Shown here in pieces: positions 1-64,000 of a DNA stretch of 64,000 nt (position 1 is its first letter; each line of letters starts with the position of its first letter). The position numbers and the translations under genes were made by a program. Under the pieces are notes generated by a model, which saw nothing but the letters and a program-made list of their open reading frames with translations, was not told the DNA's origin and did not search any database. This stretch comes from Pelagibacterales bacterium SAG-MED11 (GTDB lineage: Bacteria; Pseudomonadota; Alphaproteobacteria; Pelagibacterales; Pelagibacteraceae), in assembly GCA_014654265.1 (NCBI GenBank), contig JACWDI010000002.1, positions 62,001 to 126,000 on the forward strand, given 5' to 3'.

Positions 1-637
1 CACTTATTGCACCTAGTAATTGTTGATTAACATCTTGCGGAAATTCTTTATTTGTTTTTTCTTTAACAACATTTTTAAAATCTTTTATTAGTCCATCCCA
101 ATCATCTTCATCTAAATCAGTATCTAGTAACACTCCTTTGGTTAGCTTATAATTTTCTATTAATTCCTCAAAATGGTAACCTTCAACACCCATTACAACG
201 TTACCATACATTTGAATAAATCTTCTGTAGCTATCTTTGGCAAATCTACCATTTGAAGTCTTGTTTGCTAAAGCAATTACGGTTTTATCATTTAAACCAA
301 GATTAAGAATTGTATCCATCATGCCAGGCATCGAAACTCTAGCCCCAGATCTTACAGATAATAAAAGTGGATTTTTTAAGTCTCCAAATTTTTTTGATAC
401 GTCCTTTTCAATTACTTTTAACTCTTTTTTAATTTGGTTAATTAATTTAGAATTTAATTTCTTTTTATCTTTATAAAAAACTTCACAAACCTTAGTAGAA
501 ATTGTAAATCCTGGTGGTACTGGAAGTCCCATTCTTCCCATTTCTGAAAGGTTAGCACCTTTTCCACCCAAAAAATTTTTAGGATTTTTAATTTTTTGTG
601 TATCTTTCGATTTAAAATTTAAAATTAGTTTATTCAT
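1..637 (-). CDS. ppdK: Pyruvate, phosphate dikinase, N-terminal part (runs off left edge)
   Basis: About 212 N-terminal residues are visible, starting at an ATG at 637. Early residues contain LGGKGANLSEMGRMGLPVPP followed by GFTIST, and later SVRSGARVSMPGMMDT, which are hallmarks of the ATP-binding (ATP-grasp) domain of PPDK. The phosphohistidine and PEP domains lie outside the window. The enzyme interconverts pyruvate + ATP + Pi and PEP + AMP + PPi in the cytosol. Given gap, pgk and fba nearby, a gluconeogenic role is plausible (inference). The start overlaps the end of glyS by 8 bases on the same strand, so the two are probably co-transcribed and translationally coupled. Family assignment is confident. 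Confidence 0.93.
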   Translation of the reverse strand, partial: MNKLILNFKSKDTQKIKNPKNFLGGKGANLSEMGRMGLPVPPGFTISTKVCEVFYKDKKKLNSKLINQIKKELKVIEKDVSKKFGDLKNPLLLSVRSGARVSMPGMMDTILNLGLNDKTVIALANKTSNGRFAKDSYRRFIQMYGNVVMGVEGYHFEELIENYKLTKGVLLDTDLDEDDWDGLIKDFKNVVKEKTNKEFPQDVNQQLLGAIS

Positions 638-2702
638 TATTTATTTTCAATAATTGAAAGTTTATAAAATTTTGAAATGTTTTACATAACATATTAATAA
701 GTTCCAATCTGTTTTTTCGTAAAGTTTCATTTTCTTCATTAACTTTGACATTGTCAAAAAATTCGAAAATATCTTTCTTTGCACCTGCCAAAATCGTTAA
801 TGATTGTTCATAGTTTTCATCGTTATTAATATTTGAATAGTATTTTTTAATCTCATTAATCTTTTTATATAAATTTTTCTCAATATCTGTTTTAAAAATA
901 CCAGGATCAGTTGTATTGGTCATTTCTATTTCACTATTTTTCAATTCATTATCTAATATATTTGATGCTCTTTTATAACTTGAGATAATATCTATTCCTT
1001 GTTGGTTATTAATAATCTTATTTAGTCGGTTCGCTTTTTCATAAGATGAGAATAAATTATTTAGTGAAAAAGAAGAGATAGTAGCTTCAATTATGTCAAG
1101 ACGGATTTTTTTTTCTTTCATGTAATATCTAAATCTATCTTTTAAAAAATTATGTAACTCTTTCTGTAAATTTTGATTATTTAAATTATAACCTTGTTCT
1201 TGATATAAACTTGTAGAATAACTTAATAGATCATTTACTTTAAAATTTTTTTTATTTTCAATTATTGTTCTAATAATACCAAGCGCAGTGCGTCTTAATG
1301 CAAATGGATCTTTTGAACTTGTAGGTTTTTCGTTAATTCCAAAAAAACCAACTAAAGTGTCTATTTTATCTGAAACAGATAAAGCAACACTAAAAGGTTT
1401 TTTGGGAGTTTGAGTATCCAAACCAATTGGTAAATATTGTTCAGTTATTGCTAATGAAACATCTCTATCAAAACCTTGGTGTAAGGCAAAATATCCACCC
1501 ATAATTCCTTGAAGCTCAGGAAATTCTCCGACTAAATTGGAAGTTAAATCTGTTTTACAAATTGAAGCTGACAATTCTACTTTTTCTTTACTAATCAACA
1601 ACTCATCAGAAATAATTCCACCCAATTTTCTCAATCGTTGAACTTTGTCAAAATATGTTCCTAATCCTTTGAAAAAATTCATTAATTTTAATTCAGAAAT
1701 TTTTTTAACTAAATTTTGAGTTTTATCTTTATTCCAAAAAAATTCTGCATCACTAAGCCTTGCCTCAATAACTCTTTCATTTCCAATCTTTATCAGTCCT
1801 TTTTGATCTTTTTTGTTTGAGACAATTAAAAATTCATTTGTAATCACACCATTATTATCAAAGGTTGGAAAGTATTTTTGATGAGATTGCATAGTTAAAG
1901 TTAAAATCTCTTTTGGAATAGATAAAAATCTTTTATTAAAGCTACACAATAAAACATTTGGGTTATCTACTATATTTATTACTTCATCAAATAATTTTGG
2001 GTTATCTTTAATAGTTAGTTTTCTTTTATTAAGTATTTTTGAAAATTCTCTTTTTATAAACTCTTTCCTTTTATCTTGATCTATAAGTGATCCTTGTTTT
2101 TTAAAATATTTTTCATAGGATTTAAAGTTTGTAAAATTCTTTTTTTTTTCCTCAAAATCTTTATCAATATAAGTAGAACTTGAAGATGATAAATGATGAA
2201 ATTCAAAATTAAGTGTTTTTTTATCGAATAAAGACAATATTGATTTCAAAGGTCTTCCCCAATTGAGATCAAATTCTCCCCATTTCATAGATTTTTTCCA
2301 CTGGTAATTTTCAAGTAATTTAGGAATAAACTCGATCAATAAATCACTTGTTTTTAATGATTTAGATTTTGTTTTATAAAAATAAAACTGACCTTTTTCA
2401 GTTTCATTTTTAAATAGATCTTTTTTTTCTATATTGTTTGACCTAATAAAACCCTCTAATGCTTCTTCAGGAGCACTAGTCTTTGGACCTCTTATTTTTT
2501 CAGAGGCTATTTTGATTTGTTTATCTAAATTTTCAAAAACTATTATTAATCTATTGGGTGTGGATAATGAAAAACATTTTTTTGATTTAATTGATTTTTC
2601 TAAAAAAAAATTTTGAAATTCTTCTAAAAGTTTATTTCGCAAGTTTTTTTGAAGTCCTGCTGGAATTTCCTCACTAAATAACTCTAAAAAAAATTCTGCC
2701 AT
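630..2702 (-). CDS. glyS: Glycine--tRNA ligase beta subunit
   Basis: About 690 residues, the normal size for the GlyRS beta chain. The N-terminus AEFFLELFSEEIPAG and the central GYFALHQGFDRDV block are characteristic; the lysine-rich C-terminal ~100 residues fit the DALR-type anticodon-binding domain. It pairs with GlyQ as the alpha2beta2 glycyl-tRNA synthetase that charges tRNA-Gly. I chose the ATG at 2702, because the family begins MAEFF; a start six codons upstream (2720) would lengthen the overlap with glyQ. From 2702 the gene begins two bases after the glyQ stop codon. It lies in the order sppA-glyQ-glyS-ppdK on the minus strand. Confidence 0.95.
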   Translation of the reverse strand: MAEFFLELFSEEIPAGLQKNLRNKLLEEFQNFFLEKSIKSKKCFSLSTPNRLIIVFENLDKQIKIASEKIRGPKTSAPEEALEGFIRSNNIEKKDLFKNETEKGQFYFYKTKSKSLKTSDLLIEFIPKLLENYQWKKSMKWGEFDLNWGRPLKSILSLFDKKTLNFEFHHLSSSSSTYIDKDFEEKKKNFTNFKSYEKYFKKQGSLIDQDKRKEFIKREFSKILNKRKLTIKDNPKLFDEVINIVDNPNVLLCSFNKRFLSIPKEILTLTMQSHQKYFPTFDNNGVITNEFLIVSNKKDQKGLIKIGNERVIEARLSDAEFFWNKDKTQNLVKKISELKLMNFFKGLGTYFDKVQRLRKLGGIISDELLISKEKVELSASICKTDLTSNLVGEFPELQGIMGGYFALHQGFDRDVSLAITEQYLPIGLDTQTPKKPFSVALSVSDKIDTLVGFFGINEKPTSSKDPFALRRTALGIIRTIIENKKNFKVNDLLSYSTSLYQEQGYNLNNQNLQKELHNFLKDRFRYYMKEKKIRLDIIEATISSFSLNNLFSSYEKANRLNKIINNQQGIDIISSYKRASNILDNELKNSEIEMTNTTDPGIFKTDIEKNLYKKINEIKKYYSNINNDENYEQSLTILAGAKKDIFEFFDNVKVNEENETLRKNRLELINMLCKTFQNFINFQLLKINNE

Positions 2703-2703
2703 C

Positions 2704-3585
2704 TCAAATTTGAGTATCAATCCATATTGCAGCAGCAGACTTTGTAATTTCTCTTATCCTTCCAATATATTCTGCTCTTTGAGCAACACTAATTGCTTTT
2801 CTGGCATCTAATATATTAAATATATGACTTGCTTTTAAACATTGATCATAAGCTGGTAAAGAAATTTTTTTTTCTACTAATGATTTAGCCTCACCCTCAA
2901 ACATATCAAACATTTTAAAAAGGTTTTCTGTGTTCGCATGGTCAAAATTATAGGCAGAAAATTCTTTTTCTGATTGATGAAAAACTTCCCTATATTCAAC
3001 ATTGTCATTGTTCCAAATTAAATCATAAACATTCTTTTTTTCTTGAGTGAACATACAAATTCTTTCTAAGCCATATGTTATTTCAACTGAAACTGGTTTA
3101 CATTCAAACCCAGCCATTTGTTGGAAATATGTAAATTGGGTTATTTCCATACCGTCACACCATACCTCCCAACCCAGACCAGCAGCCCCTAATGTTGGAC
3201 TCTCCCAATCATCTTCAACAAATCTGATATCATGATTTTTATGATCAATACCAATTACTGATAAACTATTTAAGTATAGTTTTTTTATATTTGATGGAGA
3301 TGGTTTTATAATTACTTGAAATTGATAATAATGCTGAAGTCTATTTGGATTATCTCCATATCTTCCATCTGTCGGTCTTCTTGAAGGCTGAACATAAGCA
3401 GCTTTCCATGGTTTAGGGCCAAGAGATCTTAAGGTCGTTGCAGGATGAAATGTTCCAGCTCCAACCTCCATATCATAAGGTTGTAAAATTATACAACCTT
3501 GTTTGCTCCAAAACTTTTGTAAATTTAAAATTGTATCCTGAAAAGTTTGGAACTTTACTTTTTTTTTACTATTTTTAGAGACCAT
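2704..3585 (-). CDS. glyQ: Glycine--tRNA ligase alpha subunit
   Basis: Class II synthetase alpha chain of about 293 residues. Diagnostic blocks are [20 protein letters not shown] near the N-terminus, then [20 protein letters not shown] and [20 protein letters not shown] in the catalytic core. The family normally starts only a few residues before FQTFQD, so I prefer the ATG at 3585; another ATG at 3609 would add eight residues. Even the shorter form overlaps the end of the upstream sppA-type gene by 11 bases. It forms the catalytic half of GlyRS with GlyS. Confidence 0.95.
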
Positions 3586-4381
3586 ATCTTTGCCATACAG
3601 ATTTTTCATCTAATATATTTGCGAGTTGATCGACATGATCATTCGATGATGATAATTTTTTACTTAACCACCCTTTTGATTTTTCAAATTTTTTAATTAC
3701 TAAATCTTCTCCAAATTTTTCTTTTAATATTTGATTAGCATCACCAATTTCATCTATTAAACCAAGAGACTTGGCTCTACGTCCTGACCAAAATTCTCCT
3801 GAAAACAGCTCTACCTCTGTTTTTTTTAATTTTGAGCCTCTACTTTTTTCAACAACATCAATAAAATCTTTGTGTAAATCTAACTGAATATTTTTAAGTC
3901 TATCGATATCTTCTTTTTTTTCATCAAGAAAAGGATCTAGAGTACTTTTATTTTTACCTGCAGTATGAACTCTTCTTTCAACTCCAATTTTCTTTATAAG
4001 TTCTGTAAAACCAAAAGAAGAATAAATCACTCCAATAGAACCAATAATAGAACTTGAGTTTGCATATATTTCGTCTCCAGCACATGCAATTAAGTACCCT
4101 CCTGAAGCAGCAACATCTTCAGCAAAAACAATAACCTTTTTTTTATTTTTTTTGGCCTTCTGTCTTATAAAGTTATAAATCAAATGAGATTGGACAGGAG
4201 AACCCCCTGGTGAATTTATAGTAATTGCAACACATGGTGCTTTTTTTAAGGAGAAAGCTTTTGAAATAATCTCTTCTTGACCTGAAAAATCGATACCTTG
4301 TTTAAACTTTCCAACATTTCCTATTACTCCACTTAATTTTATATGTGGGATAATTTTTTTCTTTTTTAAAAAAGAGAACAT
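3575..4381 (-). CDS. sppA: S49-family signal peptide peptidase (SppA/SohB type)
   Basis: 268-residue member of the ClpP/crotonase-fold S49 peptidases. Visible: TINSPGG around residues 54-60, the Ser93 nucleophile in [19 protein letters not shown], and the general-base lysine in [11 protein letters not shown] (143 or 145). This is the short single-domain form rather than the duplicated E. coli SppA. No clear N-terminal membrane segment is present, only a basic start (FLKKKK), so membrane association would be peripheral. It is thought to clear cleaved signal peptides. It is first in the sppA-glyQ-glyS-ppdK run and has a good promoter at 4422-4449. Confidence 0.85.
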
Positions 4382-4421
4382 TTTTAACCTTTATAGAATT
4401 TTTAATTGAATATAAAGACAT

Positions 4422-4449
4422 CTTATAATTGAAGATTCAGGTGCGTCAA
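4422..4449 (-). promoter_or_regulatory. Sigma70-type promoter for the sppA-glyQ-glyS-ppdK run
   Basis: On the minus strand TTGACG (4449-4444) is followed after 16 bases by TATAAG (4427-4422), five of six matches to the consensus in each box. It sits about 40 bases upstream of the sppA start. Its -35 box abuts the -35 box of the divergent ispB promoter. Confidence 0.6.
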
Positions 4450-4478
4450 TTGATAAGTAATAAATACAAACTTATTAT
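4450..4478 (+). promoter_or_regulatory. Sigma70-type promoter for ispB
   Basis: TTGATA at 4450-4455, a 17-base spacer, then TATTAT at 4473-4478, about 18 bases before the ATG. An overlapping alternative -10, TATACT, lies at 4476-4481 with longer spacing. Back to back with the minus-strand sppA promoter. Confidence 0.5.
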
Positions 4479-4496
4479 ACTAGTTTGTTCACATAA

Positions 4497-5510
4497 ATGG
4501 GAACTGTAATTCAGCTAAAAAACCAAATTAATAATTCTTATTTTCAACTTAAAGACTCAGTTGAAGATAAATTGCTACTCGTAGAGGACAAGATAAAGTC
4601 AAAACTTGTAAGTAAAGTTGAGTTAGTTCAAAAAATGACTGAATACCATCTTGAAACTGGCGGCAAAAGATTAAGAGCCTTATTAACCTTAGGTTCAGCT
4701 AAAATGTGTGGTTACTCAAAAGGTACAAGAGACATTAATCTTGCAGCCTGTGTTGAGCTAATTCATGCTGCCACTTTAATGCATGATGACGTTATAGATA
4801 ATGGTGCCTTAAGAAGAGGTAAAAAAACCTTAAACAAAGTTTGGGATAATTACTCCTCAGTATTGGTTGGAGATTATTTGCTAAGTAGATGTTTTGAAAT
4901 GATGGTGGAGGATGGAAATATAGAAGTATTAAAGTTACTATCTTCAACTTCTTCAAAAATTGCTCAAGGAGAAATATTACAACTACAACATCAGGGAGAA
5001 GTTGATATGTTAGAGGAAACATATTTAAAAATTATATCAGCAAAAACTGCTGAGTTGTTTGCTGCAGCTACTAAGGTAGGAGCTATATTATCTGATATGC
5101 AAACTAAAGAAAAGGAAGCTTTAGAATTTTACGGAAGAAATCTGGGCTTAACATTTCAAATAGCTGACGACACTTTGGATTATAATTCAGAAATTAAATT
5201 GTTTGGAAAAAAAATTGGACAAGATTTTTACGAAGGTAAAATAACCCTTCCTATAATTTTATTATTTCAAAAAGCTGATAATCAAGAGAGAGAAAAACTG
5301 AAAGATATTTTTTCTAAAAGTTTAAGAAATAAGAATGATTTAGATTACACTTTATCCTTAATAAAAAAATATGATATAATTAAAGCGTGCTATCAAAAAG
5401 CCCAGCACTATATTAACCTAGCCTCAAATTCTTTATCGGTATTTAAAGACTCTAACGAAAAAAATATTCTTGAAAATTTAACTTCTTTTAGTTTATCGAG
5501 AAATTTTTAA
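4497..5510 (+). CDS. ispB: Long-chain polyprenyl diphosphate synthase (octaprenyl type)
   Basis: 337-residue trans-isoprenyl diphosphate synthase. The first aspartate-rich motif DDVID is at about 97-101, preceded by ELIHAATLMH; the second is in TFQIADDTLDY; GGKRLRALL marks the isopentenyl-diphosphate-binding region. DDxxD rather than the longer DDxxxxD spacing separates it from the farnesyl synthase at 9166-10048. It extends farnesyl diphosphate with IPP to make the quinone side chain; the exact chain length cannot be read from sequence. It is monocistronic and convergent with pdxH, with which it shares a TTAA double stop. Confidence 0.9.
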   Translation: MGTVIQLKNQINNSYFQLKDSVEDKLLLVEDKIKSKLVSKVELVQKMTEYHLETGGKRLRALLTLGSAKMCGYSKGTRDINLAACVELIHAATLMHDDVIDNGALRRGKKTLNKVWDNYSSVLVGDYLLSRCFEMMVEDGNIEVLKLLSSTSSKIAQGEILQLQHQGEVDMLEETYLKIISAKTAELFAAATKVGAILSDMQTKEKEALEFYGRNLGLTFQIADDTLDYNSEIKLFGKKIGQDFYEGKITLPIILLFQKADNQEREKLKDIFSKSLRNKNDLDYTLSLIKKYDIIKACYQKAQHYINLASNSLSVFKDSNEKNILENLTSFSLSRNF

Positions 5511-6133
5511 GGACTTAAAAGGCTTTTTTCCCAATTATTATTATTGTCTAGAGTATACTTCAGCCTTTCATGTATTCTATTATCTCCATCTAACCAAAAT
5601 TCGATACTTGATGGTTTTAAATTCCAGCCAGACCAGTGATCTGGCCTTGGTACTTTGTCTTTATCATTATATTTTTTTTTGAAATTTTCTAAATTATTTA
5701 GAAGTTCATCCCTACTTTTTAAAATACTACTTTGTTTAGAGGCCCACGCTCCTATTCTGCTTTCATAAGCCCTGGTGCTAAAATAATCGTCTGCTATTTT
5801 ATCATCTACTTGATTTAGTTTTCCAACAATTCTAATTTGTCTTAATAAGCTTTTCCAATGAAAACACATTGTAGCATTTGGATTTTCTTTTAATTCTTTA
5901 CTTTTTTGGCTTTTTAAATTTGTGTAGAAAATGAAACCATCTTTATCAAAACCTTTAAGTAAAACCATTCTAACTGATGGAACTCCATTTTTGCTGGCAG
6001 TCCCTAAAGCCAAAGCATTTGGATCATTCATTTCTCTCTTTTTTGCCACTTCAAACCATTCCTCAAATAGTTGAAATGGATCATCAAGATCAAGAAAGCA
6101 TTTATTTAGGCCTAGTGAGTTTTTTTGATTCAT
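5507..6133 (-). CDS. pdxH: Pyridoxamine/pyridoxine 5'-phosphate oxidase
   Basis: 208 residues, usual length. FMN- and substrate-binding blocks are recognisable: RMVLLKGFDKDGFIFYTNL, SQKSKELKENPNATMCFHW, and the C-terminal RIHERLKY...W...LSP ending typical of PdxH. It oxidises PNP/PMP to pyridoxal 5'-phosphate using O2 and FMN. It is divergent from aroC (34-base gap) and its stop codon is interlocked with that of ispB in one TTAA. Confidence 0.94.
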   Translation of the reverse strand: MNQKNSLGLNKCFLDLDDPFQLFEEWFEVAKKREMNDPNALALGTASKNGVPSVRMVLLKGFDKDGFIFYTNLKSQKSKELKENPNATMCFHWKSLLRQIRIVGKLNQVDDKIADDYFSTRAYESRIGAWASKQSSILKSRDELLNNLENFKKKYNDKDKVPRPDHWSGWNLKPSSIEFWLDGDNRIHERLKYTLDNNNNWEKSLLSP

Positions 6134-6166
6134 AATTTTAACAAAATAATCTATATAATATAAATA

Positions 6167-7249
6167 ATGTCATTTAATACATTTGGAAAGTTTTTTCGTT
6201 TCACTACTTGGGGAGAGTCCCATGGGCCAGCTATTGGCTGTATTATTGACGGTTGTCCTCCTTTAATTCAACTAAAAGAACAAGATATTCAAAAAGAATT
6301 AGATAAAAGGAAACCAGGACAATCAAAATTTACCACCCAAAGAAAAGAGGGAGATAAAGTTCAAATTCTTTCTGGGGTCTTTGAAGGCAAAACAACTGGA
6401 ACTCCCATATCACTGATAATTTATAACGAAGATATGCGTTCAAACGATTATAAGGATATTAAAGATAAGTTTAGACCTGGGCATGCAGATTTTACATATT
6501 TCAAAAAATATGGAATTAGAGATTATAGAGGAGGAGGAAGATCATCCGCCAGAGAAACAGCAGCAAGAGTTGCTGCAGGTGCTATTGCTAAAAAAGTTTT
6601 GGAAAATAAATTAGGTAAAAAATTTAAGATTTCTGCTGCAGTAACACAGCTTGGAATTCTTGGCTGTGATACAACAGAATGGGATGATAAAATAATCTAT
6701 AAAAATCCATTTTTTTGTCCCGATAAGTCAATGTTAAAAATATGGGAGAAATATCTTTTAAATGTTAGGAAAGCAGGGTCTTCTTGTGGAGCAATAATTG
6801 AAGTAAGAGCTAATGGAATTCCAGCTGGTTTAGGTGCACCAATTTACTCAAAATTAGATTCTGATATTGCTTCAGCTATGATGAGTATTAATGCTGTTAA
6901 AGGAGTAAATATTGGCTCAGGAATGAACTCTGCTCAATTATCTGGAGAAGAAAATTCTGATGAAATTTCACAAACTAAAAAGAAGTTAAAATTTAATTCA
7001 AATAATGCAGGAGGAATACTTGGAGGTATATCTTCTGGACAAGAAATAATTGTATCATTTGCAGTGAAACCTACTTCTTCAATTTTAAAGAGTAGAAAAA
7101 CAGTAAATAAACTTGGAAAAAATACTACCATATCTGTAAAAGGAAGGCATGACCCATGTGTAGGCATAAGAGCGGTCCCAGTGGGTGAGGCTATGCTTTC
7201 ATGTGTTTTATTAGATCATTACTTAATGAATAAAGCTCAGTGCGGTTAA
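6167..7249 (+). CDS. aroC: Chorismate synthase
   Basis: 360 residues, full length. Signature blocks: [20 protein letters not shown] near the N-terminus, [35 protein letters not shown] and the C-terminal [18 protein letters not shown]. It converts EPSP to chorismate with reduced FMN, the last common step to aromatic amino acids. It is a single gene between divergent pdxH and convergent dxs, with six bases between the aroC and dxs ends and so no room for a classical terminator. Confidence 0.96.
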
Positions 7250-7255
7250 TGTAAA

Positions 7256-9169
7256 TTATTTTTGTTTTTGTAAAACAATATTAGAATTCAATAGATCAAG
7301 AACTTTTTCTTCGATTGAATCAGAGTCTAGATTAGCTATTTTGTACATATTTTCAGGTGTATCTTGATCAATAAAAATATCTGGTAAATTCATTGATCTA
7401 AATTTTAAATTATTATCCATTAAACCTTTTTTGGTTAAAAAATTAACGACATGAGAACCAAATCCACCTATAGAACCTTCCTCAATAGTCATTATAGCTT
7501 CATGTGTGGTTGCAAGTTGCCAAAGTAAATTTTCATCTAAAGGTTTTGCAAATCTTGCATCAACAATTGTTATGTCTATTCCTTTTTTTTTTAAATTTTC
7601 AGCTGCTTTTAAAGTTTCATTTAATCTTGCTCCAAAATTTAAGATAGCTAATTTTTTTCCTTCTTTAATAATTTTTGATTTACCTATCTCTATCTTCTCG
7701 TTAATTGAAGGTAAAACAGAACCTAATCCAATACCTCTTGGATATCTAAATGCACAGGGTCTATCGTTTATTTCTGTTGAGGTATTTATCATTCTTACTA
7801 ATTCAGCCTCATCACTAGCTGCCATAACTACAAAATTGGGCAATGTCGATAAGTAAGTTGTATCAAAACTTCCTGCATGGGTTGGTCCATCTGCACCTAC
7901 TAAACCTGCTCTATCTATTGCAAATCGTACTGGTAAACTTTGAATGGCTACATCGTGAACAACTTGATCATAAGCCCTTTGAAGAAATGTTGAATATATT
8001 GCTGCGTAAGGTTTAAAATTTTCAGTTGCTAAACCAGCAGCAAACGTAACTGCATGCTGTTCTGCAATTCCTACGTCAAAAGTTCTTTCTGGAAATTCTT
8101 TACGGAAACTATTTAAACCAGTCCCATCAGGCATCGCAGCGGTAATAGCAACTATTTTACTATCTTTTTTTGCATGTTGGATCAAAGTATCTGCAAATAC
8201 TTTAGTATATGATGGTGTCTTGTTGATGCTTTTAATTTGCTCTCCAGTTTTTACGTTAAACTTTGAAACTCCATGATAGTTGTCTTTTGCTTGCTCAGCG
8301 AATGAATATCCTTTTCCTTTTTTTGTTTTGATATGAATTAAAATCGGTCCCTCATGCTTTGAGTCCTTAGCATTTCTTAAGATTGGAACTAAAGAGCTTA
8401 AATCATGCCCATCAATTGGGCCAATATAATAAAATCCTAGTGAACTAAATAACGTACCACCTGTTACAGCAGATCTAAGCAAGTCTTCAGCTTTGCCTGC
8501 TTTTGCGCTAAATCGTTTTGAAAAAGCAGATGTAATTAATTTTATAGTTTCTCTCAGACTAAAATAAATTTTACCTGAAAAAATTTTAGCTAAGTAAGTG
8601 CCCATTGCTCCAACAGGTCTAGCTATAGACATGTCATTATCATTTAATATGACAATCATTTTAGTTTTAGTTGCGCCAGCATTGTTCATGGCTTCATAAG
8701 CCATACCTGCACTGATGGCTCCATCACCAACAACTGCAATAACATTATCAGACTTATTTGAAAGTCTATTAGCTTCAGCTATACCTAAGGCTGAGGAGAT
8801 TGAAGTTGAACTATGTGCTGCACCAAAAGGATCATATTCACTTTCTAATCTTTTTGTAAAGCCCGATAGGCCGCCTCCTTGCCTCAATGTTCTTATTTTA
8901 TCTTTTCTTCCAGTCAAAATTTTATGTGGGTAACACTGATGCCCTACATCCCAAATTAATTTGTCATTAGGGGTATTAAAAATAAAATGAAGCGCAACAC
9001 TTAGCTCAACAACTCCAAGGCTTGCTCCTAAGTGACCTCCAGTAACGGATACTGCATCAATCATTTCCTCTCTTAATTCATCAGCTACTTTTTGTAACTT
9101 CGACTCAGGTATCTTCTTTAAATCTGAAGGAAAATTTATTTGATTTAAAAATTCATATTCTTTTTTCAT
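7256..9169 (-). CDS. dxs: 1-deoxy-D-xylulose-5-phosphate synthase
   Basis: 637 residues, normal for DXS. The thiamine-diphosphate site shows [35 protein letters not shown] and [16 protein letters not shown] are the N-terminal DXS blocks; the catalytic glutamate lies in [35 protein letters not shown] is the transketolase-like pyrimidine domain. It condenses pyruvate and glyceraldehyde 3-phosphate, the first MEP-pathway step. It overlaps the end of ispA by 4 bases, giving the order xseB-ispA-dxs. An intact A10 run (7583-7592, T on the plus strand) shows that such runs can stay in frame here. Confidence 0.96.
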
Positions 9170-10048
9170 TTATTCCTATTCAAAATATAATTTAAGGTCT
9201 CTGATAAATCTTTTGATTTTGAACCATATTTTTTCAATTTATTATTAATTTTAAAAATTAATTTATTTGCATATTTAATAGTATTTTTATGTCCTAGTAA
9301 ACTAATTAGAGTTGCTTTGCCCTTCTTTTTATCTTTTCCAGTTTTTTTTCCTGCTGTCAATAAATTGCCTTTATGATCAATTAAATCATCAGCAACTTGA
9401 AATAATAATCCAATGTCTAAACCTAAATTTTCGAATTTCTTAATTTCACTCTTATTTTTTTTTTTTAAAATTAAAGGTACTGAGCAGCAAAAACTAAATA
9501 ATTTACCAGTTTTTTTTATTTCCATTTCAAGGATTCTTTTTTTTAGATACTTTCTTATGCTCATAACTTAAGTCTAAATATTGTCCCCCAGCAATTCCAA
9601 TATGGCCTGCACATTCTGAAAGTTTATTTACAAGATCAACTTTTATAGCTTGAGAAGTATTTAAATCTTTATGAGTCAAAATTTCAAACGCCATAGTTAA
9701 AAGTGAGTTTCCAGCTAAAACAGCTGTTGATTCACCAAATTTAATATGTGTCGATTGTTTACCTCTTCTAATTGTATCATTATCCATGCAAGGCAAGTCA
9801 TCATGAATTAAAGAGTAAGCATGTATACACTCAATAGCAGAGCCTATCATTATTAATGTTTTGTAGTCTATTTTAAATATTAACCCAGCATCAATCAGAA
9901 TTTTTGATCTAACTTTTTTGCCACCAGAAAATAAACCATATTTCATTGGTACTATTAATTCAGATTTTTTTTGTTTTTTTATAAAACCTTTTAAAAAAAA
10001 ATCAGTATCTTTAGCTATTTTATTTAGTGTACTTTGCATCTTTTTCAT
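9166..10048 (-). CDS. ispA: Farnesyl diphosphate synthase, split by a one-base frameshift
   Basis: Two overlapping reading frames together make one IspA. The upstream part (10048 to 9527) has the first aspartate-rich motif [10 protein letters not shown] and [18 protein letters not shown]. The downstream part (to 9166) carries KKTGKLF, the second motif VADDLID and [18 protein letters not shown]. The break is at eight consecutive coding-strand A's (9537-9544); removing one A joins ..YEHKKVSKK to [14 protein letters not shown].. exactly as the family expects. It makes FPP from DMAPP/GPP and IPP and sits between xseB and dxs, the usual order. A sequencing or assembly indel, transcriptional slippage, or a real mutation could explain it; loss seems unlikely because the remainder is well conserved. 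Confidence 0.85.
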
Positions 10049-10274
10049 TAAAAATCTTTGTAATCTTTTCTTTAGTTTTTATATTTATATCTTTTATATT
10101 TCTTTGAAACTTCTTCTCAATTATATTGTTAAGTTTAATAAGATTTTGATAGTTTTCCATAGAATTTTCCAGATCTTTTTGGTTTTCTAAATATTCGATC
10201 ATTTTATTTGCTTCATTAGTTAGTTCCTCTAGAGATAGGGAACTATAATCATTTGGTAAATTTTTATCTTTCAT
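10020..10274 (-). CDS. xseB: Exodeoxyribonuclease VII small subunit
   Basis: 84 residues. The N-terminal third, SLEELTNEANKMIEYLEN followed by LENSMENYQNLIKL, is the helical-hairpin XseB fold; the C-terminal half is lysine/glutamate-rich tail. It partners XseA (not in this window) in a single-strand-specific exonuclease. The gene overlaps the start of ispA by 29 bases, matching the widespread xseB-ispA-dxs order, and is divergent from the Sua5-type gene. Confidence 0.85.
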   Translation of the reverse strand: MKDKNLPNDYSSLSLEELTNEANKMIEYLENQKDLENSMENYQNLIKLNNIIEKKFQRNIKDINIKTKEKITKIFNEKDAKYTK

Positions 10275-10294
10275 ATAATACTCTGAGATAATAC

Positions 10295-11227
10295 ATGAAA
10301 ATTAATCTTACAAATATTAAAAAAGCTATAAAACACTTAAATAAAGATGAGTGTGTAGCCATACCTACCGAGACTGTTTATGGTTTATCAGGAAATGCAT
10401 ACTCAAATAAAGCTTGTGAAAAAATATATAAATTAAAAAAAAGACCAAAAAATAACCCTCTTATAGTTCATTATCACAACAATATACAATTAAGAACAGA
10501 TTGTAATTTTGATAATAGATTTTTGGACTTATATAAAAAATTTTGTCCAGGTCCAATTACATTTATTTTAAACTTAAATAAAAGTTCAAGAATTTCTAAA
10601 ATTGCAACCAACAAAAGAAACTCTTTGGCTATCAGATTTCCCAAACATCCTGTTACAAGAGCTTTATTAAAAAAACTGAAATTTCCTCTGGCAGCACCAA
10701 GTGCTAATTTATCCTCAGAGGTAAGTGCTGTAAGATCAGCAGACATAAAAGAGGATTTTGGAAATAAAATTAAATATATCTTAGAAGGTGGAAAATCTAA
10801 AATAGGTCTAGAGTCTACAATAATCGATCTTAGAAAAGAACCAAAAATCTTAAGGGTAGGAGGTTTAGAAATTAGTAATATTGAAAAAGCATTAAATCAA
10901 AAAGTAAAAGTAAAAAATAATCCATTAAAGATTACTGCTCCAGGTCAATATAAGCTTCACTATTCTCCTGGAATTCCATTAAAGATGAATGTAAAAAAGG
11001 CAAAAGATAACGAGGCCTATATATTATTCAAAAAAATTAAAAAAGTAAAACCAAACTATTATTTTTTATCAAAAAAAGGTAATCTAAGAGAGGCTGCAAA
11101 AAATTTATATACAACTCTCAGAAAAATAAAAAAAAGTAAATTTAAATCTATTGTCGTTGGAAAGATTCCTAACAAAGGATTAGGTATAGCTATCAATGAT
11201 AGATTGTTAAGAGCTTCAAAATTCTAA
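10295..11227 (+). CDS. L-threonylcarbamoyladenylate synthase (Sua5/YrdC/TsaC family)
   Basis: 310 residues with both Sua5 parts: an N-terminal YrdC-like domain (AIPTETVYGLSGNA near residue 22, SLAIRFPKHPV, FPLAAPSANLSS, GLESTIIDLRKEPKILRVGG) and a C-terminal Sua5 domain from about 220, beginning at APGQYKLHYSPGIP. It makes threonylcarbamoyl-AMP from threonine, bicarbonate and ATP for the t6A37 modification of ANN-decoding tRNAs. The stop codon overlaps the start of the next ABC gene by one base, although no functional link is evident. Confidence 0.92.
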   Translation: MKINLTNIKKAIKHLNKDECVAIPTETVYGLSGNAYSNKACEKIYKLKKRPKNNPLIVHYHNNIQLRTDCNFDNRFLDLYKKFCPGPITFILNLNKSSRISKIATNKRNSLAIRFPKHPVTRALLKKLKFPLAAPSANLSSEVSAVRSADIKEDFGNKIKYILEGGKSKIGLESTIIDLRKEPKILRVGGLEISNIEKALNQKVKVKNNPLKITAPGQYKLHYSPGIPLKMNVKKAKDNEAYILFKKIKKVKPNYYFLSKKGNLREAAKNLYTTLRKIKKSKFKSIVVGKIPNKGLGIAINDRLLRASKF

Positions 11228-11955
11228 TGCAAATTCCATTGGAAGTAATTGGATTATCAAAAATTTATAATAATAAAGATGCTGTTAAAGATATTTCTTT
11301 TAAAGTTAATAAAAATGAGATTATTGGAATACTTGGTCCTAATGGATGTGGAAAAACAACAACTATTGGAATGATTTTAGGATTATTAAAACCATCAAAT
11401 GGTAAAGTGTTAATAAAGGGAATTGAAATTGAAAAAAAAAGAGTTGATTTATTAAACCATCTTAACTTCATATCACCTTATATTGAACTTCCAAAAAAAT
11501 TAACAGTAAAACAAAATCTTGAAGTATATGGAAGACTCTATGATGTTAAAAACTTGAAAAAAGAAATAGAAAAACTCATAGAAAAACTTAGATTGAGTGA
11601 AATAATAAATAAACTTACAGGAGAGCTCTCTTCAGGTCAAAAAAATAGAGTCAGTCTTGCTAAATCAATAATTAATAATCCTGCAGTTTTACTGCTAGAT
11701 GAACCAACGGCATCTCTAGATCCTGAGACAGGTGATTTTGTGAGAAGTTTTTTAGAAAGTTATCAAAAAGAAAACAAAGCGTCCATATTACTAGCATCAC
11801 ATAATATGTCTGAAGTTGAAAGATTATGTTCTTCAGTGCTGATGATGAATAAAGGATCAATAGTTGACAGTGGTAAACCAGAACAGTTAATCAAAAAACA
11901 TGGACGAAAAAATATGGAAGAAGTTTTTTTGAAAATTACAAGAGAAAGAATATGA
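11227..11955 (+). CDS. ABC transporter ATP-binding protein (ABC-2 exporter)
   Basis: 242-residue single nucleotide-binding domain. Walker A is GPNGCGKTT (about 38-46), the signature is LSSGQKNR, Walker B is VLLLDEPTASLDPE, and the switch histidine is in LLASHNMSEVE. It energises export through the permease encoded next door, whose start overlaps this stop by four bases (ATGA). The closest general class is the NatA/YadG/drug-or-polysaccharide export group; the substrate cannot be inferred. Confidence 0.88.
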   Translation: MQIPLEVIGLSKIYNNKDAVKDISFKVNKNEIIGILGPNGCGKTTTIGMILGLLKPSNGKVLIKGIEIEKKRVDLLNHLNFISPYIELPKKLTVKQNLEVYGRLYDVKNLKKEIEKLIEKLRLSEIINKLTGELSSGQKNRVSLAKSIINNPAVLLLDEPTASLDPETGDFVRSFLESYQKENKASILLASHNMSEVERLCSSVLMMNKGSIVDSGKPEQLIKKHGRKNMEEVFLKITRERI

Positions 11956-12743
11956 ATTTTAATAAAATGTATGGTCTTTTTTTAAGACATTTCTATTTAA
12001 TTAAAGGGTCTTTACCTAGAATTTTAGATTTAGTTTATTGGCCAACTATACAAATTATACTATGGGGATTCATTTCTAAGTTCTTTTCTATCTATAGTGA
12101 CTATTACAGTAATACGCTTGGGGTAATTCTAACATGTGCAATTCTTTATGATATTCTTTTCAGATCTAGCATTAGCTTTAATATGCTTTTTTTAGAGGAA
12201 ATATGGAGTAGAAATTTTACAAATCTTTTTATAGCTCCTCTTAAACTTAAAGAAATAATAGTATCACTAGTTTTTACAGCTTTGATAAGAACTTTAATTG
12301 GATTAGTACCAGCAATTATTTTAACTTCTCCATTGTTTGGAGTTTCAATTCTTAAATTAGGTTTACCACTATTATTATTATTTTTAAGTTTGTATATTTT
12401 TGGAATTACACTTGGTTTGTTTGTTAGTGCTGGTCTTATGAGATTTGGTCCTTCTTTTGAAAATATTGCTTGGTCATCTTTATTTTTATTAGCTCCTCTC
12501 GGTTGTATATATTATCCAATAGAGATCCTTCCTAATTTTTTTCAAATAATTGCCAAAGGATTACCTTTAGTCTATATTTTTGATGAAACAAGAAACATTC
12601 TTTTAAATAATTTTGTTAATTACGAAAATTTAAAACAAGCTTATTTATTAAATCTAATTTATTTAACATTTGGAATTATTTTATTTTACTATTCTTTTTT
12701 AAAAGCGCGAATTAAGGGAACCTTAATAAATATGGGAGAATAA
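11952..12743 (+). CDS. ABC-2 type transporter permease
   Basis: 263 residues with about six hydrophobic spans and the ABC-2 family layout: a first span around residues 20-60, the LFLEEIWSRNFTNLFIAPLK cytoplasmic segment, then paired helices ending in IILFYYSFLKARIKG. It forms a dimer in the inner membrane driven by the preceding ATPase. Substrate is unknown. The gene ends one base before the opposing tRNA-Arg, so no terminator fits between them. Confidence 0.82.
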   Translation: MNFNKMYGLFLRHFYLIKGSLPRILDLVYWPTIQIILWGFISKFFSIYSDYYSNTLGVILTCAILYDILFRSSISFNMLFLEEIWSRNFTNLFIAPLKLKEIIVSLVFTALIRTLIGLVPAIILTSPLFGVSILKLGLPLLLLFLSLYIFGITLGLFVSAGLMRFGPSFENIAWSSLFLLAPLGCIYYPIEILPNFFQIIAKGLPLVYIFDETRNILLNNFVNYENLKQAYLLNLIYLTFGIILFYYSFLKARIKGTLINMGE

Positions 12744-12744
12744 A

Positions 12745-12821
12745 TGGTGCGCCTGCTAGGAGTTGAACCCAGAACCTCCTGATCCGAAGTCAGGCGCTCT
12801 ATCCAGTTGAGCTACAAGCGC
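12745..12821 (-). tRNA. tRNA-Arg (anticodon TCG)
   Basis: 77 bases including an encoded CCA. The minus strand begins GCGCTTG and ends CAGGCGC-A-CCA, a full acceptor stem with one U-G pair. The anticodon arm is CCTGA-CTTCGGA-TCAGG, giving anticodon TCG (reads CGA, probably CGG). The T arm contains GGTTCAACTCC. It lies convergent to the ABC permease and divergent from rluD. Confidence 0.95.
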
Positions 12822-12844
12822 ATATAATATTAATATATTATTTT

Positions 12845-13825
12845 ATGAAAAAAAAAATAAATTTGATTGTAAAAGATGCTGATAAAAACCTTCGTGTTGA
12901 TGTTTTTATCAATAAAAATGAAAATAAAATAAGCCGAACAAGAATTAAAAATTTAATTTTAGATAAGAAATTAAAGTTGAATAATCAAATTAACATAGAT
13001 CCATCAAAGAAAGTTTCTTATGGTGATACTATAGAGCTAATTATTCCAGAGCCAAAAATGGCTTCACTTACACCCTACAAATATAAGTTAGATATTATTT
13101 ATGAAGATGAAGATTTGATTGTTATAAATAAACCTGCAGGAATTGTAATGCATCCTGGAGCAGGAAATTTTGATAAGACTATTGTTAATGCGTTAATAAA
13201 CTATGATAAAAATTCTTTGTCAAATATTGGTGATGAATTAAGACCAGGAATAGTGCATAGAATTGATAAAAATACATCTGGTTTAATAGTTATAGCAAAA
13301 AATAATGAAACACACGAAAATCTTTCAATTCAATTTAGTAAACATTCAATTACTAGGGTCTACCAATTGTTAATTTGGGGGAAGGTAAAACCTTCAAAGG
13401 GAAAAATAGAAACATTTATTACTAGAAGTTCTAAAAATAGACAAATGATGGAGGTGAGTAGAACAAAAGGAAAAAAGGCAATTACAAATTATAAAACAGT
13501 AGAAATCTTTGAAAATAAATATACTCCAACTTTGAGTTTATTAGAATGTAAATTAGAAACTGGTAGAACTCATCAAATAAGAGTTCACATGAATTTCATG
13601 GGTAATAGCATTGTTGGTGATGATAAATATAAAAAGAAATTTAAAAAAATTAAAAATATTAATGTCACATTGGAAAAAAAACTAATTAATCTAAAACGTC
13701 AATTTCTTCATGCTAAAACTATTGGTTTTATTCATCCAAAAAAAAATAAAGAAATGATTTTTAACTCAATTTTGCCACAAGAACTTGAAATAATTCTAAA
13801 AATGCTAAGAAATACTAACAAATGA
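12845..13825 (+). CDS. rluD: 23S rRNA pseudouridine synthase, RluD family
   Basis: 326 residues: an N-terminal S4 RNA-binding domain (about 15-75, with RTRIKNLILDKKLKLNN) and a pseudouridine synthase domain. The catalytic aspartate lies in RPGIVHRIDKNTSGLIVIAK, preceded by VMHPGAGNFDKT; RTHQIRVHM is the second family block. It probably isomerises uridines in 23S helix 69; RluC-type specificity cannot be excluded. It is followed after 40 bases by rpoH, an order common in alphaproteobacteria. Confidence 0.88.
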   Translation: MKKKINLIVKDADKNLRVDVFINKNENKISRTRIKNLILDKKLKLNNQINIDPSKKVSYGDTIELIIPEPKMASLTPYKYKLDIIYEDEDLIVINKPAGIVMHPGAGNFDKTIVNALINYDKNSLSNIGDELRPGIVHRIDKNTSGLIVIAKNNETHENLSIQFSKHSITRVYQLLIWGKVKPSKGKIETFITRSSKNRQMMEVSRTKGKKAITNYKTVEIFENKYTPTLSLLECKLETGRTHQIRVHMNFMGNSIVGDDKYKKKFKKIKNINVTLEKKLINLKRQFLHAKTIGFIHPKKNKEMIFNSILPQELEIILKMLRNTNK

Positions 13826-13865
13826 ATTATTGAAAAAAATAAATTATTAATTAAATAAACTGTTT

Positions 13866-16860
<2,995 letters not shown>

Positions 16861-16861
16861 T

Positions 16862-18187
16862 TTAATTAATTGTTTTAGTAATAGTTTTAATACATTTATT
16901 AAGTAAAACTGTATTTTTACTCTCGCCCATTATTCTTATTTTTGATTCTGTACCAGATTTTCTAACAAGAATTCTACCATGACCTTTAATTAATTTATTA
17001 GCAATTTTTATTGAGTTTTTCACCGAGAGTTTTTTTAATATGTTTTCATCTTTAATTTTAATATTTACCAATACTTGAGGTATTTTTTCAAATACATCAA
17101 AAAAATTACTTGCTTTTATTTTTTTACCTAATGCTTGAATAATTTCAAGGGCAACTAAGAGACCATCACCTGTAGTAGCAAATTTTCCAAGAATTATATG
17201 TCCTGATTGTTCTCCTCCTAAATTAAACTTTTTCTTTTGCATAATTTCTTTAACATATCTGTCACCAACATTAGCTCGAATGAATTTAATTTTTTTTCTT
17301 TTAAAAAAGTCCTCTAAACCATAATTTGACATTAAAGTTCCTACTACGCCTCCCTTTAAGATTTTTTTTTTTTTCCACAAAACAGCTAATGCCGCTATAA
17401 TTTGATCACCATCTATTATAGATCCTTTTTCATCACACATTATAATTCTATCTGCATCTCCATCTAAAGAAATGCCTAAATCAGCTTTATATTTCTTAAC
17501 ATGTCTTTGCAATGTATTTGGGAAAGTAGATCCACAGTTTTTATTAATATTAAAACCATTTGGTTTATCTCCAATTATTATCAGCTTAGCTCCAAGAGAT
17601 TTGATCATTTTAGGTGCAGATTTATATCCAGCTCCATTCGCACAATCTAATACGATTTTCATATTTTTTAATTTTAAGGTCTTAGGGATTTTTTTCTTGA
17701 GTATAGCTAAATAATCATCTGTGCCAGTCTCTAATCTTTTTACTCTTCCTAAAAATTGTGGATTAGATAAATGTTTTTTTACCTTAAGATCAATTAAATT
17801 CTCAATTTTTTTTTGAATTTTGTCTGACAATTTTAGTCCATCAGGGCCAAATAATTTTAACCCATTATCATAATATAAATTATGAGATGCCGTTATCATA
17901 ATTCCTAAATTAGCATTCATAGATCTTGTTAACATTGCTAGTCCGTTGGTTGGTAAAGGTCCTAAGGTAAAAACATGCATTCCTGCTGAGGCTAAACCAG
18001 AAACTAAAGCAGGTTCAAGTGCATAACCTGAAAGCCTTGTATCTTTAGCTATAATCGCAATTTGTTTTTTTTTTTTTAAATTTGTAAAATATTTACCTGC
18101 TGCTAGGCCAAATTTGAAAAACATATTACCATTTATATTTTTACTATTCACATGCCCTCTAATTCCATCTGTGCCAAAATATTTCAT
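16862..18187 (-). CDS. glmM: Phosphoglucosamine mutase
   Basis: 441 residues of the alpha-phosphohexomutase family. The phosphoserine loop is TASHN (Ser101) in MITASHNLYYDNGLKLFGPD; the metal loop is LDGDADR; the sugar-binding loop is GGEQSGHII; RKSGTESKIRIM is the phosphate-binding C-terminal loop. The start FGTDGIRG identifies GlmM rather than ManB/PGM. It makes glucosamine-1-phosphate for UDP-GlcNAc. It lies two bases after folP. An A13 coding-strand run at 17362-17374 remains in frame, a useful contrast with fcl. Confidence 0.95.
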   Translation of the reverse strand: MKYFGTDGIRGHVNSKNINGNMFFKFGLAAGKYFTNLKKKKQIAIIAKDTRLSGYALEPALVSGLASAGMHVFTLGPLPTNGLAMLTRSMNANLGIMITASHNLYYDNGLKLFGPDGLKLSDKIQKKIENLIDLKVKKHLSNPQFLGRVKRLETGTDDYLAILKKKIPKTLKLKNMKIVLDCANGAGYKSAPKMIKSLGAKLIIIGDKPNGFNINKNCGSTFPNTLQRHVKKYKADLGISLDGDADRIIMCDEKGSIIDGDQIIAALAVLWKKKKILKGGVVGTLMSNYGLEDFFKRKKIKFIRANVGDRYVKEIMQKKKFNLGGEQSGHIILGKFATTGDGLLVALEIIQALGKKIKASNFFDVFEKIPQVLVNIKIKDENILKKLSVKNSIKIANKLIKGHGRILVRKSGTESKIRIMGESKNTVLLNKCIKTITKTIN

Positions 18188-18189
18188 TA

Positions 18190-19239
18190 TTATTTAATTA
18201 ACTCTTTGAAGACTTTAAGACTTTGATTAATTTCATTAACATCGTGAATCCGTAATAGTTGAACACCTTGCATCATAGCATAAATGCTTGAACTAATTGT
18301 TCCTCCTACTCTTGATGAACTATCATTTTTTCCAGATAATTCTTTAATAAACCTCTTTCTTGATATTCCAAGCAATATAGGCAATCCCAAGGAATGGTAA
18401 ATCGATATATTTTTAATTAATTTCAAATTATGTTTCAAATTTTTTCCAAATCCTATACCTGGATCTAAGATGATATTATTGTGGTCAATTCCATTTATTC
18501 TTAAATATTTAATCTTTTTTTCAAAAAAATCATAAATATCTAATAATACATTTTTATATTTTGGATTATTTTGCATTACATCTGGATTTCCTAGAGAATG
18601 ATGTAATACAAAAGGTATTTTATATTTTTTTAAAACATTTAAAGAATTTTTGTCATAATTTAGACCTGAAACATCATTGACTAAAGCTACACCCAAATTA
18701 ATTCCCTTTTCCATTATTTCTGATTTTCTTGTGTCTAGAGATAAAAAATTTTTTTTATTGAACTTATTTAAAATATACTTAATTCTATTCCATTCAATTT
18801 TAGAACTTACAGGTTTTGAACCAGGTCTTGTAGACTCCCCACCAATATCAACTACATTAGCGCCACAATCAAATAGATAGTTTAATCGTCTTTTTGCTAA
18901 ATAATTTCTGTTGTATTTTCCTCCATCAGAAAAACTATCTGGTGTCATGTTTAAAACTCCCATAATTTTTGGTAAAGTTTTAAAATTTAAGTTTTTAAAA
19001 TTTCTTTTATTTTTTGTAATAAGTTTAATATCTTTTTTTACAATCTTTTTAATTAGGTTTGGTAAATCATTAATCTTATTAATAGATAATTTTTTGATTG
19101 ATTTTCTTGAAATTATTTCAATTTCATCAAAAGAAATAAGATTATTTCCATTCAATGGCAGAGTCTTTGCCTTTTTAATTAAAGCTTTTGATTTAGAACC
19201 ATAGTAGAAATTACACACCCTTGTGTAATATCTAGACAT
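18190..19239 (-). CDS. folP: Dihydropteroate synthase with N-terminal extension
   Basis: 349 residues. The DHPS barrel starts near residue 90 with KIMGVLNMTPDSFSDGG, then NVVDIGGESTRPGSKPV, ALVNDVSGLNYD and ILDPGIGFGKNLKHNL; the end has LLRIHDVNE. It condenses p-aminobenzoate with hydroxymethyl-dihydropterin diphosphate in folate synthesis. The first ~85 residues, lysine/isoleucine-rich, have no recognised motif; extended FolP proteins occur in alphaproteobacteria. It lies between ftsH and glmM, the order ftsH-folP-glmM seen widely in proteobacteria. Confidence 0.92.
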   Translation of the reverse strand: MSRYYTRVCNFYYGSKSKALIKKAKTLPLNGNNLISFDEIEIISRKSIKKLSINKINDLPNLIKKIVKKDIKLITKNKRNFKNLNFKTLPKIMGVLNMTPDSFSDGGKYNRNYLAKRRLNYLFDCGANVVDIGGESTRPGSKPVSSKIEWNRIKYILNKFNKKNFLSLDTRKSEIMEKGINLGVALVNDVSGLNYDKNSLNVLKKYKIPFVLHHSLGNPDVMQNNPKYKNVLLDIYDFFEKKIKYLRINGIDHNNIILDPGIGFGKNLKHNLKLIKNISIYHSLGLPILLGISRKRFIKELSGKNDSSSRVGGTISSSIYAMMQGVQLLRIHDVNEINQSLKVFKELIK

Positions 19240-19245
19240 TAAAGA

Positions 19246-21147
19246 TTAATGAACAATTTTAGGTTTAAGGCCCAATGCACCCATTGCTGAACCTTTATCA
19301 TCTTCAACTTTTATATCTTGTTTATCGGCAGGATAAATATTTTTATTAATTATGTTCTCAATTTCTTCACCAGTTAAAGTTTCATAAGTTATAAGAGCTT
19401 TTGCTATCTTGTGTAAATCATCAACTTTTTCAGTTAAAATTTCTTTGGCTTTGTTGTATCCTTCATCAACTAATTTTCTGATTTCTTTATCTATTTTTTG
19501 AGCAACTTCCTCTGAAACAGACTGTGTTTGAGTTACAGATCTACCCAAAAAAACCTCTTCTTGGTTTTCACCATACTCTACAGGTCCCATTGCTTCACTC
19601 ATTCCATATTTTGTTACCATTGCCCTAGCAAGTTGAGTAGCTTGATTAATATCTGATCCACTACCCCCACCAGCTCCTGTTGATATATTATCTTTTCCAA
19701 AAATAACTTCTTCTGCAACTCTACCCCCAAAGCATACTGCTAATCTAGCTTTTAAATATTTGATTGAATGACCATGTTTATCTCTTTCCGGCAAATTCAT
19801 AACCATACCTAATGCTCTACCTCTAGGTATTATTGTTGCTTTATGTATTGGATCATAAATTGGCATATTAAAAGAAACTAAAGCGTGTCCTCCCTCATGA
19901 TATGCTGTCAATTTTTTTTCATCTTCAGTCATGACCATTGATCTTCTTTCAGCTCCCATCATAACTTTATCTTTTGCTTCTTCAAACTCATTAACTGTTA
20001 CAATTCTCTTATTCTTTCTTGCTGCTAATAAAGCTGACTCATTAACTAAGTTAGCAAGATCAGCTCCTGAAAATCCTGGTGTTCCTCTTGCAATAGTTCT
20101 TAAATTTACATCTGGGCCCATTTTTATTTTTTTCACATGCACTTTTAAAATTTTTTCTCTTCCAATTATATCTGGATTAGAGACAACAACTTGTCTATCA
20201 AATCTTCCTGGTCTTAATAAAGCTGGGTCTAGTACATCGGGTCTATTTGTTGCTGCAATTATTATAACACCTTCGTTAGTATCAAAGCCATCCATCTCTA
20301 CTAAAAGCTGATTAAGTGTTTGTTCTCTTTCATCATTACCTCCACCTAAACCAGCTCCTCTGCTTCTTCCTACAGCATCTATTTCATCAATAAAAATAAT
20401 ACATGGAGAATTTTTTTTTCCTTGTTCAAACATATCTCTTACTCTTGAAGCTCCAACTCCCACGAACATTTCAACAAAGTCTGATCCTGAAATGGTAAAG
20501 AAGGGAACACCTGCCTCTCCAGCTATTGCCCTTGCAAGTAATGTTTTTCCTGTTCCAGGAGGTCCAACTAATAAAGCTCCTCTTGGAATTTTTCCACCTA
20601 ATCGACTAAATTTTTTTGGATCTTTTAAAAACTCTACAATTTCTTCAACTTCTTCTTTTGCTTCTTCGACACCTGCAACATCATTGAATGTGACTTTTCC
20701 TTTTAACTCATTCATCATTTTTGCTTTAGATCTTCCAAAACCCATGGCTCCACCTTTGCCACCCTGCATTTGTCTCATAAAGAAAATCCAAACAGCAATT
20801 AACAACAACATAGGGAACCATGAAAGTAAAACACCAAAAAGAGAGGGCATTTTTTCTTCTAAAGGTGCAGCAGAAATACTTACCCCTTTTTCTGAAAGTT
20901 TCTCAATTAAATTAGGATCGTTAGGTGAATAAGTTGTAAAACTATTCCCATTAGAATAAACTCCCTTGATATTGTTACCTTGAATTTCTACTTTTAAAAC
21001 TTCACCATTATCAACTGAAGTCAAAAATTCTGAAAATATTACTTTGTCAGCTCCTCTTACATTTGACTGAGGATTTTTAAACATATTATAAAGACCAATA
21101 GTTAGAAAAACTATAATTGCCCACATAGCTATATTTTTTATGTTCAT
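19246..21147 (-). CDS. ftsH: ATP-dependent zinc metalloprotease FtsH
   Basis: 633 residues. Two membrane segments, about 7-22 and 107-125, flank a periplasmic domain. The AAA+ module has Walker A GPPGTGKT at 195-202, pore loop [11 protein letters not shown], Walker [12 protein letters not shown] and the second region of homology [20 protein letters not shown]. The zinc protease motif is HEGGH in [14 protein letters not shown]. It degrades misfolded membrane proteins and regulators such as sigma-32 and LpxC. It sits downstream of tilS, which is conserved in proteobacteria. Confidence 0.97.
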
Positions 21148-21209
21148 GACTATAAAATAAGAATTATTACAAATTTAACAAGTGGCAATTTGGTATAAAC
21201 CATTAATAT

Positions 21210-22238
21210 TTATCCTTCTTTTGAGATAATTATTGTGTGATTGACCTTTTCAACAATACAACCACCCAATGTTGCTCTAAATAGCCTATTATTCTGGATA
21301 TCGTAGATCATTTTTTCTAATTTTTTTCCTCTAACAGAATAGTATTTCCCACCAATCTGTTTTAGTGATTCTGAAAGTCCTCGAAAAACTACTTCGTAGG
21401 ATTTAAAAAAAAAACTTTTATTTAAAATTAGTCTTTTATCTTTATTTGAAAAAAAGGTATTTTGTTTAAAATTTTCAGCTACATAAAAATTTATTACATT
21501 ATTCGAGTATTTTAAATTCTTGATAGTTGCTAAAAATTTGTTCCTATCTAAACCATCTTTTCTTAATTCTTCAATTAACTTTCTAATCCTAATTCTTTGA
21601 AATTTTTCATCATTATTTGATGGATCTTTTACATAAAAATCAAATATTTTTTTAGAAACTAAGACTAAATCATCTTTTTTTTGATCAATTAAAGGTCTAT
21701 ATATATTCATGTTATTAATTTTACTTTTTTTATCCATTGAGACTAAGCCCTTTAATCCCGAGCCTCTCACCATTCTTATAAAAAAATTTTCTATTAAATC
21801 ATCTTGATGGTGCCCAACTAACAAACTTTTAATTTTATATTTTTCACATCGATCATTCATCAATTTGTATCTAGTTTTTCTTGCAATAGACTGAATATTA
21901 GTTTTGGGTTTTTTACCTTTCCAAGTTAATATCTCTAAGTTTATAAAAACTTTTCTTAAAATCTTTTGAACAGCTTTTGCTTCCGAGGTTGACTCTGGTC
22001 TAAGCTTGTGATCAACAATAAAGAATTTTGGACTAATTCCTCTCTTTAAAGAGTAAATTTTAGCTAAAAAAGCTAGAGCTAGACTGTCGGGTCCTCCAGA
22101 TACAGCTACCCCAAAATTTTCAACAATATTTAAAGATTTTTCGAAACTTTTATATATTAAGTTTACTTTTTTATGTTTTAATTTATCTCTAAAAAACTTA
22201 GGAATTTTGATTTTTACACTCAAATTTTTGTGACTCAT
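21210..22238 (-). CDS. tilS: tRNA(Ile)-lysidine synthase
   Basis: 342 residues. The N-terminal PP-loop GVAVSGGPDSLALAFLA identifies the adenylation domain, with FIVDHKLRPES and LLVGHHQDDLIENFFIRMVR (which includes the conserved HHxDD) as family blocks. It adds lysine to C34 of tRNA-Ile2 so that it reads AUA. The start overlaps the end of cpoB by 41 bases; a later start is possible but would cut into residues before the PP-loop, such as IYKSFEKSLNI. It belongs to the tol-pal-cpoB-tilS-ftsH order. Confidence 0.9.
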   Translation of the reverse strand: MSHKNLSVKIKIPKFFRDKLKHKKVNLIYKSFEKSLNIVENFGVAVSGGPDSLALAFLAKIYSLKRGISPKFFIVDHKLRPESTSEAKAVQKILRKVFINLEILTWKGKKPKTNIQSIARKTRYKLMNDRCEKYKIKSLLVGHHQDDLIENFFIRMVRGSGLKGLVSMDKKSKINNMNIYRPLIDQKKDDLVLVSKKIFDFYVKDPSNNDEKFQRIRIRKLIEELRKDGLDRNKFLATIKNLKYSNNVINFYVAENFKQNTFFSNKDKRLILNKSFFFKSYEVVFRGLSESLKQIGGKYYSVRGKKLEKMIYDIQNNRLFRATLGGCIVEKVNHTIIISKEG

Positions 22239-23190
22239 ATTTGGCTTTTTGGATCACAGACTGATTAGCATTAGGATATTGTTTTTCTACCCCGTTAATC
22301 ATTTTACAACCTTGATCTTTTTCTCCTATTTGAACCATAGATACACCAAGCTTTAATAGATTTATAGGAGCTTTTTCTCCTTTTGGATATTTTTGATATC
22401 CTTCTAAATACGCTGAAGCTGCATCAGTATAAAGTTGTCTAATTCTAAATGTTTCTGCATACCAATATTGTGCATTTCCTGCCAAATTGTGCTCTGGATT
22501 TGTATTAACAAATTCTCTAAAGGCTCTTTCTGCTGTTGAATAATCACCAACTTTTAAAAAACTTGTTGCAAACTTATATTGCTTATCTGGCGATTCATTT
22601 GGAAGAATTTTTTCTTCAGCTTGAAATGTTTCAGTTACAATAGAAGCAGTAGTATCAATTGATTGTGTTTGCTGCGAAGTGTCACTTGGTGTGGAGTCTT
22701 TATAAGATATAGAGCCTAGATCTTGAGGCTCAGAGCTACCAGGTAAAATTTCATTAGAATTATCATTATTTTTTGTAATTTTTTTAGTAGTTTCTCCAGA
22801 ATATAATCCTGCCTCTAAGTCTTGAAATCTAATTTGATTATCTGCTTGAACCTTTGACATTCTATTTGATAATTTATCTAGTTTAAAATTAATTTCTTCA
22901 AATTTATTTGTAAGTTGTTGAAATTGATTTTCAATTTCTGAAAGTTTTAACAGGTGTCTTGTTAAAACATCTTCAGAATTATCCACTGAACTGATATTTG
23001 AATTATCAATACTTTTATTTTCTAATTCTACTGTTCCTGAATACACAGCTTTTTCTAAAGTTTTAATATCTTTTTGAAGTTGGTCTAATATCTCATAAAT
23101 ATTATGATTATCTGCAAAAGAATTAAATATTAAAAAAAAATTTATTATAAAAGTAAATATTACAGTTTTTATACTGAATGAATATTTCAT
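22198..23190 (-). CDS. cpoB: Cell division coordinator CpoB (YbgF) homologue
   Basis: 330 residues. A signal peptide covers about 1-26 (hydrophobic FTFIINFFLIFNSFADN). A coiled-coil trimerisation region spans about 65-120 (IENQFQQLTNKFEEIN), a low-complexity Ser/Thr/Gln linker about 130-190, and C-terminal TPR repeats from about 200 (YKFATSFLKVGDYSTAERAF, GNAQYWYAETFRIRQLYTDA). CpoB is periplasmic and links peptidoglycan synthesis to Tol-Pal constriction. It is downstream of pal, as in other proteobacteria, but separated from it by a strong terminator at 23223-23257, so it may need its own promoter or read-through. Confidence 0.86.
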   Translation of the reverse strand: MKYSFSIKTVIFTFIINFFLIFNSFADNHNIYEILDQLQKDIKTLEKAVYSGTVELENKSIDNSNISSVDNSEDVLTRHLLKLSEIENQFQQLTNKFEEINFKLDKLSNRMSKVQADNQIRFQDLEAGLYSGETTKKITKNNDNSNEILPGSSEPQDLGSISYKDSTPSDTSQQTQSIDTTASIVTETFQAEEKILPNESPDKQYKFATSFLKVGDYSTAERAFREFVNTNPEHNLAGNAQYWYAETFRIRQLYTDAASAYLEGYQKYPKGEKAPINLLKLGVSMVQIGEKDQGCKMINGVEKQYPNANQSVIQKAKYESQKFECKNQNS

Positions 23191-23217
23191 GTTTAAACTT
23201 ATGATTAAAATAATGGC

Positions 23218-23257
23218 AAAAAAAAGACCCTTGAAAAATTAATGATCAAGGGTCTTT
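23218..23257 (-). terminator. Rho-independent terminator after pal
   Basis: A perfect 12-base inverted repeat, arms 23223-23234 (AAAGACCCTTGA) and 23246-23257 (TCAAGGGTCTTT), with an 11-base loop. On the minus strand it is followed by a run of eight T's. It lies 12 bases past the pal stop and is the clearest intrinsic terminator I saw in the window. Confidence 0.9.
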
Positions 23258-23268
23258 AAATATTAAAA

Positions 23269-23748
23269 TTAATTTGCTTTTACTGAAACAGATCTTCTAT
23301 TTTTTGACCAAGATAGAGGATTAGAACCTGAGTCTACTGGTCTTTCTTTTCCATAACTTAAAACTGAAATTCTGTCGGAAGAAATTCCATAAGTCATTAG
23401 GTAATCTTTAGCAGCGTTAGCACGTCTTTCACCAAGCGCTAAGTTATATTCTCTTGTTCCTCTTTCATCTGCATGTCCTTCTAAGACTATAGTAATATCA
23501 GAATTTTTTCTTAACCACGCAGCTTGTTTTCTTAAAGTCTCTCTTGAGGCAGTTGTTAACACTGACTCATTTGTTGCAAAGAAAACTCTATCAGGAACTC
23601 CTGATGCTAGGTATTCAACTGTGTCTGTACCAGTGTAGACATCACCTTGCATTTGTCCTGATGATTTTTTTGATGTTGCGCAGGCTGATAATGCTAAACA
23701 CGCTAGTGTAACTAAAAAAGCGTTTTTTAGAATTTTGTTTAATTTCAT
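23269..23748 (-). CDS. pal: Peptidoglycan-associated lipoprotein
   Basis: 159 residues. The lipoprotein signal peptide ends in the lipobox LSAC (FLVTLACLALSAC); the OmpA-like domain follows with VFFATNESVLT, VLEGHADERGTREYNLALGE and RRANAAKDYL. Pal anchors the outer membrane to peptidoglycan and to TolB. I chose the ATG at 23748 because AAGGAG lies just upstream and it gives a normal signal peptide; an upstream ATG at 23790 would add 14 residues before it. A strong terminator follows. Confidence 0.95.
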   Translation of the reverse strand: MKLNKILKNAFLVTLACLALSACATSKKSSGQMQGDVYTGTDTVEYLASGVPDRVFFATNESVLTTASRETLRKQAAWLRKNSDITIVLEGHADERGTREYNLALGERRANAAKDYLMTYGISSDRISVLSYGKERPVDSGSNPLSWSKNRRSVSVKAN

Positions 23749-23833
23749 TAATGCTCCTTGGTCAATATTTCTTATAGTTAACTTTTTCACAACTAATTAG
23801 ATGTTTCAAGTATAAAAATCAAGATATTTTAGG

Positions 23834-25174
23834 TTAATTACTTAATAAAGATGACCATGATGGGTCTGATGCATCTGTCGGAGTGTTTACTAACCTCTCA
23901 TTATAGCCTGTTAAATCTATAGACCATAATTTAGCAGAAAAACCTTCTCCTTTGGTGTCTGTTTTAGTCTCTCTATAAAAGATTAAAACTCTTCCATTAG
24001 GCGACCAAGACGGAGCTTCTTGATAAAAATTTTCTGTTAATAATCTTTCACCTTTTCCATCAGTTCTCATAACTCCTATATAAAATTTACCTTTATGTAA
24101 TTTTGTAAAAGCAATTAGATCTCCCCGTGGTGACCAAACAGGAGTACCATACAGACCTTTGCCAAATGAAATTCTTTTTACATTACTTCCATCACTTTTC
24201 ATTACATAAATCTGCTGGTATCCACTTCTGTCTGAATTAAAACAAATATATTTTCCATCAGGTGAATATGATGGTGAAGTATCAATTGAAGGATGATTAG
24301 TAATTTTTTCTACAATTCTATTTTCTAAATCCATTGTATAAATTTCTGAATTTCCGTCTTTTGCAAAACTCATTATTATTTTTTTTCCATCTGGAGAAAA
24401 TCTTGGTGCAAATGTCATTCCTGGAAAATCTCCAACAACTTCTTGGATGCCTGTCTCTATGTCTAACAAATATACTCTTGGTAAGTTTCTAAAATAAGAT
24501 AAATAAGTAACCATTTGACTGGTTGGATTAAATCTAGGGGTTAAGACAAGCTCATTTCCTAATGTTAAGAATTTGTTGTTTGCTCCATCTTGATCCATTA
24601 TTGCGAGTTTTTTAATTCTTTTAGTTTTTGGACCTTCTTCAGCTACATAAATTATTCTAGTATCAAAGTAACCTTTCTCTCCCGTCAAACGTTCATAAAC
24701 CTTATCAGTAATAATATGTCCAACACGTCTCCAATTATTGGGTACAGTTGTGAAAGCAAGTGCCATCATTTCTTTACCTGCAAGCACATCCCACAATCTA
24801 AATTCAACTCTTAACTTTTCATTAACAAAACTTACTTTTCCAGTAATTAAAGCTTGAGCTTTAATTAAATTCCAGTCTTCAAATCTTGGTTTCAAATTTG
24901 CTATATCGGGGGCTTGTAGAAAAGCATCTTTATTTAAAGGATTAAATAATCCTGAAATTTTTAAATTGTTCTCAATTACTGAAGAAATTTCTGAACCTAT
25001 ATTTTTTTTCTTCAGAATTTTTTCAAAATTTTGTTTTGACTCATTATCAATTGACAAGGGAGAAACTGCTATTGGAAGTGGGTTTAAATTTCCTCTAGTG
25101 ATATCAACTTCTATTAATGCTAAAGAGTTTGTCGGTATAAATAATATTAAAAATAAAATTAAATATTTGTTCAT
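23834..25174 (-). CDS. tolB: Tol-Pal system periplasmic protein TolB
   Basis: 446 residues. Signal peptide about 1-19 ([14 protein letters not shown]). The N-terminal alpha/beta domain is followed from about 200 by six-bladed propeller repeats of the form P.FSPDGKKI / [18 protein letters not shown] / [13 protein letters not shown] / [13 protein letters not shown]. TolB cycles between Pal and TolA and is needed for outer-membrane constriction. It ends 85 bases before the pal start; that gap may hold a pal promoter, but I could not identify one with confidence. Confidence 0.95.
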
Positions 25175-25183
25175 AAAAGTATA

Positions 25184-25993
25184 TTAGCCTTCTAGCATCT
25201 CCCTTGCATCAAAATTAAGTTGTAATTCTTTCCATCTTTCATATCCAGTTGTGGGCACTCTTAAAGGCTGACACAATTTAATTGCCCTTAAAGCACTTTC
25301 TGCTAAAACTTTATAAAAACCTTGACCCGGTTTATTCATCCTTGCATGATCTAGTATTTCTGATTGAGAAATTGTACCATCAGGATTTAATTGAAGTTTA
25401 ATTCTCACTAGTAGATTTTCATTATAAGGGAGGCCTAGAGGTATGCTCCAACATCCAAATATTTGTGCTTTTAGTGCATCTTCCTCACTTAAAGACAATC
25501 CAATATTTTCAACACTCTTCTGTTGATCTTGCGTTATTTTGTCAGTCTTTTTAGTTGTTTCAGAAGTTTCAATTTTAGATTTATCAATTAAAGCTGCTAT
25601 ATTATTTGGATCAAACAGTTCTTTTTTTTCAAATTCAGATACTTGTTTAACTTCGTTATCAATTTTTTCTGGATTTTGTTTATCCTCTTTTATTTTTTCA
25701 ACTTTTTTTACTTTATCGTCAGGCATTGGGACTGAATCAGGTTTTATTTTTTTAACTTTTTTTGGTGGAGCTTGTTCAGAAACTAACTTTTTTTCTTTTT
25801 CTTTAATCTTTTCAATTATCTTTTTTGCTTTTGGAGCAAATGGAATATTTGTTTTATCTGTGATTTGTATAAGCTCAACAGACACTATAGGGGGTAAATC
25901 AATAGGCTTTTTTGCCAGAAAAGGTAAGCTGAGTGCTGTAATCATAATTAATACTAGATGTAAAACAGAAGAGATGATTATGCTTCTATTCAC
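25184..25993 (-). CDS. tolA: Tol-Pal system protein TolA
   Basis: 269 residues. One N-terminal membrane helix (about 6-24, IISSVLHLVLIMITALSLPF), then a lysine/glutamate-rich helical linker (about 55-165), then a C-terminal TonB/TolA-like domain from about 178 (QIFGCWSIPLGLPYNENLLV; LARAIKLC-like SALRAIKLCQPLRVP). The linker is shorter than in E. coli TolA, as usual in alphaproteobacteria. It spans the periplasm to contact Pal-TolB. It lies five bases after tolR and before tolB, consistent with one operon. Confidence 0.88.
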   Translation of the reverse strand: MNRSIIISSVLHLVLIMITALSLPFLAKKPIDLPPIVSVELIQITDKTNIPFAPKAKKIIEKIKEKEKKLVSEQAPPKKVKKIKPDSVPMPDDKVKKVEKIKEDKQNPEKIDNEVKQVSEFEKKELFDPNNIAALIDKSKIETSETTKKTDKITQDQQKSVENIGLSLSEEDALKAQIFGCWSIPLGLPYNENLLVRIKLQLNPDGTISQSEILDHARMNKPGQGFYKVLAESALRAIKLCQPLRVPTTGYERWKELQLNFDAREMLEG

Positions 25994-25998
25994 TTTGT

Positions 25999-26415
25999 TT
26001 ACCTCTCTTTATATGGCTCAGATATAAGTGCTACTTTCGTAAAACCAGAGCCAGACAATAAGCCCATTATTTCAAGTACTCTTCCATAGTTAATTGTTTT
26101 ATCGCCCCTCACATAAATTCTTGTATCAGTCCTATTTTTTGAAACAGCTAAAACTTTTGCAATAATCTTTTCGTATTCAACTTTCGACTCTTGAATAAAG
26201 ATTTCACCTTTAGAATTAATAGTTAAAGTTAAAGGCTCAGCCTCCTCAGGTAAAGAATCAGCGGAACTTTCAGGTAAATCAACTTGAACTCCAACAGTTA
26301 ATAAAGGTGCTGTAACCATAAAAATAATTAAAAGTACCAACATTACATCTACAAATGGAGTTACATTTATTTCGCTCATTGGTTCTTTAGATGAACGATT
26401 AAATTTAAAAGCCAT
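25999..26415 (-). CDS. tolR: Tol-Pal system protein TolR (ExbD family)
   Basis: 138 residues. One membrane helix with the proton-conducting aspartate in INVTPFVDVMLVLLIIFMVT, followed by a periplasmic ExbD/TolR domain with VDLPESSADSLPEEAEPL and RIYVRGDKTINYGRVLEIMG. With TolQ it forms the proton-driven motor that energises TolA. The N-terminal MAFKFNRSSKEPMSEINVTP is the typical alphaproteobacterial TolR start. Confidence 0.94.
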   Translation of the reverse strand: MAFKFNRSSKEPMSEINVTPFVDVMLVLLIIFMVTAPLLTVGVQVDLPESSADSLPEEAEPLTLTINSKGEIFIQESKVEYEKIIAKVLAVSKNRTDTRIYVRGDKTINYGRVLEIMGLLSGSGFTKVALISEPYKER

Positions 26416-26417
26416 TT

Positions 26418-27092
26418 TTAAATTATAGTTAAAAATCTTTTTGAAAAATTTTCTAACTTTTTAGAATATAAAATTGAGTCATTGTTAAACTTATTATAAG
26501 CGATAACTGCTGGAATTGCGGCCAATAATCCTAAAGCAGTTGCAAATAATGCTTCCGCAATACCTGGGGCAACTATAGCTAAACTTGTATTTCTCGAGAT
26601 TGCAATAGACTGAAATGAATTCATAATTCCCCAGACTGTTCCAAATAAACCAATAAAGGGAGCTGTAGAACCAACCGTGGCTAAAAAAGTATAACCTTTG
26701 CCAATCTTTGACATTTGTTTCTCTATTCCTGTTTCCAGCATTGTTGTCATTCTTTCATGTAAATCTATTTTCGATTTTCTTTTCAATAAGTTTTGCATAG
26801 CATCTTTAAAAACTAGTGCCATTGGATCTTCAATATTTCCTGGAAGGTTGTTATAAAATGATTCTGCTGATTTAGAATTCCAAAATTTTGTTTCAAATTC
26901 TTCTGTGGTTTGGTTTATTTTTTTGAATAATCTAAACTTTTCTATGATTACTGCCCAAGAGTAAATAGAACAGACTATAAGTATAATTATTACACTTTTA
27001 ACTATAATGTCTGCTCGTATAAAAAGACTTAACAGAGAAAAGTCAGTGTTTGACGCTAATCCTACTGCTTGAGATGAAATATCAGCTTCCAT
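26418..27092 (-). CDS. tolQ: Tol-Pal system protein TolQ (ExbB family)
   Basis: 224 residues with three membrane segments (about 30-50, 138-160, 180-200). The conserved GYTFLATVGSTAPFIGLFGTVWGIMNSFQ and ATALGLLAAIPAVIAYNKF blocks identify TolQ/ExbB. It forms the pentameric stator around TolR. ybgC, which usually precedes tolQ, is not present here; the next gene upstream is the RuvC-like resolvase. Confidence 0.94.
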   Translation of the reverse strand: MEADISSQAVGLASNTDFSLLSLFIRADIIVKSVIIILIVCSIYSWAVIIEKFRLFKKINQTTEEFETKFWNSKSAESFYNNLPGNIEDPMALVFKDAMQNLLKRKSKIDLHERMTTMLETGIEKQMSKIGKGYTFLATVGSTAPFIGLFGTVWGIMNSFQSIAISRNTSLAIVAPGIAEALFATALGLLAAIPAVIAYNKFNNDSILYSKKLENFSKRFLTII

Positions 27093-27143
27093 AATGCCTT
27101 CTCACACTTAATTGTGTCATGAATTTGTCTTTAATTTTGAAGA

Positions 27144-27638
27144 TTATTCCTCTAATTTATACGTTTCGTAATAAAAACTAGCAATTAATATTGCATCTGC
27201 TTTATTTGAGTCTTTTTTTTTTGAAAGTTGGGAGGAAAAATATGGAAACATCTCTATAGCTTTAGTCCTACTGGCATCTTTTTCTGATTTAATTAAGCCA
27301 AAATATTTTTTCCATTTAGCTGGTCTTACAAAATACATTGGTAATTGCATGGCAGAACATATTCCTTTTAAAATACCAAAAGATTGTCCAAAATTAAACA
27401 TACTTGTCACCCCTTGTCCCGGCATTGCTGAAACTTGTTCAATTATTACTTTAAGATTTTGTTTTTCAATTCCTCTAATTTTTGCTGAAATCTCGTTATA
27501 AATTTGAGCACCATTAACTTGTTTTTTATTTTTTTTTCCATCAGTCATTGTAGGCATTTCAAGAACATCTAGAATTTTACCATTCTCAAAAAAACAAATT
27601 GATCCAGATATACCAGGATCTATACCAATAATTAGCAT
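27144..27638 (-). CDS. RuvC-like Holliday junction resolvase, phage-type variant
   Basis: 164 residues with the RNase H-fold RuvC core: Asp7 in IGIDPGISGS, Glu67 in VIIEQV, and a C-terminal acidic group at Asp143 and Asp148 (KKDSNKADAILIA). The middle reads MPGQGVTSMFNFGQSFGILK and RPAKWKKYFGL, the form I associate with phage and prophage RuvC-like proteins, whereas canonical RuvC carries a VKQAV..G.G.A.K.QV block that is missing. It occupies the canonical ruvC position beside yebC, but ruvA and ruvB do not follow. Holliday junction cleavage is therefore likely in general terms, but dependence on RuvAB is uncertain. Confidence 0.75.
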   Translation of the reverse strand: MLIIGIDPGISGSICFFENGKILDVLEMPTMTDGKKNKKQVNGAQIYNEISAKIRGIEKQNLKVIIEQVSAMPGQGVTSMFNFGQSFGILKGICSAMQLPMYFVRPAKWKKYFGLIKSEKDASRTKAIEMFPYFSSQLSKKKDSNKADAILIASFYYETYKLEE

Positions 27639-27641
27639 AAT

Positions 27642-28364
27642 CTATTTCGAAAATTTAGCATTTGAGTAAATATTTTGTACATCGTCATCTTCCTCTAGTG
27701 TCTCAAAAAAATTGACTAAATCATCAGTTCTTTCTTTTGATATCTGGACACTATTAAATGGTATCCATTCAATTTCAGTTGATATAAAGTTACTTATCTT
27801 TTTTTCCAATTCTTTTTTTACATTATATATATCATTTACTGTACATTGTATTTCATGATAAAGATCTTCTGATTTACATTCTTGAGCACCAGCCTCTATT
27901 GCTATTTCAAAAATTTCTTCTTCATTTATCTCTGATTTATCTACTTTAATTATACCTAATTGAGTAAAATTATGAGAGGCAGAACCCTGTGTGCCAAGAC
28001 TTCCGCCAGCTTTTTGAAAAATAGTCCTAATATTTGATGCAGTCCTATTTTTATTTTCAGTAAGTGTTTCCACAATTACTGCCACCTTCTCGGGACCAAA
28101 ACCCTCATATCTTAAACTCTCAAAGTTTAACTCATTATTAATTGATGATTTATCAATAGCTCTTTCAATATTATCTTTAGGCATATTTGCAGATCTAGCT
28201 GCCTGGATTGCTGATCTTAACCTAGGATTCATCACTGGATCCTTATCCCCAAGTTTTGCTGCTACTGTTATTTCTTTAGATAATTTTGAAAAAATTTTAG
28301 ATCTTTGCTTATCAGCCTTACCTTTTTTATGCTTAATTCCTGCCCAATGTGAGTGTCCCGCCAT
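27642..28364 (-). CDS. yebC: YebC/PmpR-family protein (TACO1-like)
   Basis: 240 residues, normal length. The N-terminus AGHSHWAGIKHKKGKADKQR and IQAARSANMPKDNIERAIDK are diagnostic. Family members are DNA-binding regulators in some bacteria, and more recent work ties the family to translation of difficult stretches. It lies three bases upstream of the resolvase gene, the classic yebC-ruvC adjacency. Confidence 0.93.
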   Translation of the reverse strand: MAGHSHWAGIKHKKGKADKQRSKIFSKLSKEITVAAKLGDKDPVMNPRLRSAIQAARSANMPKDNIERAIDKSSINNELNFESLRYEGFGPEKVAVIVETLTENKNRTASNIRTIFQKAGGSLGTQGSASHNFTQLGIIKVDKSEINEEEIFEIAIEAGAQECKSEDLYHEIQCTVNDIYNVKKELEKKISNFISTEIEWIPFNSVQISKERTDDLVNFFETLEEDDDVQNIYSNAKFSK

Positions 28365-28372
28365 AAGTTAAA

Positions 28373-29176
28373 TTAAGTTTCCTTTAATTGACCACCAAAA
28401 ATATAACTATCTACTTTATTGGCCAAGCCAGTTTCTTTATTACAATCTACTATCACACCACTTAAAGTAGCATCACCATTAGCAGGAAAATGTTTAACTG
28501 AATCTTTTTTTAAAAATCTATTTATTGAATTATCTTTATTCATCCCAATCACTGAATCATAATCACCACACATTCCGGCATCTGTTTGGTAGGCTGTACC
28601 ATTTTTTAAAACTCTAGCATCATTAGTTGGTATGTGTGTGTGAGTTCCAACTACAAGAGTTGCTTTTCCATCAAAGAAATGTCCTATTGCATTTTTTTCG
28701 CTTGTAATTTCCCCATGAAAATCAACTATAAGAAAATCATAATCTTTTTTTAATTTATGTTTTTCAGTAAATATTTTTGAGATTTCAAAAACATCATCAC
28801 ACTTTTTCATAAAAACATTACCCATTAAATTTAGAACACCTATTTTTATATTTTCTTGAGTCGTATAAACTCCAAATCCATTACCTGGTGCAGGTTCAAA
28901 TAGATTTTTTGGACGAAGTAATCGATTTTCTTTATCGATAAAATTCATGATTTCTTTTTGATCCCAAACATGATTTCCAGTAGTAATAACATTAACACCA
29001 CTTTTAAAAAAATCTTCGCAAATTTCTTTGGTTAATCCCACACCTTCTTTGGCAGCATTTTCAGCATTTACAATTACAAAATCAATTTTTTTTTGTTTTA
29101 TTTGATCTAGAAGATTGTTTTGAATTTTTAAACAACCAGTAATTCCAACCACATCTCCTAAAAATAGTATTCTCAT
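28373..29176 (-). CDS. YmdB-family metallophosphoesterase
   Basis: 267 residues of the calcineurin-like YmdB/DR1281 group. Metal ligands are visible in LFLGDVVG (Asp), VNAENAAKEGVGLT (Asn), TTGNHVWD (Asn-His), DFHGEITSEKNA and VVGTHTHIPTNDARVL. Characterised members hydrolyse 2',3'- and 3',5'-cyclic nucleotides. It is embedded in the yebC-ymdB-5-FCL-zapA run, with overlaps of a few bases or gaps under ten. Confidence 0.88.
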   Translation of the reverse strand: MRILFLGDVVGITGCLKIQNNLLDQIKQKKIDFVIVNAENAAKEGVGLTKEICEDFFKSGVNVITTGNHVWDQKEIMNFIDKENRLLRPKNLFEPAPGNGFGVYTTQENIKIGVLNLMGNVFMKKCDDVFEISKIFTEKHKLKKDYDFLIVDFHGEITSEKNAIGHFFDGKATLVVGTHTHIPTNDARVLKNGTAYQTDAGMCGDYDSVIGMNKDNSINRFLKKDSVKHFPANGDATLSGVIVDCNKETGLANKVDSYIFGGQLKET

Positions 29177-29716
29177 TTAATTTTTTTTATTTGTTACTAT
29201 AAAATCTAATTTTACATCATATTTATCTGCTGGTATTTGATTTATTCTTTGAAAAGAATAAGCTAACCCAATTGTTACAATCTTTTTAATCTTTTTTATT
29301 TTTTTTATATATCTATCATAAAATCCTCCACCATAACCAATTCTATTGCAATTTTTATCGAAAGCAACGAGAGGTACTAACAAAATATTTGGAACTATCA
29401 TCTTATCTGAAGTTGGTTCTGGAATTCCATATTTATTAATTTCAAGTGGATCTTTAAATGACCAGCAAAAGAAATCCATCTGGGAATTTTTTTTAATTTT
29501 AGGCAAAGAAATTTGGTAATTTTGTTTTTCTAAATTTGTTAAAATTTCAATTGCATCAACCTCATAGTTATATGGATAATATCCACCAATAACTTTACCA
29601 ATATTTTTATTTTTTTTAAGAATTTTTAATAAATATTGAAAGTTAATATTTAATCTTTTTGAACTTTTTTGTTTTCTAATTTTTAATATCTTTTTTCTAA
29701 TTTCAGATTTATTCAC
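29177..29716 (-). CDS. 5-formyltetrahydrofolate cyclo-ligase
   Basis: 179 residues. The substrate and ATP-binding region reads LLVPLVAFDKNCNRIGYGGG followed by FYDRYI, diagnostic for the 5-FCL (YgfA/MTHFS) family; the N-terminal RKKILKIRKQKS is also typical. It converts 5-formyl-THF to 5,10-methenyl-THF. It is beside zapA, as in many proteobacteria; no 6S RNA gene fits in the nine-base gap. Confidence 0.88.
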   Translation of the reverse strand: MNKSEIRKKILKIRKQKSSKRLNINFQYLLKILKKNKNIGKVIGGYYPYNYEVDAIEILTNLEKQNYQISLPKIKKNSQMDFFCWSFKDPLEINKYGIPEPTSDKMIVPNILLVPLVAFDKNCNRIGYGGGFYDRYIKKIKKIKKIVTIGLAYSFQRINQIPADKYDVKLDFIVTNKKN

Positions 29717-29725
29717 AGGAATTTA

Positions 29726-30169
29726 CTAGGATAAATTTTTTAAGTTTGCCTTTTCAACAAAATTTGAAATTTCATCAGCAGCTTCATCAATCAATTTTTC
29801 ATAATTCTTTTGATTTATTTCAATTTCATCTTTTAATTTATTATGATCATTATTTAATTGCAAAATTTCCTGTTCCTTATTGTCCCTGTATTCATAAATT
29901 AAGGATTTAAGTTCTTTAAATTTATTCGAAAGATTTTTTAATTCTTCTTTTTTTTCCTCAACTTTTTTTTTAGTTTCATAATATTCATCCATCACTTTTA
30001 CTGCAGTAATTAATAAAAGTTTGTTTTCACCTAAATTTCCAAGATCATTCTTTAAATTATTGAATTTTTTATTTATTTGGATTAACAGTTCCTCTAAATG
30101 TTCTTCTTGACCATCTTCACAGGACAATAAAAACTCTTTACCATTAAATTTAATACTTACGTTTGCCAT
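29726..30169 (-). CDS. zapA: Cell division protein ZapA
   Basis: 147 residues. The N-terminal ZapA domain (about 1-70) begins ANVSIKFNGKEFLLSCEDGQ and continues EEHLEELLIQINKKF; the rest is a long predicted coiled coil (KKVEEKKEELKNLSNKFKEL). ZapA cross-links FtsZ filaments. It overlaps the preceding coiled-coil gene by 13 bases, suggesting coupled translation. Confidence 0.85.
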   Translation of the reverse strand: MANVSIKFNGKEFLLSCEDGQEEHLEELLIQINKKFNNLKNDLGNLGENKLLLITAVKVMDEYYETKKKVEEKKEELKNLSNKFKELKSLIYEYRDNKEQEILQLNNDHNKLKDEIEINQKNYEKLIDEAADEISNFVEKANLKNLS

Positions 30170-30480
30170 TTATCTATTTCATCTAACAAAGTATCTGTTT
30201 CTTGATTTAATTCATCAATTTTTTCAGAGAATTCAATTTGTTTTTTTTGATCAATTCTCTCTTGATTTTGAAATTTGTCTAATTTTTTTGTTAAATCGTT
30301 ATAATCATTAATTAAACTTTTATATTTTTCCTCTAATTCTTGTTTTTCAATTTCTAATTGATTTTTTTGATTACTTAAATTTTCAATATTCTTTTTTATA
30401 TCGGGATTTTGAAGATTTATATTTTTTAATTTTGTTAAGGCTAAATTAAGTTTTTTTTCTTTTTCGATCACAGATTTCAT
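30157..30480 (-). CDS. Coiled-coil protein upstream of zapA (DUF4164-like)
   Basis: 107 residues, almost entirely heptad-like coiled coil rich in Lys, Glu, Gln, Asn and Leu (QLEIEKQELEEKYKSLINDY). No enzyme motif, signal peptide or membrane segment. Alphaproteobacteria commonly have a small DUF4164 coiled-coil gene just before zapA, and position is my main evidence. It may partner ZapA; that is inference. First gene of the minus-strand run that ends with the tol genes; divergent from tkt. Confidence 0.6.
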   Translation of the reverse strand: MKSVIEKEKKLNLALTKLKNINLQNPDIKKNIENLSNQKNQLEIEKQELEEKYKSLINDYNDLTKKLDKFQNQERIDQKKQIEFSEKIDELNQETDTLLDEIDKWQT

Positions 30481-30535
30481 ATATATATGATTATATTATT
30501 AAATAGAATCTTCTTAGTCTAGACAGGATAATTTT

Positions 30536-32476
30536 TTGAGTAAACAATATAAAGAATTAGCTAATTGCATTAGATTTTTGTCGATTGATGCTGTTCAAAA
30601 AGCAAATTCAGGTCATCCTGGAATGCCTATGGGGATGGCAGATGTTGCTACAGTGCTTTATAAAGATTTCTTAAATTTTAATCCAAAAAACCCTAGTTGG
30701 ATAAATAGAGATAGATTTATTCTTTCTGCAGGTCATGGGTCTATGCTGCTTTACTCTCTTCTTTATTTGACAGGCTATAAAAGTGTTTCATTAAATGACA
30801 TTAAAAATTTTAGGCAATTAAACTCTATTTGTGCTGGTCATCCAGAATATCACCCTAATACAGGAATAGAAACCACCACTGGACCTTTAGGCCAAGGAAT
30901 ATCAAACGCAGTAGGATTTGCGATATCAGAAGAAATTTTGAAAAAAAAATTTGGAAAAAATAAAATTGAACATAAAACTTATGTGTTGGCAGGTGATGGT
31001 TGTTTGATGGAAGGAATAAGTCATGAAGCATTAAGTCTTGCTGGCCACTTAAAACTTAAAAATTTAATTTTACTCTTTGATAATAATTCAATATCAATAG
31101 ATGGCCCTACTAGTTTAGCAGTCTCTGACGACCATGAAAAAAGATTCCAAAGTTATGGTTGGGACTATTTAAAAATTAATGGTCACAATTTTAAAGAAAT
31201 TTCAAAAGCTTTACGTAAAGCTCAAAAATCAAAAAAACCTATAGCAATCTCTTGCAAAACAACTATTGGGTATGGGTCTCCCAATAAAGGTGGCAAAGCA
31301 TCTTCTCATGGAAGCCCTTTAGGTGAAGACGAGATTAAATTAGTTAGAAAAAAACTGAAATGGAATCATGAGGCTTTTAAAATACCCGATAACTTATTAA
31401 ATGAATGGAATAGTATTGGAAAAAAAGCTGAACAGAAAGCAAAAAAACACGAGATTAAATATAAGAAAATTTTAAAAAATAGTAGTCTCGGTCCACTTAA
31501 AAACTTAATTGAAAAGAAAAAAAATGAATATCTAAAAAATTTAAAACCACTTGCTACAAGAAAAACTTCTGAAATGTTTTTAGACATTGTGGCTAAATTA
31601 CCAAATTTAATTGGTGGTTCAGCTGATTTAGCTGGCTCAAATAATACTAAAACAAAATCTCATAAGACAATTAAGCCAAGTAATTTTTCAGGAAATTATA
31701 TTCATTATGGAGTAAGAGAACATGCCATGTGTGGAATTATGAATGGGATTGCATTACATAGTGATTTAATTCCCTATGGTGGAACTTTTTTAATATTTAG
31801 TGATTACTGTAAACCATCAATTCGATTAGCCGCAATGATGAAACAAAGAGTTATTTATATATTTACACATGACTCTATTGGTTTAGGTGAAGATGGCCCT
31901 ACTCATCAGCCTATAGAACATTTAGCAAGTCTTAGATCAATTCCAAATTTGAATGTTTTTAGACCTTCAGATCTTATTGAAACTTTTGAATGTTGGCAAT
32001 TGGCACTTGAAAGTAAAAATACACCAAGTGTTATAGCTTTAACCAGACAAGGGATGAGTCCTGTCAGAGTTAAAAATTCTTCTAAAAATGAGTCATCTGT
32101 AGGAGCTTATGAAATTTTAAGAACTGGAAACAATATAAGTGTAACAATATTAGCAACTGGATCAGAAACTAGTTTGGCATGCGATGTTAGTCATAAATTA
32201 GCCACAGATGGTATCTATTCAAAAATAATATCAATGCCTTGTCACAGATTATTTGATCAACAAAGTGAAGGCTATAAAAATAAAATTTTAAGTGAAACTA
32301 AATTTGTTGTGTCTATAGAGGCTTCCGAAACTTATTATTGGAAAAAATATACAGGCAAAAATGGATTAAATTTTGGGATAGATGATTTTGGAAAAAGTGC
32401 TCCATATAAAAAAATCTACGATCATTTTGGATTAAATTTGGAAAGAATTACAGAAAAAATTAAAAAAAAATTATGA
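30536..32476 (+). CDS. tkt: Transketolase
   Basis: 646 residues. ThDP site [21 protein letters not shown]-terminal [35 protein letters not shown], and [20 protein letters not shown] are transketolase blocks. The start is a TTG at 30536, with AGGATAA just upstream and no in-frame ATG before the conserved N-terminus. It transfers two-carbon units in the pentose phosphate pathway. It overlaps gap by four bases and leads a tkt-gap-pgk-fba-thiE-efp-suhB-rpmE co-directional run. Together with the transaldolase-family gene at 39430 it completes the non-oxidative pentose branch. Confidence 0.95.
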
Positions 32477-33474
32477 AAATAAAAGTTGGAATTAATGGAA
32501 TGGGTAGAATAGGAAGAATGATTGTCCGATCTATTATAGAAAGTAATAATAAGAAAATAGAAATTAAACATATAAATAATAGAACAAACTCTAAAACCTG
32601 TTCAGCTCTTCTTAAATATGACTCCATTCATGGAAAGTTTAATGCTGAATTAGATTTTGATGATGATCATTTGATTATTAACAAAAATAAAATCGCTTTT
32701 ACTCAAGAGACAGATTTAAAAAATATCGATTGGAAAAAACATGATGTGGATTATGTTTTTGAATGTACAGGTAAATTTAATTCTAAAGACAAATTAGAAG
32801 CTCATTTAAGTAATGGAGCGAAAAAAATCATTGTTTCAGCTCCATGCAAAAATGCTGATAAAACCATTGTATTTGGAGTAAATGAAAAAGAATTAAAAAA
32901 AAGTGATAAAATTATTTCAGCTGCGTCATGTACAACAAATTGTCTTGCACCTTTAGCACATGTTTTAAATGAAAATTTTCAAATTGAAAAAGGTTTTATG
33001 ACAACAATTCATGCTTTTACAAGTGATCAAAGAATTTTAGACAATTCTCACAAAGATCCTAGAAGAGCTCGATCTGCTAGCCAATCAATTGTGCCAACCT
33101 CGACTGGTGCATCTAAAGCAATTGGAGAAATTATACCTTCTCTAGAAGGAAAATTAGAAGGTATTGCAATGAGAGTTCCTACTCCAAATGTTTCTTTAGT
33201 TGAACTAGTTTTTTGTACAAAAAAGGATTTAAATATCGACAAAATTAATTCTGCATTTGAAGATTTTAGTAAAAAAAATAAAATTCTTGAAGTCTCAAGA
33301 GAAAAACTTGTATCTATAGATTTTAATCATAATCCTGCTTCATCAATTGTTGATACAAATTTAACAAATGTTGTAGGTAAAAAAATGGGTAAAATTTCTG
33401 CTTGGTATGATAATGAATGGGGCTTTTCAAATAGAATGTGCGATATAGCAGAATATCTTCATAAAATTTCTTAA
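32473..33474 (+). CDS. gap: Glyceraldehyde-3-phosphate dehydrogenase
   Basis: 333 residues. The Rossmann start [17 protein letters not shown] and catalytic Cys153 in [18 protein letters not shown] are clear; [12 protein letters not shown]-like [15 protein letters not shown] ends the protein. In the loop that fixes coenzyme choice, the sequence is [10 protein letters not shown] where NAD-dependent enzymes usually have IND; the Asp is Asn here, so relaxed or NADP use is possible. It is start-to-stop fused with pgk (last base 33474 is shared). Confidence 0.95.
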
Positions 33475-34652
33475 TGAAAAATATCAGAGAGCAAGAGAGT
33501 CTTGAAAATAAAAATGTTTTATTAAGATTAGATTTAAATGTTCCATTAAAAAATGGTTTTATTACAGATCCAACGAGAATTGATAAGATACTACCAGTAA
33601 TTAATTTCTTAATAAAAAAGAATTCTAAAATCATCGTTATTTCTCACATAGGAAGACCAAAAGGAAAAATAAATAAAGACCTTTCTCTAAAACCAATTTG
33701 TGAATATTTAGAAAAAAAAATTGACAAAAAAATTAAATTAATAAATGAAAATGTTTTTAAATTAAATAAAAAAAATTTATTCAAAGATCCTAAGGATCAA
33801 ATAATTTTTTTAGAAAATATAAGATTCTATTATGAAGAAGAAAAAAATGATTTGGATTTTTCAAAGCATTTAGCTGGACTTGCAGATTTATATGTGAATG
33901 ATGCTTTTTCTTGTTCCCACAGAGCTCATGCATCAGTATGTAAAATTACTGAATTTTTACCATCATTTGCTGGATTACAATTTGAAACAGAAATAAATGC
34001 TCTGAAAAAAGTTACTTCAGAGATCAAAAAACCAATTACCTGTATAATTGGGGGTTCAAAAATTTCAACAAAAATTGGATTAATAAAAAATTTAATACCT
34101 AAATTTGATAATGTTATTATTGTTGGAGGAATGGCCAATAATATTTTGAAAAACAAGGGAAAACCAATCGGAAAATCAGTTAAAGAGGAAAATTGTGAAA
34201 GTATTATTAATGAAATTTTTGAAACTTCAAAAAAATATTCTTGTTCAATTTATTATCCTGAAGATGTTATGGTGGGAAAAAATCTTGATGACAATTCACA
34301 AGCCAAAGAACTTAACGATGTATCATATGATGATTTTATTTTAGATATCGGTATTAAGACTATAAATAAAATTAAAAATATTATTGAAAATAGTCAAACA
34401 GTTTTGTGGAATGGTCCTGCGGGGTATTTTGAGAACCCAAATTTTGCAAAAGGTAGTTATGAAATCGCAAAAGCAATCATTAAAAAAAATAACGATATAT
34501 CAATTTATTCTGTTGCTGGAGGTGGTGATACAGTAGCTCTTATAAATCAAATTAATGCAATTAAAGATTTTAATTTTGTTTCAACTGCTGGTGGAGCTTT
34601 TTTAGAATATCTTGAAGGTAAAGAGCTTCCTGGTATAAAAGCTTTAAAATAA
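33474..34652 (+). CDS. pgk: Phosphoglycerate kinase
   Basis: 392 residues. LLRLDLNVPLKNGFITDPTR at the N-terminus, VISHIGRPKG, ENIRFYYEEE, DAFSCSHRAHAS, and the nucleotide-binding WNGPAGYFE and SVAGGGDTVAL blocks are PGK signatures. It interconverts 1,3-bisphosphoglycerate and 3-phosphoglycerate. The surrounding gap and fba, with PPDK in the same window, suit gluconeogenesis as much as glycolysis. Confidence 0.96.
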   Translation: MKNIREQESLENKNVLLRLDLNVPLKNGFITDPTRIDKILPVINFLIKKNSKIIVISHIGRPKGKINKDLSLKPICEYLEKKIDKKIKLINENVFKLNKKNLFKDPKDQIIFLENIRFYYEEEKNDLDFSKHLAGLADLYVNDAFSCSHRAHASVCKITEFLPSFAGLQFETEINALKKVTSEIKKPITCIIGGSKISTKIGLIKNLIPKFDNVIIVGGMANNILKNKGKPIGKSVKEENCESIINEIFETSKKYSCSIYYPEDVMVGKNLDDNSQAKELNDVSYDDFILDIGIKTINKIKNIIENSQTVLWNGPAGYFENPNFAKGSYEIAKAIIKKNNDISIYSVAGGGDTVALINQINAIKDFNFVSTAGGAFLEYLEGKELPGIKALK

Positions 34653-34653
34653 C

Positions 34654-35661
34654 ATGTCAGAACTAAATAATATAGCACTTAAAATTCTTGAAAAAGGAAA
34701 AGGTATTTTGGCTGCAGATGAAAGTACCGCAACAATGACCAAAAGATTGGAAGGTGTAAATGTTACTTCAACTCCAGAAAATAGATTGTTGTTTAGAGAA
34801 ACTTTATTTAACTCATCAAGTATGACTGAATGCATTGGAGGTGTAATTTTATATGATGAAACTATAAAACAAAAAAGTTCAAAAAAAAATATGATCCCAG
34901 AACTAATTTCAAAGATGGGCTCTTATCCAGGTATAAAAGTAGATACTGGAGCTAAAGTTTTATCAGGATCTCCTTATGAGAAAATTACTGAGGGCTTAGA
35001 TGGGTTAAGAGAAAGATTAAAGGAGTATAATCATTTAGGAGCAAAATTTACAAAATGGAGAGGTGTCTTTAGTATATCTAAAAACTTTCCCAGCAAACTT
35101 TCAATACATGCTAATGCACATGCATTAGCAAGATATTCTGCATTAGTTCAAGAATGTAATATGGTTCCAATAGTTGAACCTGAAGTTTTAATGGATGGTG
35201 AGCATTCTGCGAAAGAATGTTATCAAAAAACATCAGAAGTAATCAAAAAGTGCTTTGAAGAATTAATTTTACATAAAGTCGATTTGAAAGGAATTATATT
35301 AAAACCTAATATGATTCTTGCTGGAAATAAATCTAAGGATAAAATTTCTAATGAAGAAGTAGCAAAATTAACTTTAGAATGTTTAGAAAATTCTGTACCA
35401 TCTGAAGTTCCTGGTATTGCTTTTTTGTCTGGAGGCCAATCAGAAATAGAGGCAACAGAAAATTTGAATTTAATAAATAAGTACAATAAAACTAATTTTA
35501 TACTGAGCTATTCTTATGGTAGAGCCCTTCAACAAAGTGCTTTAAAATTTTGGTCCAAAAACATACAAAATGTTAAAGGCACTCAAGAGATTTTTAACCA
35601 CCGAGCAAAAATGAATACATTAGCTGCTCAAGGAAAATGGTCTAACAATCTTGAGATTTAA
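34654..35661 (+). CDS. fba: Class I fructose-bisphosphate aldolase
   Basis: 335 residues. KGILAADESTATMTKRLE at the N-terminus and VEPEVLMDGEH are class I aldolase blocks; the Schiff-base lysine is in GIILKPNMILAG; LSGGQSE and LSYSYGRALQQSAL follow. This is the metal-independent, eukaryote-like class I family. It starts one base after pgk ends and overlaps the start assigned to thiE. Confidence 0.94.
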   Translation: MSELNNIALKILEKGKGILAADESTATMTKRLEGVNVTSTPENRLLFRETLFNSSSMTECIGGVILYDETIKQKSSKKNMIPELISKMGSYPGIKVDTGAKVLSGSPYEKITEGLDGLRERLKEYNHLGAKFTKWRGVFSISKNFPSKLSIHANAHALARYSALVQECNMVPIVEPEVLMDGEHSAKECYQKTSEVIKKCFEELILHKVDLKGIILKPNMILAGNKSKDKISNEEVAKLTLECLENSVPSEVPGIAFLSGGQSEIEATENLNLINKYNKTNFILSYSYGRALQQSALKFWSKNIQNVKGTQEIFNHRAKMNTLAAQGKWSNNLEI

Positions 35662-36265
35662 TAATAAAAAATTTATTTATCTCATTTCACCATTAAAAAT
35701 AAATAAATCCTTTTACAATAATTTAATTGAAGTTCTACAGTACAAAAAAGTTGGTTTTTTTCAGCTTAGATTAAAAAATTATGATTTCAAAAAAAAATTA
35801 TTAATTGGTAAAAAAATAAAAAAAATATGTAAAAAATATAATGTTAAGTTTCTAATTAATGACGATGTGAGGCTATCAAAAAAACTTGGTGCAGATGGTT
35901 GTCATTTAGGTCAAAATGATATGAAAATTACTGAAGCAAGAGAGTTGATTGGAAATAAAATAATAGGAATTACGTGTCATAATTCAATCAAATTAGCAAA
36001 AATTGCTATAAGTAATAAAGCAGACTACATAGCTTTTGGAGCATTCTATTCTTCAAAAACTAAAAAAGTTAAATATAAAGCGTCAATAAATCTAATTAAA
36101 AAAGCAAGAAGGATCACAAAAACTCCAATTGTAGCGATAGGCGGTATTAATTTACATAATTACAAAAATCTCTTATTGAATAAAGCAAACTTTTTAGCTA
36201 TCTCAGGCTACATTTGGAAAAATAAAAATCTAAAACCTAAGGATGCAATTAAGAAAATAACATGA
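35651..36265 (+). CDS. thiE: Thiamine-phosphate synthase (ThiE family)
   Basis: 204 residues. Blocks: VGFFQLRLKNYDFKKKL, KFLINDDVRLSKKLGADGCH followed by LGQNDM, GNKIIGITCHNS, YIAFGAFYSSKTK and VAIGGINLHN, all TIM-barrel ThiE features. It joins HMP-PP and thiazole phosphate. The start is a TTG at 35651 inside the last codons of fba; the first in-frame ATG is far too late. ThiD at 16048 supplies its substrate. The spacing to efp is a four-base ATGA overlap. Confidence 0.85.
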   Translation: MRFNNKKFIYLISPLKINKSFYNNLIEVLQYKKVGFFQLRLKNYDFKKKLLIGKKIKKICKKYNVKFLINDDVRLSKKLGADGCHLGQNDMKITEARELIGNKIIGITCHNSIKLAKIAISNKADYIAFGAFYSSKTKKVKYKASINLIKKARRITKTPIVAIGGINLHNYKNLLLNKANFLAISGYIWKNKNLKPKDAIKKIT

Positions 36266-36822
36266 AAATTAATGCAGGTGAAATCAGAGTGGGTATGTTG
36301 TTAGAATACAAAGGGGATTTATGGCAAGTTCTAAAGACTCAACATGTAAAACCTGGTAAAGGTGGTGCTTTTGCACAAGTTGAGATGAAAAGTGTAAATA
36401 AAAATACAAAAGTTAATGAGAGATTTAGATCAAGCGAAACTGTTGAAAAGGCATCATTAGAAGAAATAAATTATAATTTTTTGTACGAAGATGAAAACAA
36501 TTATTTTTTTATAGAACCTAAATCTTTCGAGCAAATAGAAATCAAAAAAAATTTGGTAGGTGAAAAAGGAAAATTACTTATTGAAAACCTAGAGGTATCT
36601 GTAAGCTTCTATAATGATAAACCTATTTCAGTTGATTTACCAAATCAAGTGACCTGTAAAATAAAAAATACTGATGTGGCTTTGAAAGGTCAGACTGTTT
36701 CTTCCTCTTATAAACCAGCTACCTTAGAAAATGGTTTGAATATTCAAGTTCCTCCATTCATTGAGTCTGGGGATGATATTATTGTGGATACAAGGAACTT
36801 AGAATACATAAAAAAAATTTAA
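36262..36822 (+). CDS. efp: Elongation factor P
   Basis: 186 residues with three beta-barrel domains of EF-P. The loop with the modifiable lysine is QHVKPGKGGAFAQVEMKSV; the C-terminal oligonucleotide-binding motif is GDDIIVDTRNLEYIKK. It relieves ribosome stalling at polyproline. Overlaps thiE by four bases and precedes the inositol-phosphatase gene, an arrangement seen in several alphaproteobacteria. Confidence 0.95.
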   Translation: MKINAGEIRVGMLLEYKGDLWQVLKTQHVKPGKGGAFAQVEMKSVNKNTKVNERFRSSETVEKASLEEINYNFLYEDENNYFFIEPKSFEQIEIKKNLVGEKGKLLIENLEVSVSFYNDKPISVDLPNQVTCKIKNTDVALKGQTVSSSYKPATLENGLNIQVPPFIESGDDIIVDTRNLEYIKKI

Positions 36823-36826
36823 TTCA

Positions 36827-37564
36827 ATGAATTCTATCTCTGCAAATCTAAACATTATGATTAAAGCAAGTGAAAAAGCCTCAAAGGTATTGATAAGAGA
36901 TTTTGGTGAATTAGAAAAATTGCAAGTTTCAAAAAAAGGCCCCCAAGATTTTGTTACAAACTCAGACATTAAAGTTGAAAAAACAGTAATAGAGGAACTT
37001 AGGAAAGCTAGACCAAATTATTCAATCTTAAGTGAAGAAAATGGTATCGAAAAAAATAAAGACCAATCTTATACCTGGATTATAGATCCAATAGATGGAA
37101 CAGTTAACTTTTTACATGGTATACCTCATTTTGCAATTTCAATTGCATTACAATTTAAAAATGAAATTATTAGTGGTTTAATTTTTGATCCTATTAAAAA
37201 TGAATTATTTTACGCTGAAAAAGATAAAGGTGCTTTTTTTAATAATCAAAGAATAAGAGTTTCAAAGAAAAATAATATTAATGAATGTTTGTTTGCAACT
37301 GGAAAAATTGAGAATAAATTAGATTTAACATATAGAAGAACAGGATCAGCGGCTTTGGATATGGCTTATGTCGCTTCAGGTAGATTTGATGGATATTTTC
37401 AAAGTAATTTGAATTTATGGGATATTGCAGCTGGAATAATAATTGTAAAAGAAGCAGGTGGAATTGTTAATGAAATTGATCTAGCTAACATCAAAAATAT
37501 AAAAGTTTTAGCATCTTCTGTCGAAATTAATGGTAAATTAATTGAAAAACTAGATAACTTTTAA
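36827..37564 (+). CDS. suhB: Inositol monophosphatase family protein
   Basis: 245 residues. Metal-binding motifs [27 protein letters not shown] (the WxDPxDxT form) and [18 protein letters not shown] are complete, so a Mg-dependent, lithium-sensitive phosphatase is expected. Substrate could be inositol-1-phosphate; SuhB homologues also act in rRNA transcription antitermination. It follows efp by four bases and precedes rpmE. Confidence 0.88.
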
Positions 37565-37599
37565 TTGTTTTAAAAATTTCTTTTGCTATAAGTCTCGAC

Positions 37600-37830
37600 A
37601 TGAAAAAAAAAATACATCCAGATTACCACAATATTAAAGTTGAGATGACAGATGGAACACAATTTGAAACAAGATCAACTTGGGGCGCTGAAGGTGATCT
37701 TCTTAAATTAGAGATTGATCCAAAGTCTCATTCAGCTTGGACCGGTGGTAAGCAAAAACTTATGGATAAAGGTAGAATAAGTAAATTTAACAAAAAATTT
37801 CAAAACTTCAGATCAGAAAATAAAAATTAG
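37600..37830 (+). CDS. rpmE: 50S ribosomal protein L31, zinc-free form
   Basis: 76 residues. [20 protein letters not shown], then [20 protein letters not shown], identify L31 of the alphaproteobacterial kind. It contains no cysteine, so it is the C-minus form that does not bind zinc. It directly abuts the DUF1013 gene at 37831. Confidence 0.93.
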
Positions 37831-38400
37831 ATGTCAAATGCTCCTTTAATGCCAATGGCGACAGCTGTATGGCTAGTTGAAAATACAACTTTAACTTTCA
37901 GACAAATAGCAGATTTTTGTAAACTTCACGAGGTTGAGGTTCAGGGCATTGCTGATGGTGAAGTTGCAAAAGGTATTAAAGCATATAATCCAATTATTTC
38001 AGGACAATTATCAAAAGAGGAGATAGAGCTATCATCCAAAGATGAATCAAGACCATTAGAAATTAAAAATACCGATATTGAAATATCAAACTCAGAAAAA
38101 AAAATTAAGAAATATGTCCCATTATCAAAAAGACAAGATAAGCCTGACTCAGCTTTATGGTTAATAAAACATCATAATATTCTAAAAGACTCTCAAATTG
38201 CAAAATTAGTAGGTATTACAAAAAATTCTGTAACATCAATCAGAAATAAAAGTTATTGGAATTATAACAACTTAGACGCCAAAGATCCTGTAGCTATAAA
38301 TTTATTTTCTCAAAAAGATTTAATTAATGCAACTGAAAAAGCTGAAAGAAGAATTAAAAGAGAAAAAAAAGAGAAAGAGAAACTCAAACAATCAATATAA
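37831..38400 (+). CDS. trcR: DUF1013 / TrcR-type cell-cycle transcriptional regulator
   Basis: 189 residues. The start APLMPMATAVWLVENTTLTF and RQIADFCKLHEVEVQGIADG, then YVPLSKRQDKPDSALWLIKH, are the DUF1013 signature of alphaproteobacteria, with helix-turn-helix character at both ends (DSQIAKLVGITKNSVTSIRN). Family members were described as cell-cycle transcriptional regulators (TrcR). The tail is Lys/Glu-rich. It starts immediately after the rpmE stop. Gene symbol given with moderate confidence. Confidence 0.8.
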   Translation: MSNAPLMPMATAVWLVENTTLTFRQIADFCKLHEVEVQGIADGEVAKGIKAYNPIISGQLSKEEIELSSKDESRPLEIKNTDIEISNSEKKIKKYVPLSKRQDKPDSALWLIKHHNILKDSQIAKLVGITKNSVTSIRNKSYWNYNNLDAKDPVAINLFSQKDLINATEKAERRIKREKKEKEKLKQSI

Positions 38401-38464
38401 AAACGTTATTTTGAATAAAATTTATAGACATGAAAATATAAAAATGTTAATTAACCATTTTTTT

Positions 38465-38469
38465 GGAGG
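38465..38469 (+). promoter_or_regulatory. Shine-Dalgarno GGAGG that sets the rpsU start
   Basis: A perfect GGAGG at 38465-38469, five bases ahead of the ATT at 38475. It would be inside the gene if translation began at the TTG at 38463, so it decides the start in favour of ATT. Confidence 0.7.
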
Positions 38470-38474
38470 TAGTT

Positions 38475-38669
38475 ATTAAAATAGAAGTCAAGGATAACAA
38501 TATTGAACAAGCTCTTAGAGTTTTAAAAAGAAAACTCCAAAGAGATGGTTTTTTTAAAGTAATAAAGTTAAAAAATACATACGAGAAGCCTTCTGAAAAG
38601 AAAAAAAGAATACTACAAGAAAATATTAAAAGAGTTAAAAAACTTAACAAGTTAAAAAATAGAATTTAA
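38475..38669 (+). CDS. rpsU: 30S ribosomal protein S21, probable ATT start
   Basis: About 64 residues; KIEVKDNNIEQALRVLKRKL and YEKPSEKKKR identify S21, which helps mRNA pairing on the 30S subunit. No in-frame ATG or GTG exists: an in-frame TAA lies at 38448 and only TTG (38463) and ATT (38475) remain. GGAGG at 38465-38469 stands five bases before ATT, and starting there gives residue-for-residue length agreement with other S21 proteins (M-x-x-x-V-x-D-N-N). TTG would overlap that ribosome site. I therefore place the start at ATT, a codon known in infC and pcnB. Confidence 0.85.
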   Translation: MKIEVKDNNIEQALRVLKRKLQRDGFFKVIKLKNTYEKPSEKKKRILQENIKRVKKLNKLKNRI

Positions 38670-38675
38670 ATATAC

Positions 38676-38752
<77 letters not shown>

Positions 38753-38758
38753 AATTTT

Positions 38759-39433
38759 ATGCAGAACAATAAAATATATTCTAGTAATCATCTTAAGATT
38801 TTCGATAAAATTATTACAAAGAAAAGATTGGAAATTGTCGACATCATAAATAATCAAATTATTTTGTATAATATTAATGAGGTATTAGATATTGGAACAA
38901 CTAATGATACTAAAAACAAGAGTAGTAACTTTATTGTTAAAAATTTGAAAAATATAAAAAATTTTAATTCAATCTCAGATCAATTAATTACCTCGTCTTT
39001 TTTTAAAAAGAATCTTCAAAAGTCGATAACTGAAAACTTTTCAGAATATGAAATAGAAAATTTTAAGTCTGATCTTGTTATATCTAATGCAACAATAGAG
39101 CATGTAGGAAACTATGATAATCAAAAACTAATGTTTGATAATATGATTAAGTTGTGTAAAAAAATGATAATAATTTCTACCCCTTACAGATATCATCCTT
39201 TAGAATTTCACACTAAAATTCCTTTAATTCATTGGCTTCCAAAAAATATTCATAGAAAAATCTTAAAAAATATAGGACTTACTTTTTTTTCAAAAGAAGA
39301 AAACTTAAATTTATTATCTAAATCAGATTTTAATAATTTTGTTGAAAGTAAAAAAATAAAAGGTGAATTTAGATATATTAAATTTTTATTCTTCAAATCA
39401 AATTTAATTTTTATAGGGAAAAAATATAATTAA
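38759..39433 (+). CDS. Putative SAM-dependent methyltransferase
   Basis: 224 residues, very Lys/Asn/Ile-rich. Motif I-like VLDIGTTND near residue 43 and SDLVISNATIEHVGNYDNQ near 103 suggest a class I methyltransferase of the Methyltransf_11 type; MIIISTPYRYHPLEFHTK-like sequence follows, as in glycan- or lipid-modifying members. No membrane segment. Substrate is unknown. It begins six bases after tRNA-fMet and its stop is interlocked with the opposite gene in TTAA. Placement beside a tRNA could mark an acquired gene, but I saw no flanking repeat. Confidence 0.6.
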   Translation: MQNNKIYSSNHLKIFDKIITKKRLEIVDIINNQIILYNINEVLDIGTTNDTKNKSSNFIVKNLKNIKNFNSISDQLITSSFFKKNLQKSITENFSEYEIENFKSDLVISNATIEHVGNYDNQKLMFDNMIKLCKKMIIISTPYRYHPLEFHTKIPLIHWLPKNIHRKILKNIGLTFFSKEENLNLLSKSDFNNFVESKKIKGEFRYIKFLFFKSNLIFIGKKYN

Positions 39434-40128
39434 AGTTTAAATTTAGACTTTCTACTATCAATCAAAAAATTCTTGACTGTCTCTTGTGTAAGTTGGTCAA
39501 AAGATTTTCCAAATTTTTGTATTTTTTCAATGATCGATGGAGGTATAGTTATTATGTGACAACCTAATTGTTTTGCTTGAATATAATTATAAGGTTCTCT
39601 CACACTTGCCCATAAAATTTGGACATTTTTAAAACTTTTTGCAATTCTTATACTCTTAATAAATTCAGGCACTGGATCTTTGCCTGTATCCGCTGCCCTC
39701 CCAGCAAAAATAGAAATAATTACTTTTGTTTTTTTATTTATCACCTTTAAAATTTTAGCTGTTTGTTTAGCTGTGTAAACAGCGGTAATATTAAGTTTGA
39801 TATTTCTACTATTTAATTCTCTTATAACTTTGCCAGTAAATTTTTTTTTAGAATTTATAACAGGGACTTTTACATAAACATTTTGACCCCATTTATTTAT
39901 CTTAACACCTTGCTTGATCATTAATTCTGGACTGTCAGCAAAGACCTCAAATGAAATTGGTTTTGTATTACAAACTTTAAGTATTTGTCTTGAGTAAGAT
40001 TTATAATCTTTTGCTCCTGCTTTCCGCATTAAACTAGGGTTTGTAGTAAACCCTTTCACAAAATTATTACTATTAAATCTTTTAATCTTTTTTAAATCAG
40101 CAATATCACAAAAAACTTTAATACTCAT
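39430..40128 (-). CDS. Transaldolase / fructose-6-phosphate aldolase family protein
   Basis: 232 residues, the short TalC/FSA size. FCDIADLKKIKRFN, GFTTNPSLMRKAGAKDY, VYVKVPVINSKKKFTGKVI (Schiff-base lysine) and LNITAVYTAKQTAKIL are family blocks, and FAGRAADTGKDPVPEF is a further one. It could be a true transaldolase in the pentose phosphate pathway with the transketolase at 30536, or a fructose-6-phosphate aldolase; sequence alone does not separate them. Five bases after pntB in the same direction. Confidence 0.85.
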   Translation of the reverse strand: MSIKVFCDIADLKKIKRFNSNNFVKGFTTNPSLMRKAGAKDYKSYSRQILKVCNTKPISFEVFADSPELMIKQGVKINKWGQNVYVKVPVINSKKKFTGKVIRELNSRNIKLNITAVYTAKQTAKILKVINKKTKVIISIFAGRAADTGKDPVPEFIKSIRIAKSFKNVQILWASVREPYNYIQAKQLGCHIITIPPSIIEKIQKFGKSFDQLTQETVKNFLIDSRKSKFKL

Positions 40129-40132
40129 TAAT

Positions 40133-41530
40133 TTATAAATTTTTAGTTATATCCTCAGTCATTTTTTTTGCATCTGCAAACAACATTAAAGTATTTTCTT
40201 TATAAAAAAGATCATTGTCAATTCCAGCATATCCTGGTGATAAACTTCTTTTTACAAACAATACTGATTTACATTTTTCAACATCTAAAACTGGCATACC
40301 ATAGATTGGGCTTTGAGGGTCAGTTTTTGCTACAGGATTTGTAACATCATTAGCTCCTATAACAAATGCAACATCTGCATTAGCAAAATCATTATTAATT
40401 TCCTCTAATTCAAAAACTTCATCGTAAGGTACATTTGCTTCAGCAAGTAATACGTTCATATGACCTGGCATTCTGCCAGCAACTGGATGAATTGCGTAAG
40501 AAACTTTAATGTCATTTTTTTTAAGTGTATCTACCATTTCTCTCAAAGCATGTTGAGCTTGAGCCACTGCCATACCATAACCTGGAACAATAATGACTGA
40601 TGAAGCGTTTTTCATTAGAAAAGCAGCATCATCTGCATTTCCACTTTTTACTGGTTTTTGTTCTTTATTTTGTGCTGAAGCTGATTGTTCAGTTGCACCA
40701 AACCCACCTAAGATTACATTAAAGAATGATCTATTCATTCCTTTACACATTATGTACGATAGGATTGCTCCAGAAGAGCCAACTAAAGCTCCAGTAATTA
40801 TTAAAGCAGTATTTTCTAGAGTAAATCCAATTCCTGCAGCTGCCCAACCAGAGTAAGAGTTAAGCATAGAAATTACTACTGGCATATCTGCGCCACCAAT
40901 TGGAATTATTAAAAGGAAACCAATTAAGAAAGAAATAGCCAATAGTATCCAAAATAGATTCGATGATTGAGTAGAACAAAGCAAATAAGTAATTATTATT
41001 ATTGAAATTAGTATTAAAGCATTAAGTGGATGTTGTCCTTTAAATGTTATAGGTGATCCTGACATTATTCCTTGGAGTTTTAAAAAAGCAATAATTGAAC
41101 CTGAAAAAGTTATTGCACCAACTGCCGCTCCAATTGACATTTCAATTAAGCTTCCAAGTTTGATGTTACCAGGAGATCCTAGTCCAAACGCTTCTGGATT
41201 CAAAAAAGCAGCTATTGCAACAAATACAGCTGCAAGTCCAACTAAACTATGAAAACCAGCAACTAGTTCTGGCATTGCTGTCATTGGAATTTTATAAGCT
41301 ATAAAGGCACCAATTAGTCCTCCTATTAAAAGAAAGATTAAAACAACCACTAGTCCAGTTGAAAAATTACCAATTGATAAAAAAGTAACTGTGACTGCAA
41401 TAATCATTCCTAAAATTCCAAGGAAATTTCCCTGTCTAGAAGTTTCTGGTGAAGAAAGTCCTCTTAAAGCTAAAATAAACAATACTCCTGAAATTAAATA
41501 AAAAATTGCTGATAAATTTGCTGATAACAT
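40133..41530 (-). CDS. pntB: NAD(P) transhydrogenase subunit beta
   Basis: 465 residues. The first ~265 are hydrophobic with about eight to nine membrane spans (SANLSAIFYLISGVLFILAL onward), containing GFHSLVGLAAVFVAIAAF and GGADMPVVISMLNSYSGWAA. The C-terminal domain III binds NADP(H) with VIVPGYGMAVAQAQHALREM, HPVAGRMPGHMNVLLAEA and GANDVTNPVAKTDPQSPIYG. It uses proton motive force to reduce NADP+ by NADH. It overlaps pntAB by one base. Confidence 0.96.
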   Translation of the reverse strand: MLSANLSAIFYLISGVLFILALRGLSSPETSRQGNFLGILGMIIAVTVTFLSIGNFSTGLVVVLIFLLIGGLIGAFIAYKIPMTAMPELVAGFHSLVGLAAVFVAIAAFLNPEAFGLGSPGNIKLGSLIEMSIGAAVGAITFSGSIIAFLKLQGIMSGSPITFKGQHPLNALILISIIIITYLLCSTQSSNLFWILLAISFLIGFLLIIPIGGADMPVVISMLNSYSGWAAAGIGFTLENTALIITGALVGSSGAILSYIMCKGMNRSFFNVILGGFGATEQSASAQNKEQKPVKSGNADDAAFLMKNASSVIIVPGYGMAVAQAQHALREMVDTLKKNDIKVSYAIHPVAGRMPGHMNVLLAEANVPYDEVFELEEINNDFANADVAFVIGANDVTNPVAKTDPQSPIYGMPVLDVEKCKSVLFVKRSLSPGYAGIDNDLFYKENTLMLFADAKKMTEDITKNL

Positions 41531-41838
41531 TATTTATCCTTTTTCTTTTTTTTATACATTGCAAGCATTCTTTGGGTTACCAAAAAGCCTCCAAAAATAT
41601 TAATTGCTGCTAATGATATTGCTAAAAAACCAAAGATACTTGAAGTGTTAAATATAGAATCAGAGTTTCCAGCTAATCCTGCGATAATTGCCCCAACAAT
41701 AATGACTGAGGAGATAGCATTAGTAACAGACATTAAAGGTGTGTGTAGTGATGGAGTTACACTCCAAACTACATAGTATCCAATAAAAATTGAAAGGATA
41801 AAAATACTTAATCTGAATATAAAAGGATCTATTTCCAT
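41530..41838 (-). CDS. pntAB: NAD(P) transhydrogenase subunit alpha, membrane part (PntAB)
   Basis: 102 residues with three to four membrane helices. SVTPSLHTPLMSVTNAISSV is the transhydrogenase domain II signature and TQRMLAMYKKKKK the cytoplasmic end. This is the split alpha arrangement of alphaproteobacteria, where domain I (PntAA) and the alpha membrane part are separate genes. Lies between pntAA and pntB. Confidence 0.94.
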   Translation of the reverse strand: MEIDPFIFRLSIFILSIFIGYYVVWSVTPSLHTPLMSVTNAISSVIIVGAIIAGLAGNSDSIFNTSSIFGFLAISLAAINIFGGFLVTQRMLAMYKKKKKDK

Positions 41839-41842
41839 AATT

Positions 41843-42932
41843 TTATTTTATTAAAGTTTTCTCAATTATTTCATCGTCTAAATTGATATTTATCTTTTTA
41901 TTTTCTTTATCATATAAATTTGAGACAAAGTTAAATACATTTTTTGCATATAAGTTTGATGCAGAGGTTGGAAGTTTATTTAAAATATTACTTTCCCCCA
42001 TTATTTTAACACCATTTTTATCTATAACTTCATCAACCTTAGTATAGGCTGTGTTTCCACCTTGAATAGCTGCTAGATCATAAATGATTGAACCAGACTG
42101 CATATTATTAATCATATCTTCTTTAATGATTACTGGTGCTTTTTTTCCTGGAATTAAAGCTGTACAAATCACTATATCTATTTTTTTTAATGTTTCTGAT
42201 AATAATTGCTCTTGTTTTTTTTTGAAATCATCTGATGCCTCTTTTGCATAACCTCCCTCAGTCTCTAAATTCTCTGCACCCTCAACTGTTAAAAATTTCC
42301 CCCCTAAACTTTCGACCTGTTCTTTTGAGGCCATTCTTACATCTGTTGCAAACACAATTGCTCCCATTCGTTTTGCAGTTGCAATTGCTTGTAAACCCGC
42401 AACACCAGCACCAACCACCAATACTTTTGCTGCTGGGATTGTACCTGCTGCAGTCATCATCATTGGAATTGCTTTTTCAAAATTAGCAAAAGACTCTACT
42501 ACTGCTTTATAGCCTGCAAGATTTGCCTGTGAAGATAATATATCCATAGACTGAGCTCTTGTTATTCTTGGAAGTAATTCTAGTGAAAAAATATTAATAT
42601 TTTTTTTTTACTAAATTACTTATTTTATCTTTATTATCATATGGATTTAAGACACCAATAAACGTTTGATTTTCTTTTAGTAAAGAATTTTTATTTTCAT
42701 CTAATAAACTTAATTGAGCAAGGATATCTGTATTCGTTATTATTTCTTTTTCATCTTTTAAAATTGATGCTCCTAATTTTTTATATTCTTCATCTTTAAT
42801 TCCAAGATGAATTCCATAATTTTCGGACAAAGAAACTTCAATACCAAGTGAGATATATTTTTTTGCAATCTCAGGAGTAATTGCTATTCTTTTTTCAGTC
42901 TTTAGATTTTCTAAAATAGATGCAATTCTCAT
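41843..42932 (-). CDS. pntAA: NAD(P) transhydrogenase subunit alpha domain I (PntAA), frameshifted
   Basis: Two frames make one PntAA. The first (42932 to 42594) starts RIASILENLKTEKRIAITPE and ends in lysines; the second carries GYKAVVESFANFEKAIPMMM, the nucleotide-binding KVLVVGAGVAGLQAIATAKR and FATDVRMASKEQVESLGG. The break is a coding-strand A10 run (42600-42609). Removing one A restores LVKKNINIFSLELLPRITRA followed by QSMDILSSQAN, which contains the family's PRI(S/T)RAQSMD motif. It binds NAD(H) and pairs with PntAB and PntB. Artefact, transcriptional slippage or true mutation cannot be told apart from sequence. Confidence 0.85.
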
Positions 42933-42941
42933 ACATTGATC

Positions 42942-43052
42942 TTACAGTAAGAATATTGCCATTAAAACTAAAACACCAATTACTGCGACGGTTCCCCACA
43001 ATATAAACTTTGTAAAATTATTCCAAGTGTTTTTATGGTCCTCATTATCCAT
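42942..43052 (-). CDS. aa3-type cytochrome c oxidase subunit IV, small
   Basis: 36 residues, starting MDNEDHKNTWNNFTKFILWG and ending in one hydrophobic span (TVAVIGVLVLMAIFLL). The short His-x-x-Thr-[WY]-x-x-F-x-[KL] lead into a single membrane helix matches the small COX4_pro_2 subunit of alphaproteobacterial aa3 oxidases, which resides in the inner membrane. It starts five bases after rpmJ ends and stops nine bases before the pntAA start. Confidence 0.75.
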   Translation of the reverse strand: MDNEDHKNTWNNFTKFILWGTVAVIGVLVLMAIFLL

Positions 43053-43057
43053 AAAAA

Positions 43058-43183
43058 TTATTTCTGTCTTGCTTTGAATTTGGGGTTAGTTTTATTAATA
43101 ATATAAACTCTGCCTCTTCTTCTAACGAGCTTAGAATTTAGATCTCGTTTTTTGATAGATTTAAGTGAGCTTTTTATTTTCAT
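43058..43183 (-). CDS. rpmJ: 50S ribosomal protein L36, zinc-free form
   Basis: 41 residues: [20 protein letters not shown] followed by [20 protein letters not shown]. This is the cysteine-free YkgO-like L36 usual in alphaproteobacteria. It lies only 15 bases downstream of the 5S rRNA on the same strand, so it may be transcribed by read-through from the 5S promoter. Confidence 0.93.
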
Positions 43184-43197
43184 AATTTTAGAATTTA

Positions 43198-43313
43198 GCC
43201 TGGCAAAGTCCTACTCTTCCATGTCTTAAGACAAAGTACCATCGGCGCTGAAAAGCTTGACTTCCGAGTTCGGGATGGGATCGGGTATTACCTCTTCGCT
43301 ATAATCACCAGGC
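43198..43313 (-). rRNA. rrf: 5S ribosomal RNA, separate from 16S/23S
   Basis: About 116 bases on the minus strand. It begins GCCTGGTGATTATAGCG and ends GCCAGGC, forming the closing helix, with GATCCCATCCCGAACTCGG in the centre, the universally conserved 5S loop. No 23S gene is upstream; instead a glycosyltransferase gene lies 54 bases away. It has its own promoter (43321-43348). Confidence 0.95.
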
Positions 43314-43320
43314 GAGGGTA

Positions 43321-43348
43321 GTTATACCCAAAGAAACATTTTAGTCAA
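43321..43348 (-). promoter_or_regulatory. Promoter of the 5S rRNA gene
   Basis: On the minus strand TTGACT (43348-43343) is followed after 16 bases by TATAAC (43326-43321), and the mature 5S start lies eight bases further on. Both boxes match the sigma70 consensus at five of six positions, so the 5S gene does not need to be co-transcribed with a 23S gene. Confidence 0.7.
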
Positions 43349-43366
43349 AGATAAATTAAACGACAT

Positions 43367-44089
43367 CTAAGGCTTCAATGAATAAAAAATTATGGTTTTT
43401 AGTGCAATAAATGCATCTTTTAGTCCAATTTTTTTTCCTTCTTGGTATGATCTGCCATTATAGCTAATTGGAACTTCAAAAAATTTATATTTTTTTTTAG
43501 ATAATTTAATAGTTACTTCAGGTTCAAATGAAAAAGTTTTTTCCTTGAGAGAAATACTTTTTAAAACATCTGTTTTAAAGACTTTATAACCAGTTTCCAT
43601 ATCAGTAAGATTTAAATTTATAAACAGATTACAGATAAAAGTTAAAATTTTATTTGCCAAATAGTGCCAAAAAAAATGAATCCTAACATATTTGCCTCCA
43701 CCTAGGAACCTAGAACCATATACAACATCTGCATTTGTTTCAAAAAAAGGTAGTAATAATTTGTTGTAGTCAAAGGGGTCATATTCTAGATCTGCATCTT
43801 GAATAATAATTAAATCACCAGTAACATATTTAAGTGCTGTTTGAATTGCAGCACCTTTACCCAAATTACTTTCATGAAAATAAATACTAATTTTTTCTTC
43901 TTGGCTTAAATTTTTCAATACCTCAATTGTTCCATCTTTAGAGTGATCATCAATGATGAGAATTTCGTAATTTAAAAATTTATAATTTATTAGACTTTGA
44001 ATTACTTTTTTTATAATGCTATCTATTGTTTGTTTTTCATTATAACAAGGGATTATTACTGAAAGTTTAAAGGAGTCTTTGTTAATCAT
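43367..44089 (-). CDS. Family 2 glycosyltransferase (polyprenyl-phosphate sugar synthase type)
   Basis: 240 residues. LSVIIPCYNEKQTIDSIIKK at the N-terminus, IQDADLEYDPFDYNKLLLPF (DxD) in the centre, and VYGSRFLGG then METGYKVFKTDVLKSI are typical of DPM1/undecaprenyl-phosphate hexose transferases. There is no C-terminal membrane pair, so it is the soluble form. It would load a sugar on a polyprenyl phosphate at the inner leaflet. The next gene, a large membrane protein three bases away, could be the user of such a donor. Confidence 0.82.
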   Translation of the reverse strand: MINKDSFKLSVIIPCYNEKQTIDSIIKKVIQSLINYKFLNYEILIIDDHSKDGTIEVLKNLSQEEKISIYFHESNLGKGAAIQTALKYVTGDLIIIQDADLEYDPFDYNKLLLPFFETNADVVYGSRFLGGGKYVRIHFFWHYLANKILTFICNLFINLNLTDMETGYKVFKTDVLKSISLKEKTFSFEPEVTIKLSKKKYKFFEVPISYNGRSYQEGKKIGLKDAFIALKTIIFYSLKP

Positions 44090-44091
44090 TA

Positions 44092-45741
44092 TCAGTTTTT
44101 TAATTTATCTACTACTAGATATCCATTCTTTTTACTAACATCTAGCTTATTATAAGAACAAATAAATGGAGTATCCCAACAAAGTCTTCCTTGCCATCCA
44201 TTTTTCTTATTATTTTCAAAATCAGGATAATAGATATTAGCATATTTATTACTAGTTTTAGTATCTAAAAGATATTCATTTTCTATTTTCTGTATTCCTA
44301 AAAAAATTTTTTCTGTATCACTAATTCTTAAAATATTTTTTGAAAAATTAAATACTAAGAAAACTGAAATAAATATTATAAATTTTTTTTTTGAAAACTC
44401 TTTTGAAATTAAAATTTTTGAAAAAAACAAAAATATTAAAGTTATATAAATATGTATTGCAAACCTTAAAACTGGTGAATAATTTAACCAAAAAATTAAG
44501 CTCAAAATAATAAAAAAAACTAATATTAATTTTTTTTCAAAAACTAAAATTGTTCCCAGTTTTTTTTTTGAAACTAAAACAAATATTAGTATTGGTAAAA
44601 TCATAGTCATCAAATGCTCTAATATTTCTTTAAAATTTCTTTTAATCCAAATTAAAAACCAATTAAAATTACTCAAATATTCTTCAGGGGAATATATGCC
44701 TTTTGCCGAAGAATAACTTTTATTTATTAGTTCAAGTCTTTTAGATAAGTCTATATGTTCAGGGTTAAACCAAGATACATTTAAACAAGTTAACGTAGTT
44801 GGAAATAGAAAACAGCCTGTATAAATAAATTGCTGAACAAAAAAAATAATGCATAAAAATGAAATTGCTAAAAATCTTAAACTTAGAATATAAAATTTTA
44901 GATCTTTGAAATTTGTAAGAAATAGAAATATTGGTAAAATTATAATTAAAGCTGCACTAAGTTTAATCAAAATTGCAAATATTGCAAAAAACAAATTAAA
45001 ATAAAAGAAAGATTTTTTATCTAAATTTTCTTTAGTTTCATAAAATTTGATAAAATAATAAATACTTAAAACTGAAAAAATGATTGCAGGAAAATCAACA
45101 CCAAATTCTGATATTCTTGTAAATTTTAACAAAAAATAAAACAAAATAACAATTAAATAATAATCACTATTTTTAATTTGATCTTTTTTTTCAATGATAT
45201 TTTTTATTGAAAATATTATAAAGCTTAAAAATAATAAAAAACTTGGTAATGTTAAAAAGTCAAAATTTTTATTTTCAATAAAAAAAATTGGATATAAATT
45301 CAACCATATAGAATTATATACATAAGGTATATCTATATTAGCAAAACCAAAAACTATTTTTTCTTCTATAAATGCTAGTGAATAAGGAAGATGATAATAT
45401 CCAAAATCTTCGTGATATTTTTGAGAAATAAAAATTGGTAAAAGTAAAAATACAATTATGAAATATGGTAATAAATCTTTTTTTTCCAGAAAAATTGAGA
45501 TATTTTTTTTCAAAAAAAATAAAATAATTCCAATTAAAAAAATACCTCCAGCTATGATAAAATTTATTTTAAAAAAGAAATGAACAAACGTTACAATTAA
45601 TGAAGTTATTATAAGTCCACAAAAAATATCTAAAAAAAAATCACTCTTAAGTTTTAAAGTAAATAAACTTCCTAAACCTGAAAATGATAGTGAAAGAAAA
45701 ATTATACCTACCAAAAAAACTAATAACTCAAGAATAATCAT
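44092..45741 (-). CDS. Multi-spanning membrane protein, possible GT-C glycosyltransferase
   Basis: 549 residues with about twelve hydrophobic spans and a soluble C-terminal tail (from about 480) ending CWDTPFICSYNKLDVSKKNG. After the fourth span there is a loop with QKYHEDFGYYHLPYSLAFIE, an acidic/aromatic first external loop as found in GT-C enzymes that use polyprenyl-phosphate sugars. Its partner upstream in the transcript is the frameshifted fcl gene, downstream a DPM1-like transferase, which fits a sugar-transfer step outside the membrane. No specific family is certain; other polytopic envelope proteins remain possible. Confidence 0.5.
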   Translation of the reverse strand: MIILELLVFLVGIIFLSLSFSGLGSLFTLKLKSDFFLDIFCGLIITSLIVTFVHFFFKINFIIAGGIFLIGIILFFLKKNISIFLEKKDLLPYFIIVFLLLPIFISQKYHEDFGYYHLPYSLAFIEEKIVFGFANIDIPYVYNSIWLNLYPIFFIENKNFDFLTLPSFLLFLSFIIFSIKNIIEKKDQIKNSDYYLIVILFYFLLKFTRISEFGVDFPAIIFSVLSIYYFIKFYETKENLDKKSFFYFNLFFAIFAILIKLSAALIIILPIFLFLTNFKDLKFYILSLRFLAISFLCIIFFVQQFIYTGCFLFPTTLTCLNVSWFNPEHIDLSKRLELINKSYSSAKGIYSPEEYLSNFNWFLIWIKRNFKEILEHLMTMILPILIFVLVSKKKLGTILVFEKKLILVFFIILSLIFWLNYSPVLRFAIHIYITLIFLFFSKILISKEFSKKKFIIFISVFLVFNFSKNILRISDTEKIFLGIQKIENEYLLDTKTSNKYANIYYPDFENNKKNGWQGRLCWDTPFICSYNKLDVSKKNGYLVVDKLKN

Positions 45742-45762
45742 AAAACATTTTAGTAATTTTTT

Positions 45763-46699
45763 TTACAAATTTTTTTTAAAATCTTTAATGGTGTTATCCA
45801 GAGCCTCTTTAAAATTCATTTTACTTGACCATCCATTTTTTTTTGCTAAAGAAACGTCTAATTTTTTTCTTTTAACCCCATCAAGTTTTTTTTTATTATT
45901 AAATCTTATTAAAACAGATGGATCTATTTTATTTTTTATTTTAATGGCATAATTTTTAATTGACATCTCTATTGGAGAGCCAATATTAATCAAAGAAGAG
46001 GAATTTTTCTTTCTTAAGAAATACTCACATGCTTTAGCTACTTCATCAACATATAAAACTTCTCTTAGAGGCTTGCCTGTGCCCCATAAATTTACAGCTT
46101 TATTTTTTTTCTTTTTACTAGCTAAATATATTTTTTTAATAAGTGCAGGTAGAAAATGAGAATTATTTAAATCATAATTATCGTTTGGGCCAAATAAATT
46201 GCATGGCATTAAACAAACATATTTTGTTTTATATTGTTGATTAAAAGATTGAACCATTTGAATTCCTGCAATTTTTGCTATTGAATAACTTTCATTAGTT
46301 TTTTCCAAGACTCCAGTCATTATTTGATTTTCTTTTATAGGTTTTTTTAAATTTTTTGGGTAAATACAACTAGATCCAAAAAGAATTAATTTTTCTACTT
46401 TGTTTTCATGACTCAAAGAAATTAAATTTGTTTGAATTTGTAAATTATCATTAATAAAATTTGCTGGATAATTTATATTTGCTTTAATTCCACCTACTTT
46501 TGCAGCAGCAATAATGACCGCATCTAATTTTTTTTTTTTTAAAAAAATTTTGGACTGATGCTTGATTTCTTAAATCTAAACTTTTTTTTTCTACTGTAAT
46601 TAAATTTTTATAACCCTTTTTTTTTAGTATTCGTAATATAGAAGAGCCAAGCATACCCTTATGTCCAGCTATGAATATCTTGCTATCAATGTTTATCAT
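45763..46699 (-). CDS. fcl: GDP-L-fucose synthase, split by a one-base frameshift
   Basis: The upstream frame (46699 to 46484) starts with the NAD(P) motif KIFIAGHKGMLGSSILRILK. The downstream frame reads LILFGSSCIYPKNLKKPIKE, NESYSIAKIAGIQMVQSFNQ (YxxxK catalytic pair) and LMPCNLFGPNDNYDL. They are separated by a coding-strand A13 run at 46528-46540. With one A removed the join gives KKKKLDAVIIAAAKVGGIKA, the conserved AAAKVGGI of Fcl. It would turn GDP-4-keto-6-deoxymannose from Gmd, just upstream, into GDP-fucose. In an accessory region, real phase variation or decay is as possible as an artefact. Confidence 0.85.
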
Positions 46700-47733
46700 T
46701 ATAAATTTTCTAATTCATGCTCTATCATTTCATCAATTAAACTATCTATTGATATCTTGGGTGACCATTTTAATAATTTTTTTGCCCTTTGAGCATTACC
46801 CTTTAAATAATTAACTTCTACCGGTCTAAAATATCTTTTTTTACATTCAATCAATACTTTTTTATTTTCAATGTTTAACGCCTTTTCATTTATACCTTTG
46901 CCTACCCATTTAATCTTAAGTCCAATTTTTTTTGCAGATTTATTAACAAATTCTTTAATCGTAAACGTTTTACCAGTTCCAATAACATAATCATTTGGTT
47001 TTTTTTGCTGTAACATTTTCCACATTGCCTCAACATAGTCTCTAGCATGGCCCCAATCTCTTTTGGAGTAAAGATTTCCTAAAAATAATTTTTTTTGATA
47101 TCCGTGTTTAATACGAATTAATCCTTGAATAATTTTTTTTGTAACAAAAGTCTCACCTCTAATTGGACTTTCATGATTAAATAGAATTCCATTGCATGCA
47201 AAAATATTATAAGCTTCCCTATAATTGACCGTAATCCAATGTGCAAAACATTTCGAGACGCCATATGGACTAGCTGGATAAAAAGGTGTTTTTTCGTTTT
47301 GAAATTTTTCTCTTGTTCTACCAAACATCTCTGAAGTCCCTGCTTGATAAAATTTTATTTTTTTTTCTAGATTTAAATTTTTAATTGCTTCTAAAATTCT
47401 TAATGTCCCAAGACTATTAACGTCTGCAGAATACTCTGGTACCTCAAAAGATACTTGCACATGAGATTGTGCAGCAAGATTATAAATTTCATTAGGTTGA
47501 GTTTTTTTAATTAAATTTAGAATTGATGAGGAGTCGGTCAAATCTCCATAAAAAAGTACAAAATCAGATTTTAAATTTATATCTTTGTATATGTCATCTA
47601 CTCTCTGTGTGTTAATTATTGATGATCTTCTCTTTACTCCGTAAACTTTGTATTTTTTTTTTAATAAAAGTTTAGATAAATAAGCACCATCTTGACCAGT
47701 AATTCCAAAAATTAAAGCTATTTTTTTTTTCAT
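46699..47733 (-). CDS. gmd: GDP-mannose 4,6-dehydratase
   Basis: 344 residues. N-terminal ALIFGITGQDGAYLSKLLLK, VYGVKRRSSIINTQRVDDIY, AAQSHVQVSFEVPEYSADVN, the catalytic YGVSKCFAHW and FNHESPIRGETFVTKKI are clear Gmd blocks. It makes GDP-4-keto-6-deoxy-D-mannose with bound NADP. It abuts fcl (one shared base), so the pair makes GDP-L-fucose or a related 6-deoxy sugar. Divergent from the glycosyltransferase at 47782. Confidence 0.95.
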   Translation of the reverse strand: MKKKIALIFGITGQDGAYLSKLLLKKKYKVYGVKRRSSIINTQRVDDIYKDINLKSDFVLFYGDLTDSSSILNLIKKTQPNEIYNLAAQSHVQVSFEVPEYSADVNSLGTLRILEAIKNLNLEKKIKFYQAGTSEMFGRTREKFQNEKTPFYPASPYGVSKCFAHWITVNYREAYNIFACNGILFNHESPIRGETFVTKKIIQGLIRIKHGYQKKLFLGNLYSKRDWGHARDYVEAMWKMLQQKKPNDYVIGTGKTFTIKEFVNKSAKKIGLKIKWVGKGINEKALNIENKKVLIECKKRYFRPVEVNYLKGNAQRAKKLLKWSPKISIDSLIDEMIEHELENL

Positions 47734-47781
47734 TTGGATTATTTTTTAAATTATATATTCTGTATTCATTTTATTCGTATA

Positions 47782-48546
47782 ATGCAAGTATCTCTTATAA
47801 CATGTACTAACAATAGTGAAGAAACAATAAAAGATTGTTGTTTATCAATTTCATCACAAACTTATAGTGATATTGAACATATAGTTTTGGATAAAAATTC
47901 AAAAGACAAAACTGTTTCTATTATAAAAAAATATGCAAAAAAAACTGTAAAAGTTTATCAGCAAAAAAGCTCAGGTATTTATGGAGCGATAAATGAGGGT
48001 ATGAAAATATCTAATGGAAACATAATAGGTATTTTACATTCAGATGATGAATTAATCGACAAAGACGTTATTTCAGATATTTCACAAAAATTTTTAGATG
48101 AAAATTTGGATGTTCTGTTTTCTAATATTTATTATACAAAAAAAAACGATTTAAATAAAATTGTTAGAAAATGGAAATCAAACCTTGAAGAGGGGGTCCA
48201 ATCAAATGATATTTTGTATAAAAAAATTTATAATGGGTGGATGCCTCCTCACACAACTTTATTTATCAAAAAAAGTTTACTAAAAGACATAGGATATTAC
48301 GATGAGAGTTTTAAGATTTCAGCAGATTATGATTTTATAATAAAACTATTCAAAAAAAGTAACCTTAAAATCTTTTATTTAAATAAATTCACTGTGAAAA
48401 TGAGATCTGGAGGGATTAGCAATAAAAATATGAGAAATATTTTTATAAAAATGAATGAAGACTTAACTATTATGAGAAAATTTAAGTTTAATACTATTAA
48501 AGCAATAATTATTAAAAATTTATCTAAAATTATCCAATTTTTCTAA
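47782..48546 (+). CDS. Family 2 glycosyltransferase (WcaA-like)
   Basis: About 254 residues from the ATG at 47782, directly before the GT-A fold start MQVSLITCTNNSEETIKDCC. QTYSDIEHIVLDKNSKDKT, GIYGAINEGMKISNGNIIGI and LHSDDELI (DxD) are family features. An upstream TTG at 47734 would only add 16 hydrophobic residues lying within the divergent gap with gmd. One of three genes in the glycan region that read rightwards. Donor and acceptor are unknown; its neighbour gmd suggests possible use of a GDP-deoxysugar. Confidence 0.82.
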   Translation: MQVSLITCTNNSEETIKDCCLSISSQTYSDIEHIVLDKNSKDKTVSIIKKYAKKTVKVYQQKSSGIYGAINEGMKISNGNIIGILHSDDELIDKDVISDISQKFLDENLDVLFSNIYYTKKNDLNKIVRKWKSNLEEGVQSNDILYKKIYNGWMPPHTTLFIKKSLLKDIGYYDESFKISADYDFIIKLFKKSNLKIFYLNKFTVKMRSGGISNKNMRNIFIKMNEDLTIMRKFKFNTIKAIIIKNLSKIIQFF

Positions 48547-48554
48547 TTTTAACT

Positions 48555-49946
48555 CTATCTAATAGTTATTATTGCTGGAATATTTTCACTTAATAAAATT
48601 ACTAAATCTAAATCTTTGTCATATTCAATATCTCTAATTCTATTTCCTTTGAGAAAAATTCTTCCATTGCTTGATAATTTAGTAAAATCTTCACTAATAT
48701 TTAAGTTATATATTGAATGGGCCCTTAGAGATGAAGTCCATAAACATTTTGACATACAAAAAGAGTTTTTTTCTAAATAAATTATTTCACTAATTCCAAT
48801 TGAAGGATCATAATATTTTAAAGGTTCAATAAATCCTAACTCTCTATGGCTCTTTTTAAATGTATCTTTTTCAAATAAATCTTCCTCTCCTTTATAAGCT
48901 TGGCCATACGAAGCTTTTGGCCATCCAAAATTTTTATCTTGTTCTAAATTTAAAAAATTAAAATTTATTTCGTCTCCACCTTTTGGACCATGTTCGGTAT
49001 TAATTACTACTTTCTCATTAGAATGGTAATATAAACCTTGGGGATTTCTGTGGCCATATGAAATTAATTCATGATTTTTTGTATTTAAATCAATTGAAAT
49101 TATTTTGCCAAGAAGAGTGTCCTTGTTCTGTGGAGACTCGTAATTTCTAGAGAAACCTATTGAGAACAAAATTTTTTCATTTTTGAATTTTTCTATTCTT
49201 CCTCCTGAAAAAACATTATATTTTTCCCAATATTCGTTAGTTTCAAAGAAAATTTCAAAATTAATTTTTTTTAAATTTAAATCAGCGTAATATAAATTAA
49301 TAGTAATTCCATTTTCATTTTTAACCATCATAGAAATAAAAACTTTATTATCTGAAATAAATAGGTCTCTTATTCCAATCAATGTAGAGTTATCTTCTTT
49401 TAAAATTTCATTAATATTATTGGGTAAATTTTTGAAATCTAAATTATCTGTTATGAGATTTTTCTTATCACAATAAACAATTTTTCCACTACCTGATATT
49501 GCAAATAATTTTCCACTATAAATTTCTAAATAATGTGCTCTTAAAGAATTTAATTTAGCTTTCCAACCTAAATTAGTATCCAATCTTTTAAATGGTAAGA
49601 AGAAAAAATTTACATCGTATTCTTGATCATTCAATTTAATCCGTTTATTGTCGAATTTTTGACCCTCATAACCTTGTTCATATTTTCTCAATTGCAGTTC
49701 TAGGGTATCATTTTTTGCTTTAAGATTTGAAATAACAAAAATATTATCTTTGATTTTTTTTACATAATGTCGTGGTATTACTTTTTTAACTGTCTCTATA
49801 ATCTTACTCTGTCTATCATAACCATATCTCACTAAATCACTTATAATGATCGAAAGATATATTCCTCCAGATAACAAAAATAAAATTATAATAAAAATTA
49901 TTTTTTTTTTCTTTGTTTTTAAAAATGTCATTTTAATATTTTTCAT
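48555..49946 (-). CDS. Membrane-anchored glucose/sorbosone dehydrogenase-like propeller
   Basis: 463 residues with one N-terminal membrane anchor (about 14-33). The C-terminal half carries the PQQ sugar-dehydrogenase signature GHRNPQGLYYHSNEKVVINT followed by EHGPKGGDEINFNF and FGWPKASYGQAY, preceded by LLGKIISIDL. The usual N-terminal GL.gia.hP.F block with the catalytic histidine is not recognisable, so enzymatic activity is uncertain. It would face the periplasm. It overlaps the formyltransferase-propeller gene by 14 bases. A role oxidising or merely binding surface sugars is inference. Confidence 0.7.
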   Translation of the reverse strand: MKNIKMTFLKTKKKKIIFIIILFLLSGGIYLSIIISDLVRYGYDRQSKIIETVKKVIPRHYVKKIKDNIFVISNLKAKNDTLELQLRKYEQGYEGQKFDNKRIKLNDQEYDVNFFFLPFKRLDTNLGWKAKLNSLRAHYLEIYSGKLFAISGSGKIVYCDKKNLITDNLDFKNLPNNINEILKEDNSTLIGIRDLFISDNKVFISMMVKNENGITINLYYADLNLKKINFEIFFETNEYWEKYNVFSGGRIEKFKNEKILFSIGFSRNYESPQNKDTLLGKIISIDLNTKNHELISYGHRNPQGLYYHSNEKVVINTEHGPKGGDEINFNFLNLEQDKNFGWPKASYGQAYKGEEDLFEKDTFKKSHRELGFIEPLKYYDPSIGISEIIYLEKNSFCMSKCLWTSSLRAHSIYNLNISEDFTKLSSNGRIFLKGNRIRDIEYDKDLDLVILLSENIPAIITIR

Positions 49947-51612
49947 ATTTTACAAAATCATTTAAAAGAACGCCCGAATTAAAAGAAAAACTATGTATGC
50001 CTAATATATTTTTTGAAAAATCAGGTTTAACATTCATGATTTCCTCCTCTTCATATTTATCTTCAGTTAAAGATTTAATTTTTGCTACACCTAAAGCAGC
50101 TCCGTACTTGTCAAAGTCTTGTTTTTGAAAAACTCTATAAAGCTTACTTTCTTTAGAATAGATCATTCCAGCATTCCTTGCTTTTTTAGAGTCAAAAACA
50201 ACGGGATTTAATGAATGTGGTTTCCATGAATTTGAGTCAATGTTATCAGCATAAAAAATATGCAATTCAGACGAGTGCTCATCTAATTTGGAGGAGTCTA
50301 TACTTGTAAATAGCCAATATTTATTATTAAACTGATAAATATTAGTATCTACGGCACTAATATTTTTCATTAGTATTCCGTGCAGTTTCCATTTAATGGG
50401 GAATTCAACACATTTGTAAATTCTAATATCTTTTGATTGATGACTTTCAGGGATCATAAATAAACCAGCAGTGGATTTAAATAAGAAAGGGTATGAAAGA
50501 TGAAATTTTTCCTCAATAGCTACTCCAATTTCCTTGTGTCCCTTTGAAGTGATTTCATAAGCAGAAATTTTTCCTTTATTGACTATAAAATCATAATCTT
50601 CAACATAAATCACAGTCCTGTTATTATAACTTATTAGAAATGGATCTGCTAAAAATCTATTCTTAGGATTTTTAATAATTGTAGATTTTTTAATAAGAGG
50701 AGATTTCCAATTATCTGTAAATTGGTAACAAACGTTCCATTTTAATACACGTCCAAAAAATTTGTTAAAAATTTTTTTAAATACAAGACTTAACGTTTTT
50801 AAAATGTAATGTAAAGATTGATATGTTTTTGGTATTTTATAGATTTTAAATCCATCATATTTTTTTGGATATAGATTTACATTATTTTTATTATTAGATA
50901 ATTTTTCTAATGTTTTATGAAAAAAAATACTAGATTTTAAAAATAATTTACAAACATTTAATTTATAAAAAAAAGAAGTTGGAATATGTCCTTTAAAAAT
51001 CACTTCACCTCCATCTAACACCTCTGAAAGACGCTGAATCACAAAACCTGTTGATGGCTCACGATTATAAACCTCCCAAAATCCTGGTGGTCCACCTCTA
51101 TAAAAATCATTATCTCCATGATGAAAAGAAATAACACCTAAAGGGCATATGTTCAAAATATCGCCTTTCAAAATACCTGTTCCACCTCTAACCAAAAGAT
51201 CTAAATTGAGATTTTTAATCTTATTGATTTCCTCAGTTTTAAAAGAATAATACAAACCTGAATTAGAAATAGTCGGAGTAACATAAATTTTCTGAACCTC
51301 GAATTTAGAAATTGGCTGCTTTAAAAAAAAATCATTAAATTTATTTTTTTTTTTAATAATCTGTGTTTCTATTCGATCAACTAATTTAAAAATTATATTA
51401 TCTATTAGTCTTTGAATGCCATTTTTTTTAAGATATTTGAAAGATTTAGAAATTAAATTTTTTGTTTTAAGATTATTTGATTTTTGAATAATTAAACAAA
51501 CTATTGAATAACAATTGCTTTGTAAACTTTTTTTATAAAGATCCTCTATTAAAAAAGGCTGATCTACATCATCAACAATGATACCTATTTTAAGCTTTTT
51601 TATATTATTCAT
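49933..51612 (-). CDS. Formyltransferase-like and five-bladed propeller fusion
   Basis: 559 residues in two parts. Residues about 100-230 hold a formyl_trans-like domain: GGTGILKGDILNICPLGVIS, FHHGDNDFYRGGPPGFWEVY and RLSEVLDGGEVIFKG, keeping the Asn/His/Asp trio of that fold. From about 315 a beta-propeller of GH43/GINT1-N type begins (FLADPFLISYNNRTVIYVED, LSYPFLFKSTAGLFMIPES, AVDTNIYQFNNKYWLFTSID, ARNAGMIYSKESKLYRVFQK). The architecture suggests an N-formyl or related acyl modification of an amino sugar guided by a sugar-binding domain; that function is inferred. It sits next to the flippase and the dehydrogenase-like gene. Confidence 0.7.
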   Translation of the reverse strand: MNNIKKLKIGIIVDDVDQPFLIEDLYKKSLQSNCYSIVCLIIQKSNNLKTKNLISKSFKYLKKNGIQRLIDNIIFKLVDRIETQIIKKKNKFNDFFLKQPISKFEVQKIYVTPTISNSGLYYSFKTEEINKIKNLNLDLLVRGGTGILKGDILNICPLGVISFHHGDNDFYRGGPPGFWEVYNREPSTGFVIQRLSEVLDGGEVIFKGHIPTSFFYKLNVCKLFLKSSIFFHKTLEKLSNNKNNVNLYPKKYDGFKIYKIPKTYQSLHYILKTLSLVFKKIFNKFFGRVLKWNVCYQFTDNWKSPLIKKSTIIKNPKNRFLADPFLISYNNRTVIYVEDYDFIVNKGKISAYEITSKGHKEIGVAIEEKFHLSYPFLFKSTAGLFMIPESHQSKDIRIYKCVEFPIKWKLHGILMKNISAVDTNIYQFNNKYWLFTSIDSSKLDEHSSELHIFYADNIDSNSWKPHSLNPVVFDSKKARNAGMIYSKESKLYRVFQKQDFDKYGAALGVAKIKSLTEDKYEEEEIMNVKPDFSKNILGIHSFSFNSGVLLNDFVKYEKY

Positions 51613-51647
51613 AAATTTTTATAATCATGATCTATCCACCAACCAAT

Positions 51648-53375
51648 TTAAAGTTTTTTTTTTATTAAGTTTCCATCTTTTAGGTAATATATTTTGTCAC
51701 ATATCTTTAAATTTTCAGGATTATGAGAAACAAGAATAATTGTTTTTTTTGATTTCAAGGTTTTTATATTATCTAAAATAATTTTCTCATTTTTTTCGTC
51801 GAGAGCATTTGTTGCCTCATCAAAGATTAATATTTCTCTATCTGCGTATATCTGTCTTGCAATAGCTATTCTTTGTTTTTGTCCAGATGAAATAGTTTTA
51901 CTATTTGTAACCATTAAAGTGTCAATTCCATCAGGTAATAAATTTAAAAAATCTTGAACCATACTAAAATTTAAAGAGAACTGAAATTTTTTTTTGTCAA
52001 AATCTTGTTCTGTCCCTAAAAGTATATTTTCTTTAATTGACCCTTCAATAAGAAAGGTATCTTGTGAAATTAAAGAGATAAGATTTTGGTAAGCTCTAAC
52101 ATCACTCTTGGTTTCTAAAATTTTATCATCTATGATTATATTTCCATTTGTTGGTGAAGATAATTTTGAAATAATATTAAGAAGTGTTGTTTTTCCTGAT
52201 CCACTTTCACCTTTAATACCTATTATTTCATTCTTTTTAATATCCAAATTAATCTTGTCTAATATTCTAGTATTTTTTCTATATTCAAAACTTAAGTTAG
52301 ATAAAACAATATTTTTTTTAAAATTAAATTTAACAACTTTGTCATTGTTAATTAGAATTTTGTCTTCAAGATTCAAATCATTTGAAATATTAATGACCGC
52401 GTTTTTAGAAAACTGAACTAATTGATAATTTGAAAAAATTTTATTTATTGATGGTAAAATTCTATACGCAACTACAAAATAGAAAGTAAGAATAGTAATA
52501 ATTTCATCATTTTCTTTGCCTTGGTTAAATAGATAAATGATTAACAATAAAAAGGTTAATAAACCAAAAACTTCAATTAAATTTTTTGGTAATAATTTTA
52601 GGACTTGTAAATTTGTCTCAACACTTCCTATTTTAAGCTGTAATTTATTATAATATTCTAAAATTTTCTTGGTTTTTCCTATTAATAAAATTTCTCTTAC
52701 ACCAAGCAAAATATAATGTGTAATTTTTGCGTTATCTCTGTTGTTTTGTTTTCGATCATTTCCAATTATTTTAATATTTTTACTTATCTTTTTAACTATA
52801 AAACCAACTATTATTAAAATCGGTAATACTATTAATGCTCCTTGAGCATTGTTTGTTAAAATTAATAATAAAAATACTGATACAAAAATTATAACTTCAC
52901 TAAGAATAATATGGACTGGAATAAAATAACTTTTAAGTAATGCTTCTATTTCACCTGTTAAATTCGCTTGAATTTTTGAGAAAGAATTTTTAACAAAATA
53001 TTCGTAGTTTTGTTTAAAATATTTAGATAGGAGCTCAGTAGAAATTATTGCTCTAGCATTTTTAACATATTTAAAAATTGAATTATATATAAATACTAAA
53101 GAAATATTTTTGATTACAAAGACTAAAAAAAGTATGATAGCACAAACTGGTAATAAACTTTCCCGCTCATAACCTTCTATTAAAAAACTAAAATTATCTA
53201 AAATAAATAAATCTGTTTTTTGATTTGGATTTAAAATTAAAGCTGTAAATGGTATAATCAATGCAATACTCAATACTTCTAGCATGGCTTGTGCTAACAT
53301 TAAAAAAACCATATAAAAAAAATATAATTTTTGACTATTATTAAGCAAGTTCCAAAAAAGATAAAAATGTTTCAT
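51648..53375 (-). CDS. ABC-type lipid-linked oligosaccharide flippase (PglK-like)
   Basis: 575 residues, permease and ATPase fused. About six membrane helices in 1-330, beginning KLYFFYMVFLMLAQAMLEVL followed by SIALIIPFTALI, which matches PglK-type exporters. The ATPase has Walker A GESGSGKTT, signature ISSGQKQR, Walker B REILIFDEATNALDEKNEK and the switch HNPEN. PglK flips undecaprenyl-diphosphate glycans; in this region no Wzx flippase is visible, so this gene could do that job. Other ABC exporter substrates cannot be excluded. Confidence 0.75.
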   Translation of the reverse strand: MKHFYLFWNLLNNSQKLYFFYMVFLMLAQAMLEVLSIALIIPFTALILNPNQKTDLFILDNFSFLIEGYERESLLPVCAIILFLVFVIKNISLVFIYNSIFKYVKNARAIISTELLSKYFKQNYEYFVKNSFSKIQANLTGEIEALLKSYFIPVHIILSEVIIFVSVFLLLILTNNAQGALIVLPILIIVGFIVKKISKNIKIIGNDRKQNNRDNAKITHYILLGVREILLIGKTKKILEYYNKLQLKIGSVETNLQVLKLLPKNLIEVFGLLTFLLLIIYLFNQGKENDEIITILTFYFVVAYRILPSINKIFSNYQLVQFSKNAVINISNDLNLEDKILINNDKVVKFNFKKNIVLSNLSFEYRKNTRILDKINLDIKKNEIIGIKGESGSGKTTLLNIISKLSSPTNGNIIIDDKILETKSDVRAYQNLISLISQDTFLIEGSIKENILLGTEQDFDKKKFQFSLNFSMVQDFLNLLPDGIDTLMVTNSKTISSGQKQRIAIARQIYADREILIFDEATNALDEKNEKIILDNIKTLKSKKTIILVSHNPENLKICDKIYYLKDGNLIKKKL

Positions 53376-53389
53376 TTTAAAAAATTAAA

Positions 53390-54352
53390 TCAATTTTCTT
53401 TATTATTTCTATACCAATCTATTGAGGTTTTTGCCAAATCTAACCACTTTGCTTTTTTATAATTAACATCAATTTCATGGCTTAATTTTGTTATGTCAGA
53501 AATAGAAACTGAAATATCCTTCTTTCTTTTACCTTTAAATATAACTTTAGGTGATTTTTTCGATACTTTAGAAAATATATTATACATTTTTTTAACAGAA
53601 ATACCTTTTCCATAACCACAATTGAAAACGTCAGAATATTTTTTTTTTAAAATTTTTTTACTAAACTCAAAGTGAATTTTTGCTAAATCAATAACATGAA
53701 TATAGTCTCTAATAGCAGTTCCATCTATTGTGTTATGAGATTTTCCATAAATAAAAAAAGTTTCTTCATTGATGACTGATCTACAAAGGTTTGAAATTAA
53801 GGTATTGTTATTAATATTAAACCCACATCTTAGTTTTTTTTCAATTCCACCAACATTAAAATATCTCAAAATGATAAAATTTATATCTTTTTTTTTTTTA
53901 AAAAAAAATTTTTCTAATTTTAATTTGGACTTAGCGTAAGGTGAAAGTGGGCTTGTTTTTTGATTTTCCTTAATTCTTTTTTTATTATTTCCATAAATAG
54001 CTGCTGTTGATGAATAAATAAAGTTTTTAATATTTGACTCAATACATAACTCTAAAAAAAACTTAGCTTTTTTATAATTATTAATTAAATATTTTTTTGG
54101 TTTTTTAATTGACTCGTCATTATTTGTGAAAGCTGCAAAATGCAACACAACATCAAATTTTTTTTTTAAAATCTTTCTAACCTTTTTTTTATCAGAAATA
54201 TCACACTTATAAAAAATAGATCTATCTGGAATATTTTTTTTTATACCTGTTGATAAATTGTCAATAATTGAAACTTTGTGTTTTCTATCAAGTAGTAGAT
54301 TTGCTACTGTACTTCCTATATATCCAGCACCCCCTGTAATCAAAATATTCAT
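53390..54352 (-). CDS. galE: UDP-glucose 4-epimerase family protein
   Basis: 320 residues of the extended SDR family. ILITGGAGYIGSTVANLLLD, the catalytic LSPYAKSKLKLEKF (YxxxK), RYFNVGG and TAIRDYIHVIDLAKIHFEF match GalE. It interconverts UDP-glucose and UDP-galactose or the N-acetyl forms; substrate cannot be assigned. Starts four bases after the WecA-type gene ends (same strand). Confidence 0.88.
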   Translation of the reverse strand: MNILITGGAGYIGSTVANLLLDRKHKVSIIDNLSTGIKKNIPDRSIFYKCDISDKKKVRKILKKKFDVVLHFAAFTNNDESIKKPKKYLINNYKKAKFFLELCIESNIKNFIYSSTAAIYGNNKKRIKENQKTSPLSPYAKSKLKLEKFFFKKKKDINFIILRYFNVGGIEKKLRCGFNINNNTLISNLCRSVINEETFFIYGKSHNTIDGTAIRDYIHVIDLAKIHFEFSKKILKKKYSDVFNCGYGKGISVKKMYNIFSKVSKKSPKVIFKGKRKKDISVSISDITKLSHEIDVNYKKAKWLDLAKTSIDWYRNNKEN

Positions 54353-54356
54353 GTAT

Positions 54357-55352
54357 TTATTTTTTTTTCAGGAAATAAATGATTAAAAAATAAGATAATA
54401 TACTCATAAGTAGTATCAAGTATAAATAAGTTTTATAAAATAATAATAAAATTATTGGAGCAAGAATTAAAAAACAAACTATAAAATTTGTTTTAATTTG
54501 ATTAAACCTTTTTAAAAATAAATGATGAACATGTTCCAAATCACCTGAAAAAATATTTCGACCTTTTGATAATCTATAAACAGAGAGCCTTAGTAACTCC
54601 AAACCTGGAATTAGCGTTAAAATTAATATTGCGTCAGCAAAAACAATATTCTTAAAAGTGGTGTACTCATAAATTATAAAAAAACTATACATTGCTCCAA
54701 GACTATAAGATCCTCCATCTCCTAAAAAAATTTTACCATTAAAATTAAGAATAAATAATGATACTAATAAAGGATAAAAGAGTAAAAAGTTTAAATTGTA
54801 ATTTGAAATATAAAATAAAAAAGTATTTAAAATTAAATAATAAGTTATCAATTGAGAATTTATTCCATCAAACATATTTGTGGCATGTATAAAAGCTAAA
54901 ATTGAAAACAATGTGAAAATTAAACTAAAATTTTTAAGTAAGATTGGATGTTCATAAAATGAAAATAACAATTCATCAATTTTTAAATTTTGATTAATCA
55001 ATAAGGCCATTAAAGAAAATAAAATACCTAAAACTATTCTTATACTGAATGAGATTTTATATTTATCATCATAAAGTCCTATAAAAAAAAATGAGAATAT
55101 TAAAAAAATAAATGAAATAATTTCTCTTTTTTTTTCAAAAGGAAAAATTTCATATAAACTTTGGTCAATTGTGATCAATATCAACAGGTTAAAAATTATA
55201 AAAAAACCTCCTAATAAAGGTGTTTTTTTTTTATGAATTTTTAATTTATTGTCTGGATGATCAAATATTTTTAATTTATCAGCTAAATATTGATAATTCC
55301 AACAAAGACAGATGTTTAAAAATATTAATATTAAAAAAAAACTTAAAATCAT
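54357..55352 (-). CDS. WecA/MraY-type polyprenyl-phosphate sugar-1-phosphate transferase
   Basis: 331 residues with about ten to eleven membrane spans. KKKTPLLGGFFIIFN, FFIGLYDDKYKISFSIRIVL (DDxxD), HATNMFDGINS, NGKIFLGDGGSYSLGAMYSF and GDLEHVHHLFLKRF (HxH loop) are all family motifs. It starts a lipid-linked glycan by loading a sugar-1-phosphate onto undecaprenyl phosphate. Overlaps the O-antigen ligase-like gene by four bases. Probably the initiating enzyme of this cluster. Confidence 0.88.
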   Translation of the reverse strand: MILSFFLILIFLNICLCWNYQYLADKLKIFDHPDNKLKIHKKKTPLLGGFFIIFNLLILITIDQSLYEIFPFEKKREIISFIFLIFSFFFIGLYDDKYKISFSIRIVLGILFSLMALLINQNLKIDELLFSFYEHPILLKNFSLIFTLFSILAFIHATNMFDGINSQLITYYLILNTFLFYISNYNLNFLLFYPLLVSLFILNFNGKIFLGDGGSYSLGAMYSFFIIYEYTTFKNIVFADAILILTLIPGLELLRLSVYRLSKGRNIFSGDLEHVHHLFLKRFNQIKTNFIVCFLILAPIILLLFYKTYLYLILLMSILSYFLIIYFLKKK

Positions 55353-56653
55353 TTATTTTTTTCACTATTAAATTTTGAGTTTATAAATAAAAACAATCCT
55401 AATGCAAAACATTTAAATCCTGCAATCCAATTGCTGAAGAAATTACCGGTAGGAATCAAGGGCCATAGATAAACAAAAACAGTAATTGTAGATACAATCA
55501 TTAGCTCATTTTGAGTTTCTTTTTTAAATAGTCCAAAAAAAATATTTAACATTTTAATTGAGATTAAAACAAATATTGAGGATAAAAAAAATAAACCAAA
55601 TAAACCAGCAGCAGACAAAGATTGTAAATAATAATTATGTGGGTGAGTAGAGCAAACTCCTCCGTCAACGGGGTATAAATTTCCAAGCTTACCCCTACAC
55701 ATAAATCTAAATGATTTTATACCTTTTCCAAAATATATATTATCTTTGGTCATCTCTTTAACTACAAGAAAGTGACCAATATAATCTCTTGGAATATGCT
55801 TAAATATTGGGTGAGAGGTAATTGTTTGTTTATAATGAGCATTCGTTTTGCTACTTGGATTATACCTTGCATCTAAAGCAGCAAGATTTTTTCCTACTCC
55901 AAAATTGACAATAGAAAACAATATGACTCCTGATAATAAAAGATTAATTAAAAATACTTTTCTATAAGATTTTATAAATATAAAACTTATGGCTAAAAAA
56001 AAACTAAAAAGAAGTATAGCAGCTCTATCACCAGATAATAAAATAATAACTGTGCTTAAAACTAAAACTAAAAGAAAATAGATAGATTTATCAGTTATAT
56101 TTTTTTTAAAAGTTAAAAAAAATAAAGTAATCATTATTGGGATTACTTTTTGGATGTAACTTCCAAAAATATATTCATCTTTAAAAATACTTGTAATTCT
56201 TCCACCAGCCATATTATAACCCAGTAAATTTTCACCAGTAAAAAATTGAAAATAACCATCAACTAGAAAAATCAAATAAACAAATATAGTTATTAAAAAA
56301 AATCTTTTGTCTAATTTAATTTCCTGAAAAACAAACCAAATACTTACTATATAGATAACATACCTAAAGTTAATTAAAGATTTTAATAGTAAGTTTTGAT
56401 CTGTAGTTTGACCTAAAATTTCTATATTGATATAAGTGCTAAAAAAAACTGATAGATAATATAGGGATAATAAAATAGTTATATAATTTTTATCAAAAAA
56501 ATAATCTTTCCATTTCTTACAATAAAATAATGTGGTTACAAAAAAAACAAATAACAACAATTCTACAATGGCTCTTCCAACTAAAAATGATATTGGGAAA
56601 AAAAATATTAAGAAGTTAAATAAAATTTGTTTATCTAAATTTAAATTTTTCAT
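55349..56653 (-). CDS. O-antigen ligase/polymerase family membrane protein
   Basis: 434 residues with about ten to twelve membrane spans. The large external loop near residues 270-350 ends THPHNYYLQSLSAAGLFGLF, the Wzy_C/WaaL signature with the catalytic-type histidine. Such proteins either ligate O-antigen to lipid A core (WaaL), polymerise it (Wzy) or attach glycans to proteins (PglL). Which of these cannot be decided; no separate second member occurs in the window. Between the WecA-type and the GT4 gene. Confidence 0.75.
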   Translation of the reverse strand: MKNLNLDKQILFNFLIFFFPISFLVGRAIVELLLFVFFVTTLFYCKKWKDYFFDKNYITILLSLYYLSVFFSTYINIEILGQTTDQNLLLKSLINFRYVIYIVSIWFVFQEIKLDKRFFLITIFVYLIFLVDGYFQFFTGENLLGYNMAGGRITSIFKDEYIFGSYIQKVIPIMITLFFLTFKKNITDKSIYFLLVLVLSTVIILLSGDRAAILLFSFFLAISFIFIKSYRKVFLINLLLSGVILFSIVNFGVGKNLAALDARYNPSSKTNAHYKQTITSHPIFKHIPRDYIGHFLVVKEMTKDNIYFGKGIKSFRFMCRGKLGNLYPVDGGVCSTHPHNYYLQSLSAAGLFGLFFLSSIFVLISIKMLNIFFGLFKKETQNELMIVSTITVFVYLWPLIPTGNFFSNWIAGFKCFALGLFLFINSKFNSEKNK

Positions 56654-56654
56654 G

Positions 56655-57689
56655 TTAAAGTTGTAATTGTTTTATCAGGTTTAGTTTAAAATTATTTTTT
56701 GAAGTTAAATTTATTTTATTAATTTCATTTATAATCTTTTTATAGTGAGATAATATGTGTTTAATTGTTCTTGTAAAATCAATTTCATTTCTTTCTGAAA
56801 CAAATAGTCCTTTTGGATAAATTTTTTTTAAAAATTTAATTTCATTAAAAATTATCACTGGTTTTTTTCTTGAAAGACTTTCTAAAATAACTTGAGGATA
56901 CCCTTCTGTATAAGAGGGCAATATAAAAATTTGATGTGAGTCATAAATTTTTTTAAGTTTTTTATTATTATTAACTTGTTTTATGATTCTTATATTTTTG
57001 TCTTTTAATCTTTCTTTTTTTTCTGCTCCTACTAAAGTCAAACTTAAATGATAATCTTCAAGTCTTTTATTCATTTTTTTAAATATACTAATTAAACTTA
57101 AATAACCTTTTTCTTGTCGAAATCTTCCAACATATAATAAGCTTATCTTTTTATTTATTTTTTTATTAAAATCTTTTTTTAACCAAAATTTATCCAGTTC
57201 AGATGGTAACAAAATCTTAAAATCTTTAAGTCTTTTAAAGTATCTAGAACAAGACAAAACATTTGAACTAGAACAAAAAATTTTAAACATAAAAAAATAA
57301 AAAAAATATCCAAAATAAGAAAATTTTATTTGATATTCTTTAAATCCATCGCTTCTCAAAAATAAATAAATTCTTTCTTTTTTAATAAATAAAATTTTTA
57401 AAATTAAAAAATAAAAAAAATTAAATGGTGTTATGGAAATAAAAAGAAACCTATAGTTTTCTTTGTAAATAATTTTTTTTATCAAACTAAAAAAATTTTC
57501 GTGGTTAAGATTCAAAAATTTTTTTTTATTAATAGTTTTAAACTTGTCTTTTCTTGATATTAAATTAACTCTAAATTTATTTCTCAATAAATTAATTAAT
57601 GTGAAAGTGTTTTTATTTTGATAATGAAGTATTTGATTTTTGTAATAAAAATTATCATTGGAAAAAACGGAAATGTTATCTTTTTTCAT
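56655..57689 (-). CDS. Family 4 glycosyltransferase
   Basis: 344 residues, GT-B fold. The C-terminal domain contains LLYVGRFRQEKGYLSLISIF and FILPSYTEGYPQVILESLSR followed by KKPVI, the E-x7-E region of GT4. The N-terminal half is a Lys/Phe/Asn-rich acceptor domain with a hydrophobic stretch near 95-150 that suggests membrane association. It overlaps the KdsB-type gene by 14 bases, so it may use the product of that pathway, although GT4 enzymes usually use UDP or GDP sugars. Confidence 0.78.
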   Translation of the reverse strand: MKKDNISVFSNDNFYYKNQILHYQNKNTFTLINLLRNKFRVNLISRKDKFKTINKKKFLNLNHENFFSLIKKIIYKENYRFLFISITPFNFFYFLILKILFIKKERIYLFLRSDGFKEYQIKFSYFGYFFYFFMFKIFCSSSNVLSCSRYFKRLKDFKILLPSELDKFWLKKDFNKKINKKISLLYVGRFRQEKGYLSLISIFKKMNKRLEDYHLSLTLVGAEKKERLKDKNIRIIKQVNNNKKLKKIYDSHQIFILPSYTEGYPQVILESLSRKKPVIIFNEIKFLKKIYPKGLFVSERNEIDFTRTIKHILSHYKKIINEINKINLTSKNNFKLNLIKQLQL

Positions 57690-58425
57690 TTTTTTTAATT
57701 AATTTTTCTACCATCTTAATATCCCTAGGATAATCCACTGCAATTGTTCCTTTTTTTGTCTTGACCATTTTAATTTTTTTTTCTTTCTCTAAAAATCTTA
57801 AAATTTCTATATCTTCAATTTTTTCTAAATAACTTTTTTTTTTATTTTTTCCAAAAATTTTAAGATCTTGTTTTGTAAAAGCATAAATACAAACTTGTTT
57901 CCAATATTGTAATTTTTTTGAACTTTTTTTAACTTTAATACCTGGAATAATTGATCTTGACATATAAATCATATCTAAATTTTTATTAAAAACTACTTTT
58001 GGTATGGATAAAGATTTTGGATTTTCATTTTTACTAATTTTTGTAGCACCACAAATAATATAATTTTTAAATTTTTTCTTAACTGATATAATTTTTTTTA
58101 TATCTTTGGGATTTATTAAAGGTTCATCTCCTTGTACGTTCACATAAATTTTTGCATTTATTTTATTTGACACTTCAGATACTCTGTCAGTTCCAGTTAA
58201 GCATTTTACAGATGTTAAAACAGACTGATAATTTTTATTTTTTACGAAATTGAAAATTTTTAATGAGTCAGTTGCTACAACTATTTTTTTTTTGTCAAAA
58301 ACTTTGTTGCACCTATCTAAAACATGTAAAATTAATTCTTTACCATTAATTTTAGCTAATGGTTTTGCTGGAAATCTAGATGACCTTATTCTTGCAGGTA
58401 TAACTATTAAATAATCCAGCATCAA
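57676..58425 (-). CDS. kdsB: CMP-keto-sugar synthase, KdsB type
   Basis: 249 residues. VIPARIRSSRFPAKPLAKIN at the N-terminus, VVATDSLKIFNFV, VNVQGDEPLINPKDIKKIIS and IYAFTKQDLKIF follow KdsB closely, and the C-terminal LEKIEDIEILRFLEKEKKIK is typical. The family activates Kdo with CTP. Its start overlaps the HMGL-type aldolase fusion gene by four bases (ATGA), whereas no KdsA or Kdo-phosphatase is nearby, so the enzyme may activate a different 3-deoxy-ulosonic acid made by the partner. Canonical Kdo activation remains the simplest alternative. Confidence 0.85.
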   Translation of the reverse strand: MMLDYLIVIPARIRSSRFPAKPLAKINGKELILHVLDRCNKVFDKKKIVVATDSLKIFNFVKNKNYQSVLTSVKCLTGTDRVSEVSNKINAKIYVNVQGDEPLINPKDIKKIISVKKKFKNYIICGATKISKNENPKSLSIPKVVFNKNLDMIYMSRSIIPGIKVKKSSKKLQYWKQVCIYAFTKQDLKIFGKNKKKSYLEKIEDIEILRFLEKEKKIKMVKTKKGTIAVDYPRDIKMVEKLIKKNEKR

Positions 58426-59978
58426 ATAATATTTAAATTTTTTAAATATTTAAAAGCAACTTTATTTTTCGTTTTGTTCATTTTTTTTAGAATATCAAAT
58501 GTATTATCTGCTGAACTTTTTCTCAGATCAAATCCAGATAGTTCAATGTAGTTAAAACGAAATTTAATTAAAATTGCTATAGCAAACGCAATCGAAATGG
58601 CACTGGGTAAAATACAAAAATCTTTGCTTATCTTAATTAAATTTGGTTTTATTATTAAATTATAGAAATATAGTTTTTTTTTATCTAATCTACTTAGTAT
58701 ATTTTCTGGCAATATACCAGTAGGTAAAATAATTTTAGAATTTGTTTTTCTAAAATTTTCAATTTCTGATGTAAGTCTTAATGGATGGCTAGAAATTCTA
58801 TAATCAATTAATTTTTCATTTATATGTTTGGTAGTATTTAAAGCTAAAACAAAATAATTTTCTTTTTTTATTTTGTCTTCTAGTAGCTTTTTATTTTGTA
58901 AATTATTAGGATTAGATCCCAATATTAGGGCCTTTTTTTGATTACCTAAATTAATATTATTTAAAGTTTTAATATTTTTTTTTGTAAACCTATCAAATAA
59001 TGAATACATTAATTCATTTGGATTGTATCGAGAAGCGTCAATTTCTTTTAAATTATTAATAATTTTTTTATAATCAAATTTTTTATATCTTTTATCATTT
59101 AGTATTGTTTGAATGTATGTTGGATGAATTTTGTATTTACCAGCAGAATTATAAAATTCATTAAATCCCCACTTATATTTTTTTTTTAAATTAACAAAGT
59201 GATTATTAATTAATCTATCAATATTTGTTGTTTTTCTTTTTTTTATTTTTTTTATTAAGTCTTCAATTTTTGCATTTCCAGCTCCCCTACCCATTCCTAA
59301 TATTGTTCCATCTGCCCAATTAAAACCATGTTTTACTGCTGTTAAAGTATTATCTAGTGCATTCTTCATATTGTCGTGAGCATGCATGCCAAGATCTCCA
59401 TGCCAGTATTTTCTAATCTTATTATTTTTATCAATTACTTGCTTTGATGTGAGAGACCCAAGGCTATCTGCAATATATAAGCAACTAATTTTATTTTTTA
59501 ACAATTTGCATACTTTCTTTATTATTATTTCACTTAATTCAGATATTTGCATTATATTAACTATGACATAATAATTTTTTCTAAGTATTGAAATCGCAGG
59601 TAAAATTTTTTCAACTTCAAATGAGTGACAGGCAATTCTTACAAATTTAATTTTTGGATCTTTTCGTGGAAAAATTTTTTTAATAACTTTAGGAATATTT
59701 TTATTACCATAAAAAATTAAATCACTCGCATTTATCATTACTCCTAATTTAACATTTTTAGGTTTTTTTATCGATTTAAGAAAATTTGATTTTGTATATG
59801 CTGTTTCCCCTAACGATGAATCTTTATCCAAAAATCTAAAACCTATCTCAACATAGTCTACATAATCAGATATTACTTTTAAATAATCATTAATTAAATT
59901 TTTATTAAATTTCCAATTATTGTAGTAACCACCATCTCTTAAGGTGCAATCTAATAAATTAGTATTTCGTCGGTTCAT
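58422..59978 (-). CDS. HMGL-type aldolase fused to an unassigned C-terminal domain
   Basis: 518 residues. The N-terminal ~270 residues are a DRE-TIM aldolase: LLDCTLRDGGYYNNWKF at 8-24, DYVEIGFRF, CLYIADSLGSL, and the metal site GDLGMHAHDNMKNALDNTL with TILGMGRGAGNAKIEDLI. Such enzymes condense or cleave pyruvate or acyl-CoA with an aldehyde. After a bridging region (270-345) a second domain begins KALILGSNPNNLQNKKLLED, with LALNTTKHINEKLIDYRISS and IELSGFDLRKSSADNTFDIL; I see a distant likeness to MAF/DUF115-type transferases but cannot assign it. It is translationally coupled to the KdsB-type gene. Confidence 0.65.
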   Translation of the reverse strand: MNRRNTNLLDCTLRDGGYYNNWKFNKNLINDYLKVISDYVDYVEIGFRFLDKDSSLGETAYTKSNFLKSIKKPKNVKLGVMINASDLIFYGNKNIPKVIKKIFPRKDPKIKFVRIACHSFEVEKILPAISILRKNYYVIVNIMQISELSEIIIKKVCKLLKNKISCLYIADSLGSLTSKQVIDKNNKIRKYWHGDLGMHAHDNMKNALDNTLTAVKHGFNWADGTILGMGRGAGNAKIEDLIKKIKKRKTTNIDRLINNHFVNLKKKYKWGFNEFYNSAGKYKIHPTYIQTILNDKRYKKFDYKKIINNLKEIDASRYNPNELMYSLFDRFTKKNIKTLNNINLGNQKKALILGSNPNNLQNKKLLEDKIKKENYFVLALNTTKHINEKLIDYRISSHPLRLTSEIENFRKTNSKIILPTGILPENILSRLDKKKLYFYNLIIKPNLIKISKDFCILPSAISIAFAIAILIKFRFNYIELSGFDLRKSSADNTFDILKKMNKTKNKVAFKYLKNLNII

Positions 59979-60069
59979 ATAAAAAATTAAAATTATAAAA
60001 AAATGATATTATTTAACAAATATTCTCTATATAATATAGAAAAATTATTAATACTTAATAAATTTTTCA

Positions 60070-60942
60070 ATGCTCAGAATATTTTCATATTTTTTGTTTA
60101 TAATTATATACTCATTAAATAAGGTTTTTTTTTTCATCTTTAAAAGAAACTATATAGGCTGGCTAATTTTTTTTTTACAAGAAAAATCTTATAAAAAAAT
60201 CTTATTAAAAGATCAAAGCCAGCTTATTTTTTTTACTCCAAATAATTTGATTGACTGGAGAGTAAGAACTCTTCTTTCTAAAGAGCCAGATACCATTCAA
60301 TGGATTGACAACTTTGATAAAAACAAAGAAATTATTTTTTGGGATATAGGTGCAAATATTGGATTATTTTCAATTTATTCTGCACAAAAACATAAGGGAA
60401 AAATAAAGGTAATAGCTTTTGAGCCATCATCAAGCAATTTAAGAGTATTGACTAGAAATATAAGTATGAATAATTTTTCAAATAAAATATTTGTTAATCA
60501 AATAGCTTTAACTAATAAAAAAAATGTTTTTTTAGATATGAATGAGCCAGATTTTATTGAGGGGTCCTCACTAAATACTTTTGGTGAAAAATTCAATTTT
60601 GAAGGTGAAAATTTTCTAGCAAAACAAAAATATAAAATATTTGGCACAACAATAGATACTATGATTGATGAAAGCTATCTTGACATTCCTGATTATATTA
60701 AAATTGACGTAGATGGTTTAGAACATTTAATCCTAGAGGGTGGAGACAAAGTATTTAAAAATAAAAAAATAAAAAGTGTATTAATTGAAGTGAATGAAAA
60801 TTTTAAAACTCAAAAAGATACTGTTCTTAAGTTTATGTTAGATCATAACTTTAAATTTATAACAAAAGAAAATACTCCTAAAAATCTAAGTGACAAATTT
60901 ATTAAAACTTTTAATTATAGATTTGAAAGGAATGATGAATAA
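60070..60942 (+). CDS. FkbM-family methyltransferase
   Basis: 290 residues. A hydrophobic N-terminal stretch (about 3-40) suggests membrane attachment. The SAM-binding fold shows EIIFWDIGANIGLFSIYSAQ, VIAFEPSSSNLRVLTRNISM and DYIKIDVDGLEHLILEGG, which are FkbM signatures. Family members O-methylate sugars or polyketides. It overlaps the dioxygenase gene by eight bases and together they form one of the few rightward units in the glycan region. Confidence 0.85.
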   Translation: MLRIFSYFLFIIIYSLNKVFFFIFKRNYIGWLIFFLQEKSYKKILLKDQSQLIFFTPNNLIDWRVRTLLSKEPDTIQWIDNFDKNKEIIFWDIGANIGLFSIYSAQKHKGKIKVIAFEPSSSNLRVLTRNISMNNFSNKIFVNQIALTNKKNVFLDMNEPDFIEGSSLNTFGEKFNFEGENFLAKQKYKIFGTTIDTMIDESYLDIPDYIKIDVDGLEHLILEGGDKVFKNKKIKSVLIEVNENFKTQKDTVLKFMLDHNFKFITKENTPKNLSDKFIKTFNYRFERNDE

Positions 60943-61669
60943 ACTTCATAAAATTTTTAATCAAAAAGGATATTTCATTCAAAAAAATGTTTTTTCTGAA
61001 GAATTTATAAATAGTTTGATAAATGAAATAAATAAAATAGAAAATGCAAATTTTTATTATGATTCATATAAAAAACTAAGAAGAATTGAAAAGCTATATG
61101 ATAAAGGTAAATATCTTAAAGATTTAAACAACTTAATTTTGTCAAAACTTTTAGATATTTTTAATAAAGAATTTTTAATATTTAAAGACAAGTTCAATGC
61201 AAAACCCCCTGGAGGTAAAGGATTTTTTCCACACTTTGATGGTATATTTGAATTTCAAGATGAAAATAACAAAATTAGGAAAGGTTGGTATGAGTATGGC
61301 AATTTCTTTGTAAATGTTTTGGTTGCACTTGATGATTGTACTGAAGAAAATGGCACAATAGAAATTGCAAATCGTTTTGACAAGAATGATTTTGCATATT
61401 TAATAGACTTTACCAAAAAAAATGGAACTCCAGAATTAAATTCGATCTCAGTAAAGAAATGTAGTTTTGAAAAGATCGTTTTAAAAAAAGGTGATGTAGT
61501 TTTTTTTAGTAATATCTGTCCACATAAATCAGAAAAAAATACTTCAAATAATAATAGACGAACATTATATTACACTTATTTAAGTAAGGATTTTGGGTAT
61601 CAATATGAAAAGTATTTTCATGATAAAGAGCTTTCGAGAAATAAGACCTCTAAGAGTCTTGATGATTAG
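60935..61669 (+). CDS. Phytanoyl-CoA dioxygenase (PhyH) family protein
   Basis: About 244 residues from the ATG at 60935, beside AAGGA; an ATG three bases earlier (60932) is equally possible, and starts further upstream would lie inside the FkbM gene. KIFNQKGYFIQKNVFSEEFI begins the fold. The iron facial triad is visible as HFD in KGFFPHFDGIFEF and the distal His in SNICPHKSEKNTS; NRRTLYYTYL supplies the 2-oxoglutarate arginine. It should be an Fe(II)/2OG dioxygenase that hydroxylates a small molecule, lipid or sugar. Coupled to FkbM by an eight-base overlap. Confidence 0.78.
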   Translation: MNKLHKIFNQKGYFIQKNVFSEEFINSLINEINKIENANFYYDSYKKLRRIEKLYDKGKYLKDLNNLILSKLLDIFNKEFLIFKDKFNAKPPGGKGFFPHFDGIFEFQDENNKIRKGWYEYGNFFVNVLVALDDCTEENGTIEIANRFDKNDFAYLIDFTKKNGTPELNSISVKKCSFEKIVLKKGDVVFFSNICPHKSEKNTSNNNRRTLYYTYLSKDFGYQYEKYFHDKELSRNKTSKSLDD

Positions 61670-61671
61670 GT

Positions 61672-62823
61672 CTAGTTAGTTTTTTGTGTAATCTTAAACA
61701 GTTTCATAAATATATCATTGTTTGAGTCGTAACGTCCAGTGTAAATAAAATGACTCAAGTCAGGATAATCAAAAACAAGATCAAATTTTTTCATATCAAT
61801 AGGATATTCTGAGGAAATTAAACTTTTATCTTTATTATCGAAAACATTTCTTATTCTATTATGGTTCATATGAAAAAAAATTTTTGAGCAATAATTTATT
61901 TTTTCAATATAAAATTTTGCTGTATCACTTCTCATTTCTCCCAAGCTATTTTTATTAACAAATAAATCTACAGAGTTTTCACTCATTTTTGTTATTTCGG
62001 CAGAGGGCATAAAAATTAAATCAAAATTTTCACTATCTTTTTTTTCAAATTCTTTTTCTCCAAATAACAAAGTTTTTTTATTTGGGAAAGAGCTCATTAA
62101 GTAATATGCCGCCAATACAAGAACCTCTGGTATATCAAAGTCAATAAAGCATGAATCTTCAAAATTTTTAATTAAAAAATAACCCAACTTGCCATATCCT
62201 CCTCCGAGATCACAAATAATAGGTTTGCTTTTATGTTTTATATGCTCGAGTAAAATTTTTGAAATTATTTGATTAAAAAAACTTCCTATAGTAACAAAAT
62301 TTCCATCAATATAGGCACCTAATTGATTGCCAAATTCTGGGGTAGAAATTTTATTTAAATCTTTTTTTTCATATCCAAAATCTTTCCAAATTTTATAATG
62401 TTTCAAAAAGATTTCATTTTTGAGATAACTTTTCAAGATAAAATTTTTGGAATATCTTTTAAGGAGTGTATTATGCTCAATCCCTAGATAATTATTCCAA
62501 TTTCCAAAATTATTTAAAAAAAAAGAAAAATTCTCTAGATTGTTTTCTTTGAAAGAGTCAATTAAAAATTTATAATCGTTGTTAATATGATTTTGCCATA
62601 AAGATGAGGGTTTAATAATCTCAGGATTATTAATCTCTTTAATTTTCATATTTCTATAAAAAATAAAAAGTCTTTCATAGAAAACTTTTTCTGAATGGGA
62701 TGGCTCTATTTTTTTTGGATCTTTTATTATTATTTCTACAAAATTTTTTTCTTTAAATAATAGTTTAAAAACACCTGCAACGTAAGCATTAATATATACA
62801 ATTATCTTTTTTATCATGATCAA
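61672..62823 (-). CDS. Putative sugar O-methyltransferase (NanM-like)
   Basis: 383 residues. Central SAM motif KPIICDLGGGYGKLGYFLIK near residue 200, then CFIDFDIPEVLVLAAYYLMS, and the family's NKNSLGEMRSDTAKFYIEKI block near 290. This matches the putative sugar O-methyltransferase family found in surface-polysaccharide loci. An N-terminal hydrophobic stretch (1-20) may tether it. Overlaps the GT2 gene by four bases. Substrate unknown. Confidence 0.72.
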   Translation of the reverse strand: MIMIKKIIVYINAYVAGVFKLLFKEKNFVEIIIKDPKKIEPSHSEKVFYERLFIFYRNMKIKEINNPEIIKPSSLWQNHINNDYKFLIDSFKENNLENFSFFLNNFGNWNNYLGIEHNTLLKRYSKNFILKSYLKNEIFLKHYKIWKDFGYEKKDLNKISTPEFGNQLGAYIDGNFVTIGSFFNQIISKILLEHIKHKSKPIICDLGGGYGKLGYFLIKNFEDSCFIDFDIPEVLVLAAYYLMSSFPNKKTLLFGEKEFEKKDSENFDLIFMPSAEITKMSENSVDLFVNKNSLGEMRSDTAKFYIEKINYCSKIFFHMNHNRIRNVFDNKDKSLISSEYPIDMKKFDLVFDYPDLSHFIYTGRYDSNNDIFMKLFKITQKTN

Positions 62824-63719
62824 TATTTATTTAACAATTGTTTTATAATAAATTTTGGAAGCATAAATATTATTAATAATTTCATTTTTTTTAAATTATT
62901 TTTTATTTTAAAAATTTGAAAAAAGTTATTTATTTTTTTTTTAGTGGTTATATCTCTAAATAGATTGATATAAAGAACATTATTTTCAATGGTCTTTTTT
63001 TTTGATAAAAATTTTTGATTACCAAAATTAATTTTCTTGTGCCAAATATTAAACTCATCAACATACTCATTTCTATTATTTAATGAATAATTATTACCAT
63101 GAAATGAGCAATTAACTGATGGAATATTATTATAGAAGCCCTCAAATTTCGATGCAATTCTTAAAATTAAATCAAAGTCACCGATAATGTTATAATTGCT
63201 ATCAAATTTAAATAAGCCAGAATTAACGAGTATTTTTTTTCTTAAAATTACTGAACTAATTTTTACTGAATAATCATTAATCAATTCCTCAAATATATTA
63301 TTTTTTGGTAAATTATTTTTGGGTAAAATAAATTTTTTTTTTTTTTCAAAATAGTTAAATGCATTAGAGAAATAAAAAGCAAATTTATCATTTTCAAAGA
63401 ATGGCAGTGCATTTTCTAAATGAATAGGATCCCACCAATCATCACAATCTAAAAATGCCACATAATCTCCTGTTACTTTTTGTAAAGCTTCATTTCTAGC
63501 CTCATATAATTTCATAAAATAAGAGCTTGAAAAATAATTAAATCTAATTTCTTTAAATTTTTCATATATCAGTTTAGAGGAGTCATTTGACTTATTATCA
63601 AAGAAAATTAACTCCCAATTTTCAAAAGTTTGGTTAATAATACTTTTTAAACATCTGGACAAATATTTTTCACCATTATGACAGTTTACTATTATAGATA
63701 TTTTAAATTCTTTTTTCAT
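62820..63719 (-). CDS. Family 2 glycosyltransferase
   Basis: 299 residues. ISIIVNCHNGEKYLSRCLKS followed by IINQTFENWELIFFDNKSND, and YVAFLDCDDWWDPIHLENAL (DxD) are GT-A features; SSVILRKKILVNSGLFKFDS and DFDLILRIASKFEGF complete the donor and acceptor region. The basic C-terminus with hydrophobic KLLIIFMLPKFII suggests membrane binding. It overlaps the partial epimerase gene by 17 bases. Confidence 0.85.
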   Translation of the reverse strand: MKKEFKISIIVNCHNGEKYLSRCLKSIINQTFENWELIFFDNKSNDSSKLIYEKFKEIRFNYFSSSYFMKLYEARNEALQKVTGDYVAFLDCDDWWDPIHLENALPFFENDKFAFYFSNAFNYFEKKKKFILPKNNLPKNNIFEELINDYSVKISSVILRKKILVNSGLFKFDSNYNIIGDFDLILRIASKFEGFYNNIPSVNCSFHGNNYSLNNRNEYVDEFNIWHKKINFGNQKFLSKKKTIENNVLYINLFRDITTKKKINNFFQIFKIKNNLKKMKLLIIFMLPKFIIKQLLNKY

Positions 63720-64000
63720 AAAACTTTATTGTTTTATTTAAACCTACACTTAACTTAGTTTTTGGTTTCCACCCCAAAAATTTTTTTGCTTTTTGGTAAT
63801 TTGAATAAAGTTGTAAAGGTTCATCAGGTCTTAAATTAATTTTACCAAAAATAGGTCGTCCACGTTTTATTTTTTTACAAATCTCGTTAATTATAAATTT
63901 TATTTTAACAGGTGATCCTGAGCAAATATTTAAAATATGGCCATTAGACTCTTTGTTTTTTAAACACTTCATAATTGAATTAATGGCATCATCAATATAA
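63703..64000 (-). CDS. NAD-dependent epimerase/dehydratase, C-terminal end only
   Basis: Runs off the right edge; about 99 residues are visible and the frame stays open through the last bases of the window (YIDDAINSIMKC at the edge, the family's YVDD motif). The end has LNICSGSPVKIKFIINEICK and LGWKPKTKLSVGLNKTIKFY, the usual C-terminus of extended SDR sugar epimerases. Substrate cannot be told; the catalytic half is outside. Confidence 0.8.
   Translation of the reverse strand, partial: YIDDAINSIMKCLKNKESNGHILNICSGSPVKIKFIINEICKKIKRGRPIFGKINLRPDEPLQLYSNYQKAKKFLGWKPKTKLSVGLNKTIKFYEKRI

Follow-up and report, generated by a model that had tools for sequence, protein, structure and literature searches.

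A polysaccharide-island gene pair that may make and CMP-activate a 3-deoxy-2-ulosonic acid without PEP

The known bacterial pathways to ulosonic acids start from PEP-dependent relatives of KdsA or NeuB. A gene pair from Pelagibacterales bacterium SAG-MED11, encoding an aldolase fusion and a KdsB-like cytidylyltransferase, raises the question of whether such a sugar could be built by a pyruvate aldolase. The pair lies in the window (the whole 64,000-nucleotide stretch of DNA that was analyzed), inside a surface-polysaccharide island of SAR11 type that is bounded by the 5S and 23S rRNA genes. Its features are as follows, in window positions except where contig C12 is named.

43198-43312, minus strand: 5S rRNA, one edge of the island (Rfam RF00001)
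C12:152044-154796: 23S rRNA gene, the other edge of the island (Rfam RF02541)
56655-57689, minus strand: GT4 glycosyltransferase gene, candidate partner (PF00534, 67 bits)
57676-58425 from TTG (249 aa) or 57676-58422 from ATG (248 aa), minus strand: gene for the KdsB-like putative CMP-ulosonate synthetase (CTP_transf_3, NF009905, QVCIY/EILR signature)
58420-58424, minus strand: TGATG stop-start junction of the aldolase fusion and KdsB genes (sequence)
58422-59978, minus strand: aldolase fusion gene (ORF, 518 aa)
58953-59978, minus strand: N-terminal aldolase domain of the DRE-TIM (HMGL-like) class, fusion residues 1-342 (PF00682, phmmer, invariant motif residues)
58422-58952, minus strand: C-terminal domain, residues 343-518 of the fusion (predicted fold of GT42 sialyltransferases, HPPK (MptE), or SteA)

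The original prediction described an HMGL-type aldolase fusion and a KdsB-type CMP-sugar synthase, and both assignments were borne out. The 518-aa ORF contains a PF00682 domain (68.1 bits; curated cut-off 29), and its neighbor matched CTP_transf_3 (140 bits; cut-off 22.6) and passed the subfamily models NF009905 (260 against 255) and NF003952 (238 against 193), with 142.7 bits, under the cut-off of 155.2, for the kdsB equivalog TIGR00466. The ATGA overlap reported for the two genes was incorrect: the junction is TGATG, in which the fusion stop codon TGA (58424-58422) and the KdsB start codon ATG (58422-58420) have a single base in common. Homologs favor this ATG over TTG as the start, and translational coupling across the junction is plausible. 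At its 3' end, the KdsB gene overlaps the GT4 glycosyltransferase gene by 14 bases.

Sequence similarity groups the N-terminal domain with PDB 3dxi, a member of the DRE-TIM superfamily. This was its closest solved structure (phmmer E 1.2e-41, residues 7-299), and the search also matched 4-hydroxy-2-oxovalerate aldolases. In an alignment of 37 fusions (A1, which omits the truncated L061, the split-frame L065, and a fragment from G276), the motifs (D/E)CT(L/F)RDGG and GxHxH(D/N)N were found in 37/37, and R14, D15, H199, H201, and N203 were invariant. By analogy with DmpG, presumably a 4-hydroxy-2-oxovalerate aldolase (TIGR03217), we take these residues to be the enolate Arg, the metal Asp, and the HxH ligands. 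Viral ORFs carried the first motif in 61 of 64 cases and the second in 49. A simple 4-hydroxy-2-oxovalerate aldolase was ruled out, as the fusion scored 75.6 bits with TIGR03217, far below the cut-off of 286. The RDGMH sequence of the 4-hydroxy-2-oxovalerate aldolase 8ih7 aligned with RDGGY of the fusion, which places Tyr18 opposite a His that is presumably catalytic in 8ih7. KDO8P_synth and NeuB models were not among the 21 NCBIfam families matched by the fusion at E ≤0.1.

The KdsB-like enzyme has QVCIY and EILR in its sugar-binding domain, in place of H-x-G-I/L-Y and EQLR. In alignment A2 (loci with a linked KdsB only, plus the genome's second KdsB-like gene, C12:175026-175763), the linked enzymes shared the signature QVCIY and E-I/L-x-R, whereas Kdo enzymes have HxGIY and EQLR. 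Q, residue 177 of the bacterial enzyme when counted from the TTG, occupied the Kdo-enzyme His position in 28/29 linked KdsB and 46/48 viral KdsB sequences, and EQLR was present in 0/29 of the linked enzymes. The motifs H-x-G-I/L-Y and EQLR were seen in the genome's second KdsB and in five PDB KdsB alignments, 1gq9 included (five of 13 matches, two of the five being alike). Because the linked signature is unlike that of Kdo enzymes, the activated product is probably a sugar other than Kdo; the signature also provides a simple marker for locating such loci. D100 and D231 of the window enzyme, invariant in 29/29, align with D95 and D219 of the A. aeolicus enzyme, which are described as metal-binding Asp (PMC3149649).

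The location of the island, with its 5S and 23S edges, grades it as an HVR2-type LPS island. SAR11 HVR2 is described as an island with LPS genes between the 5S and 23S rRNA genes (PMC2217521), and SAR11 myophages (pelagimyophages) are described as carrying LPS genes (PMC7029224). Canonical KdsA and NeuB had been predicted to be absent, which was correct for the window, but the genome has both: KdsA is encoded on contig C21 (TIGR01362, 413.5 bits; cut-off 314), and a NeuB-family gene (C12:144243-145328) lies past the end of the window within the same island, in a set separate from the gene pair and ~22 kb away. Genome-wide PF00793 and PF03102 searches gave one place each, both outside the window. 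Since both enzymes are present in the genome, their absence was dropped as support for a new route. No HAD_2 match fell within the island; both of those in the genome lie elsewhere.

Conserved linkage connects the aldolase with its cytidylyltransferase. The two genes were immediate neighbors in 31/39 bacterial loci (26 KdsB-like, 5 PseF-like) and no more than two genes apart in 34/39; by comparison, the commonest family at position -1 occurred in 5 of the 39 loci and that at +2 in 6. Adjacency was conserved across the order and extended to Leisingera and another genome of the phylum. The usual partner was KdsB-like; where KdsB was missing, in divergent members, a PseF-like enzyme adjoined the aldolase (L052, L056, L071-L073, and L081 from another genome; PseF-like genes were identified by blastp at L052 and L070-L073, and additionally by Pfam at L056 and L081). 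The five bacterial loci with no cytidylyltransferase within two genes were L070, where a PseF-like gene lies three genes away, L058, where a fragment of KdsB lies at the edge of the contig, and L068, L074, and L075. None was found on the 4.6-kb contig (L159) of the G276 fragment, which falls outside the 39 counted loci, and none was annotated within 6 kb of the stand-alone relatives that three annotated plasmids carry. In Leisingera (L079/L080), the aldolase fusion, KdsB, and a HAD-family gene form a trio; HAD-family genes also follow at L057, L062-L064, and L081, and at the viral locus L122.

Genome co-occurrence of the fusion with cytidylyltransferases, a check proposed with the original prediction, exceeded chance: 28/397 genomes held both the fusion and the KdsB type (defined by an analyst-chosen limit of 150 bits), against 3.8 expected. 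Of the 39 genomes with the KdsB type, 10 had no fusion. Those unlinked copies carry the same Q signature, and at L148 the same downstream cassette is present with the fusion absent. Aldolase and KdsB distances were correlated in a Mantel test (r 0.36; 1 of 2000 permutations) that is confounded by shared ancestry.

Viral loci contain the two activities in a single protein. Aldolase and KdsB were encoded by one ORF in 40/64 viral loci, an example of such a fusion being L089:7998-9695, and in a further 10 the cytidylyltransferase was next to the aldolase; these loci are redundant, the 40 fused ORFs forming 22 clusters at 90% and 7 at 50% identity. Their presence in one polypeptide is Rosetta-stone evidence for a joint function. 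The remaining 14 viral aldolases had no linked cytidylyltransferase, and 9 of these adjoin a TPP-enzyme family. Viral contigs scanned with the window protein for close relatives yielded nothing useful, no INPHARED phage matched at 80% coverage of either the window protein or the viral one, and at E 0.001 neither P0001 and P0002 nor the viral fusion had a PHROGs family. Conserved adjacency, viral fusions, and genome co-occurrence together uphold the proposal that the aldolase and cytidylyltransferase belong together.

The C-terminal domain had been assigned to no recognized family. By sequence this held for the window copy (best Pfam E 0.19, with no MptE-like match), but the predicted fold is recognizable. 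Among 27 of the 37 fusions (alignment A3, which omits the divergent L066-L075), 12 matched Pfam MptE-like (PF01973) at E ≤1, the best at 6.3e-6. Full-length L064 and L070 scored 19.7 and 21.8 bits, below the cut-off of 34.6. Searched against PDB sequences, the C-terminal profile had a single match, SteA-like, at E 1.1, and scans with the C-terminal domains returned nothing or the query's own contig alone. Viral cluster 6 was considered as a homolog, its member L094 being MptE-like by Pfam (38.8 bits against 34.6), and the claim was dropped at an hhalign probability of 31% over 27 columns. The AlphaFold model of the window domain was of moderate confidence (pLDDT 67, pTM 0.69). Foldseek placed HPPK best (E 6.4e-4), with CstII below it (E 5e-3). 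VIA-align gave Z 11.4 to C. jejuni alpha-2,3-sialyltransferase 2p56 (161 residues, rmsd 3.7), 11.2 to CstII, and 10.7 to M. jannaschii HPPK. A second model, from relative L003, agreed with that of the window (CstII Z 12.2, 160 residues, rmsd 3.4; HPPK Z 11.5), and thiamine pyrophosphokinase gave Z 9.1 and 9.9 with the two models. Structure prediction thus left GT42 (Z 11-12) and pterin pyrophosphokinase (Z 11) about equal, and HPPK and SteA tie with GT42 by fold. The suggested transferase role gains support at the fold level but not from His, which we take to be the catalytic residue of GT42 sialyltransferases: no His is conserved, the best column (15/27) being the only frequent one. N39 is invariant (27/27); L066-L069, and the window copy at several positions, depart from the consensus. 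C-terminal extensions of this kind were found on only two of 64 viral aldolases (L128 and L137). Assignment of the modeled domain as a CMP-ulosonate transferase is plausible.

The favored and moderately probable reading is that the pair builds a 3-deoxy-2-ulosonic acid other than Kdo independently of PEP and activates it with CMP. The metal-dependent DRE-TIM aldolase would join a pyruvate enolate to an aldose, free or phosphorylated, to form a 4-hydroxy-2-oxoacid, i.e. a 3-deoxy-2-ulosonate; at some loci, a HAD-family enzyme would remove phosphate; and the KdsB-like enzyme would couple the 3-deoxy-2-ulosonate to CTP. Less certainly, the sialyltransferase-fold domain or the adjacent glycosyltransferase would move the sugar from CMP to the island's surface glycan, a step with about an even chance, given the rest. 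Linkage, natural aldolase-KdsB fusions, cytidylyltransferase swapping, aldolase motifs, the non-Kdo signature, and the C-terminal fold were computed, and from them we infer the substrates (pyruvate and an aldose), reaction direction, product, phosphatase role, and transferase step. Counted against the proposal were the genomes without the aldolase (10/39, against strict coupling), the unlinked bacterial (5/39) and viral (14/64) loci, the plasmid relatives, the lack of HAD_2 in the island, Tyr18 in place of His, the lack of a conserved C-terminal His, the rank of HPPK above CstII, and the weak hhalign result.

Some of these points fit other explanations. The same aldolase-KdsB pathway could operate with a C-terminal domain that acts as a nucleotide-dependent pyrophosphokinase-like enzyme (of MptE/HPPK or thiamine pyrophosphokinase fold) or that has degenerated into a docking domain. 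The Foldseek rank of HPPK and its tie with CstII by Z, the thiamine pyrophosphokinase scores, the 12 MptE-like matches, the unconserved His, the scarcity of the extension among viral aldolases, and the departures from consensus in L066-L069 and the window copy all accord with this. CMP-sialic acid transferases nevertheless top both VIA-align lists, and the domain is found beside CMP-sugar synthetases with N39 invariant. This alternative is considered rather unlikely.

In an improbable alternative, the KdsB gene encodes an additional CMP-Kdo synthetase, comparable to capsule KpsU and supplied by the KdsA of the genome, while the aldolase makes an unrelated polysaccharide substituent. The closest solved structure to the window KdsB is 1gq9, which we take to be KpsU, KdsA is present in the genome, and 10 genomes carry this KdsB type but no aldolase fusion; against this are the 40 viral fusions, a sugar-domain signature unlike that of Kdo enzymes, 1gq9 included, and the replacement of KdsB by PseF-like enzymes beside the aldolase. 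Slightly less probable still is Claisen-type chemistry with acetyl-CoA, or the lyase direction, with a non-sugar oxoacid as the activated product. Isopropylmalate and homocitrate synthases do belong to the superfamily and were also matched by profiles, but among relatives whose reaction is named, 4-hydroxy-2-oxovalerate aldolases are the nearest, and the partner enzymes come from ulosonate-activating families.

The preferred aldolase-first pathway may, with somewhat less than even likelihood, represent a third general route, in which a DRE-TIM pyruvate aldolase takes the place of PEP-dependent KdsA/NeuB in SAR11-type bacteria, Leisingera, and phage-like viral contigs; the viral bifunctional protein would make and activate the sugar, and in bacteria its transfer would fall to the sialyltransferase-fold domain fused to the aldolase. 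If true, this would open a new way into sialic-acid-like sugar chemistry and assign a function to the family of 3dxi, a solved structure known only as a "putative aldolase"; the viral protein would serve as a bifunctional enzyme ready for use, and SAR11-type bacteria would be expected to bear an as yet unknown surface sugar. The aldolase-KdsB route was not found among the matches listed in a literature search lying mostly outside subscription journals, and the words aldolase and cytidylyltransferase are absent from the main texts of PMC2217521 and PMC7029224.

Among known systems, the KdsA-KdsC-KdsB pathway to CMP-Kdo follows the same logic of a chain-extending synthase, a HAD enzyme (at some loci), and CMP transfer by the KdsB family; the proposed route differs in its HMGL-type aldolase without a KdsA match, its KdsB signature, and the lack of HAD_2 in the window's island. 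NeuB/PseI pathways with NeuA/PseF likewise proceed through a 3-deoxy-2-ulosonate and CMP activation, and PseF-like enzymes occur in five bacterial loci and L081, but the aldolase has no NeuB match and the genome's NeuB set is separate. The 4-hydroxy-2-oxovalerate aldolases share the superfamily, the RD motif, and an aligned HxH site with the fusion, which differs in its TIGR03217 score, its Tyr for His, and its polysaccharide context. The RDGGYY motif is common to 3dxi and the aldolase domain; 3dxi is a 320-residue chain with no named reaction and aligns with the aldolase part alone. GT42 sialyltransferases (CstI/CstII) and MptE/HPPK proteins match the predicted fold of the C-terminal domain, which is shorter, has 14-20% identity to them in structural alignments, and lacks a conserved His. 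As with the LPS genes of SAR11 HVR2 and pelagimyophages, the window pair belongs to an LPS-type setting, in an island between the 5S and 23S rRNA genes.

The window encodes an aldolase fusion and a KdsB-type protein in two overlapping genes, as the original prediction held:

58422-59978, minus strand: aldolase fusion gene, 518 aa, overlapping the next gene
57676-58425, minus strand: KdsB-like gene, 249 aa (248 aa from the ATG at 58422), CTP_transf_3

The overlap had been given as ATGA but is TGATG, in which the stop of the fusion gene overlaps the ATG of the KdsB-like gene at 58422, the start favored by homologues. Profile searches placed an HMGL-like domain in the 518-aa protein and identified the 249-aa protein as a CTP_transf_3 member that passed two KdsB subfamily models and did not pass the kdsB equivalog model TIGR00466. 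The nearest solved structure to the aldolase is 3dxi ("Putative aldolase"; E 1.2e-41), and 4-hydroxy-2-oxovalerate aldolases rank next. In DmpG, the residues of the RDGG motif and HxH site bind metal and pyruvate enolate. Both are present in 37/37 aligned fusions, and in viral aldolase ORFs the motif is found in 61/64 and the site in 49/64. In the alignment, Tyr18 of the fusion occupies the position of the His after RDG in 8ih7, which we take to be a catalytic residue.

Gene linkage and viral fusions provide strong support for an association between the aldolase and KdsB. The fusion was matched in 39 of 397 genomes of the order (E 1e-15), and its context was read at 39 loci, representing 38 of these genomes (G276 was left out) and the relative locus L003. 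A cytidylyltransferase is the immediate neighbor in 31/39 loci: 25 have a KdsB-like gene directly downstream of the fusion and four a PseF-like one (L052, L056, L071, and L072), and directly upstream there is a KdsB-like gene in L051 and a PseF-like gene in L073. KdsB lies one gene further off in L066, L067, and L069, giving a cytidylyltransferase within two genes in 34/39; at the comparison positions, the commonest family occurs in 5/39 (-1) and 6/39 loci (+2). A PseF-like gene lies three genes from the fusion in L070, and a partial KdsB borders the contig end in L058. No cytidylyltransferase is present on the 6.6-kb contig of L068, and none was found in neighborhood searches at L074 and L075. 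Co-occurrence bore out the predicted pairing: KdsB of the type encoded after the window fusion, counted at ≥150 bits (a threshold of our choosing), occurs in 39/397 genomes of the order, and 28 genomes carry both it and the fusion, versus 3.8 expected (39 × 39/397). In G049, the end of a fusion at the contig edge adjoins such a KdsB. The coupling is not absolute, since ten genomes have this KdsB type without the fusion; at one locus of this kind (L148), the gene lies within the same downstream cassette.

Other arrangements were seen around these genes. Five genomes (L149-L153) encode a QVCAY/QICAY-type KdsB without an aldolase, adjoining a conserved 311-312-aa protein whose start is presumably heptosyltransferase-like. 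A ~235-aa family with an N-terminal LGSKPGS motif and no Pfam match recurs near these KdsB genes (L048:10618-11319 and L147:9195-9905). At L071:7742-9778, a cytidylyltransferase-class-III aminotransferase fusion directly precedes a divergent aldolase fusion, which is followed by the PseF-like gene. L059 contains a second, stand-alone aldolase relative of 342 aa (L059:3009-4037), with SpsF-type and NeuB-type families (assigned by cluster only) two and three genes beyond.

Of 398 genomes sampled from the phylum, three had a match at E 1e-40. Besides the window genome, these are G770, where genes for a PseF-like and a HAD-cluster protein come after a complete fusion, and G526, which has the aldolase region on a 19.9-kb stretch in which no cytidylyltransferase was found. 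The complete fusion is also encoded on three Leisingera plasmids; in the two viewed, fusion, KdsB, and HAD hydrolase are consecutive, amid glycosyltransferase and nucleotide-sugar genes. HAD genes are also closely downstream in L057 and L062-L064. On Paraburkholderia, Mesorhizobium, and Priestia plasmids, stand-alone relatives have no annotated cytidylyltransferase within 6 kb in an incomplete gene table; the Streptomyces and Niallia records are unannotated there. On the Paraburkholderia (pSYM; L164) and Mesorhizobium (root nodule; L165) plasmids, the stand-alone aldolase occurs with SDR and HAD genes, and one HAD protein also bears a SET domain.

A profile scan of IMG/VR located the aldolase at 64 viral loci, where phage clamp loader and phage exonuclease are among the sampled neighbors. 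Aldolase and KdsB-like domain form a single ORF in 40/64, mostly ~550-590 aa (22 sequences at 90% and 7 at 50% identity); Pfam found both domains in L089:7998-9695, and L122 encodes a HAD protein after its fusion. A cytidylyltransferase immediately adjoins the aldolase in 10/64. The other 14 have neither arrangement; two (L129 and L146) stop at the edge of the sequence stretch and nine adjoin a TPP-enzyme family. In place of KdsB, L132, L133, L136, L139, and L141-L145 have this family and another conserved protein after the aldolase; in L132 the latter resembles phosphoribosyltransferases. These loci possibly belong to another pathway. A stand-alone family is encoded near viral aldolase-KdsB fusions at L094:10279-11073 and on 25 other viral contigs; its L094 member is MptE-like (38.8 bits, above the cut-off).

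In PDB KdsB, the sugar-binding domain carries H-x-G-I/L-Y and EQLR (five alignments viewed), as does the second KdsB of this genome; the His itself contacts Kdo. Aldolase-linked KdsB enzymes read QVCIY or near, with Q in 28/29 and EQLR in 0/29. The Q is found in 46/48 viral KdsB sequences and in all 11 KdsB copies found without a full fusion. Because this signature differs, and KdsB binds Kdo through its C-terminal domain (PMC3149649), the aldolase-linked enzymes likely use a sugar other than Kdo.

The C-terminal domain of the fusion (residues 343-518) had been proposed as the transferase. AlphaFold models, made from four sequences, gave pLDDT 67 and pTM 0.69 for the window domain and pLDDT 62 and pTM 0.68 for that of L003. 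Sialyltransferases topped VIA-align for both (window, Z 11.4 over 161 residues, rmsd 3.7; L003, Z 12.2 over 160 residues, rmsd 3.4), which favors the proposal, but HPPK and SteA are close behind at Z 9.8-11.5, and no conserved His was found across 27 aligned domains. Thiamine pyrophosphokinase reached Z ≤9.9, mammalian sialyltransferases 7.7-8.8, and other folds <6. With the window model, Foldseek placed Methanocaldococcus jannaschii HPPK (E 6.4e-4), which we assume is MptE, ahead of CstII (E 5e-3). Sequence searches gave weak signals: 12/27 domains matched MptE-like at E ≤1, the best at 6e-6, and the window copy did not match. N39 and G140 are invariant in 27/27 members, and the window domain is missing several consensus residues (e.g., G143 is replaced by L and Y144 by R). 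The predicted fold suits both a transferase and a pyrophosphokinase and does not decide between them.

The pair is best read as an aldolase-first, PEP-independent route that would supply a CMP-activated 3-deoxy-2-ulosonate for a surface glycan, a chemistry we infer; the fused C-terminal domain would perhaps perform the final sugar transfer. Among the matches listed from open-access literature, no paper described an aldolase-first route of this kind. The genome (1.10 Mb, 27 contigs, 90.5% complete) also encodes KdsA and has its second KdsB-like gene at C12:175026 (contig numbering of the genome). A contig scan with the fusion returned one named relative, from an uncultured Pelagibacteraceae bacterium. 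A NeuB-type set with its own CTP_transf_3 domain shares the surface-polysaccharide island with the pair: C12:139427-145328 (L037) encodes a second ulosonate-type set of Polysacc_synt_2 dehydratase (presumably PseB-like), CTP_transf_3-aldo/keto reductase fusion, DegT aminotransferase, and NeuB. The island is flanked by a 5S rRNA gene (window 43198-43312), beside which lies a pntA sRNA motif (42995-43056), and by a 23S gene (C12:152044-154796). This architecture, by which we class the genome as probably SAR11-type, resembles that of SAR11 HVR2, which an excerpt of PMC2217521 describes as an LPS island likewise bounded by 5S and 23S rRNA genes.
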